From: Coriobacteriales bacterium
Lineage (GTDB): Bacteria > Actinomycetota > Coriobacteriia > Coriobacteriales > UBA8131
DNA: 47,702 bases
Assembly: GCA_031263025.1 (NCBI GenBank)
Contig: JAISGO010000012.1
Coordinates: 1-47,702, forward strand
Direction of reading: 5' to 3'
Shown: positions 1 to 47,702 of the stretch, piece after piece
Layout: every line of letters starts with the position of its first letter
Position numbering within the stretch: position 1 is the first letter of the stretch
Notes under the pieces: generated by a model
What the model was told of the DNA's origin: nothing
The model's database searches: none
Seen by the model: only the letters and a program-made list of their open reading frames with translations
Made by a program: the position numbers and the translations under genes

Positions 1-2
1 CG

Positions 3-1043
3 GCCGATTCCACGATCGCTGATTTCACAGAACAAGCCCAGGCTTGTTGGCAGGAAGAGTGGTTGGCCAAGGATTCTGCCAGCCGGGCGCTGATGGATCC
101 GGCCTTGGCCGACTTGCGCATCTCGGCAACGACCTTGAATGATTTTCTAGCCTATGATTCCGATGACCTAGAAGGTACCCATAGTAAAGGCGTCTTCCTC
201 GGCGACAAGTTATTCGGTTTTCCCGGAGCCCCGACGACTGCGCTCGATTTCGGGAGCATCTTGCACGGCTTTCTTGAGAAGGAACTGAAGAACGTGCTCC
301 AGGGGGAGCCCGGAGAGACGGTCAGTGAGGACGAGCTGATCCGGTTCACGGAAAACGAGATCGCCAATCTCGACTATGCATCTGACGAGCTCGACCAACT
401 CAAACAGCGCTTTAAGGCGTTCTATCAAGTCTATCTGCCACACTGGAAAACCATCGTGCAGGCTGATCCTACACAATATGTCGCTGAACAATGGGTGAGC
501 GCGCGCCTTGACGACACCATACCGCTTACCGGCAAGTGCGATCTCCTGTTCCTTGATAAGCTTCAAAAGAAAGTCACGATCTTCGATTATAAGAGCGGCA
601 ACCGGAAGACCCCGGAGAAAGTGAGAGAAGAACGCGGAGGGATCGGCTATCAACGCCAGCTGGAGTTCTATCAGCTCCTGATCGAGAATACGGTCGAACC
701 AGGACTCGAAGGTTATCAGGTCGAGAGTGTTACGGACGTCTTCGTCGAGCCGCAGGTAAAACAGAAGATGGAGTTGCTTGCTCCAGTTCCTTTCACTCCA
801 GGGCCAGAGTCGCTCAAACATCTCGCGAACCTGGTGCGGATGTTCTGGTGGCGGATCCAGAAGCGGGATTTCGACACACATGCCTTCGAGACCTCTGCCA
901 TGCTCGCGGCAGAGGACGCGGCTAACGTATATAAGAGCGACGCGAAAGGTGGCAAGAAAGGCGATCATAAACCACTTGCCGAGAAAGCCCTGCAGAAGCT
1001 TTATGAGCAATGGCTGATCGAGGATTGGCAGCAGCGGCGTTGA
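3..1043 (+). CDS. PD-(D/E)XK nuclease-superfamily (RecB-like) domain, C-terminal part of a gene truncated at the window's 5' edge (probably helicase/nuclease)
   Basis: Reading frame is open to the window start; motifs GKCDLLFLD, IFDYKSGN and QLEFYQLLI match a RecB-type nuclease core; stop TGA at 1041-1043. Confidence 0.75.
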   Translation, partial: ADSTIADFTEQAQACWQEEWLAKDSASRALMDPALADLRISATTLNDFLAYDSDDLEGTHSKGVFLGDKLFGFPGAPTTALDFGSILHGFLEKELKNVLQGEPGETVSEDELIRFTENEIANLDYASDELDQLKQRFKAFYQVYLPHWKTIVQADPTQYVAEQWVSARLDDTIPLTGKCDLLFLDKLQKKVTIFDYKSGNRKTPEKVREERGGIGYQRQLEFYQLLIENTVEPGLEGYQVESVTDVFVEPQVKQKMELLAPVPFTPGPESLKHLANLVRMFWWRIQKRDFDTHAFETSAMLAAEDAANVYKSDAKGGKKGDHKPLAEKALQKLYEQWLIEDWQQRR

Positions 1044-1086
1044 AGCTTTAAAGATCCGGGGACACCCTAAATAGCCTAACCCCACC

Positions 1087-1134
1087 GGGGACACCTTAGC
1101 CTAGCCCTCGGTGGGGCCAGGCTAAGGTGTCCCC
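1087..1134. repeat. Perfect 16-bp inverted repeat GGGGACACCTTAGCCT...AGGCTAAGGTGTCCCC (REP-like)
   Basis: Left arm 1087-1102, right arm 1119-1134; a further CCGGGGACACC direct copy lies at 1056-1066. Confidence 0.85.
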
Positions 1135-1260
1135 GTTCCAAGAGAGAGCCCCCTCTCTAAGCGGAGTGGCAGTGAGCAGGCCAAGGGAGCGGCATTTTGC
1201 CGAACCCATTTGCTTATTGATGATTCGCCTGGTAAGAGCTGGGCGGGCTATAATTTTGTC

Positions 1261-2235
1261 ATGCTTTACGGGGGAGAATATAGTAAAGCAAGATGGGGCC
1301 GCCTGAAGTCAAAATGGTTGCTTTTGCTCTGTCTCTGCTGTTTGGGCGTTTCTGCCCTCGGCTTCAGCGCCTGTACTCTCTTCTCGGATCGCGACCAAGC
1401 CAACAAAGACGGTGCCTCGGGCAAGTGGAAGGCGCCCAGTAAAGTCATGCAGGCCAAGGCGCCTGGCAACAAGGTGATCGAACAGGGCGGAGTCGTGATG
1501 GATTATTCCAACACGAAGGACGGCTATTTCTGCGTGAAGTCTAAACTCGGTGCGACCTTGGTTAAGGTCTTGGTTGATGTCGGGGGACGCCAATACCAAT
1601 ACAGCCTAGTCCGTGGCAGCTATAACACGATTCCGCTTACCTGTGGTGATAACCTCTATCAGGTCGGGGTCTGGCGTCGGGTCAGGGGTACGACTTATGC
1701 CGGGGTCTTCGCCCATAACCTTGAGGTGCGTTTGAAGAACCCCTATAGCGCCTTCCTCTATCCCAACCAGTATATAGATTTCCGGGCCGGTGACCGTTCC
1801 ACTCTCTTGTCTCGCAGTCTGAGCAGGGGCCAAAGGAGCGAACTCGCGGCCCTTGGTCGCATTTATGGTTATGTGGTCGATCATATTGATTATGACTACT
1901 CTAAGGCGCGGACGGTGCCAGCTGGCTACTTGCCGAACAATACGACTACGCTCGCGACTAAGAAGGGAATCTGCTTCGACTATGCCTCTCTGACCGCAGC
2001 GATGCTCAGAGTCCAAGGTATACCAGCGAAGATGGTCGTGGGCTATGCCGGAAGCGCTTACCATGCCTGGCTGCAAGTCCTTTGCCAAGCGACCGGTGAA
2101 GTCCGGGACTATCGCTTTGACGGACATTCTTGGGTACGGATGGATCCGACCTTCAATGCTACCAGCAAAGACGTAGAGGGCATCGCTGCCCTGGTTGGGA
2201 ATGGCAGTAACTATGCGCCGATCTTCTATTATTGA
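1261..2235 (+). CDS. Transglutaminase-like lipoprotein
   Basis: N-terminal hydrophobic segment with lipobox-like GFSAC; transglutaminase core KKGICFDYASLTAAMLRVQGIPAKMVVGY...HAWLQV...DPTFN. The ORF extends to 1210, but ATG 1261 is the likelier start. Confidence 0.8.
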   Translation: MLYGGEYSKARWGRLKSKWLLLLCLCCLGVSALGFSACTLFSDRDQANKDGASGKWKAPSKVMQAKAPGNKVIEQGGVVMDYSNTKDGYFCVKSKLGATLVKVLVDVGGRQYQYSLVRGSYNTIPLTCGDNLYQVGVWRRVRGTTYAGVFAHNLEVRLKNPYSAFLYPNQYIDFRAGDRSTLLSRSLSRGQRSELAALGRIYGYVVDHIDYDYSKARTVPAGYLPNNTTTLATKKGICFDYASLTAAMLRVQGIPAKMVVGYAGSAYHAWLQVLCQATGEVRDYRFDGHSWVRMDPTFNATSKDVEGIAALVGNGSNYAPIFYY

Positions 2236-2257
2236 CGCGCCTGGAAAGGGGTAGGCG

Positions 2258-3298
2258 ATGGCACAGCGAACCTTGGACAACTTAAGGTTGAAAACACTTT
2301 TCGAGAGCCTGGCTTTCATTTCTCAGGCGGCCCTGCCCCTGGCAGAGGGCTTGGGGGTGCTCAGCCAGAATTCCCGGCGCAGTCAAGCCGAACTTTTCTA
2401 TAGCCGGCTCGAAGAGTATATCAAGGCTGGGTCACCCTTGTCCCAGGCTCTTGCCGAAAGCCAGGTGGTTCCGACATTCGCGGTCAATTTGCTAAAGATG
2501 GGAGAGAACACCGGGAGGGTCGATCAGACTCTATCTGGCCTTGCCCACTATTACGGGCGGCGGGATTCGCTGGCTGGGGCTTTGCGCGGGGCCCTGGTCT
2601 ATCCGCTGTCCATGTTGGTCGTGGTGTTGGTCGTGCTTTTCGTATTACTTAGCCAAGCACTGCCGGTCTTCCAGGATGTCTTCGCCCAACTTGGACTAGA
2701 TTTATCCGGTCCGGCCCTGGCTTTGATGGGTTTCGGCAATCTCTTGGGGCACATTGCCTCATGGTTGGCCTTGGCGGTTCTTGTGATAGTGGTAGTTGTG
2801 GTGCTTCTCGCCTTATCCAAACCGGGTAAGCGTTTCTTCGCCTGGCTCTTTCAGACTTTGCCCGGTCTGCGCGAGGTATCGCTCCAGCTTTCGGCCGAGC
2901 GGCTTGCCTTTGCCCTGTCGACCTTGCTTGAAACCGGCCTTACCATCGATCAAGCTTTTGACCAAGCGAAGGCTTTACTGGGAGATAGGCGGGCCCGTCG
3001 TGTTGTAGAACAGATGAGCCTAGAACTCGAGCAAGGCCAAGACATCTTCAGGATCTTCAAGATGAGCGGCCTCTTCAGCCCAGACCTTTTGCCTTTGCTT
3101 GCGGTCGGGATTAAGACCGGCAAGCTTTCTAACGCCTTGGCAAAGATGGCGGATCAGATTGATCGCCAGACTGAATCAAAGATAGCGAGCTTGATTGCAG
3201 TGATTGAACCCCTGCTTGTAGTGGTGATGTGTGTCTTAGTGGCGGTCGTCCTGCTCTCGGTGATGTTGCCCTTGGTGGGCGTATTGGCGGGGATATAA
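2258..3298 (+). CDS. pilC: Type II secretion/type IV pilus inner-membrane platform protein (GspF/PilC family)
   Basis: 346 aa with two repeated GspF-like domains and hydrophobic segments; neighbours a PilT-like ATPase. Confidence 0.8.
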   Translation: MAQRTLDNLRLKTLFESLAFISQAALPLAEGLGVLSQNSRRSQAELFYSRLEEYIKAGSPLSQALAESQVVPTFAVNLLKMGENTGRVDQTLSGLAHYYGRRDSLAGALRGALVYPLSMLVVVLVVLFVLLSQALPVFQDVFAQLGLDLSGPALALMGFGNLLGHIASWLALAVLVIVVVVVLLALSKPGKRFFAWLFQTLPGLREVSLQLSAERLAFALSTLLETGLTIDQAFDQAKALLGDRRARRVVEQMSLELEQGQDIFRIFKMSGLFSPDLLPLLAVGIKTGKLSNALAKMADQIDRQTESKIASLIAVIEPLLVVVMCVLVAVVLLSVMLPLVGVLAGI

Positions 3299-3299
3299 G

Positions 3300-3647
3300 A
3301 TGCCTGCTGATTTCGAGTCTGCTCGAGCAGGCAAGCCTAAGCTTAAGGCCAGACTGCGTCTTTGTTGCTCCTGCTTGATGTTAGCCTGCGGTCTGGTCTT
3401 GCTCTACTGCCTTGCTTCGGTTTTCAAGGCTAATTTAGCCTCGGATCGGAGCGCCTATCTGAAAGCGGCGATCGAGCGGGATGCGGTGCAGTGTTATGCG
3501 ATAGAAGGAGCATATCCTAAAGATCTGGCCCATCTTGAGGATTACTACGGTTTGCAAGTCGACCGGAACAGCTATGACGTCTATTATCAATCACTGGGGT
3601 CTAACCTCAAACCCCAAGTGATCGTAGTCCGGGTGTCGGGTCGGTAG
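3300..3647 (+). CDS. Small membrane-anchored protein of the pilus-like operon (hypothetical)
   Basis: 115 aa ORF, single N-terminal TM, tightly packed between pilC and the next ORF. Confidence 0.6.
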   Translation: MPADFESARAGKPKLKARLRLCCSCLMLACGLVLLYCLASVFKANLASDRSAYLKAAIERDAVQCYAIEGAYPKDLAHLEDYYGLQVDRNSYDVYYQSLGSNLKPQVIVVRVSGR

Positions 3648-3654
3648 GCTGAAA

Positions 3655-4143
3655 ATGGGGAGCCGGTCGGGACATAGTCAGTTCTTGTTGGTACTTTGCT
3701 TGTTCGCGGTGTTCGCGATCTGTGCACTCTATCTTTGTTTACTCGCGGTGAGGGCTTATCGCCACGTGAGCACGACCATGGATTTGGACTATGAACAGCG
3801 CAGCGCAAGTCTTTATCTGATCCAAAAGGTACGACAATATGATTTTCAGGATGCTATCTCCGTGCAAGGCCTCGCCGGTGGCGATGCCTTGGTCTTGCAG
3901 AGTAGTGTAGATGGACAGACCTACCAAGATTGGATCTATGTCGACGGAGGCGCGCTTCAAGAAGAACTAGTCCTTGCCGGCGACCGTCCGCACCCAGGCT
4001 TGGCCCAAGCAATCACCCCTTTGTCGGGGATGTCGATAGAGCTTAAAGGGCAACGGCTTAAGTTGGAATTAGCCAGTGCCGACGGGAGCCTCCACGAACT
4101 CCACCTGGCCCTGCGTTGTCCTTCGCAAAGGGATTTGAAATGA
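3655..4143 (+). CDS. Pseudopilin-like / DUF4860-like membrane protein
   Basis: 162 aa, N-terminal TM, operonic position; family guess from sequence character only. Confidence 0.55.
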   Translation: MGSRSGHSQFLLVLCLFAVFAICALYLCLLAVRAYRHVSTTMDLDYEQRSASLYLIQKVRQYDFQDAISVQGLAGGDALVLQSSVDGQTYQDWIYVDGGALQEELVLAGDRPHPGLAQAITPLSGMSIELKGQRLKLELASADGSLHELHLALRCPSQRDLK

Positions 4144-4568
4144 AAGTCGCCCCCTCTCAAAGACGACATTACCGGGGTTTCCTCCTGGAAGTCTTACTGG
4201 ATTTTGCCCTCTTCGTCCTCTGTGCCCTAATCGCATGCCGGGTTTTCGTGGCCGCAAAAAACCTGAGCGACCAGGCGGCCGCTGTGGCCGCTCTCGAACC
4301 TGTCGTGACACGCGCGGCCGAGGATTTCAAGGTGGCACCAGGCCAGACCTCAAGCTATCAGACTTTCTATAACCTGCGTTTCCAAAAGGTCTCCGCTGGA
4401 GCAGGCGCACGCTATTGCCTTGACTGTAGGGTATCGCCCCAACAACCCCGGGGCTTGAGCACTATGCAGATAACGCTTGCGCAAGCCGGCCAGGTACTGC
4501 AAAGCTTGCAGGTGGTAGCTTACAAACCGACTTCAGACGGGGGGAAGAGGACGCATGCTGGTAACTAA
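4140..4568 (+). CDS. Pseudopilin-like membrane protein
   Basis: ATG overlaps the upstream stop (ATGA); N-terminal RGFLLEVLLDFALFVLCALIA resembles a prepilin but the Glu spacing is non-canonical. Confidence 0.55.
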   Translation: MKVAPSQRRHYRGFLLEVLLDFALFVLCALIACRVFVAAKNLSDQAAAVAALEPVVTRAAEDFKVAPGQTSSYQTFYNLRFQKVSAGAGARYCLDCRVSPQQPRGLSTMQITLAQAGQVLQSLQVVAYKPTSDGGKRTHAGN

Positions 4569-5049
4569 ACCCGAATCCCCTGCTTACCTGGGCGCTTCGG
4601 GGCGTCCTGCTAGCCGTCGCCTTAAGGCCCAGACAGCCTTTGGCATGGGGATCCCAACCTTGCTCACCATCTTGGTCGTGGTCTTAATGACTACCTTTGC
4701 GGTGCTCGCCCTCGTTTCGGCTAAGGCCGACCGCAGTCTCTCTACGCAGGCCGCTGCCTATGATGCCGCCTATTATGCAGCCGATGGCCAGGCTACGGCC
4801 TGGCTGGCTAGGCTACAGCAGAGCCTTGAGAAAGTGCCGCCCCAGGCTCTTCAGCGCAAACAGGCCCTTTTAGGCCAAGGCTTCGATGCTGGGGTCATGG
4901 TCAAGAAAGGTTTCCTGCAAATCGAGCATAGCTGGTCGATTGCAGGACGATCTGCTAGTGAGCTGAAAGTACGCATCGATTACCATGACGGGAACCGGTT
5001 TTACCGGATCAGTTCTTGGCGGGTGGTCAACGCTGAGGAGGAGGTATAG
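4555..5049 (+). CDS. Pilus-operon membrane protein (hypothetical)
   Basis: 164 aa, one TM (IPTLLTILVVVLMTTFAVLALV), overlaps the upstream ORF. Confidence 0.55.
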   Translation: MLVTKPESPAYLGASGRPASRRLKAQTAFGMGIPTLLTILVVVLMTTFAVLALVSAKADRSLSTQAAAYDAAYYAADGQATAWLARLQQSLEKVPPQALQRKQALLGQGFDAGVMVKKGFLQIEHSWSIAGRSASELKVRIDYHDGNRFYRISSWRVVNAEEEV

Positions 5050-5053
5050 ACTA

Positions 5054-6130
5054 ATGGATATCAAGAGTGTATTCTCAAAGCTGGTCTCATTGGGGGTGGC
5101 TGATATCTTCATCGTGGCCGGTAGCCCTATTTGTTATCGCAGTGATAAGGAGCTGCAAAGTTTGGGGGACAGCTCTTTGTCAGCCCTGGACTGTAAGAGC
5201 GCCATCAGCCAGATCTATCAACTGGCTGGACGCTCCCAGCAACACTATCTCGACAGTGGTGATGACGACTTCTCCTTTGCTATCTGCGGTCTCTCCCGTT
5301 TTCGGGTCAATGCTTATCGCCAACGCGGCTCTGACGCGGCGGTCCTGCGGGTCGTTCCCTTTGAGCTGCCGGATCCGAGTAAGTTGGGGATCCCGCCTGA
5401 GGTGATGGCTGCTGCTCACTATGAGCATGGCCTGGTCTTGGTCACAGGACCTGCTGGTAGCGGCAAGAGCACTACCTTGGCCTGTATTATTGACCTAATC
5501 AACCATAGCCGCAGCGGCCATATCGTTACCCTCGAAAACCCTATAGAATTCCTCCATTGTCACGACCGTTGTTTGGTCAGCCAACGTGAGGTCGGGATCG
5601 ACAGCCATGACTATAGCTCTGCCCTGCGGGCCATCCTAAGGGAAAGCCCGGATGTGATCTTGATTGGCGAGATGCGCGATCCTCAGACCATCGCGGTGGC
5701 TTTGACAGCAGCCGAGACTGGTCATCTTGTGCTCTCTACCTTACATACCCTTGGAGCAGCTGGCTCACTCGACCGGTTGATTGACGCTTTTAGCGCCGAT
5801 CAACAAGAACAGGTTAGGATGCAGCTTTCCCAGGCCTTGCAGATGGTCATCTCTCAGCAACTCCTCGAAGCTGATGGCGGGGGGGTGGTGCCGGCTTTCG
5901 AGGTGATGCGTACGACACCGGCGATTGCTAACTTGATTCGGGAGGGCCGCGTTCATCAACTGGGCGCAGCCATTGCCCAAGGTGCACAGGAAGGGATGCT
6001 AAGCATGGACGCGAGCTTGGCCGCGCTCTATCAGAGCGGCTGTCTCAGTGCCAAGGCCGTCCTTCAACACGCCCTTTCGGCCGAGAATGCCGCACGTCTT
6101 ACGGGGCTCGACTACTCGCCCCAGATCTAA
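5054..6130 (+). CDS. pilT: Type IV pilus PilT-like ATPase
   Basis: Walker A GPAGSGKST; PilT-like AAETGHLVLSTLHT; start ATG 5054 (MDIKSVFSKLVSLGVADIFI). Confidence 0.85.
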   Translation: MDIKSVFSKLVSLGVADIFIVAGSPICYRSDKELQSLGDSSLSALDCKSAISQIYQLAGRSQQHYLDSGDDDFSFAICGLSRFRVNAYRQRGSDAAVLRVVPFELPDPSKLGIPPEVMAAAHYEHGLVLVTGPAGSGKSTTLACIIDLINHSRSGHIVTLENPIEFLHCHDRCLVSQREVGIDSHDYSSALRAILRESPDVILIGEMRDPQTIAVALTAAETGHLVLSTLHTLGAAGSLDRLIDAFSADQQEQVRMQLSQALQMVISQQLLEADGGGVVPAFEVMRTTPAIANLIREGRVHQLGAAIAQGAQEGMLSMDASLAALYQSGCLSAKAVLQHALSAENAARLTGLDYSPQI

Positions 6131-6203
6131 GCGGACGCGAGCTTTTGATGGGCTCCTACAAGCGTTGGGCTATAATCTCGTTTTAGGCTCTCAAAGGATA
6201 GAC

Positions 6204-7619
6204 ATGGCGAAAAAGACCGATCAAGATACTAATTCCAACCTCTGGGGCGGCCGTTTTGAAGGTGCCGCCGACCAGGAGATGCTGGTTTTCGGGGCCTCCC
6301 TGCCGGTGGATATGAATATGTTGCCCTACGACATCATGGCTTCGATCGCACATGCCACCATGTTGGGCAAACAGGGGATCATCACCGCTGATGAAGCCCA
6401 ACTCCTGGTCAAGACCTTGACCGAGGTCGGCCATGATATCGCTGCAGGCAAAGTTGAGCTGAGTCTTGAGGACGAAGACATCCACATGGCAGTGGAGGGC
6501 GAGCTGATTCGCAGGATCGGCGAGGTGGGTAAGAAGTTGCATACCGGGCGTAGCCGCAACGACCAAGTGGTGACCGATTTTCGGCTTTTCTGCCGCAGCG
6601 CCTGCAGCGAGGTAATCGATGCCCTGCTTGGTTTGATGACAGATATCTGTGATCTGGCTGAGGCCAATATCGGGGTGATTATGCCAGGTTATACCCATAT
6701 GCAGAAGGCCCAGCCGGTCTTGTTCAGCCATCATCTGTTGGCATATTTCTGGATGCTCAACCGTGACCTGGAGCGCTTCGAGGATGCGGCAATGGCGGCT
6801 TCAGAGCTGCCTTTAGGCGCGGCCGCCTTGGCAGGTTCTACTTTCGACCTTGATCGTGAGCTGGTCGCTGATGCCCTTGACTTCGTGCAGGTCGCGCCCA
6901 ACTCCATGGATGCGGTCTCCAATCGTGATTTTGCCTTGGATTGTGACTACGCCTGTGCGATGGTGATGATGCATTATTCTCGGCTCTGTGAGGAGCTGGT
7001 CTTGTGGTCAAGTGACGAGTTCGGCTTCATCACTCTTGCTGACGCCTATTCGACCGGCTCTTCGATCATGCCCCAGAAGAAGAACCCAGACTATGCCGAA
7101 CTCACTCGTGGCAAGACCGGACGGGTCTATGCGACCCTGATTGGCTTGCTTACTACCATGAAAGGCCTACCCTTGGCCTATAATAAGGATCTGCAAGAAG
7201 ATAAGGAGGGGCTCTTCGACGCCGTCCAGACCGTCTTGGACTGCACCGGCGCCCTTGACGGTATGCTCACGACCATGCAGGTCAATAGCGAACGGATGCT
7301 CGATGACGCCCAGTCTGGCTTTATGGCTGCAACCGACTTGGCCGACCATTTGGTACGTTCGGGCATGCCTTTTCGGGATGCCCATCATATCGTCGGTCAG
7401 ATCGTCCACGACTTGGAAAAACAGGGCAAGGATTTCCGCGATTTGAGCTTGGAAGGGCTCAAAGCTTATGCAAAGGAATTCGACGACCTGCGTTTAGTGG
7501 ATATCCGCCATGTGCTTGAGGGGCATGACACCTTTGGCGGTACCTCGACGAGACGTGTGCGGGAGCAACTAGAACTAGCTCATACATTAATCGCCGATTA
7601 TGACGAATCTGCAGAGTGA
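6204..7619 (+). CDS. argH: Argininosuccinate lyase
   Basis: LWGGRFEGAAD start; GSSIMPQKKNPD fumarase/lyase signature; HTGRSRNDQV. Confidence 0.95.
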   Translation: MAKKTDQDTNSNLWGGRFEGAADQEMLVFGASLPVDMNMLPYDIMASIAHATMLGKQGIITADEAQLLVKTLTEVGHDIAAGKVELSLEDEDIHMAVEGELIRRIGEVGKKLHTGRSRNDQVVTDFRLFCRSACSEVIDALLGLMTDICDLAEANIGVIMPGYTHMQKAQPVLFSHHLLAYFWMLNRDLERFEDAAMAASELPLGAAALAGSTFDLDRELVADALDFVQVAPNSMDAVSNRDFALDCDYACAMVMMHYSRLCEELVLWSSDEFGFITLADAYSTGSSIMPQKKNPDYAELTRGKTGRVYATLIGLLTTMKGLPLAYNKDLQEDKEGLFDAVQTVLDCTGALDGMLTTMQVNSERMLDDAQSGFMAATDLADHLVRSGMPFRDAHHIVGQIVHDLEKQGKDFRDLSLEGLKAYAKEFDDLRLVDIRHVLEGHDTFGGTSTRRVREQLELAHTLIADYDESAE

Positions 7620-8085
7620 AGATAAGGTCGCGAGTTGGCAAAGCGGCTCAGCGGCAGAGACCATCGCCTTAGGGCGTACTTTCGCGCAATCCTTGCTGCC
7701 TGCTGACGTCGTCTTGCTCTGTGGCAGGCTCGGCGCCGGTAAGACCCAGTTCGTCAAGGGAGTAGCGCAGGGCTTGCAAGTGGCTGAACCAGTGCTGAGC
7801 CCGACTTTTAACCTTGTCCTGCAATATCCGGCGCTGACCGCAGCCGGGCTGAGTGTGACCCTCAACCATTTCGATCTCTACCGTCTGGAGCGTGCAGACG
7901 AGCTCGACGACTTCGATTATTTCGGTATGCTGGCTGATCCGGCTGCGATCAACTTGGTTGAATGGGGGGATAAATTCCCTGCCGCCCTGTCTGGCCGCTA
8001 CTATCGTTTGGATTTCAGTGAGCCCCAGGGCCATTGTAGGAAGATCGAATTGACGTGTTACAATGGTGCCAGCTGTTGTCAATAA
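7600..8085 (+). CDS. tsaE: tRNA threonylcarbamoyladenosine biosynthesis ATPase TsaE
   Basis: GRLGAGKTQFVKG, SPTFNLV, HFDLYRLERADEL. Confidence 0.92.
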   Translation: MTNLQSEDKVASWQSGSAAETIALGRTFAQSLLPADVVLLCGRLGAGKTQFVKGVAQGLQVAEPVLSPTFNLVLQYPALTAAGLSVTLNHFDLYRLERADELDDFDYFGMLADPAAINLVEWGDKFPAALSGRYYRLDFSEPQGHCRKIELTCYNGASCCQ

Positions 8086-8111
8086 AACAAGCACGCAAAG
8101 GAGAGATGTAT

Positions 8112-8435
8112 ATGCCTGTAGCAGAACTTACCACTGCGAACTTCGACACTGAGGTCTTGCAAAGCGATACCCCTTACTTGGTGGACTTCTGGGCAGCCTG
8201 GTGCGGCCCCTGCCGACAGTTCTCTCCGATTGTCGATGAGCTGGCTGAGGATATGTCAGATAAGATCAAGGTGGGCAAGCTCAATGTCGACGAGAACCCT
8301 GAGATCGCCCAAAAATACCGGGTGATGAGTATCCCGGCGGCTATCCTCTACAAAGACGGAGAGGTCATCATGCAAAACGTCGGCGCCGTGCCGAAGAATG
8401 TAATCGTCGACCAGATCGACCAAGCTTTAGAATAG
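8112..8435 (+). CDS. trxA: Thioredoxin
   Basis: WCGPC active site in a thioredoxin fold; AAAGGAG 8 nt upstream of ATG 8112. Confidence 0.93.
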   Translation: MPVAELTTANFDTEVLQSDTPYLVDFWAAWCGPCRQFSPIVDELAEDMSDKIKVGKLNVDENPEIAQKYRVMSIPAAILYKDGEVIMQNVGAVPKNVIVDQIDQALE

Positions 8436-8476
8436 ACGAGGGCTAGCTAATCCCTAGTCTCGGAAGAAGGTAACAG

Positions 8477-8731
8477 ATGTGCACCAACGGGGTCAATACC
8501 CAACAACTCAAAGACACTATCACACAAATCGACGAAGCGGTCGCACTTTGCCGCAAATGGACGCATCGGGCTTATCATTCTGCGGACAATGCCCAGTTTG
8601 AGCAGTCCGCTGCCAAGTTGGCCGAGGCGCAGGCTGGGTTAGACGAGGTGCGTGCCCTGTTCAGTGACATCCAAGACGTGATTGATGACGAAGACGCTGC
8701 TTTGCCGGGAGTGACGGTCACTTCGGTTTAA
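8477..8731 (+). CDS. Hypothetical 84-aa protein
   Basis: ORF with upstream GGAAGAAGG; no recognised motif. Confidence 0.5.
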   Translation: MCTNGVNTQQLKDTITQIDEAVALCRKWTHRAYHSADNAQFEQSAAKLAEAQAGLDEVRALFSDIQDVIDDEDAALPGVTVTSV

Positions 8732-8797
8732 GCGAGGCGAGAGGTTGTCTGTCGGATGTTTCCGCTTGCGGCCTCTGTTTAGTCTAAGGGCATTCTG

Positions 8798-10987
8798 ATG
8801 GCCGCAGTCGATATATTCGTCACTGGCGTGGTGCAGGGGGTGGGCTTCCGCCCCTATATCTATCGTCTGGCCCGCAGCCTAGCCGTCAAAGGTTGGGTTC
8901 TCAACCAAGATCAGGGCGTGCATATCCATGCCGAAGCCGACCATGACACCCTGGACAGCTTCTATGCCGCGATCAAGCCCGGGGCACCGGCGGTCGCCCG
9001 AGTTGACGCGTTACGCAGGGCGCCGGCCTCGGTAGAAGGCTGCGCTGACTTCAGTATCCATCTCTCCGAGCAGACCGGTCAAAAGTCAATCCAGGAACGG
9101 ACTTTGGTCGGGCCTGACCTTGCGATTTGTGAGGATTGCCTGCGCGAGCTACATGACCCAAATGATCGGCGCTACCATTATCCTTTCATCAACTGCACCA
9201 ACTGCGGTCCGCGCTATACCATCATCGACGACCTGCCCTATGACCGGGCCCAGACCGCGATGGCTGATTTCGAGATGTGTTCCGAGTGCCAAGCTGAATA
9301 CGATGACCCCTCAAACCGTCGTTTCCATGCCCAGCCTGATGCCTGTTTTAGCTGCGGCCCTCATCTCAATGCCAGCCATACCCGCGAGGAGTCCGACGCC
9401 GAGATCGTCCGAGCCGCCGCTTGCCTGCGTAAAGGTGGCATCGTCGCCTGTAAGGACCTGGGTGGCTACCACCTGCTTTGTGACGCGACCTCAAAGGCAG
9501 CTATCAAAGTCCTGCGCAAACGCAAGCAGCGTCCGGACAAGCCGCTGGCCATACTGATTAGCGATGCCCTAAGCGAGCAGCTCGCGCTGCATAGGCGTCA
9601 ACGCGAGGTTTTGCGTTCAAAGGCGCGGCCTATCCTGCTTCTGCCTAAGCACCTGCTTGCACCGCTTAATCTGGCTCAGTCGGTCGCCCCGGCTTTAGCT
9701 GAGGTCGGAGTGATGCTGCCTGCGACTGCCTTGCAGTATCTCCTGATTGAGGCTTTTGGCGCACCGCTGGTGGCGACTTCCGGCAATGTCTCCGGTGCGC
9801 CCATCATCGGGGACAATACTGAGGCCCATCAACGCTTGGCAGCAGTCGCGGATTTCTTCCTCGACCACGACCGGGCGGTGCGCAGCCGCTATGACGACAG
9901 CGTGGTACGGCTCAATCAGGCAGATGAGGTTTCTTTTATCCGTCGGGCCAGGGGCTACGCGCCTTTGCCAGTAGTCGGCGCCCTGCCGCCCGAGATCCAG
10001 GAAAACGGTCAGATCATCGCTTTCGGAGCGCAGATGAAAGCGACTTTCTGCCTAATTGCACCTGACCCGGGTAAAAAGCGCTACCAGGCTTTTGTCTCTC
10101 AGCATCTCGGTGACCTCGCTTCTAAGGAAGCCCAAGACAACTATCTCGCCACCTTGATGCATAACCGTCGCCTGGTCGGCGCTAACCCGGTCGCGGTGGC
10201 CTGTGACCTGCACCCGGGCTATTTCACCACCAAGCTCGCTCAATCCTTTCAGGCAAAGTACGGCTTCCCTTTGATTCAGGTCCAGCATCATCATGCCCAT
10301 TTCGCTGCCTGTCTAGGCGAACATGACTTCTTCGGCCAGGCAATCGGGGTCGTCTTCGATGGCACTGGCTATGGCGAGGATGGGAGTATCTGGGGCGGTG
10401 AGATCCTCTGCGGCTCGATCGCCCAGGTTAGTCGCTTTGCCCATTTGCCCAATTTTAAGCTGGTCGGAGGAGACGCGGCCGTCAAGCATCCCCTTCATAC
10501 TGCCTATGTCCTCACCCATGATCAGACTTTGCTGACAAAATCCGAGCGCGAACTACTAGACGCCGCCCTAGCAAGCGGCCAAGGGGTGCTCGAATGCAGC
10601 TCGGCTGGGCGCCTCTTTGATGCCAAGGCTGCCGCCCTTGGTGTCTGTAGTGAGCCAAGCTACGATGGACAGGCGGCCTGTGAGCTTGAGGCCCTGCTTT
10701 GGTCTGAGCGAGCTGACCCGGATCTACGTGCTCAGGCTCTGCTCTTCCATCAACAGATGCGTGATTTCATCTTGGCCGAGTGTGAGGCGGCCCGCAGTCA
10801 AACCGCACTGGACACCGTGGCTCTCTGTGGCGGCTGCTTTAACAACCGTTGGCTTTGCCATGAAGTCAAAGCCAACCTCGAACAGCGTGGCTTCAAGGTC
10901 TTGTTGCCGCGACAACTTCCCTGTGGCGACGGCGCTATCAGTTATGGCCAGGCCTTGGTGGCCCTTTGCCAAGCCGGTCGGGAGTGA
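8798..10987 (+). CDS. hypF: [NiFe]-hydrogenase maturation carbamoyltransferase HypF
   Basis: Acylphosphatase N-terminus (VQGVGFRPYIYRLA), zinc fingers CxxC, YrdC-like domain, VQHHHAH motif. Confidence 0.95.
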   Translation: MAAVDIFVTGVVQGVGFRPYIYRLARSLAVKGWVLNQDQGVHIHAEADHDTLDSFYAAIKPGAPAVARVDALRRAPASVEGCADFSIHLSEQTGQKSIQERTLVGPDLAICEDCLRELHDPNDRRYHYPFINCTNCGPRYTIIDDLPYDRAQTAMADFEMCSECQAEYDDPSNRRFHAQPDACFSCGPHLNASHTREESDAEIVRAAACLRKGGIVACKDLGGYHLLCDATSKAAIKVLRKRKQRPDKPLAILISDALSEQLALHRRQREVLRSKARPILLLPKHLLAPLNLAQSVAPALAEVGVMLPATALQYLLIEAFGAPLVATSGNVSGAPIIGDNTEAHQRLAAVADFFLDHDRAVRSRYDDSVVRLNQADEVSFIRRARGYAPLPVVGALPPEIQENGQIIAFGAQMKATFCLIAPDPGKKRYQAFVSQHLGDLASKEAQDNYLATLMHNRRLVGANPVAVACDLHPGYFTTKLAQSFQAKYGFPLIQVQHHHAHFAACLGEHDFFGQAIGVVFDGTGYGEDGSIWGGEILCGSIAQVSRFAHLPNFKLVGGDAAVKHPLHTAYVLTHDQTLLTKSERELLDAALASGQGVLECSSAGRLFDAKAAALGVCSEPSYDGQAACELEALLWSERADPDLRAQALLFHQQMRDFILAECEAARSQTALDTVALCGGCFNNRWLCHEVKANLEQRGFKVLLPRQLPCGDGAISYGQALVALCQAGRE

Positions 10988-11063
10988 ATCTGTACCCCTA
11001 GCTTGCGCTACGCACTTCTTTTTAGGCCTGGCAGCTATCTCACTGTTCAGATAGAATAAGAGC

Positions 11064-11312
11064 ATGTGTTTAGCGATTCCGGTAAAGATCATAAAGATCG
11101 GGGCAGACGGTAGGGCCGAAGTCGAGAGCGGCGGACTGCAGCAGAGTTGCATCCTCGACCTGTGTCCTAAGGCCAGCGTCGGGGACTATGTCTTGATGCA
11201 TGCCGGCTATGCAATCGAGGTGGTCGCCCCTGAAGAAGCTGCCGAGACCTTGTCTCTGATCAAGGAGATGGAGGATCTAGTCTGCGCCGACGAAGCAGGC
11301 GCTCGTGCCTAA
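11064..11312 (+). CDS. hypC: Hydrogenase maturation chaperone HypC/HybG
   Basis: MCLAIPVKI N-terminus, GDYVLMHAGYAIE. Confidence 0.95.
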   Translation: MCLAIPVKIIKIGADGRAEVESGGLQQSCILDLCPKASVGDYVLMHAGYAIEVVAPEEAAETLSLIKEMEDLVCADEAGARA

Positions 11313-12327
11313 ACACTGGCGGATCATGGAGGTGTGCGGCTCGCACACCATGGCAATCGCGCGCTTCGGCCTAAAGCAACTCCTCCCAGATGGGGTAGAG
11401 CTGATTAGCGGACCTGGCTGCCCGGTCTGTGTGACTGCCAATGCCCAGATCGATACCGCTATCGCCTTAGCTCGTAGGCCTGAGACGATTATCTGCAGTT
11501 TCGGTGATATGCTGCGCGTGCCGGGTTCGAGCTCATCTCTAGCCAACGAGAGAGCGCATGGCGCCGACGTAAGGGTGGTGTATTCACCAGCCGACGCCCT
11601 TGACATCGCAGCCTGCAATCCGGCTCAAACGGTCGTTTTCATCGGCGTGGGCTTTGAGACGACGGCGCCGCTGAGCGCCGCGACCATCAAAAGAGCCAAA
11701 ACCCGCCAGCTTGATAATTTCTGTTTGTTCTGCGCTCATAAGTTGGTGCCACCGGCCTTGGCGAGCCTGGCTGGCGCGGCCGAGGTGGCAGTCGACGCCT
11801 TCCTTTTGCCTGGACATGTCTCGACCGTGATCGGCCTCGAGCCCTATCGTTTCCTCGCTACCCATTATCACCTGCCGGGTGTGGTCAGCGGTTTCAGCGC
11901 AAATGAGATCCTACAGGCGGTCGATGCTATCCTGCACCAGTTGGTGGCAGATACGGCCAGCATAGAGAACGCTTATCCGGCGGGCGTACGTGAGCACGGC
12001 AATCCGACTGCTCGAGCCCTCCTCGAAGAGGTCTTTCAGCCGGTTGACTGCGATTGGCGTGGCCTAGGCCAAATCGAGGCTTCTGGCTTGGCTTTAAGGG
12101 CGGAGTATGCAAGTTTCGATGCCTGTAGACGTTTCCCGGATTTATCAGTTGAGCCCACCCGTGAGGCCCGTGGTTGTCGTTGTGGGGATGTGCTCAAAGG
12201 TCTAATCAAGCCAACCGAGTGCCCTCTTTTCGACCATGGCTGCAGTCCGCTTCAGCCAATCGGGCCTTGCATGGTTTCCAGCGAAGGTTCTTGTGCGGCT
12301 GCCTATAAGTACCGTGAGTGTTCTTAA
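11305..12327 (+). CDS. hypD: Hydrogenase maturation protein HypD
   Basis: MEVCGSHTMAIARFG, GPGCPVCVT, GFETTAP; GTG start overlapping hypC. Confidence 0.95.
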   Translation: MPKHWRIMEVCGSHTMAIARFGLKQLLPDGVELISGPGCPVCVTANAQIDTAIALARRPETIICSFGDMLRVPGSSSSLANERAHGADVRVVYSPADALDIAACNPAQTVVFIGVGFETTAPLSAATIKRAKTRQLDNFCLFCAHKLVPPALASLAGAAEVAVDAFLLPGHVSTVIGLEPYRFLATHYHLPGVVSGFSANEILQAVDAILHQLVADTASIENAYPAGVREHGNPTARALLEEVFQPVDCDWRGLGQIEASGLALRAEYASFDACRRFPDLSVEPTREARGCRCGDVLKGLIKPTECPLFDHGCSPLQPIGPCMVSSEGSCAAAYKYRECS

Positions 12328-12431
12328 AGTCTGCCGCTTTGGCTTTGAACTGGCTATTTTCTTTATTTCACCTCGCTTTTTCTTGACAAATTGGATCTTC
12401 TTCTAACTTGCGATTAGTTATAATCAGGGTT

Positions 12432-13043
12432 ATGAACGATCAGAAAAAACTCAGCCCCAACCCCCAAGAAGTCGCGGCGCGGATTAAGGCCCTGCGCCAG
12501 GATATGGACATCTCGGCGCAACAGATGGCGGATTATACCGGTCGCTCGCTTGAGGAGTACACCGAGCAAGAGGAGGGGCGCAAAGACCTTTCCTTTACTT
12601 TCCTTTACAAATGCGCCGAGGCCCTCGGCGTTGACGTAGTCGATTTCCTGACTGGCCAGTCCCCGCATCTGACCGGTTATGAGATCACCCGCAAGGGTGC
12701 TGGCATCTCGATTCCTCGGGGATCGGCTTTCGAGTATCTACACAAGGGGTCTTTTTTTAAGAAGAAGCTCTGTGAACCTTTCGTCGTCACCATTCCTTTT
12801 GAGCCTGGTAATGCGGATGCCCTGCCCCACCAGCACCAACACGACGGCCAAGAGCTCGACTTCGTGCTCTCCGGCACCCTGCGTTTTGCCTATGGCGACC
12901 ATGTCGAGGAACTCGGCCCAGGTGATTGTGTGTATTACGACAGTGCCAACCCCCATGGCGAGATGGCTGCCGGCGGCACTGAATGTGTCTTCATCGCAGT
13001 CGTGATCAAACCCAAAAGCCATCCCAGCATCGCCATTATCTAG
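12432..13043 (+). CDS. XRE-family regulator with C-terminal cupin domain
   Basis: HTH at N-terminus (IKALRQDMDISAQQMADYTGRSLEEY), cupin HQHQHDGQELDFVLSGTLRF. Confidence 0.85.
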   Translation: MNDQKKLSPNPQEVAARIKALRQDMDISAQQMADYTGRSLEEYTEQEEGRKDLSFTFLYKCAEALGVDVVDFLTGQSPHLTGYEITRKGAGISIPRGSAFEYLHKGSFFKKKLCEPFVVTIPFEPGNADALPHQHQHDGQELDFVLSGTLRFAYGDHVEELGPGDCVYYDSANPHGEMAAGGTECVFIAVVIKPKSHPSIAII

Positions 13044-13161
13044 GTGTTGTCCGCTTATCGGCCGGGCAGCACCTTAAATCCAAGACCCCCTTGCAGCCAG
13101 CTTTGCTGTTCACCAGGGTGGGTTCTTCGTAGATTCTGGACACCCAAGGAGAAGATCGACC

Positions 13162-15003
13162 ATGCGCAACATCCACAAGAGATACTTTACCGATACTTAC
13201 TATGACACTGGGCTTTTAGCCGATATCAAACTCGAATATCCTGACGATTATAATTTCGGCTATGACTGCGTCGACGATATCGCCCTTAATGATCCCGGAC
13301 GTAAGGCCTTGATCTGGCTGAATGAATTCGGCGAAGAGCACATCTTTACTTTCGCGGACATCAAATACTGGTCTGACAAGGTCGCTAATTACCTGCTTAG
13401 CCAAGGTGTCGGCAAAGGCGATATGGTCTTGACCATCTTGCGTCGCCATTACCAGTTCTGGTTCGTGGCGCCGGCCTTGGCCAAGATCGGCGCGGTGATG
13501 GTACCAGCTACTTTCATGCTAAAGGAACATGACGTGGTCTATCGGGTGGGGGCTGCCGATATCAGCGCCTGTATCTGTACCGACATAGGCGACATCGCTG
13601 ATGTGATCGACGCTGCGGCAGACCAGTGCCCGACCTTGACTCGTAAGTTCATCGTCGCCGCCGATCAAAGCGACGGCTCCGGCCCCTCACAGAGCGGGCC
13701 GAACGCGGTCTGCGCCCTGCGCTGCGAGCGTCCGGGCTGGCAGGACTTCAATGCCGGCGCACAGGCTGCCTCGTCTGTCTTCGAGAAGCATCAAACTGCT
13801 GTTTTGGAACCGATGTTGATGTATTTTTCCAGCGGAACCTCCGGTAACCCCAAGATGGTACTGCACAACCACGCCTATTCTTTGGCCCACATCTCCACCG
13901 CTAAACTTTGGCAGAATGTCAAAAGCGATGGTGGCGTGCACTTCACTATCGCCGACACCGGCTGGGGCAAGGCGGTCTGGGGCAAGCTCTACGGCCAGTG
14001 GCTGATGGAATCCTGCGTACTCACCTATGACTTCGACCGTTTTGTCGCTGACGACATCGCTGCCGTAGTGGCCCGCTATAACGTCTCAACCCTGTGTATG
14101 CCACCCACCATGTACCGTATGATCATGCAAGCCGATAGCGGCCGCTATGATTTTTCTTCCCTACGCTATTGCTGCACGGCGGGGGAGGCCCTTAACCCCG
14201 ATCTCTACCAGGCTTGGGAGAAATTGACCGGGCTCAAGCTAACCGAGGGCTTCGGCCAGACTGAGACCATCGTCACGGTCTGCAATTCTTTGCACATGCA
14301 GCCCAAACCCGGGAGTATGGGCAAACCGATCCCGCTCTATCAGACAAGCATCCTCGACGCCGATGATAATCCGGTGCAGGTAGGCGAGACTGGTGAGATC
14401 TGCATCGCCTATCCGACTGAGGAAGAGGGCACTACTGTCCTGTATGCAGGTGCCCCAATGGACGCAAGCGCAGCTGCCCGCCTGCCCCGCACCGCCGAGG
14501 GGCGTCTGGCTCCACCCGCCGGTATCTTGATGGAATATTATCGCGACCGAGCTAAGACCGTTGCCGCTATCCATAATGGCTGGTACCACACAGGTGATGT
14601 GGCCTGGCCCGATGAAGACGGATATTTTTGGTTCGTCGGCCGCAACGACGACGTGATTAAATCCTCTGGCTACCGGATCAGCCCCTTTGAGATCGAGAGT
14701 GTGCTGATAACCCATGAGGCGGTCAGAGAATGTGCGGTTACGGCTGTCCCTGACCAACTGCGTGGTTCAGCAGTCAAGGCTACCGTGGTCTTGAATCCCG
14801 GCTATACTCCATCCGAGCTTTTGGTCAAGGAATTGCAGAATTTCATGAAAAGGGAGACCGCCCCCTACAAATACCCGCGTATCATCGACTTCGTCGATGA
14901 GTTGCCGAAGACCGTTAACGGTAAAGTGCGCCGAGCCGAGATCCGCCAAAAAGACGCAGCCAGCACCGAGCATGAGCTTGCGCCCGAAGAATATGGCGGT
15001 TGA
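13162..15003 (+). CDS. AMP-binding acyl-CoA synthetase (medium-chain/acetyl-CoA synthetase-like)
   Basis: YFSSGTSGNPKMVLHNH, EGFGQTET, GWYHTGDVAWPDEDGYFWFVGRNDDVIKSSGYRISPFEIE. Confidence 0.92.
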   Translation: MRNIHKRYFTDTYYDTGLLADIKLEYPDDYNFGYDCVDDIALNDPGRKALIWLNEFGEEHIFTFADIKYWSDKVANYLLSQGVGKGDMVLTILRRHYQFWFVAPALAKIGAVMVPATFMLKEHDVVYRVGAADISACICTDIGDIADVIDAAADQCPTLTRKFIVAADQSDGSGPSQSGPNAVCALRCERPGWQDFNAGAQAASSVFEKHQTAVLEPMLMYFSSGTSGNPKMVLHNHAYSLAHISTAKLWQNVKSDGGVHFTIADTGWGKAVWGKLYGQWLMESCVLTYDFDRFVADDIAAVVARYNVSTLCMPPTMYRMIMQADSGRYDFSSLRYCCTAGEALNPDLYQAWEKLTGLKLTEGFGQTETIVTVCNSLHMQPKPGSMGKPIPLYQTSILDADDNPVQVGETGEICIAYPTEEEGTTVLYAGAPMDASAAARLPRTAEGRLAPPAGILMEYYRDRAKTVAAIHNGWYHTGDVAWPDEDGYFWFVGRNDDVIKSSGYRISPFEIESVLITHEAVRECAVTAVPDQLRGSAVKATVVLNPGYTPSELLVKELQNFMKRETAPYKYPRIIDFVDELPKTVNGKVRRAEIRQKDAASTEHELAPEEYGG

Positions 15004-15042
15004 TTGGAGTCATCACCGACGTCAGCCCAAATCCCGGACTTT

Positions 15043-15072
15043 CGGGGACACCTTAAATTTTAAGTGTCCCCG
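15043..15072. repeat. REP-like palindrome CGGGGACACCTTAAATTTTAAGTGTCCCCG
   Basis: Inverted repeat with one bulged base; shares the GGGGACACCTTA core with the repeat at 1087-1134. Confidence 0.8.
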
Positions 15073-15135
15073 GAAATTGTTTTATCCTGGTTCCAAACAG
15101 CGCGAGCAAACAGCGCAAGACGAGCTTTCCTGGAC

Positions 15136-16788
15136 TTAGAAATCACCGCTAAAGTCGTTTTGCTCCAGCATGTCTGAGAAATGCATCATGTCGATCGAAT
15201 AGAGCATCAGGCGGCGTAGGTTCCAGTCCTTGAACTCGGTCTGAAGTAACTCTTGGATCTTACCCAAACGATAAAGCAGGGTGTTGCGGTGCATCTTCAG
15301 ATAGGCGGCCGCCTCGGTGATGGAGCCACGGTAGTTAAGGTAGGCCTTAAGGGTCTTAAGGTAATCGGTGTCGTGTTGCTTGTCCCAGTTGACGACCCGG
15401 CGTACCAGGGGGTGGATTGCGGTTTCCAGAGGTTGTTGGGTCGAGATGGCAAGATTACACTGCAAGACGGCAAGGTCGTAATAATGGTAGATACCGTAGG
15501 CCTCGGCCTTGCAGTTCAGGAAGGTAAAACTCTGACAGAGCTGGCGATAGGCTTGTTTTGACTGTACGATCCTATTGTAGAGGTTGCCGATTATCACATA
15601 AGCGCGATAGACATGTGCTAGCTGATCCAAGGCGACCTCGCATTTCGGTTCCAGTTCTGCGCTTTCCGCCGCGTTGAAGAGACAGACCAGATCGTTATGG
15701 TAGATCGCGCACACTGAGTGGGGAATGATCTGCTCGATACGTTCGAGTAGGTCGAGGATGCGCTCGCGGTTCTCCGGATTGGGGTCACTCAGGCGTACTA
15801 CCAGCATCTGCATCGGCGCTTCTGGGTTAAAAGGTAGCTCGGAGGCTCTGGCTGCAGCGAGGCAAGACCCCGGATCGCTAAACAAACCATCGACCAGGTC
15901 AAGCAAGAATATCTCCTGTTTGCTATCCCGGCCGAGTGGTAAGACAGAGGAGCTGCTCATCCAGTAGCTGACCTTGTCACAGATCCAATTGAAGAGCTGA
16001 CGGTCGGCGGTCGTGAAATGCTCGGAGAGCTGGTCGTCAGGCAGCGCCCAAAGGTAGGCCAAGAGATGGCTCGAGGCGTAAATGCGGCCCTGGAGGGCTT
16101 CGTGACCAAGGATATCGATGTTACGCTGGAGGAAGCCGTTGCGGCCTTTCGGGCGCACACTGTTGCTGGGAGGCAGGCGGTCGACGATCTCGTTGATGGC
16201 CTGGCGGTCGCTTTTTTGCATGGCCCGCCAGAAGATGTCGTTGCTGGGGCAATGGTGCTCGGAGAGGGCCAACATGCCGTGGTTGACGTCCATGCAGGCG
16301 AGCGGCATCCGGGCATAGTCGGAGAGGACATCGATCAATTCCTGGATGCCGGCTTTGGCGGCCAATAAACGATTGATCCTGCCGTTGGCAATCTTCCAGA
16401 AGTCAACGTCGATGATTACGTGGTTCAGCACTTGCGGCACGGAGATACCCTTGATCAGGAGATAGTCATTATCACCAAGGGCAAGTTCTTCAGGGCCGTT
16501 GACCTCATTGCCGACTACGATGATCAAGCTGATCCTAGCGGAAGCCGCCGCAAGCAGGGGATAGAGTTTAGGAAGCATACCATGGGGGCAGATATAAAGA
16601 CATTTGGGACTAAGCTCAGGGGCGCTGGGGTCGAAGACCCGGAAGGTCTCAAGGGAGGCTTGTTCTTGCTCAGAAATCTGCTCAGCCAAGACGTAGTCTT
16701 GCAGCTTACGTCGCAGCAAAGCCAGACTGAACCTGAAAAGATCCAAACTACCCTGCAGTCCGACTACCCCTTGGTCGTTATCGCTCAT
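15136..16788 (-). CDS. PucR-family transcriptional regulator
   Basis: C-terminal PucR-type HTH LNYRGSITEAAAYLKMHRNTLLYRLGKIQELL; 550 aa. Confidence 0.85.
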   Translation of the reverse strand: MSDNDQGVVGLQGSLDLFRFSLALLRRKLQDYVLAEQISEQEQASLETFRVFDPSAPELSPKCLYICPHGMLPKLYPLLAAASARISLIIVVGNEVNGPEELALGDNDYLLIKGISVPQVLNHVIIDVDFWKIANGRINRLLAAKAGIQELIDVLSDYARMPLACMDVNHGMLALSEHHCPSNDIFWRAMQKSDRQAINEIVDRLPPSNSVRPKGRNGFLQRNIDILGHEALQGRIYASSHLLAYLWALPDDQLSEHFTTADRQLFNWICDKVSYWMSSSSVLPLGRDSKQEIFLLDLVDGLFSDPGSCLAAARASELPFNPEAPMQMLVVRLSDPNPENRERILDLLERIEQIIPHSVCAIYHNDLVCLFNAAESAELEPKCEVALDQLAHVYRAYVIIGNLYNRIVQSKQAYRQLCQSFTFLNCKAEAYGIYHYYDLAVLQCNLAISTQQPLETAIHPLVRRVVNWDKQHDTDYLKTLKAYLNYRGSITEAAAYLKMHRNTLLYRLGKIQELLQTEFKDWNLRRLMLYSIDMMHFSDMLEQNDFSGDF

Positions 16789-16797
16789 ATCTACTCC

Positions 16798-17805
16798 CTA
16801 ATGAATCCCGACAGGAATTCCCTTCCCTGCATAGATTCTAGCAAGTCCTTGCATCTTTGCGTCGCTTGGCACGGGGGCCTCAAAGATCGTCTGTTTCCAG
16901 AAGATCTTCTCGTATTTGGCGGCACCAAGGGCATGATAGGGGAGTAGTTGTACCATGCTCACGGCCGAGCCGAGCTGCTTGATGAAGTCAGCCATCCTTT
17001 CTTGGGTGGCCTCGTCGTCGTTGAATTGGGGAATGGTCGGGATCCGGATCTGGATCTTGGGTTGTAGCGGTGCGTCAAGCTCTGCGAGGTCACGGCAAGC
17101 CTGGGCTAATTTCTGCAGGTTCTCTAAGATCAGTTCGTTGGGCACGCCGGTCGCCTGCTTGTGCGGGGCGCTATCGATGTGCTTCATGTCATAGAGGAAG
17201 GTATCGCAGACCGGTAACATTTGCTCGATCGTCTCCCACTTCGCATAGCCGGTGGTGTCGAGGGCAGTGTTGAGCCCTTCGGCCTTGGCGGCAGCTAACA
17301 GGGCATGGGCATAAGTGTGTTGGGAGAGGGGCTCGCCGCCTGAGACGGTCATGCCGCCGCCTGATTTCTCGTAGTAGGAGCGATCTTTTAAGACGAGCTT
17401 GATGACTTCTTCGACCCCGCGGCGCTTGCCGCAGATCTCCAGCCCCTCGGGCGGGCAGGCCTCGGCGCAAAGCCCACAGCTGTCGCAGACGTCGGTGTCG
17501 ATCTGGGGGATGGTCAGGTGGCGTTCGCCACCTTCTGCTTCGGGATCAGCCTTGACGAAGTCGACCGCTTTGATTGCGCCAAGCTCTGCCTTGGGGCAGG
17601 CCGCCATGCACTCAGCGCAGAGGTCATAACCGAGACAGGACATCTTGGAGATGGCGATTTGGGGCTTTGGGCTTTGCGACTCAGGGCTATGGCACCATAG
17701 ACAGCGCAGAGGACAGCCCTTGAGGAAGACCGTAGTGCGGATGCCGGGGCCATCTTGGACGCTATAACGTTGGATATCGAAGACGATGCCTTGTACTGTT
17801 TCCAT
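16798..17805 (-). CDS. Glycyl-radical enzyme activating enzyme (radical SAM), activase 1
   Basis: VQDGPGIRTTVFLKGCPLRCLWCHSPES (CxxxCxxC), two ferredoxin-like Cys clusters, GGGMTVSGGEPL; start METVQGIVF at 17805. Confidence 0.93.
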   Translation of the reverse strand: METVQGIVFDIQRYSVQDGPGIRTTVFLKGCPLRCLWCHSPESQSPKPQIAISKMSCLGYDLCAECMAACPKAELGAIKAVDFVKADPEAEGGERHLTIPQIDTDVCDSCGLCAEACPPEGLEICGKRRGVEEVIKLVLKDRSYYEKSGGGMTVSGGEPLSQHTYAHALLAAAKAEGLNTALDTTGYAKWETIEQMLPVCDTFLYDMKHIDSAPHKQATGVPNELILENLQKLAQACRDLAELDAPLQPKIQIRIPTIPQFNDDEATQERMADFIKQLGSAVSMVQLLPYHALGAAKYEKIFWKQTIFEAPVPSDAKMQGLARIYAGKGIPVGIH

Positions 17806-17849
17806 GTCCCTAAATATAGTAGAGAGGCTATAGAGTTTTCCTAACATCT

Positions 17850-17877
17850 TGCACAAAAGCTGGTTGTTTCTTGTGCA
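17850..17877. promoter_or_regulatory. Inverted repeat TGCACAA-N14-TTGTGCA in the activase1/GRE1 divergent intergenic region
   Basis: Perfect 7-bp arms with about two-helical-turn spacing. Confidence 0.5.
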
Positions 17878-17907
17878 TACTTCACAAAGACGAAAGCAAC
17901 AGGCTTC

Positions 17908-17940
17908 TTTTTGGAGCGATTTGCGCCAAATCGCCAAAAA
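17908..17940. promoter_or_regulatory. 33-bp near-perfect palindrome TTTTTGG(A)GCGATTTG-CGC-CAAATCGCCAAAAA
   Basis: 15-bp arms with one bulged base between divergent activase1 and GRE1 genes. Confidence 0.6.
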
Positions 17941-18067
17941 CTGCTCGGAATTTCAGATGAAAAGTCATTATTCCTACTCCCTACTCGTGATTAAATCTGC
18001 ACATGGAGTGGTACGCACTAGCGCCTAACGCCCAAGAGTACATAGCAGCCTATGAAAGGAGGCAGGC

Positions 18068-20530
18068 ATGTATGAGTTTTCACCCGTCAGTCCGCGCGTA
18101 AAGAAGATCCACGAGCGGGTACGCAACCGTGTGGTGCGCGTGGACAGCGAACGGGCCCGGATCGTGATGGAGTCCTATAAGGCCAACCAGAACCTACCCT
18201 GGGTGCTGAAGATGCCGACCGCGACCAAGGATGTCTGCTTGAAGAAGACTTGCTGCGTCGATGATGACCAGATCTTCGTCGGCAACCACGGCGCCAGCGA
18301 GTTCGGCTCGCCGGACTGGGCGGAATGGGACGGCTGCGACTGGATCGTGGCCGAAATCGACGCCGACACCGATAAGCCCGAAGATGAGCGTGAGTGGCAT
18401 CTCGAAGAAGACGGTCTCTACCACAACAGCGATCCTAACGTGAAGATGTCGATCTCCCCGGATGACGTCGAGATTATCCGGGCGATGAAGCCTTTCTGGG
18501 ACGTCAACCGGGTGACTGCGGGCTGCCAGGCGGCCAAACCGGAGATGTTCGACTACCTGGCCAAGATGGGCGTCTCCGAGACTCGCCCCGGCCAACCGGT
18601 ACCCAACCTACCTTTTGGCCATTTCATCTGCCATCATGAGAAGATTATCGACGAGGGCTATGCTGCGATCAAGCAGAGCTGCCAGGATTGGCTGGACGCC
18701 CATGATGACGCCCTGCTCGGCGAAGACGTCGGCAAGAGCCTCTTCTATCGCGCTGAGATCCTGATCTGTGACGGTGCTATCGGTATGATTAAGAACTACG
18801 CCCAGGCCTGCCGTGATAAGGCGGCTGGCACTGCCGACCCTGCCCGCAAGGCTGAGCTGGAGAAGATGGCCGAGGGCTTGGACTGGATCTCCGAGAAACC
18901 TGCCCGCAACTTCTGGGAGGCCCTACAGGCTGCCCTGCTCTATCACATCGTGATCTACGCCGAGGCCAAAGAGCCCGCCCTGGCGCTTGGCCGGGTCGAC
19001 CAATACGCGGGGAAATTCCTGGTCAAGGAGCTCGATGAAGGCACTCTGACCTTGGAGCAGGCCCAGGAGATCGTGGACTGCTTCTTCCTCAAGTCCAACT
19101 GTTTCTACAACGCCGCTGCCAAGATCGTGACCAATATCACCGGTGCCGGCAACACCTACCAACATACCACCATCGGCGGGGTCAAGCCTGATGGCAGTGA
19201 TGCCTCCAACCCGATGACCTACATGGTGCTTGAGACCATCGGCCGGCTCTCCATGCACGACCCCTCGATCTCCTTCCGCTGCCACAAAGGCACCCCGGAC
19301 AAGCTCTGGGAGTGCGCCTTGGCCACCTCGCGCAAGGTCGGCGGTTTGCCGCTGTTCCAAAACGACGAAGTAGTGGTGCCGATGCTGCAAGACAAGCTCG
19401 GCTTCAGCCTCGAGGACGCCCGCAACTACGGCGTGATCGGTTGCCAGGAGTTCGTCGGCTGCGGTATGGACTGGCCAGAGCCTAACGGTATCCCGCCTTT
19501 CGCCTCGATCTGGTTCAACGCTATCTTCACTATGGCCATCAATGACGGCAAGAACCCAATGAACGGTTTCCAATCCAAGCTCCATACCGGCTTCCTCTAT
19601 GACATGAAGTCGATGGACGAGGTGCGCGACGCCCTGCGTAAGATGATTGAGCATTGCATGGGCTACATCGTCTCCTACAAGAACTGGGTCGAGCATTTCT
19701 ATAAAGAGCGCGCCCCGCTGGCGGCGATCTCGCTGGCCCAGGACGATTGCCTGAAGAACGGCAAGGACGTGATGAGTGGCGGTGCCCGTTATAACTCCTA
19801 TGGCGGTACCATGACCGGCATCGGCACCGTGGCTGATTCGCTCTCGACCATTAAGTATGCCGTCTTCGAGCATCAGATCTGCACCATGCGCGAGCTCTAT
19901 GACGCAGTCATGGACAACTGGGAAGGCCACGAGCAGCTGCAGGCCCGTATCCTGGCTGAGGTGCCCCATTATGGCAATGACGACCCCTATGTCGACGATG
20001 AGGTCAAATGGCTGGCTGATATGTATGTCGAGCTTTGCACCCACTATTACAGCGAGCGCTGCAAGGTCTATCGCCCCGGTCTCTATGGCGCCTCCGACCA
20101 CGTCAACCAAGGCTTCGTGACCTGGGCGACCCCCGACGGCCGTCAAAAGGGCACGCCTTTGGCTGATGCCACCTCGCCGGCCCAGGGCCGCGACAAGTCC
20201 GGCCCCACTGCCATCTTCAACTCGGCGGTGGCTTTCGACCACAACCAATTCCCGGACGGTTTGGCCCTCAACATTAAGATCCATCCCACTTCGGTGGCCA
20301 ACGACGAGGGCATGGACAAGTTGGAGAACCTGACCAAGACCTATTTCGACAACGGCGGCATGGAGGTCCAGTACAACATCGTCTCCTCCGACACCCTGCG
20401 CAAGGCCCAGAAGGATCCTGGATCCTACCGCGACCTGGTGGTGCGCATCGCCGGATTCTCGGCTTACTTCGTGGATATGGCGCCCGAGCTGCAAAACGAC
20501 ATCATCAGCCGTAACGAGGTTGAGGTTTAA
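18068..20530 (+). CDS. Glycyl-radical enzyme (PFL/GRE superfamily), GRE1, substrate unassigned
   Basis: Active-site loop VIGCQEFVGCGMDW (Cys codon 19442-19444), glycyl-radical motif VVRIAGFSAYF (Gly codon 20453-20455); SD GAAAGGAGG. Confidence 0.93.
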   Translation: MYEFSPVSPRVKKIHERVRNRVVRVDSERARIVMESYKANQNLPWVLKMPTATKDVCLKKTCCVDDDQIFVGNHGASEFGSPDWAEWDGCDWIVAEIDADTDKPEDEREWHLEEDGLYHNSDPNVKMSISPDDVEIIRAMKPFWDVNRVTAGCQAAKPEMFDYLAKMGVSETRPGQPVPNLPFGHFICHHEKIIDEGYAAIKQSCQDWLDAHDDALLGEDVGKSLFYRAEILICDGAIGMIKNYAQACRDKAAGTADPARKAELEKMAEGLDWISEKPARNFWEALQAALLYHIVIYAEAKEPALALGRVDQYAGKFLVKELDEGTLTLEQAQEIVDCFFLKSNCFYNAAAKIVTNITGAGNTYQHTTIGGVKPDGSDASNPMTYMVLETIGRLSMHDPSISFRCHKGTPDKLWECALATSRKVGGLPLFQNDEVVVPMLQDKLGFSLEDARNYGVIGCQEFVGCGMDWPEPNGIPPFASIWFNAIFTMAINDGKNPMNGFQSKLHTGFLYDMKSMDEVRDALRKMIEHCMGYIVSYKNWVEHFYKERAPLAAISLAQDDCLKNGKDVMSGGARYNSYGGTMTGIGTVADSLSTIKYAVFEHQICTMRELYDAVMDNWEGHEQLQARILAEVPHYGNDDPYVDDEVKWLADMYVELCTHYYSERCKVYRPGLYGASDHVNQGFVTWATPDGRQKGTPLADATSPAQGRDKSGPTAIFNSAVAFDHNQFPDGLALNIKIHPTSVANDEGMDKLENLTKTYFDNGGMEVQYNIVSSDTLRKAQKDPGSYRDLVVRIAGFSAYFVDMAPELQNDIISRNEVEV

Positions 20531-20544
20531 GGGGTTTATCGTCT

Positions 20545-20601
20545 ACAGCGGCCCTTGGCCCACGTCTTGGAGGAGCGTGGTCTTGTGGGGCGTAGGTCTT
20601 A
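20545..20601 (+). promoter_or_regulatory. Stem-loop ACAGCGGCCC...GGGCCGCTGT between GRE1 and ALDH
   Basis: 10-bp perfect stem, 37-nt loop, T-rich tract downstream (GTTAGTTTTTT). Confidence 0.55.
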
Positions 20602-20645
20602 GGGCCGCTGTGTCATTGTTAGTTTTTTGAAAGGAAGGTATTCGA

Positions 20646-22136
20646 ATGCCTGAACATGGGTATACCTGTAAACTACAGGACAAATACCAGCTTTACATTG
20701 ATGGGCAATGGAAGGACGCCTCGGACGGGGCTACCTTCAAGACCTATTGCCCAGCTACTGGCGAAGTCTTGGCCGAGTGTGCCCAAGCTACCAAGGAAGA
20801 CGTGGACGAGGCAGTCACTGCCGCTTGGAAGGCTTGGGACAGCTGGAAGAAGACCTCACCAGCCGAGCGCGCTAAGTACTTGAACGCCATCGCCGACGCG
20901 ATCGACGCCAACGCCGAGCAGCTGATCAATGTGGAAAGCGCGGACAATGGTAAGGCCATCCGTGAGGCGACTTTCGTGGACATCCCCGAGACCGCCGGCA
21001 TGTACCGCTATTATGCCGGTATCATCCAGGCCGCCCAGGGCTCGGCCCAGATGGTCAATGACGACATGATGTCCTTGATTCTACACGAGCCGATCGGGGT
21101 AGTCGGGGAGATCGTTCCTTGGAACTTCCCCTTCACCATCGCCTCTTGGAAGATGGCCCCGGCCTTAGCGGCTGGTTGCTGCATCGTTTTCAAGCCCTCC
21201 AGTTCGACCTCTTTGTCGGTACTGGAGCTGACCAAGCTAATCGCTGAGATCCTGCCTCCAGGTGTCTTCAACCTGGTCACTGGTTCAGGCTCGAAGTCCG
21301 GCCAATACATCCTCGAGCATCCGGATATCCGCAAGCTCTCCTTCACTGGTTCGACCCAGGTCGGCTACAACGTCGCCCACAACGCGGCCGATAAGGTGAT
21401 TCCGGCTACCCTGGAGCTGGGCGGTAAGTCTGCCAACATTTATTTCGAGGACTGCGATTGGGATGCTGCCATCGACGGCGCTCAGATGGGTATCCTCTGG
21501 AACGAGGGCCAGGTCTGCTGTGCTGGCTCGCGCATCCTTGTTCAAGAGTCTATCTATGACAAGTTCGTGGCCGATTTGGCCGCAGCTTTCGATAAGGTCA
21601 AGGTGGGGGAGCCATGGCTCATGGACACTCAGATGGGCTCCATCATCAGCGAAGGGCAGCTCAACAAAGTGCTCGAGTATGTCGACATCGGCAAGGCCGA
21701 GGGTGCCCGGGTGGCCGCTGGCGGCTATCGTATCACCGATGGTGAGCTGGCAAAGGGCAATTTCATGCGCCCGACCTTGTTAGCTGACGTGACCAATGAT
21801 ATGCGGGTGGCCCGTGAGGAGATCTTCGGGCCGGTCGCGGTCGTGATCAAGTTCAAAGACGAAGCTGACGCTATCCGTATCGCTAATGACAACGATTATG
21901 GTCTGGGAGGAGGTGTATGGACCAAAGACATCTCCCGGGCCCTACGGGTCGCTCGGGCGGTGCAGACCGGACGGATGTGGATTAACCAGTACAACACGAT
22001 GCCAGCTGGAGCCCCCTTTGGAGGCTACAAGAAATCAGGCTATGGCCGCGAGCTCTGCGAAGAGACGCTCGGCTACTATTCTGAGACCAAGAGCATCGTG
22101 ATTAACCTGAACGTCGCCCCGATCGGTTTATATTAA
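20646..22136 (+). CDS. NAD(P)+-dependent (non-acylating) aldehyde dehydrogenase
   Basis: LELGGKSANI, GQVCCAGSR catalytic Cys, EEIFGPV; betaine/retinal-type ALDH. Confidence 0.93.
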   Translation: MPEHGYTCKLQDKYQLYIDGQWKDASDGATFKTYCPATGEVLAECAQATKEDVDEAVTAAWKAWDSWKKTSPAERAKYLNAIADAIDANAEQLINVESADNGKAIREATFVDIPETAGMYRYYAGIIQAAQGSAQMVNDDMMSLILHEPIGVVGEIVPWNFPFTIASWKMAPALAAGCCIVFKPSSSTSLSVLELTKLIAEILPPGVFNLVTGSGSKSGQYILEHPDIRKLSFTGSTQVGYNVAHNAADKVIPATLELGGKSANIYFEDCDWDAAIDGAQMGILWNEGQVCCAGSRILVQESIYDKFVADLAAAFDKVKVGEPWLMDTQMGSIISEGQLNKVLEYVDIGKAEGARVAAGGYRITDGELAKGNFMRPTLLADVTNDMRVAREEIFGPVAVVIKFKDEADAIRIANDNDYGLGGGVWTKDISRALRVARAVQTGRMWINQYNTMPAGAPFGGYKKSGYGRELCEETLGYYSETKSIVINLNVAPIGLY

Positions 22137-22175
22137 CCCAAGAAATGTTCAAAGCACTAAGGAGTAGGAATTCCA

Positions 22176-23414
22176 ATGAAAATCCAAACTAAGGCGATTA
22201 TCGCCTCCATCGGCGCCTACCTGATTGGTATGGGTGCCATCAGCGTGACCCCTGCCTTGCACGCTATCGGCGCCACCTTTAGCGACCAGGGTACCATGAT
22301 GATCCAGATGATCTCGACCCTGCCGCCTTTCTTCATTGCCATCGGTAACCTGATCGCCCCGGCTGTGGCCAACTTGATCTCCAAGAAGGCCACCTTGATC
22401 ATCGCCCAGGTGCTCTTCCTGGTCGGTATCCTACCGGTCTGGTTCCACGACAGCTTTATGCTGATCCTGGTCACCCGCGCAATCCTGGGCCTTGGCGTTG
22501 GCCTGATGATGCCTTTGGCCGAAGATCTGATCTTCACCCATTCTGAGACCCCCAAGATCGCCAACCGCGCGATTGGCTGGATGAACTCCGCTGGCGGCGC
22601 CGGCGCGATCTTCTTCGCCCTGGTCGGCGGCGTGCTTGTGGCCATCTCCTGGGTCGCCACATTCTGGGTTCACCTGCTCGGCATCCTCACCCTGATCATT
22701 GTGATCGCTTTCTGCCCGCAGGACCATCCGCGTCAAGAAGAACATGACAAGTCCAAGTTCACTGTTACCGGTAAGAGCTTCTTCTATGCCGTTATCTGCT
22801 TCCTTTACATCCTCTTCTTCAACAACCACACCGTCAACCTCTCCTTCGTGATCGCCCAGACCCCGTCTTTGGTCGGCGGTGGCGGTGAGGCCGCGGTCGG
22901 TGCCAACACCGGTATCGCTATGGCGATATTCCTGGTCGGCCTGGTCGTCTCCGGCATCATCTACGGCCCCATCGGCAACAAGCTACAAGAGCTCTCCCTG
23001 CCGGTAGGCGTGGCGGTCTCCGCGATCGCGCTCTTCGGCTGCGCTTTCTCTGGCAGCTTGGTGATGCTCTCGATCGCCTGCTTCCTGGCTGGTATCGGCA
23101 TGGGCTTCTTCATGCCGGGCGTGATGAACGGTGCCGCTAAAGGGGCAAAATCTCCCCAGACCGTGGCTTTCGCGATGTCTCTGGTGGGCGTCTTGATGAC
23201 CATCGGGCAGTTCATCTGCACCTATGTCGCCACCCCCATCACTATCGCCATCTTCGGTATGGGCACCAGCAATCCGGCGGTGGAGGCGGGTAGCCCCCTG
23301 GCCTCCAACATCTACATCGTTTGTGGTGTCGCCCTGGTCATCATCTGCATCGTGACCATCTTCACTGAGATCGGCAAAGCCCGCAAGAGCTGGGCTGCTG
23401 AGCCAGCGAAATAA
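22176..23414 (+). CDS. MFS transporter
   Basis: About 12 hydrophobic segments, MFS-like RAILGLGVGLMMPLAEDL; 412 aa. Confidence 0.88.
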   Translation: MKIQTKAIIASIGAYLIGMGAISVTPALHAIGATFSDQGTMMIQMISTLPPFFIAIGNLIAPAVANLISKKATLIIAQVLFLVGILPVWFHDSFMLILVTRAILGLGVGLMMPLAEDLIFTHSETPKIANRAIGWMNSAGGAGAIFFALVGGVLVAISWVATFWVHLLGILTLIIVIAFCPQDHPRQEEHDKSKFTVTGKSFFYAVICFLYILFFNNHTVNLSFVIAQTPSLVGGGGEAAVGANTGIAMAIFLVGLVVSGIIYGPIGNKLQELSLPVGVAVSAIALFGCAFSGSLVMLSIACFLAGIGMGFFMPGVMNGAAKGAKSPQTVAFAMSLVGVLMTIGQFICTYVATPITIAIFGMGTSNPAVEAGSPLASNIYIVCGVALVIICIVTIFTEIGKARKSWAAEPAK

Positions 23415-23425
23415 TCGTGTATGGA

Positions 23426-23460
23426 CCGAGGGCGGTTCGGACGGCCGCCCTCGGTTATTT
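23426..23460 (+). terminator. Intrinsic terminator after the MFS gene
   Basis: CCGAGGGCGG-N9-CCGCCCTCGG followed by TTATTT. Confidence 0.8.
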
Positions 23461-23551
23461 ATCACCTAGGGATCAGCGTTCACGTTAATCCCGACTGTCC
23501 GGGTAGTCCTGATTCCTGCCCGGACAGCTTCCCACAGAAAGAGGGAATCAT

Positions 23552-25963
23552 ATGTATCAGAAAAGTCCGATTACCGATCGTATCGCCTTTATCCGCAAGC
23601 GTTACCGTGATACCCTGCCTACGGTCACCACTGAGCGCTTCAAGATCATCACTGAGTTCTACAAGGCCCATCCGGATCTGCCGGCGATGAAGAAGCGTGC
23701 ATATGCTTTTAAAGCGCTTTGCGAGCAAATGCCGACCCCAATCCATGAGAACGAATTAATCGTCGGCAACGTCACTGCCGTCTATCGCGGCTCTGCCCTC
23801 TACCCGGATTGTTCTGATTGGATGTTCGAGAACTTCCACCAGATCGATCCGCGTGAGCGCGACCTCGACCCCTATGACATCACTGACGAAGACCTCGAAT
23901 ACATCTGGAGTGAGGAAGAGTTTTGGTCAAAGCACAACCTTTCCAAGACCATGGACGACTCGCTCACCCCGGGTTTTCATGACATCCTCGGTAACGGCGT
24001 CACCACCTTTGGCGACCGGGCCTGCTGCACCATGCCGACCGGTCATTATTGCGTTGACTTCGCCAGCGTGATCAATAAGGGCTTCAAGGCGATCGGCGAT
24101 GAGGCCCGGGCCAAGCTGGCTGCCATCGATGGCAAGCTCTATGGCGAGGACGCCAAGAAGGCCCAGTTCTATGAGGCAGTCTCGATCGTCTCTGACGCCA
24201 TCATCGTTTATGCCGAGCGCTATGCCGCTGAGGCCAAGCGTCAAGCCGAGGCCTGTTCTGATCCAGAGCGTAAGGCCGAGCTGGAGATGATGTCCGCCTC
24301 ACTCGACTGGATCTTCAAGAATCCCTGCCGCACCCTCTATGAAGCCACTGAGGCGACTTACCTCTACCAGACCGCCAGCGGCATGGCCGAGGCCCTGCAC
24401 GGCACCTCCTGGGGGCGGGCTGACCAATATCTGGGCGGATTCTATAAAGAGGACATCGAAGCCGGGCGCATCACTCCGGAGTATGGCCAGGAGATCATCG
24501 ACTCCTTCTGTCTGAAGATCTCCGAGACCAACCGGGTCTCCGCGGCCATGGTCACCTACGCTATCGGTGGCTATACCTCGGGCCAACTGCTTACTTTGGG
24601 CGGGGTTGACCGCCAAGGTAAGGATGCCACTAACCCCTTGACCTATATGTTCCTGCAGGCGGCCGATCGGCTCGACTTGCATGATCCGCCGATGTCCCTA
24701 CGTATCGATGACGACACGCCTGAAGACCTCTGGGAAGCCGCCATCGAGACCACCAAACGCCACGGCGGACTGCCTACTTTCCAGAGCGACAACGCCATCA
24801 TCCCGGCCCTTGAGAAGCGAATGTCCTTAGAGGATGCCCGTGACTACTGCTTGATCGGTTGTGTCGAGCCAGCTGGCTCGGGTAATGATTGGCCGGCTTG
24901 CGGCGGTGCCGGACAAGAGTCCTTCTGGTTACTCTCTGGCCTGATTAACCAGGCCATCAACAACGGGGAGAACCCGCAAAAGGACAAGGAGGGCAAGACC
25001 TCCGGTCAGACCGGCCCGGCTACCGGCTATCTCTATGAGATGAAGGATTTCGACGAGGTACTCGCGGCGGTCAAGACCCAGATGGATTATTGGGTCGACT
25101 GGCATGTCGCTTTCACTAATATCCATGAGTACGTGGTGGCTGAGAATGCCCCCTTGCCGGTGATATCGGCGGTGATGGACGGCTGCATGGAATCCGGCAA
25201 AGACGTCTCCTGGGGCGGTGCCGAGCACAACTCTACCGGTTTCGCCGGAGTCGGCCTGGGCACTCTGGTGGACAGTCTCGCCGTGATCAAGTACATGGTC
25301 TTCGACAAGAAGCTGATCGACGCCAAGGACTTCCTCGAGGCGGTCAACTCCAACTGGGAAGGCCAGGAGGAGCTGCGCCAGACCATTCACAAGATCGTAC
25401 CGCGCTACGGCAACGACGACCCCTATGTCGACGAGATCGCCAAATGGGTGGCCGATAACTTCGCCGAGAAGGTCAACTCCTGCACCGGTCCGCGTGGCAA
25501 CCATTTCTCCTGTGGCCTCTATCCGGTGGCCATGCACGTGCTCTATGGCATGATGTCTCCGGCTACCCCGGACGGGCGCAAGGCCGGCGAGCCCCTCTCT
25601 GACGGTATCTCGCCAGTGCAGCAGATGGACAAGTCAGGCCCGCTCTCGACCCTCAAGTCGACCAGCGTCTTTGACCATTCTAAGTTTCCTAACGGCACCC
25701 TGCTCAATATGAAGCTCCACCCCAAGTCGGTCGAAGGCGAGGGTCTGCATAAGCTCGAGGCTTTGATCAAGTCCTATATGGACCTCGGCGGTATGGAGTT
25801 ACAGTTCAACATCGTCAGCCCTGAGACTCTGCGCGACGCCCAGGCCAACCCTGAGGCGCACAAGGACCTGGTGGTGCGTATCGCCGGTTTCTCGGCCTAC
25901 TTCACCGAGCTCTACAAGGGCATGCAGGACGACGTGATCTACCGGACTGAAGTCGAGATCTGA
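23552..25963 (+). CDS. Glycyl-radical enzyme GRE2
   Basis: LIGCVEPAGSGNDWPACGG active-site loop; VVRIAGFSAYF glycyl motif; 803 aa. Confidence 0.93.
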   Translation: MYQKSPITDRIAFIRKRYRDTLPTVTTERFKIITEFYKAHPDLPAMKKRAYAFKALCEQMPTPIHENELIVGNVTAVYRGSALYPDCSDWMFENFHQIDPRERDLDPYDITDEDLEYIWSEEEFWSKHNLSKTMDDSLTPGFHDILGNGVTTFGDRACCTMPTGHYCVDFASVINKGFKAIGDEARAKLAAIDGKLYGEDAKKAQFYEAVSIVSDAIIVYAERYAAEAKRQAEACSDPERKAELEMMSASLDWIFKNPCRTLYEATEATYLYQTASGMAEALHGTSWGRADQYLGGFYKEDIEAGRITPEYGQEIIDSFCLKISETNRVSAAMVTYAIGGYTSGQLLTLGGVDRQGKDATNPLTYMFLQAADRLDLHDPPMSLRIDDDTPEDLWEAAIETTKRHGGLPTFQSDNAIIPALEKRMSLEDARDYCLIGCVEPAGSGNDWPACGGAGQESFWLLSGLINQAINNGENPQKDKEGKTSGQTGPATGYLYEMKDFDEVLAAVKTQMDYWVDWHVAFTNIHEYVVAENAPLPVISAVMDGCMESGKDVSWGGAEHNSTGFAGVGLGTLVDSLAVIKYMVFDKKLIDAKDFLEAVNSNWEGQEELRQTIHKIVPRYGNDDPYVDEIAKWVADNFAEKVNSCTGPRGNHFSCGLYPVAMHVLYGMMSPATPDGRKAGEPLSDGISPVQQMDKSGPLSTLKSTSVFDHSKFPNGTLLNMKLHPKSVEGEGLHKLEALIKSYMDLGGMELQFNIVSPETLRDAQANPEAHKDLVVRIAGFSAYFTELYKGMQDDVIYRTEVEI

Positions 25964-25990
25964 CCGAAAGCCAGTGCATGACAGACATTA

Positions 25991-26030
25991 CCAACCGGGC
26001 TTGTCACGGATAGGCCCGGTTGGTTCTTAT
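25991..26030 (+). terminator. Stem-loop/terminator between GRE2 and GRE3
   Basis: CCAACCGGGC-N13-GCCCGGTTGG followed by TTCTTAT. Confidence 0.7.
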
Positions 26031-26073
26031 CCAAGATCGAATACTTATTTGTCAAACGAAAGAAGCATCATCT

Positions 26074-28485
26074 ATGTATAAGAAAAGCCCCATCAGCGAA
26101 CGTATTGCCTCGATCCGCGAGCGTTATCGCAATACCGTGCCGACCATCATGACCGAGCGTTTCAAGATTGTCACTGAGTTCTATAAAGCCCATCCCGATC
26201 TACCGGCGATGAAGAAGCGCGCGCTGGTCTTCAAAGAGCTCTGTGAGAAGATGCCTACCCCCATCCATAAGCATGAGTTGGTGGTAGGCGATCTGACCTC
26301 CATCTATCGTGGAAGTGCCCTCTATCCGGATTGCTCGGCTTGGATGTTCGAGAACTTCCGCGTGACCGACCCCCGCGAGCGTGAGCTCGACCGCTATGAG
26401 GTAAGCGACGAGGACCTTGAATACATCTGGAGTGAAGAGGACTTCTGGCTCAAGAACAACCTCTCACACAAGATGGATAACTCGCTTACCCCAGGGTTCC
26501 ACAAGATCGTCGGCAATGGGGTCACCACTTTCGGCGATAAAGGTTGCTCGACCATGCCGACCGGTCATTATTGCGTCGACTTTGAGTTGGTCATCAACAA
26601 GGGCTTCAAGGCGATCGGCGATGAGGCCCGTGCCCATCTGGCCGCGATTGACGGCAAACTCTATGGCGAGGACGCCAAGAAAGCCCAATTCTACGAGGCC
26701 ATCTCTATCGTCTCTGACGCTATGTTGACCTATGCCGAGCGTTACGCCCAAGAAGCCGACCGCCAAGCCGCCGCTTGTGAATATCCGGAACGTAAAGCCG
26801 AGCTTGAGATGATGGCCAAGACCCTGCGTTGGATCTTCAAGAACCCCTGTCGCACCCTTTACGAGGCAGTCGAGGCGATGTACCTCTACCAGACGGCATC
26901 GGGACTTTCTGAGGCTTTGCATGGTACCTCTTGGGGCCGGGCCGACCAGTATCTGGGTGGATTTTATCAAGAGGATCTCGAAGCCGGACGTATCACCCCG
27001 GAGTACGGGCAGGAGATCATCGATGCTTTCTGCTTGAAACTTGCCGAATCCAATCGCGTCTCAGGTTCTGAGGTGACCTACGCCAACGGTGGCTATACCT
27101 CAGGGCAGCTGATCACCCTAGGCGGGGTCGGACGCGACGGCAAGGACGCCACTAACGCCCTCACCTATATGTTCCTCCAATCAGCCGACCGGCTCGACCT
27201 GCACGATCCGCCGATGTCCGTACGTATCGACGATGACACTCCCGAAGAGCTCTGGGAAGCCGCCATCGAGACCACCAAGCGCCACGGCGGCCTGCCTACT
27301 TTCGAGAGCGACAACGCTATCATCCCAGCCCTGGCAAAGCGCATGTCCTTAGAGGATGCCCGTGACTACTGCTTGATCGGCTGCGTCGAGCCAGCAGGTG
27401 CTGGCGACGAGTGGCCGGCCTGCGGTGGTTCCGGCCAGGAGTCCTTCTGGCTGCTCTCCGGTCTGGCTAACCAGGCCATCAACAATGGTGAGAACCCCAA
27501 GAAAGGTCCGGACGGCAAGACCACTGGCCAGACCGGGATCGCGACCGGCTATCTCTATGAAATGAAGGATTTTGACGAGGTCTTGGCTGCTGTCGAGAAG
27601 CAGATGGACTACTTTGTGGACTGGCATATCGCCTTCACCAATATCCATGAGTACGTGGTGGCCGAAAACGCCCCTCTGCCGGTGATCTCGGCGGTGATGG
27701 ATGGCTGCATGGAATCCGGCAAAGACGTCTCCTGGGGCGGCGCCAAGTACAACTCGACCGGCTTCGCCGGAGTCGGCTTGGGCACTCTGGTGGACAGTCT
27801 CGCCGTGATCAAGTACATGGTTTTCGACAAGAAGCTGATCGACGCCAAGGACTTCCTTGAGGCAGTCAACTCCAACTGGGAAGGCCAAGAGGAGCTGCGC
27901 CAGACCATCCATAAGATCGTGCCGCGCTATGGCAACGACGACCCCTACGTCGACGAGATCGCCAAGTGGGTGGCGGACAAGTTCTCGGCCAAAGTCTCGG
28001 CTGCGACTGGTCCGCGTGGCAACCACTTCGCCCCTGGCCTTTATCCGGTCGCCCTACACGTGCTCTATGGCATGATCTCCCCGGCTACCCCGGACGGCCG
28101 CAAGGCCGGCGAGCCCCTCTCTGACGGCATCTCGCCGGTGCAGCAGATGGACAAGTCGGGGCCGCTCTCGACCCTCAAGTCGACCAGTGTCTTCGACCAT
28201 TCGGAGTTTCCCAACGGCACCCTGCTCAATATGAAGCTCCACCCCAAGTCGGTCGAGGGCGAGGGACTGCATAAACTCGAGGCTTTGATCAAGTCCTACA
28301 TGGATCTCGGCGGCATGGAACTGCAGTTCAACATCGTCAGCCCTGAGACCCTGCGCGACGCTCAGGCCAACCCTGAGGCGCACAAGGACCTGGTGGTACG
28401 TATCGCCGGCTTCTCAGCTTACTTCACTGAGTTGTTCAAAGGTATGCAGGACGACGTGATCTACCGTACCGAAGTCGAACTGTAA
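26074..28485 (+). CDS. Glycyl-radical enzyme GRE3 (tandem paralogue of GRE2)
   Basis: 803 aa from ATG 26074, same length as GRE2 and highly similar throughout; LIGCVEPAGAGDEWPACGG; VVRIAGFSAYF. Confidence 0.93.
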   Translation: MYKKSPISERIASIRERYRNTVPTIMTERFKIVTEFYKAHPDLPAMKKRALVFKELCEKMPTPIHKHELVVGDLTSIYRGSALYPDCSAWMFENFRVTDPRERELDRYEVSDEDLEYIWSEEDFWLKNNLSHKMDNSLTPGFHKIVGNGVTTFGDKGCSTMPTGHYCVDFELVINKGFKAIGDEARAHLAAIDGKLYGEDAKKAQFYEAISIVSDAMLTYAERYAQEADRQAAACEYPERKAELEMMAKTLRWIFKNPCRTLYEAVEAMYLYQTASGLSEALHGTSWGRADQYLGGFYQEDLEAGRITPEYGQEIIDAFCLKLAESNRVSGSEVTYANGGYTSGQLITLGGVGRDGKDATNALTYMFLQSADRLDLHDPPMSVRIDDDTPEELWEAAIETTKRHGGLPTFESDNAIIPALAKRMSLEDARDYCLIGCVEPAGAGDEWPACGGSGQESFWLLSGLANQAINNGENPKKGPDGKTTGQTGIATGYLYEMKDFDEVLAAVEKQMDYFVDWHIAFTNIHEYVVAENAPLPVISAVMDGCMESGKDVSWGGAKYNSTGFAGVGLGTLVDSLAVIKYMVFDKKLIDAKDFLEAVNSNWEGQEELRQTIHKIVPRYGNDDPYVDEIAKWVADKFSAKVSAATGPRGNHFAPGLYPVALHVLYGMISPATPDGRKAGEPLSDGISPVQQMDKSGPLSTLKSTSVFDHSEFPNGTLLNMKLHPKSVEGEGLHKLEALIKSYMDLGGMELQFNIVSPETLRDAQANPEAHKDLVVRIAGFSAYFTELFKGMQDDVIYRTEVEL

Positions 28486-28496
28486 AATAATAATTT

Positions 28497-28531
28497 GCCT
28501 CGGGGGCGATCAGGCCTCCGAGGCTGTTTTT
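28497..28531 (+). terminator. Intrinsic terminator after GRE3
   Basis: GCCTCGGGGG...CCTCCGAGGC (one mismatch) followed by TGTTTTT. Confidence 0.75.
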
Positions 28532-28559
28532 AGCTCAGGCAGAAGGAGCCCACAGGCGC

Positions 28560-29606
28560 ATGGTAAATATAGACACAAGGGGACTGACTTACGACGTCCA
28601 GGGTTTCACCGTCCAGGACGGGCCGGGCATCCGCACCACGGTCTTCCTCAAAGGTTGCCCCCTGCGTTGTCTTTGGTGTCACAGCCCTGAGTCGCAGCGT
28701 TTCGACCCCCAGATCTCCTATATGAAGATGCGCTGCGTCGGCATCGATGAATGCGGGCTCTGCCTTGCGCCGGAAGTCTGTCCGCAAGCCGCGATCAAAG
28801 CAGGGGAGTGGGTCGACAAGCCGGCTGAGCCAGGGGTGCAGATCCAACTGCCCGAGCTTGACCGCGGCAAGTGCGATGATTGCGGGCTCTGCGCGGAGAA
28901 ATGTCCGACTGAGGCCCTCTTCATGGCCGGTGAAGAGTGGTCGGTAGATCGTCTGGTCGAACGCCTGCTCAAAGACAAGACCTTCTTCGAGCATTCCGGT
29001 GGGGGAGTGACTATCTCCGGTGGCGAACCGCTTTCCCAGCATGATTTTACTCTGGCGGTGCTTAAGCGCCTGCATGAAGAGGGCATCCATACCGCACTTG
29101 ACACTACCGGCTTCGCCAAGTGGGAGGTCTTGGCCGAGAGCGTGCCTTACACCAATCTTTATCTCTATGACCTGAAGAACATGGACTCCAAGCAGCACGA
29201 GCAGGGCACTGGCGTGCCCAACCAGCTGATCCTCGAGAACTTGGAAAAGCTGGGCCAGGCCTGCGCCGACTTCAACCGCAAGAGCATCGGCGACTATTCG
29301 AGTGCCGCAGTGGCGGCTGCCGACCCGCGCCAGGTGGCCCAGATCCAAGTCCGGGTGCCGGTCATCCCCAACTACAACGATAACCCAGCTAATTTCGAGG
29401 TCATGGCAAAGTTCTGCCAGAAGCTCCAAGCCAATGGGGCGCTTAAGATCATCCAGCTTCTGCCTTATCACAACCTCGGCGTCGCCAAGCACGAACGCAT
29501 CCTCACCCAAGGCCAGATCTTGGAGGCTCCCAATATGGACGATAGCCACGTTGAGCCTTTGGCTGAGATACTACGTCAGGCTGGCCTACCGGTGCAGTTG
29601 CATTAG
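28560..29606 (+). CDS. Glycyl-radical enzyme activating enzyme (radical SAM), activase 2
   Basis: VQDGPGIRTTVFLKGCPLRCLWCHSPES, ferredoxin-like clusters, GGGVTISGGEPL. Confidence 0.93.
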   Translation: MVNIDTRGLTYDVQGFTVQDGPGIRTTVFLKGCPLRCLWCHSPESQRFDPQISYMKMRCVGIDECGLCLAPEVCPQAAIKAGEWVDKPAEPGVQIQLPELDRGKCDDCGLCAEKCPTEALFMAGEEWSVDRLVERLLKDKTFFEHSGGGVTISGGEPLSQHDFTLAVLKRLHEEGIHTALDTTGFAKWEVLAESVPYTNLYLYDLKNMDSKQHEQGTGVPNQLILENLEKLGQACADFNRKSIGDYSSAAVAAADPRQVAQIQVRVPVIPNYNDNPANFEVMAKFCQKLQANGALKIIQLLPYHNLGVAKHERILTQGQILEAPNMDDSHVEPLAEILRQAGLPVQLH

Positions 29607-29624
29607 AACAAGATGCGAGGGAAA

Positions 29625-30290
29625 ATGATGACGCAAAAGGACGGAAAGCAAGAAGGCGCTGAACTAAGGCCGACTCCCGAGTTACTTGACCAGATTGCTA
29701 CACGTGAGTGGCAGATGTTGCAAGAGGTCAACCAAGGCGGCCCGCGGGCCGAATGTCAGGACTCACCTCAGACCTTCAAGGCTATGCGCGAGGGACAGTT
29801 CGCGGTTTGGTCAAAATCTGCCGCTGAGTCCTATCTGCAGGACCTGAAAGACGCTGAGCAGACGGGACGCAATTTAGTCCGGGAAAAATATGTGAACATG
29901 ATGCTCTTGGGTCAGACCTGCATGAACACTGATTATCTGCCCCTGGCTTCGCCACGCAGACAAAAAGTCGTCGAGCTGAGCACTTCTGTGGCTGACCTGC
30001 TTGTCCAGGAAAACACTGCCATCTTGTCTCGTTATCCCCACTTGGCGCCTTTGATGCGCCCTGTCGAACAGGCCGGCGATGACCAAGATCATACCTCTAT
30101 AGAGACCTACCTACGGGGAGAGCTCCTCACTTATTCAGAGACGACCCTCGAGCTCCTGCTCCAATGGGTCACGCAACTTGAGCGCGAGGGGCGCGATTAC
30201 GCTAAGCAAGTGTTGACCAATTCCCTGCGCTTTAACGGTTTCAGAGACTTAGCCCAAGCTGACGCTGCGGTTGCCCATGCCCAGCGCTGA
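29625..30290 (+). CDS. DUF4125-like protein
   Basis: Sequence ATREWQMLQEVNQGGPRAECQDSPQTFKAMREGQFAVW recalled as DUF4125-like; not verified by search. Confidence 0.65.
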   Translation: MMTQKDGKQEGAELRPTPELLDQIATREWQMLQEVNQGGPRAECQDSPQTFKAMREGQFAVWSKSAAESYLQDLKDAEQTGRNLVREKYVNMMLLGQTCMNTDYLPLASPRRQKVVELSTSVADLLVQENTAILSRYPHLAPLMRPVEQAGDDQDHTSIETYLRGELLTYSETTLELLLQWVTQLEREGRDYAKQVLTNSLRFNGFRDLAQADAAVAHAQR

Positions 30291-31107
30291 CCTGGATAAT
30301 CTGCTCGCGCGCATTGACTCTATCTTAGGCCACGCTGACAAACAGTTAGTTGACCAGCAGTTAAAGTCGCTGCTCGAGCAAAGTGAGGCGGACGACCCTT
30401 TAAGCCCGGCCACACTCTGTCTGCTCAACGAGTATGCGGGTTGGCTACGCGGTGTCAGCCGTTTGACTGAAGCCGAAAGTTACTTCCAGATATTGCTAGA
30501 GCGAATTGCCGACTGCCCAGGCGACCAGGGAGTGGCGCGAGCCAATGCCTTGGTCAATATCGCTGGTTTGCGCCGCTTACAAGGCGACCCCGAGGGGGCC
30601 TTGGCCCTTTGCGATGAGGCCGCAACCTTAAGCGAGGGTAAGGCACATGCCGATGTCTATCTTGACGCTGCCATCCTGAACGCCCGTCTTCTGGCTTACA
30701 TTTCTGCTGGTAACTGCGAAGCGGCCTTAAGCTGTGCACACAGCTTATTGGAAAACCTCCAAGGCAACCCCGAAACCGACGACCATGAATTAGCCACTGC
30801 CTATAACAACCTAGCAGCGCTGGCCATGCGCGCAGGAAAACTTGAACAGGCCGAACAAGCGGCGGATAAAGCCCTGCTCATCTACCAGCAGATGCCAGAG
30901 GAAAATATCCACCACGGTAGTGCGCTGGCGACGCGCGGCTCGATCCATCTCAAGAAGGGAGAATATACAGCTGCGCTGGAAAGCTTCGAGCAGGCACTCC
31001 CTTTGATCAGGCGATACTTCGGTGAGAACCAAGAATATGCACAAGCGGTAAAGCTACGCGACCTTGCCCTGCGCGAGTGTGAACCCTTTAGAAAGGACGA
31101 GCGATGA
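30277..31107 (+). CDS. Tetratricopeptide-repeat protein
   Basis: Repeated TPR-like helices (AYNNLAALAMRAGKLEQAEQAADKAL; GSIHLKKGEYTAALESFEQAL); overlaps the upstream gene. Confidence 0.8.
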   Translation: MPSADLDNLLARIDSILGHADKQLVDQQLKSLLEQSEADDPLSPATLCLLNEYAGWLRGVSRLTEAESYFQILLERIADCPGDQGVARANALVNIAGLRRLQGDPEGALALCDEAATLSEGKAHADVYLDAAILNARLLAYISAGNCEAALSCAHSLLENLQGNPETDDHELATAYNNLAALAMRAGKLEQAEQAADKALLIYQQMPEENIHHGSALATRGSIHLKKGEYTAALESFEQALPLIRRYFGENQEYAQAVKLRDLALRECEPFRKDER

Positions 31108-32066
31108 AAGCCCTGCAGCTTTCCCGTGAATATTGTATGGGAACATTCCTGCCTGCTTTCCGCGCTGCTTATCCTGACGTGGCAGCGCAGACCGCCTTTG
31201 GCTTGGCCGGCAACGGATCAGAATGTTTCGGTTACGACGATGAATGGTCGCGGGATCACGATTGGGGCGTGGACTTTTTTTGTTGGCTGCCCGATGACCT
31301 CGCTACTGACGGCCAAGGACAAGCTAGCGCCTTACTCAGAGAACTCGGACAGTGGCGGACCGATTTCCTGAAGCATAATCCCCCTAGTGCTCTGCGGCTA
31401 GAGTCCAGCTATAGCCGTGCGCGTGGCGTGATCGCGGTGGGGGACTTCTACCGACAGTTGATCGGTGTAGCGGGCTGTCCAGGAGAGCTCAGCCAGTGGC
31501 TGCGTATTCCTGAGCCTAATCTCGCCCTGGCCGTCAATGGCGAGGTCTGGCAAGACGGCGCTGGTGACTTCAGCCGTATCCGCCGCGAGCTGCTACAGTT
31601 TTACCCTGAGGACCTGCGCCTCAAACGTCTGGCCGCCAGATGCATGGAAATCGCCCAGACTGGCCAATACAACTTCGAAAGGACGGGCAAACGCAGCGAA
31701 TGGCTGACCGTTAAGTTGATCTTGGCCCGCTTTGCCGAAGCCGTGATCGCCGTAGTTTTCTTGCTTAACAAAATCTATCGTCCCTACTATAAATGGGCGG
31801 CGCACATGATGTATGGCTTGCCCCTCCTGGGCAGTCCGGTCAGCCAGGCCCTCCAGAAGCTTTTCCTGCTCGACCCGGCCAAGACGCAGGAACGCAAGGC
31901 ATCTTCGCTGATCATTGAAGAGATCTGCGCTTTGCTCGTAGGCGAGCTCAATCGCCAAGAACTGACCACAAGCGGTGAGGTTTTTCTCACTGTTCAAGGC
32001 CAGGAGCTACAAGCCCGGATCAAGGATCCGGCTTTGGCAAAACTTCCTGCTCAGTATCTCGTATAA
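31104..32066 (+). CDS. DUF4037-like protein with nucleotidyltransferase-like N-terminus
   Basis: AFGLAGNGSECFGYDDEWSRDHDWGVDFFCWLPDD resembles a pol-beta-type GS...D-x-D motif; overlaps the TPR gene by ATGA. Confidence 0.65.
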   Translation: MKALQLSREYCMGTFLPAFRAAYPDVAAQTAFGLAGNGSECFGYDDEWSRDHDWGVDFFCWLPDDLATDGQGQASALLRELGQWRTDFLKHNPPSALRLESSYSRARGVIAVGDFYRQLIGVAGCPGELSQWLRIPEPNLALAVNGEVWQDGAGDFSRIRRELLQFYPEDLRLKRLAARCMEIAQTGQYNFERTGKRSEWLTVKLILARFAEAVIAVVFLLNKIYRPYYKWAAHMMYGLPLLGSPVSQALQKLFLLDPAKTQERKASSLIIEEICALLVGELNRQELTTSGEVFLTVQGQELQARIKDPALAKLPAQYLV

Positions 32067-32076
32067 AGGAGAAAAA

Positions 32077-33009
32077 ATGCTTACAGACAAGCCCCAAATC
32101 CTGGTCATCGGCGGTAGTTATTTCCTCGGTCGGGTCTTTTGCCGGCTCTGCTCTGAGGGCGGCCTTGCCGACCTCTTCGTGATCAACCGCGGTCGCTACA
32201 AGCTTGATCTGCCTGGTGTGAGGGAGTATCAAGCTGACCGACACGATGCCTCCTCGCTAGACCACATCGTTAAAGAAGAGCTCATCAGACAGGACTTTGA
32301 TGCAGTTGTCGACCTCTGTGCCTACCAGCCTGGCGACATCGCCGCCTTACTCAATCTTGTCAAGGGGCGTTGTAATCGCTACGTTTATGTCAGCACTTCG
32401 AGCGTCTATCAAGCAAGCGATATAGCCAAGGACGAGGACGCCCCTTTGTTGGATGAGTTCCCCGCAGGTGAAGTCGGCAGCTATGTGCAGGATAAGCGTT
32501 ATCTGGAAAACGAGCTCGATTGGGGCAGCGCCCAAGTTGACATGGACTACACGGTATTCCGGCCGAGCTTCATCTTCGGTCCCTACAACTATGCTCCCCG
32601 TGAATCCTGGCTGATCGAGCGGATCATAAAGGGTCAGCCTGTCCCTTATCCAAGTGACGCCAGCGCCAAGTTCAGCATGGTCTATGTCAGTGATGCGGCC
32701 CGCGCCCTGATTGCGGCTGCAACGAGTGAGCGAAGTGGAAAACAGCTCTACAACCTGGCGAGTCCTGAACAGATTGACTATGACCGGCTTTTCCAAGAGC
32801 TTGAGCTGCAGAATGGTCAAAGTTTCCTTCGTAATCCGATGGGTATAGAGAAGATCATCGAGGACAACGTCGGTTTAGCCTTCCCCCTCGATCAAAACGA
32901 CTTACTTGACGCTAATCGTTTCACGCGCGACTTCGAATTCAGCTGGACTCCTTTCAGCGAAGGCATGCGTAAGACCTTTAAGGCCTTTAAGGCGGTGTTC
33001 ACAAAATAG
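32077..33009 (+). CDS. NAD-dependent epimerase/dehydratase (extended SDR)
   Basis: ILVIGGSYFLGRVFCRLC Rossmann start, YVYVSTSSVYQ; SD AAAGGAG upstream of ATG 32077. Confidence 0.85.
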   Translation: MLTDKPQILVIGGSYFLGRVFCRLCSEGGLADLFVINRGRYKLDLPGVREYQADRHDASSLDHIVKEELIRQDFDAVVDLCAYQPGDIAALLNLVKGRCNRYVYVSTSSVYQASDIAKDEDAPLLDEFPAGEVGSYVQDKRYLENELDWGSAQVDMDYTVFRPSFIFGPYNYAPRESWLIERIIKGQPVPYPSDASAKFSMVYVSDAARALIAAATSERSGKQLYNLASPEQIDYDRLFQELELQNGQSFLRNPMGIEKIIEDNVGLAFPLDQNDLLDANRFTRDFEFSWTPFSEGMRKTFKAFKAVFTK

Positions 33010-33088
33010 ACAAGTCAGACTGGAGCGGGTGAAAAGACTTGCATTTAGATAACTTAAATCTGGCGCCGGATATTTTGTTCGAACCTAA

Positions 33089-33112
33089 GGGACAGTCTAT
33101 AGGGTGTCCCCG
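33089..33112. repeat. REP-like GGGACA...TGTCCC element
   Basis: TAGGGTGTCCCCG (33100-33112) is the exact reverse complement of 1057-1069. Confidence 0.6.
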
Positions 33113-33136
33113 CATTGACAATGTTTTTCGCGTAGG

Positions 33137-33220
33137 AAAAATCACCCAGATCGTATGAGCATCGGACCGAAGTTACCTGGCGGTGATGAGGTCCGATGCG
33201 AATGCGAGCTGGGTGATTTT
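33137..33220. terminator. Long imperfect hairpin, candidate bidirectional terminator or structured RNA
   Basis: Arms AATCACCCAG/CTGGGTGATT with flanking A/T runs, and GCATCGGACC/GGTCCGATGC; 21-nt loop. Confidence 0.7.
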
Positions 33221-33231
33221 AACAAGCGAAA

Positions 33232-33307
33232 TGGAGCGGCGGACGGGACTCGAACCCGCAACAATCAGCTTGGAAGGCTGATGCTCTACCAATTGAACTA
33301 CCGCCGC
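33232..33307 (-). tRNA. tRNA-Gly (anticodon TCC), CCA encoded
   Basis: Reverse complement GCGGCGGTAGTTCAATTGGTAGAGCATCAGCCTTCCAAGCTGATTGTTGCGGGTTCGAGTCCCGTCCGCCGCTCCA folds as a cloverleaf; anticodon loop CTTCCAA. Confidence 0.95.
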
Positions 33308-33390
33308 GAAACCCTTAAGATTATAGCGCAACTTTGCTTGTGCTAAAATATCACCGTTTTCATTGGACAAGAGAAAAGGTTACTGTGAAA

Positions 33391-33476
33391 GCTTCTGATC
33401 ACTTAGATCACCCTCGAAGCATGTAGCCTGTCCGCGTCTCCCAGGTGGGGCCGGACGGGCCGCACTACCACACATG
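33391..33476 (+). promoter_or_regulatory. Structured 5' leader candidate upstream of the MgtE-like/Nramp operon
   Basis: Stems GCTTCTGATC/GATCA..GAAGC, CCTGTCCG/CGGACGGG and ATGT/ACAT within the leader. Confidence 0.45.
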
Positions 33477-33495
33477 TCAGATATAGGGAGACGTG

Positions 33496-34851
33496 ATGTT
33501 TTATCTATCCCAAATCCTGGGACGGACGGTTTACGACCGCTCAGGTAAAAGCATTGGTAAACTATCAGACCTAGCCATTCAGACGGGGCAGGTCTTTCCG
33601 CATATCACCTCAATCACTTTTAGGGGGCCGGGCAAGACCCCCTTTCAGATCTCTTGGCGCAAATACGTTGACCAAGTCGATCAAGAAAATAAAGTCCATC
33701 TCAAGGTTGACCAGACCGACCTACGCTTTAGCTATACCCAACCCGGTGAGCTGTTGGTTGCCCGTGATCTGCTCAACAAACAGATCGTTGACACTGCGGG
33801 ACTCAAAGTGGTGCGCGTCAACGACCTTAAATTCGCCCCTTCTGGCGGTGCTAAGGGCGGCCAATACCGTCTACTTGGGGCCGAAGTCGGCATCCGTGGC
33901 TTACTGCGTGGCATCTCACCCCATCTCGAGGGTTTGATGCTTGCGCTCAGCAAGCTTTTCGGGCATAGTATCAAAGAGAAATTGATCGCATGGAGCTATA
34001 TGGAGCTCGTCGACAAGGACCTCTCTGACGTCCGTCTGGCCGTCTCCCACAAACGCCTGGAAGAGCTCCACCCAGCTGATATCGCAGACATCTTAGAGCA
34101 GCTTGATCCCAAGCAAAGGGCGGCCGTCTTTGATCACCTCGATGCCGAACAAGCCGCAGACACCGTGACCGAGCTTGAAGACGAGTACCAAGGAGACATC
34201 ATCGACGAGCTATCGCCCAGCCAGGCCGCTGGCGTCCTCAATCAGATGGAGCCTGATGACGTGGCTGATATCCTCGGTGACCTTGATTATGATAAGCGCG
34301 AGGCCCTACTTAAACTCATGGGGGTGGACGACCGTCAAAACGTCCGGCGTTTATTGGGATACAAAGAAGACAGTGCCGGTGGGGTGATGACGACGGAGTT
34401 CCTCACTTTGCCAAAGGATGAGACCGTGCAGGCCGCAATCGAGGCGATTCGGGCGGCTGGTCAAGAACTAGAAAACGTGCACTATGTTTATTTGGTCGAT
34501 GATGCCCAACGCCTGGCTGGTACCATCTCCTTGCGCCAGCTCGTCGTAGCTAAGCCTGACGCCATCTTATCTGATTTGGCCACCCCGGTTGAGGATCTGA
34601 TTACGACTGGTCCAGAACGTGACCAAGAAGAGGTTGCCAGGCTGATCAGCAAGTACAACCTGCTTTCGGTGCCCGTCATCGACGAACAGATGAAACTCCT
34701 TGGCATTGTCACCGTCGATGATGCTCTCGACGTGATTGAAGAAGAGCACGAGGAGGATCTGCATAATGCCGGTTCAAAGATCATCTATATGGTGATTGCC
34801 GTGATCGTGCTTGCGATAATCGTCCAGATTATCCTGGTCATGGTGCATTAA
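33496..34851 (+). CDS. PRC-barrel-like / MgtE intracellular N-domain / CBS-pair protein with one C-terminal TM
   Basis: LHPADIADILEQLDPKQRAAVFDHLDAEQAADTVTELE (MgtE_N), paired CBS, C-terminal IIYMVIAVIVLAIIVQIILVMV; SD AGGGAG. Confidence 0.8.
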   Translation: MFYLSQILGRTVYDRSGKSIGKLSDLAIQTGQVFPHITSITFRGPGKTPFQISWRKYVDQVDQENKVHLKVDQTDLRFSYTQPGELLVARDLLNKQIVDTAGLKVVRVNDLKFAPSGGAKGGQYRLLGAEVGIRGLLRGISPHLEGLMLALSKLFGHSIKEKLIAWSYMELVDKDLSDVRLAVSHKRLEELHPADIADILEQLDPKQRAAVFDHLDAEQAADTVTELEDEYQGDIIDELSPSQAAGVLNQMEPDDVADILGDLDYDKREALLKLMGVDDRQNVRRLLGYKEDSAGGVMTTEFLTLPKDETVQAAIEAIRAAGQELENVHYVYLVDDAQRLAGTISLRQLVVAKPDAILSDLATPVEDLITTGPERDQEEVARLISKYNLLSVPVIDEQMKLLGIVTVDDALDVIEEEHEEDLHNAGSKIIYMVIAVIVLAIIVQIILVMVH

Positions 34852-36086
34852 TGGCAGAGAAGAAGCAGAATAAGCACTTCCTTTTGGTTTTGCTTGCCGC
34901 CATCGGGCCCGGGATCGTGGCCGAGCTCGCCGGCAACGACGCTGGGGGTATCTCCACTTTCAGCGTCGCCGGCGCAGAGTATGGCTATAATGTGCTCTGG
35001 ACTATCCCGGTGGCAATGGTCTTCTTGATGTTGGCCCAGGAAGGGGCGATGCGCCTAGGCGCCAAGACCGGCAAGGGCTTCGCAGCACTCATCCGTGAGC
35101 ATTTCGGCATCCGTTGGACTGCTTTTGCTATCTTGGCCTTAGTGGTCGCGAATTTCGGTACTACGATGTCGGAGTTCGCGGGAATCGCCTCGGGGCTTGA
35201 GCTCTTCGGGATAAGTCCTTACATCGGCATCCCGGTCTGTGCCCTCGGGATCTGGGCATTACTGATGAGCGGTTCCTACAAACGCACCCAACGCATCTTC
35301 TTAGTGGTCTCCCTAGTCTTCATCGTGTATGTTGTGGCGGCTTTCGCGGCCAGCCCCGATTGGGGTTCAGTGACGCTTCATACCGCCTTGCCTCAGATGG
35401 TCTTCGACCGCCCCTTTCTGGCCTTAACCATCGGTATCGTCGGCACCACCATCGCTCCCTGGATGCTTTTCTTCGGTCAATCCAATACGGCTGAAAAAGG
35501 CGGTGTCAGCAAGGACAAACAGGGATTAGCACTGCGCCGGGCCGACGTCTTCGTCGGGGCAGTGTTGGCCTGTCTGGTAGTCTGGTTCATCATCATCACC
35601 ACTGGCACGGTGCTACATTCAAGTGGGGTCGTGGTGAACAGTGCCGAGGACGCGGCGATGGCCTTGGCGCCGATTGCGGGGCAGTTCGCCAAGATCCTCT
35701 TTGGCGCAGGGTTACTCGGTGCTTCCGTATTGGCCGCTTGTGTCCTGCCGATGACCACTGCCTATGCAGTTTGTGAGGCTTTCGGTTTTGAGCACAGCGG
35801 TGAAGCGAGCTTTAAGGAGGCGCCCGTCTACAAGGGCATTATCACCTGCTTAATCTTGTTTTGTGCCCTGGTGGTGCTGATCCCCGGGGTGGATCTCTTG
35901 GGCGTGATGCTGACCTCGCAGGTCATCAATGGCATCTTGTTACCTATCCTGCTGATCTTCCTACTCCTTCTGGCTAACGACAAGCACCTGATGGGAAGCC
36001 TGAAAAACGGCCTGTTCGCCAATATCTGCACAACGCTGATGATCGTAGTGATCATCGTGCTCACGGTCTTGATGTTCATCTTCTAG
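34851..36086 (+). CDS. Nramp-family divalent metal transporter
   Basis: AAIGPGIVAELAGNDAGGISTFSVAGAEYGY (Nramp DPGN-like region), multiple TMs; overlaps the MgtE-like stop (TAATG). Confidence 0.85.
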   Translation: MAEKKQNKHFLLVLLAAIGPGIVAELAGNDAGGISTFSVAGAEYGYNVLWTIPVAMVFLMLAQEGAMRLGAKTGKGFAALIREHFGIRWTAFAILALVVANFGTTMSEFAGIASGLELFGISPYIGIPVCALGIWALLMSGSYKRTQRIFLVVSLVFIVYVVAAFAASPDWGSVTLHTALPQMVFDRPFLALTIGIVGTTIAPWMLFFGQSNTAEKGGVSKDKQGLALRRADVFVGAVLACLVVWFIIITTGTVLHSSGVVVNSAEDAAMALAPIAGQFAKILFGAGLLGASVLAACVLPMTTAYAVCEAFGFEHSGEASFKEAPVYKGIITCLILFCALVVLIPGVDLLGVMLTSQVINGILLPILLIFLLLLANDKHLMGSLKNGLFANICTTLMIVVIIVLTVLMFIF

Positions 36087-36098
36087 TACTATAGGTTT

Positions 36099-36545
36099 AT
36101 GCAGAAGCTCAAACTGATGATTGACATGGACGGGGTCTTAACGGACTGGGACGCCTTGCAGGTGCCACCTGCATATAGCAAACACAAAGACCGCTATCCT
36201 GGGGTATTCCGCGAGCTTTCCCCTTACCCCGGCGCCCTCGATGCGGTCAAACGTTTACAATCCTCTGATAAATATGAGCTTTTCATTCTTTCGACTTGTC
36301 CTTGGCAGCATCCGAGCGGGCTCGCCGATAAGCAGAACTGGCTCAAACAGTATTTTGGCGCTGGCAAGGACAATCCATTCTACAAGCGTACTTTCTTCAC
36401 CCACTGTAAAAACTTAATCGCAGGAGATATCCTGATCGACGACCGCCCACACAAAAACGGTGCCGCAGACTTCCCGGGCCGTTTGATCTATTTTGGTGGG
36501 CCTGATTTTCCGGATTGGCCGGCCGTACTCGCAGAGCTGCTTTAA
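36099..36545 (+). CDS. 5'(3')-deoxyribonucleotidase-like HAD protein (NT5C type)
   Basis: LMIDMDGVLTDWD, STCPWQHPSG, ILIDDRPHKNG. Confidence 0.85.
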   Translation: MQKLKLMIDMDGVLTDWDALQVPPAYSKHKDRYPGVFRELSPYPGALDAVKRLQSSDKYELFILSTCPWQHPSGLADKQNWLKQYFGAGKDNPFYKRTFFTHCKNLIAGDILIDDRPHKNGAADFPGRLIYFGGPDFPDWPAVLAELL

Positions 36546-36580
36546 TGTTCAGGGGGCACCGTGCGGTGCCCCCTGAACAT
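36545..36580. terminator. Bidirectional terminator-like hairpin between convergent genes
   Basis: Perfect ATGTTCAGGGGGCACC-GTGC-GGTGCCCCCTGAACAT. Confidence 0.8.
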
Positions 36581-36582
36581 GT

Positions 36583-39324
36583 TTATTGCCTGACGATGAA
36601 ATGATCCTGGTCGTCAAGGTCGATCTTGACTTTCGCGCCAGGCTTGACTTTCCCTGCGACTATAGCGCCTGCCAAGGTGTCGATGATATTATGTTGGACC
36701 AAGCGCTTGAGCGGTCGCGCGCCATAGACTGGGTCAAACCCATCAATCGACAGTTCTTGGACGGCGGAGGGACTGACCTCAAGCTCGATCTTCTGCCCAG
36801 CCAGGCGCTTGCGGGCAGCCTGCAGCTGCAGGGCGACGATCGCGTCGATGTTCTCCATGCCCAGTGACTGGAAGATGATGATGTCGTCGATGCGGTTTAA
36901 GAACTCCGGCTTGAAAGTCTGACGTAGGAGCTCGTCAATTGCTTGATTGAGCTTCTTTTGGTCATTAATCTCAGGCTCGCCCTGGCCAAGCTGCTCTTTG
37001 GTCTTTAGTCCTGACTCCGGGGCCCGCTCGGCGACTTTGTCCATGACCTGGTCGAGCATCTGGTCAATCTCGTTCTTGGCGGGGGCTTGCGCGCCGCCCC
37101 GCTCGTTGAATTCGCGGATGAACTGGGAACCGACGTTGGAGGTCATGATGATGATGGCGTTTTTGAAGGAGACCATCCGACCCTGCCCGTCGGTCAGGCG
37201 GCCGTCGTCGAAGACCTGCAAAAGTACGTTGAAGACGTCGGGGTGGGCCTTCTCGATCTCGTCGAGCAGGATCACACTGTAGGGACGGCGGCGGACTGCT
37301 TCGGTGAGTTGGCCGCCCTCGTCGTAGCCGACGTAGCCGGGCGGAGCGCCGATCAGGCGTTGCACCGAGAACTTCTCCATGTACTCACTCATATCGATGC
37401 GCACCAGCGCCTTCTCGTCGTCGAACATGTACTCGGCCAAGGTCTTAGCCAGCTCGGTCTTACCAACACCGGTAGGCCCGAGGAAGAGGAAAGTGCCGAT
37501 TGGTTTGTCCGGGTCGGCGAGTCCTGCCCGGGAGCGACGGATCGCCGCCGCCACTGCCGCCACTGCTTCGTCTTGTCCGACTACGCGTTTGTGCAGCTCG
37601 TCTTCAAGGTCGCGCAACTTCTCGATCTCACCCTGCATCATCTTAGTGACCGGGATGCCGGTCCAAACCGAGACCACATCGGCGATCTCTTCTTCAGTAA
37701 CCTCTTCCTTAAGCAGGTCGACATGTCCGGTTGCATCGGCATCGACAGGTTCGTCCCGGTGTTCCAAGGCCACATTGGCCTGGTCGAGCGATTTTTGCAG
37801 GGCAGGGATCTGGTCATATTTAAGTTGTGAGGCTTCTTCCAGCTTGCCCTCACGGGTCGCCTTTTCAAATTCGACCTGGGCCTGCTCGAGCTTGGTCTTG
37901 AGCTCTTGGACGTCGGTGATGGCGGCTTTCTGATTGGCCCAAACCGCTTTCATGCCATCAAGCTGCTCCTTTAGCCCTGCCATCTCCAGGCGCAGCTTGT
38001 CTAAGCGGGCCTTTGAGGCCTCGTCTTTTTCTTTGAGCAGAGCTTGCTCTTCGATCTGCATCTGCGTGTATTGGCGGTCGATGATGTCGATCTCCTCGGG
38101 CATCGAGTCGATCTCAATGCGCAAGCGGCTCGCCGCCTCGTCCATCAAGTCGATTGCCTTGTCCGGCAAAAAGCGGTCGCTGATATAGCGATTAGAGAGC
38201 TCGGCGGCAGCTACCAAGGCACCGTCGGTAATCCGCACTCCGTGATGGATCTCATATTTCTCCTTCAGACCGCGTAGGATGGCGATAGTGTCCTCGACGC
38301 TGGGCTCGCCTACGTAGACTGGTTGGAAACGGCGCTCAAGCGCAGCGTCCTTCTCGATGTACTTGCGGTATTCGTCGAGGGTGGTGGCACCGATGGCGTG
38401 GAGCTCGCCACGGGCTAGGGCTGGCTTCAACATATTGCTTGCATCAAGGCTGCTGCCCCCACCGGTACCGGCGCCCACGATAGTATGCAATTCGTCGATG
38501 AAGAGGATCACCTTGCCACCAGCGTCCTCGACCTCCTTAAGCACTGCCTTGAAGCGATCCTCAAACTCCCCGCGGTACTTGGCGCCGGCCAACATCGAGG
38601 CGATGTCAAGTGCGATCAGATCGCGGTCGGTCAAAGAGCCAGGCACATCGCCTGCAACGATACGCTGGGCCAAACCTTCAACGATAGCTGTCTTACCGGT
38701 GCCAGGCTCGCCGATCAAGACGGGGTTGTTCTTGGTGCGTCGCGACAGTACCTGGATGGTCCGGCGGATTTCATCCGAGCGTCCGATCACAGGGTCGAGT
38801 TTGCCTTCGCGGGCCAGGGCGGTAAGGTTGCGCCCATACTGTTCAAGTACTTTGAACTGCGGTTTTGAATCTTGGGCCGTCACCCTTTGACTGCCGCGCA
38901 GATCCTGATAGGCCTGTTCGATGGTCGCTTCACTGAGGCCGTTTTCCTGCATTAGTTTTCCAGCTTTGCCCTTACCCTTGGCAAGGGCGATCAGGAGGTG
39001 CTCAGTGGTCATATAGTCGTCTCCGAGCTTGGCGGCAAGCTTTTCGGCGTTCGTGATCGTCGCCATCGTATCCGATGACGGCGCGGTCATCGGCACGCCT
39101 TTGACTTTGGGGTTGGCTGCGATAGCCTGGTCGACGGCAGTTCTCAGGGCGCTCGGATCACCGCCTGCCTTCTCGATGATACCGGCGATGTTGTTCTCCT
39201 TGGCGTCGAGTAGGGCCTTAAGTAGATGCTCGGGTTCGATCATGGCCGCTTCGGCGTCCGCTGCCACCCCCATTGCCTGTTGGATGATGAGTTGGGCACT
39301 TTCCGCCCATTTATCTGGTCTCAT
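36583..39324 (-). CDS. clpB: ATP-dependent chaperone ClpB
   Basis: Clp-N repeats, two AAA modules ([32 protein letters not shown]), coiled-coil middle domain. Confidence 0.96.
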
Positions 39325-39346
39325 ATATGTCCCCTGCTTTCTGATA

Positions 39347-39371
39347 AATCTAAGTCTTATACACTTAGATT
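39347..39371. promoter_or_regulatory. Candidate heat-shock operator AATCTAAGT-N7-ACTTAGATT at the clpB promoter
   Basis: Perfect 9-bp arms with N7 spacing, abutting a minus-strand -10. Confidence 0.6.
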
Positions 39372-39397
39372 ATGGCACGCGCTCAAAGCTATTGCAA
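39369..39397 (-). promoter_or_regulatory. Predicted clpB promoter TTGCAA-N17-CATAAT
   Basis: Minus-strand -35 at 39392-39397 and -10 at 39369-39374, 17-bp spacer. Confidence 0.5.
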
Positions 39398-39475
39398 GCG
39401 TGTTTGCCGAACCGTTACCCAGCCTATCCGGACAGCGGGTCAAAATTTTGGGCAGCGCAAAAGGGGAAGGTGATC

Positions 39476-40291
39476 TCAGATGCGGATTTTCAGACCGTCG
39501 TAGGCGACTTTGATATCCAAGCCAGCAATGTCGGCTAGCCTCTGCTCAAGTTCTGCAAGGGTGATCGGCGTGTCATAGTGCATTGAGAGGTGGGTGAGCA
39601 AGGTGTGTTTGGGGCCCAAGGTCTGGGCCAAGTCGATTGCCTGGTCGATGCTATGGTGCGAAGCCGGCATCCAATTCTCGCCGTTGAAAGTGGCGTCGAT
39701 GATCAGGTAATCCAGCTGCCCGATCTGGGCGTATTCCCGCAAGTGGGAAAAGCTCGGCTCAGGCAAGCGGCCACTATCGCAGAAATAAGCGCAGCGGCTT
39801 ATTCCAGTCTCGATTAAGTAGCCAAAAGTACCAGGGCAGTGGGCAGCGGCGAGGGGAGTGTAGCGTACCCCGTCGAAATCCAACTCCTCGTCCAAGTCGA
39901 TTTGGTGTCCCTCAAGCACATCGGCCATGAAGTCGAAACGCCGCCCGATCGCTTCTAGGGTCTCAGCTGAACCATAGACCGGCAGGGGGCGTTTGGTCTG
40001 CAGGCGAACCAGGTATTCCAGCTGTGGCAGGCCGCCGATGTGGTCGAAATGCTCGTGGGTGAACAGTACCCGTTCAACCTTGCGGATACCCTCCCGGATA
40101 TACTGGCTGCGCAATTCAGGAGCGGTGTCGATCTGGGTGTTCTCCTCACCCTGAATCAAGATGCTTGAGCAATCCCGTCGCGCACGCGGGTCGCGCAAGG
40201 CTTCTTCACAGGCAGGGCAGCCGCAGTAGTAGCTTGGCACCCCACAGGAGGCGCCGGTGCCGAGAAAAGTGAGGAGGTGGGTCTTGGGCAT
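39476..40291 (-). CDS. Metallo-beta-lactamase-fold hydrolase (PhnP-like)
   Basis: FLGTGASCGVPSYYCGCPACEEA, THEHFDHIGGLP. Confidence 0.85.
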   Translation of the reverse strand: MPKTHLLTFLGTGASCGVPSYYCGCPACEEALRDPRARRDCSSILIQGEENTQIDTAPELRSQYIREGIRKVERVLFTHEHFDHIGGLPQLEYLVRLQTKRPLPVYGSAETLEAIGRRFDFMADVLEGHQIDLDEELDFDGVRYTPLAAAHCPGTFGYLIETGISRCAYFCDSGRLPEPSFSHLREYAQIGQLDYLIIDATFNGENWMPASHHSIDQAIDLAQTLGPKHTLLTHLSMHYDTPITLAELEQRLADIAGLDIKVAYDGLKIRI

Positions 40292-40304
40292 AGCCGCCAC
40301 TTCC

Positions 40305-40550
40305 TTAAAGGGAGTATTCAATCGCTTGGGCCAGTTGGTCGCCACAGGAGGTCAATTTCATGCCGCAGAGATTGCCTTTCAGGAGGGCCGCTACCGAAAC
40401 AGCAGGGCGTCCTTCGACCAATTTGCCGATTGCCTTTAGATTGCCGTCACAGCCGCCGACGAAGCTGACGTTATGGAGGTTGCCACCCTCGTCGATGTCG
40501 AAATCGACTTGTTGTGAGCAGGTGCCTTGACAAGGATAGCTATAGTGCAT
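40305..40550 (-). CDS. TSCPD-domain protein
   Basis: YPCQGTCSQQVDFDI...FVGGCDGNLKAI...GMKLTSCGDQLAQAI. Confidence 0.8.
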   Translation of the reverse strand: MHYSYPCQGTCSQQVDFDIDEGGNLHNVSFVGGCDGNLKAIGKLVEGRPAVSVAALLKGNLCGMKLTSCGDQLAQAIEYSL

Positions 40551-40640
40551 GGAATACTCCTTCTCATCGAATTGTCCAGTGGATGGTCCCAGCTGTTTTT
40601 GAGAGGCCATCTCGAAGTCATTTGCAAAGACCTCAGGATT

Positions 40641-41060
40641 TTACTTTTTCTTAGGCGGGAGTTGCTTGGTCACGACCCCGCCTTCGACGTATTTTGTAAT
40701 CTCCTGGCCGTCTTGTTTGATAATCGCGGTGATCTTGGTCCGTAGCTCCAGCTCGTGGATACGTTCCTGTACCCGGATATTTTGCCGCTCGAGCTTGGTG
40801 ATGCGGTCGTCCCGCTTCTCGATTTCAGCCTGCATGTCCAATACCCGCAGGACCCCAGCGAGGTTGATGCCTTCGTGGGTCAAACGGTTGATCAGCTCCA
40901 GGCGTTCGATGTCTGCTTCAGAGTACATCCGGGTGTTGCCGCTAGTGCGTTTGGGCGAAACCAGGCCCCGCTGCTCATATACCCGCAAGGTCTGCGGGTG
41001 CATGTGGGCGAGGTCGGCGGCCACGCTGATCATATAGACTGGTTTGTCGCGATCGTCCAT
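40641..41060 (-). CDS. hspR: MerR-family heat-shock regulator HspR
   Basis: MerR HTH ([45 protein letters not shown]) next to dnaJ-grpE. Confidence 0.88.
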
Positions 41061-41071
41061 ACCCTATCTCC

Positions 41072-42127
41072 TTAGTCGAGCAGGCCGGTGATTTGGGGGC
41101 GGATATCACAGCCGTCCGCTGGCGAGGCCGCCAGATAGCGTTTGAGGGCCTCGAGTTGGCCCGGATTGGGCTGCGCCGGTAGGCTCATGTGGCAAATCAC
41201 CTTAAGGTCGCCGTGGCGCTCGTTCTTGCTGGCGACGTCCGGTGCGCCTTTGCCCTTCAAGACAAGGACTTTGCCGTCAGGGGTGCCAGCCGGAATCTTG
41301 ATCTTGATTTTCTGATGGGCGGGAGTCGGTACCGTCACATTCGTCCCCAAACCGAGCTCAGCTGGCGACAGCGGTAGGTCGAAGACTACGTCTGCTCCCT
41401 CCCTACGGTACAGGGGATGGTCTTCTAGGATGGTCTTGATGACCAGGTCACCAGCCTTGGCACCGCCTGCTCCGGCGGCGCCCTTGCCCTTAAAGCGTAG
41501 CTTGCCACCGTCGACGGCACCTGCTGGCACTTTTACCTTTAGGGTCTGCTTCTTGCCGCCAGCCTTAACTGAGACCGTCTTGGTCAAGCCTGTGAAGGCC
41601 TCGTCGAAGCTGAGTGGCAAGCTGACTTCGATGTCACGGCCCCTGTCCGGCTGAGGACTGGCCTGTTTACGGTCGGGGCCCCTTCTTGCTGGGCCGGTTG
41701 GGTTTTGCCAGCTGTGCGCGAAAGCTCCTTCACCATGCGCCATATGAGCGAAGATGTCGCCGATATTACTGCCGAAATCGAAGGCAGAGGTGCCGCCGCT
41801 TACGTCTTGGCCGTTCACCTGCACGTGCCAACCGTTTTGACCAGCAAAGGGGTCAGGGCCAGAACCGCCCCATTGGTATCGACCACCTTGGGGCATGCCA
41901 CCAGCGAAAGCGCCATAGGCCAGGAGTTGGTCGTATTCTGCCCGCTTCTTCTTGTCGGAGAGGGTCTCGTAGGCCTCACTGACCTGCTTGAATTTCTCGG
42001 CGTCACCGCCTGTGTCGGGGTGGTATTTGCGGGCCAAACGCTTGAAAGCACGCTTGATTTGCTCAGGGCTGGCGTCTTTGTCCAAGCCGAGCACTTCATA
42101 ATAGGTCTTCTCTTTAGTCTTTGCCAT
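41072..42127 (-). CDS. dnaJ: DnaJ-family chaperone lacking the zinc-finger domain
   Basis: J domain with HPD; C-terminal DnaJ substrate-binding domains; no CxxCxGxG repeats. Confidence 0.9.
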
Positions 42128-42770
42128 TGCTTGCCTTTCCGGCTGAAACGGCGACCATGGCAGGACGGATCAATTTGTCGGCTATCTTGTAGCCTTTTTG
42201 ATAGACCTCGCAGATGATGTCCTCATCTTGCGCGGAGGCGACCTTGGCTACTGCGTTGTGCTCTTTGGCGTCGAAAGCCTGGCCGAGCGGATCAATCGCG
42301 CTCAAGCCATGCTTAGCCAGGGCTTCGCCGAGCTTGTTATAGACGGCTTGCACGCCAGCCTGTAATCCGTCAGCAGCGTTGGCTGCCGCCAAGGCCCGCT
42401 CCATGTCATCGAGGCAGGGCAGCAAGTCAGTGATCAGGCTCTCAGTGGCGCGCTGCCTCTCGGCACTCCTCTCTTGGGCGGTGCGCTTGCGGAAATTGTC
42501 CCATTCAGCCTGCAAGCGGGCGAGTTTATCTTTGTAGGCAGCGGTCTCAGCCTGGGCCCCGAGTAGGTCTTGCTGGGTATGCTCAAGTTCTTTTTCAAGC
42601 TTGGCGGACTTGTTACGGTGCTTCGGCTTGGCTGGGTCAGCCTTGGCCGCAGCCGCTTCGGGGGTTTGACTGTCCGCTTTTTGGCTATTCCCTCGGCTCT
42701 GTCCTAGCGCAGCCTCGTCGTGTCGGTCTATGGTCTTATCCTGTGTATGTTCAGCCTGTGTATCAGCCAT
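42114..42770 (-). CDS. grpE: Nucleotide exchange factor GrpE
   Basis: [13 protein letters not shown]-like region and coiled-coil ([18 protein letters not shown]); ends [23 protein letters not shown]. Confidence 0.92.
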
Positions 42771-42801
42771 TGAATTCTCCTCATACGAATACAGATAGTA
42801 T

Positions 42802-42821
42802 AATGTAAGCAGACTTAGATT
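42802..42821. promoter_or_regulatory. AATGTAAG-N4-CTTAGATT element upstream of grpE
   Basis: Shares the CTTAGATT half-site with the clpB operator candidate. Confidence 0.4.
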
Positions 42822-42987
42822 TTCTAAAACTGCTACCGAAGCGTTACCAAGTGCTACTGCTCTGACGATGTGCTAGAATCATGGTATGGGCGCGTTGCGT
42901 CCACCCAATTTCACATACAAGCAGGTTTTACGCCTCACCCTGTTGCGCCGCCTGGCAGCTCCTCGGTTGATTTGAAGTTTCTTTCGG

Positions 42988-43024
42988 ATACCCGTGCGGC
43001 TGTTTGCGTTGCATGGGTATTTTT
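42988..43024 (+). terminator. Attenuator-like hairpin in the infC leader
   Basis: ATACCCGTGC-N13-GCATGGGTAT followed by TTTT, just before the infC SD. Confidence 0.65.
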
Positions 43025-43035
43025 GAAAGGAGAAC

Positions 43036-43662
43036 ATGTCACAAAATAACGCGCCGCGGTTGAACAACGCGATCCGGGCTGAGCAAGTCCGCCTGATCGA
43101 CGCCGATGGCAACCAGCGGGGGATCGTCGACTTGAAGGAGGCTTTGCGCCAAGCCCACAATTCCAGTATGGACCTGGTCGAGATGGCTGCCAACGCGCGC
43201 CCTCCGGTAGTCAAGATCATGAATTACGGCAAGTACAAGTATGACCAGGCGATGAAGCAGAAGATGGCCCGTAAGAACCAGCATAAAGTGGAGATCAAGG
43301 AGATGAAGTTCCGCCCCAAGATCGACACCGGTGATTATGAGACCAAGAAAAAACACATCCTGCGCTTCCTCGATCAAGGTTGTAAAGTCAAGGTCACGAT
43401 CATGTTCCGGGGACGCGAGATGTCCCGCCCCCAATCCGGCCTGGCAATCCTGGAGAAGCTCTCCGGAGATCTTGAGGGTATCGCCGCAGTCGAGAACGCG
43501 CCCAAACTCGAAGGCCGCAACATGCATATGCTGATCGCGCCTTTGGCCGCAGCTAAGAAGCGAAACGAGAAGGGCGCCGAGCAAAAACAAGCGGCCCAGA
43601 CCGAGGGTCTGGCCGCAGAGGAGAAAGGATCCAATCAACATGCCGAAAATGAACACGCATAG
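43036..43662 (+). CDS. infC: Translation initiation factor IF-3
   Basis: [58 protein letters not shown]. Confidence 0.95.
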
Positions 43663-43837
43663 AGGTGCCGCCACGCGCTTCCGGGGGACCCAGACCGGCA
43701 AGATCTTGCGCGGGAAGGCTTTCAAAAGCCATATCCTGACCAAGAAGTCCCAGAAACGGAAGCGTAATTTCCGCCATGAGACTGCGATCAAAGCAGCAGA
43801 TGTCAGGGTAATCAGCCGCAACCTCGGCTTACGCTGA
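43640..43837 (+). CDS. rpmI: 50S ribosomal protein L35
   Basis: [42 protein letters not shown]. Confidence 0.95.
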
Positions 43838-43937
43838 AAATCCGCTCTTCGAGCGGGTTCAGGTCTATCCGTCACTGGATACCGCCAGTTCACTTCAGGC
43901 CTGCCAGACACGAACGCGACTCGAGTATCGGATTTTC
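43836..43937 (+). promoter_or_regulatory. Structured rpmI-rplT spacer
   Basis: Closing stem GAAAATCCG/CGGATTTTC; inner hairpins CCGCTC-TTC-GAGCGG and TATCC-GTCACT-GGATA. Confidence 0.5.
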
Positions 43938-43965
43938 AAGAAACCTAAGAAAGGATACATAGAAA

Positions 43966-44619
43966 ATGGCAAGAGTTAAGAGAGCCGTCAACGCAAAGAA
44001 AAAACGCCGTACCGTTTTTGCCCGGGCAAAGGGCTACTACGGCGACAAATCCCGCACCTACCGTGCAGCCAAGGAGCAGGTCCAACACTCCCTGCAATAT
44101 GCCTACCGCGATCGCCGCAACAAGAAGCGCGACATCCGCCGTCTCTGGATCACCAGGATCAATGCCGCCTGCCGTATGAACGGGATCAGCTACTCACGCT
44201 TCGTTAATGGCCTCAAGCAAGCTGGGGTGTTACTCGATCGCAAGGTCTTAAGCGAGATCGCGATCACTGACAAGCCGGCTTTCGCCGCGCTGGTCAAAGT
44301 CGCAGCCAAAGCTACCACCGCAAGCCAGCCTAAACAGGCCACCTCCGCCCTGCGCAGCGCGGCCGCTATCAAAGCCGCCCTTGAGCCACTCGCCAAGCCT
44401 AAGGCGAAAAGTGCGGCAACAGCTAAGGCCGCTCCGAAGAAGACGACTGCTGCCAAGGCGACTAAGAAACCCGCTGCCAGCAAGAGCACTTCTACGGCTA
44501 AGGCCAGCAAGCCCAAAAGCGTTTCCAGCGCTGCCGTCAAACCTGCTACCAAGGGCGCTAAAGCCGCTACTACAAGTAAAAGTGCACGTGCTGAAAAAGC
44601 TGCCACAAAAAGCGAATAA
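43966..44619 (+). CDS. rplT: 50S ribosomal protein L20 with Ala/Lys-rich C-terminal extension
   Basis: [38 protein letters not shown]...; lineage-typical L20 followed by a low-complexity tail. Confidence 0.95.
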
Positions 44620-44684
44620 TGAGTATCATTAGAACAATACAGACGCGGACGGATGCACTTCGTCCAGATACCGGGAGGTAGGCA

Positions 44685-45905
44685 ATGCCCGAGGATACAA
44701 TCAACAAGATCGGTGCCGCCCCGACCCAATACGTCGCCGTTATCAAGGTGGTCGGCGTTGGCGGGGGAGGCACCAACGCGGTCAACCGCATGATCGAGGC
44801 TGGCGTCAAGGATGTAGAGTTCATCGCTATCAATACCGATAGGCAGGCTCTCTTGATGAGCGATGCCGACCGTATCGTCCATATCGGTGAGGAGCTTACC
44901 CGTGGTCTTGGGGCTGGTGCTAACCCTGAGATCGGCGCCCAGGCGGCAGAAGAGTCCCGTAACGACATCCGTGAGGTGCTCGGCGGTTCTGACATGGTAT
45001 TCATTACTGCAGGCGAAGGCGGCGGGACCGGCACCGGGGCCGCGCCGATCGTGGCTGAGATCGCCAAAGACGAGATTGGCGCCCTCACGGTCGGGATCGT
45101 GACCAAACCTTTCTCCTTTGAGGGGCGCAAGCGCCGTACTCAGGCCGAGGAAGGCATCCAGCTGCTGGCTGACAAGGTCGATGCTTTAATCGTGGTCGAA
45201 AACGACCGCCTCCTTCAGATCGTTGAGAAGAAGACCAGTATGCTTGACGCTTTCCGCTTGGCTGACGACGTTTTACGCCAAGGCACCCAGGGCATCACGG
45301 ACATGCTGACCGTCAGCGGCACGGTCAACGTCGATTTCGCCGACGTGCGTTCGGTGATGAAAGACGCCGGCACTGCTCTGATGGGGGTAGGTTCTGCCTC
45401 GGGCGACAACCGCGCAGTAGAAGCAGCCACCCAAGCCATCAACTCCAAGTTGCTTGACACCTCTATCGAAGGTGCCACCCATATGTTGGTCTCCATCGCT
45501 GGCGGCAGTGATATGACCCTTGAAGAGACCAATGAAGCCGCTGAGACGGTGACCGAGGCGGCCTCTCCGGACGCGGACATCATCGCCGGATTCGTAGTCG
45601 ATGATGCCCTACAAGACCAAGTCAGGGTGACGGTCATCGCGACCGGTTTCCCAGAGATCAATTTCGGTCGTGGCAACGAGGGCGCTGGCAGTCTGTTCGG
45701 GGAGCATCCAATCCAAGCCAGCAACCGCTCCGTCCACGCCGCCCTCGGAGAACGATCCGCGAGCGCGAGCACGGCACCCCAGACCCATCTCTCCGCACCC
45801 CAGCCCGCCGCTGGCAAGCCGGTGGCCAAAGACATCACCGATCCGGGCTATCTACCGCCTTTCCTTGCCCCCAAACCGAGCAGCGGAACCCCCGGTCTTG
45901 AGTAG
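44685..45905 (+). CDS. ftsZ: Cell division protein FtsZ
   Basis: [33 protein letters not shown]. Confidence 0.96.
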
Positions 45906-46581
45906 GATCGCCGATAACTACGCGGCCGTCATGGCCGAGATTGAAGCGGCCTGCAATGATGCAGGCCGCGCTGTTTCCGAGGTAAAACTGTTATCGGTGA
46001 CCAAGGCAGTCGGCTTGTCCGAACTCGAGCAAGCGATTGCACTCGGCCACCATGCTTTCGGCGAGAACCGTGAGCCCCAATTTAAGGCCCGTCAGAGCGC
46101 ATATCCCGAGCAAGATTGGCATTTCATTGGCAGTATCCAAACCAACAAGCTGAAAGATATCGTGGGGCGGGCCGCTCTCATCCATTCAGTGGCGAGCGCA
46201 CATGCTCTGCAGAGGATCGACCGGCTCGCCTTGGACCAGAGTATCGTGCAGGGCATTCTGCTTGAAGTCAACACTTCAGGTGAGCTGAGTAAGGACGGGG
46301 TGCCTCCGGAGCAATTACCAGCCTTGGTGGAAATGGCTGAGGAATCTGCCGGCGTTGATCTACGTGGCCTTATGACGATGGCTCCGCGGATTCCCCTCGA
46401 TGCTTCCCCTGACGAGCGCACCAAGGCCGAGGCCCGCGCCCGCCAAGCTTTTTCAGATTTACGCGAATTAGCGATACAGTATAATCTCTGCGAGCTCTCT
46501 ATGGGTATGTCTGGCGATTTTGCCTTAGCGATCTTGGAGGGTGCGACCATTGTGAGGATAGGAACGAGACTATGGATTTAG
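45898..46581 (+). CDS. yggS: YggS/PLPBP-family PLP-binding protein
   Basis: [28 protein letters not shown]...[14 protein letters not shown] start overlapping the ftsZ stop proposed. Confidence 0.88.
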
Positions 46582-47306
46582 TAGAACTACTCCAACAAAT
46601 CGACCGCAAAAAAGCCGAACTTGACGCCAAGGCCATCGATGACGAGAAAATCGAAGCCTATCGTTCGAGCTACTTGAGCCAAGCGGTGTTCAATTCCGCC
46701 GCCCTTGACGGCAATGCCCTGACCTTCGAAGACGTCAGCACTATCCTTGAGCAGAACCAAGTGATCCCAGGCAAGACCATGTTCGACCATCTGGCGGTGT
46801 TCGGCTTGTTTTTAGCCCGCCGTTTAGCCGAGAAGATGATCAAGGAACAAACCAAGCTGAGCGAGTACAACCTCAAACTCCTGCACCAGACCATCCTCTT
46901 CTATAAACCAGCGATTGCTGGCAATTACCGCGACTTCAACATGCAGGTCAACGATCATCGTGCCACCGATTTCAATAAAGTCCCCTACAAGATGACTCAG
47001 CTGATCGATAATTTAACCCAAAGCGAGGGCGAGCACCCGGTGGCCAGGGCCGCCTTCTTCCATCTCCGCCTGGAGAAAGTGCATCCTTTCGGTGACGGCA
47101 ACGGTCGGCTCGGGCGCCTGGCATCGAATATCATCTTGGCTGAGGCCGGCTACCCTCAGGTGGTCTTCCCGCTGCCGGAACGCCAGCGTTATTTCGATGC
47201 GATTAGCGCTTATGAGGGCCTTAACGGCAACCCTACCAAGCAGCCGATGGAGCTGCTCTTGGCTGAGACCGTCGACAAGCAGCTAGATCAGCTCTTAGCT
47301 TTATAG
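46572..47306 (+). CDS. Fic-domain protein
   Basis: HPFGDGNGRLGRLASNI Fic signature; N-terminal SAALDGN. Confidence 0.9.
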   Translation: MDLVELLQQIDRKKAELDAKAIDDEKIEAYRSSYLSQAVFNSAALDGNALTFEDVSTILEQNQVIPGKTMFDHLAVFGLFLARRLAEKMIKEQTKLSEYNLKLLHQTILFYKPAIAGNYRDFNMQVNDHRATDFNKVPYKMTQLIDNLTQSEGEHPVARAAFFHLRLEKVHPFGDGNGRLGRLASNIILAEAGYPQVVFPLPERQRYFDAISAYEGLNGNPTKQPMELLLAETVDKQLDQLLAL

Positions 47307-47365
47307 GGCTACGGTCTTCGCTGAACAAGTCAACTCGCTAAGAAAGAAAGGAACACGCAGACTAC

Positions 47366-47702
47366 ATGAGTATCTCCACTGCAGATTTCAAGAACGGCAA
47401 GGCCATCATGATCGATGGCAAGCCTCACGTAATTATCGAATTCCAACATGTCAAACCGGGCAAAGGTGGCGCTTTCGTGCGCACTAAGGTGCGCAACATT
47501 GAGACCAACCGCGTCAATGAACTGACTTTCCGCTCGGGTGAGAAGTTCGACGAGATCATGATGTCAACCACCGAGATGCAATACCTCTATAAAGATGGCG
47601 ATGATTATTATTTCATGAACCCGACCAGTTTCGAGCAGACTAGCCTTGCCCAAGACCAATTGGGAGATAGCGCGAAATGGCTAAAAGAAAGCGACATCGT
47701 GC
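47366..47702 (+). CDS. efp: Elongation factor P (truncated at window end)
   Basis: MSISTADFKNGKAIMIDGKPHVIIEFQHVKPGKGGAFVRTKVRN; open to the window end. Confidence 0.94.
   Translation, partial: MSISTADFKNGKAIMIDGKPHVIIEFQHVKPGKGGAFVRTKVRNIETNRVNELTFRSGEKFDEIMMSTTEMQYLYKDGDDYYFMNPTSFEQTSLAQDQLGDSAKWLKESDIV

Follow-up and report, generated by a model that had tools for sequence, protein, structure and literature searches.

Two glycyl-radical enzymes (GREs) are encoded in tandem on the plus strand of the window, by which we mean the whole stretch of 47,702 nucleotides analysed here. GRE 1 (23552..25963, 803 aa) has the PFL-like and Gly_radical domains (PF02901, E 5.5e-170) and is 86% identical to GRE 2 (26077..28485, 802 aa). 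Both score below every NCBIfam equivalog cut-off, the best match reaching 554.8 of 678.2 bits (TIGR01774). Within the tandem (23552-28485) the C-terminal third, including the radical domain, is nearly identical, which suggests a recent gene conversion. The pair is followed on the same strand by a radical-SAM GRE activase (28560..29606; TIGR02494, 307 bits against a cut-off of 174), and directly 3' of it lie four genes, also on the plus strand, that the preliminary description had taken for a tightly coupled group. Their coordinates, overlaps and Pfam matches bear this out, and the operon was confirmed at the positions first proposed.

The first gene of this quartet (29625..30290) encodes a DUF4125 protein (PF13526, E 5.8e-53). 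It begins, after a gap of 18 nt from the end of the activase at 29606, with an ATG behind GCGAGGGAAA; an alternative in-frame ATG is found at 29613. The following gene (30277..31107) encodes a TPR protein (PF13424, TPR_12, E 3.1e-21) and overlaps the first by 14 nt, starting with the ATG at 30277, while the earliest start in its frame is a TTG at 30271. The third (31104..32066), coding for a DUF4037 protein (PF13228, E 9.3e-35), starts with the ATG at 31104 in a 4-nt ATGA overlap with the TPR gene. The last (32077..33009) codes for an SDR or NAD-dependent epimerase-fold protein (Epimerase, E 2.5e-19) and has its ATG at 32077 behind AAAGGAG, 10 nt downstream of the DUF4037 gene. An HMM search matched both DUF families above their cut-offs, with 179.9 bits against 25 for DUF4125 and 119.8 bits against 22.1 for DUF4037.

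We have scanned species genomes with a DUF4125 alignment and taken the best 80 loci, which span Actinomycetota, Bacillota, Thermodesulfobacteriota, Chloroflexota and Pseudomonadota. Most of these best 80 loci have TPR, DUF4037 and DUF4125 close together, in collinear order or as fusions, usually on the same strand. DUF4037 and DUF4125 form a single polypeptide in 25 of the 80, TPR is fused to DUF4037 in many others, and one locus (L049) has a TPR-DUF4125 fusion. The grouping of these genes in the window is not due to chance, as the three families recur together across several phyla. Their recurring co-location and fusions lead us to consider them one functional unit, the module in what follows, in which the TPR protein would act as partner or adaptor. 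DUF4125 is also found without DUF4037 (L031, L054, L119 and L123-L129), and therefore cannot depend solely on the transferase. One of these loci (L119) has DUF4125 together with TPR. In L123-L129, from two families of actinobacteria, the DUF4125 gene stands alone, with neither TPR nor DUF4037 nearby.

A model of the window DUF4037 protein obtained with AF2 from the single sequence was unusable (pLDDT 41.8), and for this reason we have folded in its place the region covering DUF4037 and DUF4125 in a natural fusion protein (L096), using 101 aligned rows that included the window proteins. This homologue is 32% identical to the window DUF4037 protein and gave a model with a pLDDT of 95.7 and a pTM of 0.85. 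The first 11 Foldseek matches in the PDB were all nucleotidyltransferases (LinB, the kanamycin or ANT(4') type, and 3c18), with target TM of 0.40-0.55; their E-values of 0.02-0.12 are modest, and the call draws on the probabilities (0.99-1.00) and on the consistency of the matches. The predicted fold, as modelled on this homologue, is that of the pol-beta-like nucleotidyltransferase superfamily, with a HEPN-like helical C-terminal part. It agrees with a sequence classification that places DUF4037 with the HEPN families, under the name "Aminoglycoside_NT_C / DUF4037", and notes occasional TPR fusions (PMC3710099). The window protein is a member of the PF13228 family entered there, and the entry is silent on DUF4125 and GREs. 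The search of viral folds with the module model returned weak nucleotidyltransferase matches at most.

The predicted active-site motif, GNGSECFGYDDEWSRDHD (31209..31262, plus strand), corresponds to residues 36-53 of the window DUF4037 protein and contains G38, S39, D46, S49, D51, H52 and D53. In window numbering, the G-x-x-G-x-G-S stretch, D46, S49 and D51-H52-D53 are invariant in 59 of 59 aligned DUF4037 rows. The superfamily motif, hG[GS] followed by DxD/E, is thus present as GxGSx(11)DHD (G38-S39 and D51-H52-D53 in the window). The resemblance to a pol-beta nucleotidyltransferase that had been noticed from the sequence is upheld by this motif and by the fold of the homologue, and the putative catalytic aspartates, whose loss in homologues would have spoken against it, are retained in all 59. 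The one exception lies beyond that set, in L131 (9063-10001, minus strand), where DHH replaces DHD in a DUF4037 protein that is possibly inactive. The likeness to kanamycin nucleotidyltransferase/ANT(4') and LinB is one of predicted fold (a nucleotidyltransferase domain followed by a helical C-terminal part) and of the GS...DxD/E motif, whereas identity is 9-14% and DUF4037 has C-terminal signatures of its own (AQxGQYNxxR and PYYKW). It also differs from these enzymes in its constant TPR and DUF4125 partners and in having no resistance context. Along these lines, a DUF4037 profile found nothing meaningful among PDB sequences, with no ANT or LinB chain matched up to E 10, and at the level of sequence DUF4037 does not belong to the ANT(4')/LinB family.

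The DUF4125 protein is all-helical in the homologue model, and PDB and viral fold searches gave no structural match for it; a DUF4125 profile found no relative among PDB sequences. Many polar residues (E, C, Q, R, N, EKY, R and E) are invariant in 66 of 66 aligned rows and look like an active or binding site.

The fourth gene is less constant. Strong homologues of the SDR protein were found in 4 of 41 related genomes, all of them among the 6 of 41 that have DUF4037 (P 1.5e-4). The SDR gene adjoins module genes in the window and in two of these genomes (G018 and G040) and lies on a different contig in another (G027). It is a looser, optional yet real partner of the module in this order, and a homologue also adjoins module genes in L023, L031, L054 and L117. 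The L031 locus (7817-11882, one strand) has in a row the SDR, a flavodiiron protein, DUF4125, TPR and desulfoferrodoxin, with DUF4037 absent, and L054 has the SDR, a flavodiiron protein, DUF4125 and TPR together, also with DUF4037 absent. Both arrangements hint at oxygen or redox stress. Rubrerythrin, flavodiiron proteins and desulfoferrodoxin are neighbours in some module loci.

As for the GREs themselves, the module accompanies systems of very different chemistry. PflB-PflA-[TPR-DUF4037]-DUF4125 are contiguous in L024, and PflA is near the module in L095. A contiguous HpdB-HpdC-HpdA-TPR-DUF4037-DUF4125 array is found in L118, and two more loci (L119 and L138) have HpdB. CutC, the choline TMA-lyase, is found in L120, L122 and L139, and a microcompartment GRE in L121. 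The GREs are unassigned in L141 (contiguous TPR-DUF4037-DUF4125-activase-GRE-TPR), in L065, in L137 and in the window. The GRE of L137 (13897-16533, minus strand), near DUF4125, has its glycyl-radical end on a 98-aa ORF apart from the 772-aa body, through either a real split or a frameshift.

The preliminary description had named the lack of genomic co-occurrence with GREs as what would refute its proposal, and an association was found. We drew 297 genomes evenly from the phylum, and a Gly_radical protein is present in 12 of 12 genomes with DUF4125 and in 55 of 297 overall (P 6e-10); at the level of genera the figures are 8 of 8 and 38 of 199 (P 9e-7). In a draw of Clostridia the difference was not significant (12 of 12 against 228 of 291, P 0.05). 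A PFL-like enzyme was found in 37 of the 40 DUF4125 genomes reached via the loci, the remaining three being draft metagenome assemblies. Anaerobic lifestyle and kinship confound such genome-level counts, and for this reason the distance between genes weighs more than co-occurrence. Of 24 DUF4125 genomes from two random draws, 8 have a GRE no further than 10 kb from DUF4125, where 0.84 would be expected from gene number and genome size (P 7e-7). Excluding the window and one congener leaves 6 of 22, with 0.72 expected (P 5e-5). Both P values presuppose that genes are placed at random and use approximate GRE counts.

Two tests within single taxa remove much of the confounding. Among 45 genomes of one genus, CutC is above its cut-off in two, both with module genes about 9 kb away; DUF4037 and DUF4125 belong there to the same cut/microcompartment locus, together with TPR in one of them, and in this genus a GRE is found within 10 kb of 4 of 5 DUF4125 loci. 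Across the order, DUF4125 is present in 6 of 7 HpdB-like genomes (six above the HpdB cut-off and one below) and in 17 of 131 overall (P 1.3e-5), or by genus in 5 of 5 HpdB-like genera (P 1.5e-4), and it lies within 4 kb of the HpdB-like gene in 4 of the 7. The DUF4125 tree, from which L122 is absent, is poorly resolved: in its best version the 13 rows linked to GREs require 10 changes of label, of which strong branches force only 3, and the total is slightly below that of shuffles. The tree suggests, without proving it, that DUF4125 became linked to GREs repeatedly.

Most copies of the module do not adjoin GREs; the association exists, yet the module is not confined to it. In 16 of the 24 random-draw loci no GRE is found within 10 kb, and the flanks retrieved for the majority of the best 80 loci, every Bifidobacterium one included, contain neither a GRE nor an activase. 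Of the two possibilities considered from the beginning, a GRE-linked and a separate conserved module, each is in part correct, since the enrichment near GREs and activases stands and the module, with about two thirds of the random-draw DUF4125 loci lacking a GRE within 10 kb, also exists free-standing. The link that had been proposed for the whole quartet holds for DUF4125, TPR and DUF4037; fewer than half of the loci have the SDR.

A signalling or protein-modification role, as had been supposed at first, is what we infer for the module. Specifically, what we tentatively prefer, as a possibility rather than a probability, is that the TPR protein directs nucleotidylation to some protein that GRE systems share. 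The DUF4037 enzyme would move a nucleotide (AMP or UMP) onto a protein rather than onto a small molecule, the TPR protein would pick the target, and DUF4125 would be an obligate partner that controls, reverses or receives the modification. The loci that have DUF4125 in the absence of DUF4037 speak against this scheme. The target would most likely be the GRE or its activase, because nothing is common to the neighbouring GREs except the glycyl-radical domain, their activation and their sensitivity to oxygen. Its modification might switch off or shield the GRE during oxygen, redox or energy stress, and the SDR may sense the NAD(P)H state. The conceptual model for this proposal is offered by GlnE and GlnD, nucleotidyltransferases that modify proteins and by which a metabolic enzyme is switched with AMP or UMP; they carry other domains, and the likeness meant here is one of concept. 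That reversible nucleotidylation by a TPR-DUF4037-DUF4125 complex is a general post-translational control of PFL, choline TMA-lyase, 4-hydroxyphenylacetate decarboxylase and other GREs we consider rather unlikely.

The same TPR-guided chemistry could serve anaerobes more generally, in regulation or under stress, with another metabolic target and with the vicinity of GREs as one recruitment among several. The loci without a GRE neighbour, which are the majority, the location of the Bifidobacterium copies in a GRE-free region and the redox-type proteins beside some loci are consistent with it. The recurrence of GREs of at least four chemistries beside the module and the way in which the module tracks CutC and HpdB inside single taxa argue against it, and we regard it as possible if somewhat unlikely. 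It is improbable that DUF4037 acts on some small molecule, be it a toxic intermediate, a substrate or a nucleotide signal, in the manner of ANT(4') and LinB, with TPR and DUF4125 as regulators. The nearest folds are indeed enzymes that modify small molecules (aminoglycosides, lincosamides), which would speak against the nucleotidylation of a protein. However, the substrates of the neighbouring GREs (pyruvate, choline, 4-hydroxyphenylacetate) are unrelated, so that no common small molecule is evident, and the constancy of the TPR partner points to a protein as the target.

Alternatively, DUF4037 might bind a nucleotide without transferring it and form with TPR and DUF4125 a scaffold for the folding or activation of GREs. 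The analogy would be BssE, thought to serve benzylsuccinate-type enzymes in this way, and TPR parts are chaperone-like. In the limonene-degrading Syntrophobacteraceae LiM6, LrcL (DUF4125) and LrcM (DUF4037) are encoded in an operon following the GRE chaperone gene bssE and are reported as expressed proteins, to which the authors give no function (PMC12583861). The same two families stand there, as in the window, beside a GRE-related gene, whereas the GRE class is a hydrocarbon-succinate synthase. The full conservation of the GS...DxD transfer motif would nevertheless argue for catalysis, and this alternative appears quite unlikely. To our knowledge, the characterised PFL, CutC and HPAD need no factor other than the activase, which also stands against it. 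A toxin-antitoxin-like pair, conceivable from the joining of a nucleotidyltransferase to a HEPN-like part (PMC3710099), is very improbable and was rejected, given that DUF4037 and DUF4125 exist as single-polypeptide fusions and that the RX4-6H RNase motif is marked "No" for the DUF4037 family in the same paper; PADLOC had no match for DUF4125 or DUF4037 either. The PADLOC search of the quartet for defence families gave generic TPR models only, with none for the SDR, which gives the quartet no place among the known anti-phage defence families.

GREs drive anaerobic gut chemistry, such as the formation of formate, trimethylamine and p-cresol, and they are destroyed by oxygen. Little is known of how cells control these enzymes other than through the activase. 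With a conserved enzyme module that accompanies GREs whose chemistries are unrelated, such control could be put to a direct test, and DUF4125 and DUF4037, two families present in numerous gut bacteria, bifidobacteria among them, would receive a function. In the openly available full-text literature DUF4037 and DUF4125 receive passing mentions, with no function assigned and no GRE association described, and no text was found that joins PFL with AMPylation or a GRE with a nucleotidyltransferase. The parts are of known kinds, and the GRE-associated module appears to be undescribed.

Other features of the window lie around the operon. A third GRE (18068-20530), also below every NCBIfam equivalog cut-off, has its own divergent activase (16798-17937, minus strand). 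Between GRE 2 and the activase, a hairpin followed by a T run (28497-28524) could attenuate the expression of the activase and the quartet relative to the GREs. Between the SDR gene and tRNA-Gly(TCC) there is a long and highly stable hairpin (33120-33235, -64.7 kcal/mol, z -9.8), which looks like a small inverted-repeat element, since two further full-length diverged copies (83% and 77%) are found elsewhere in the genome.
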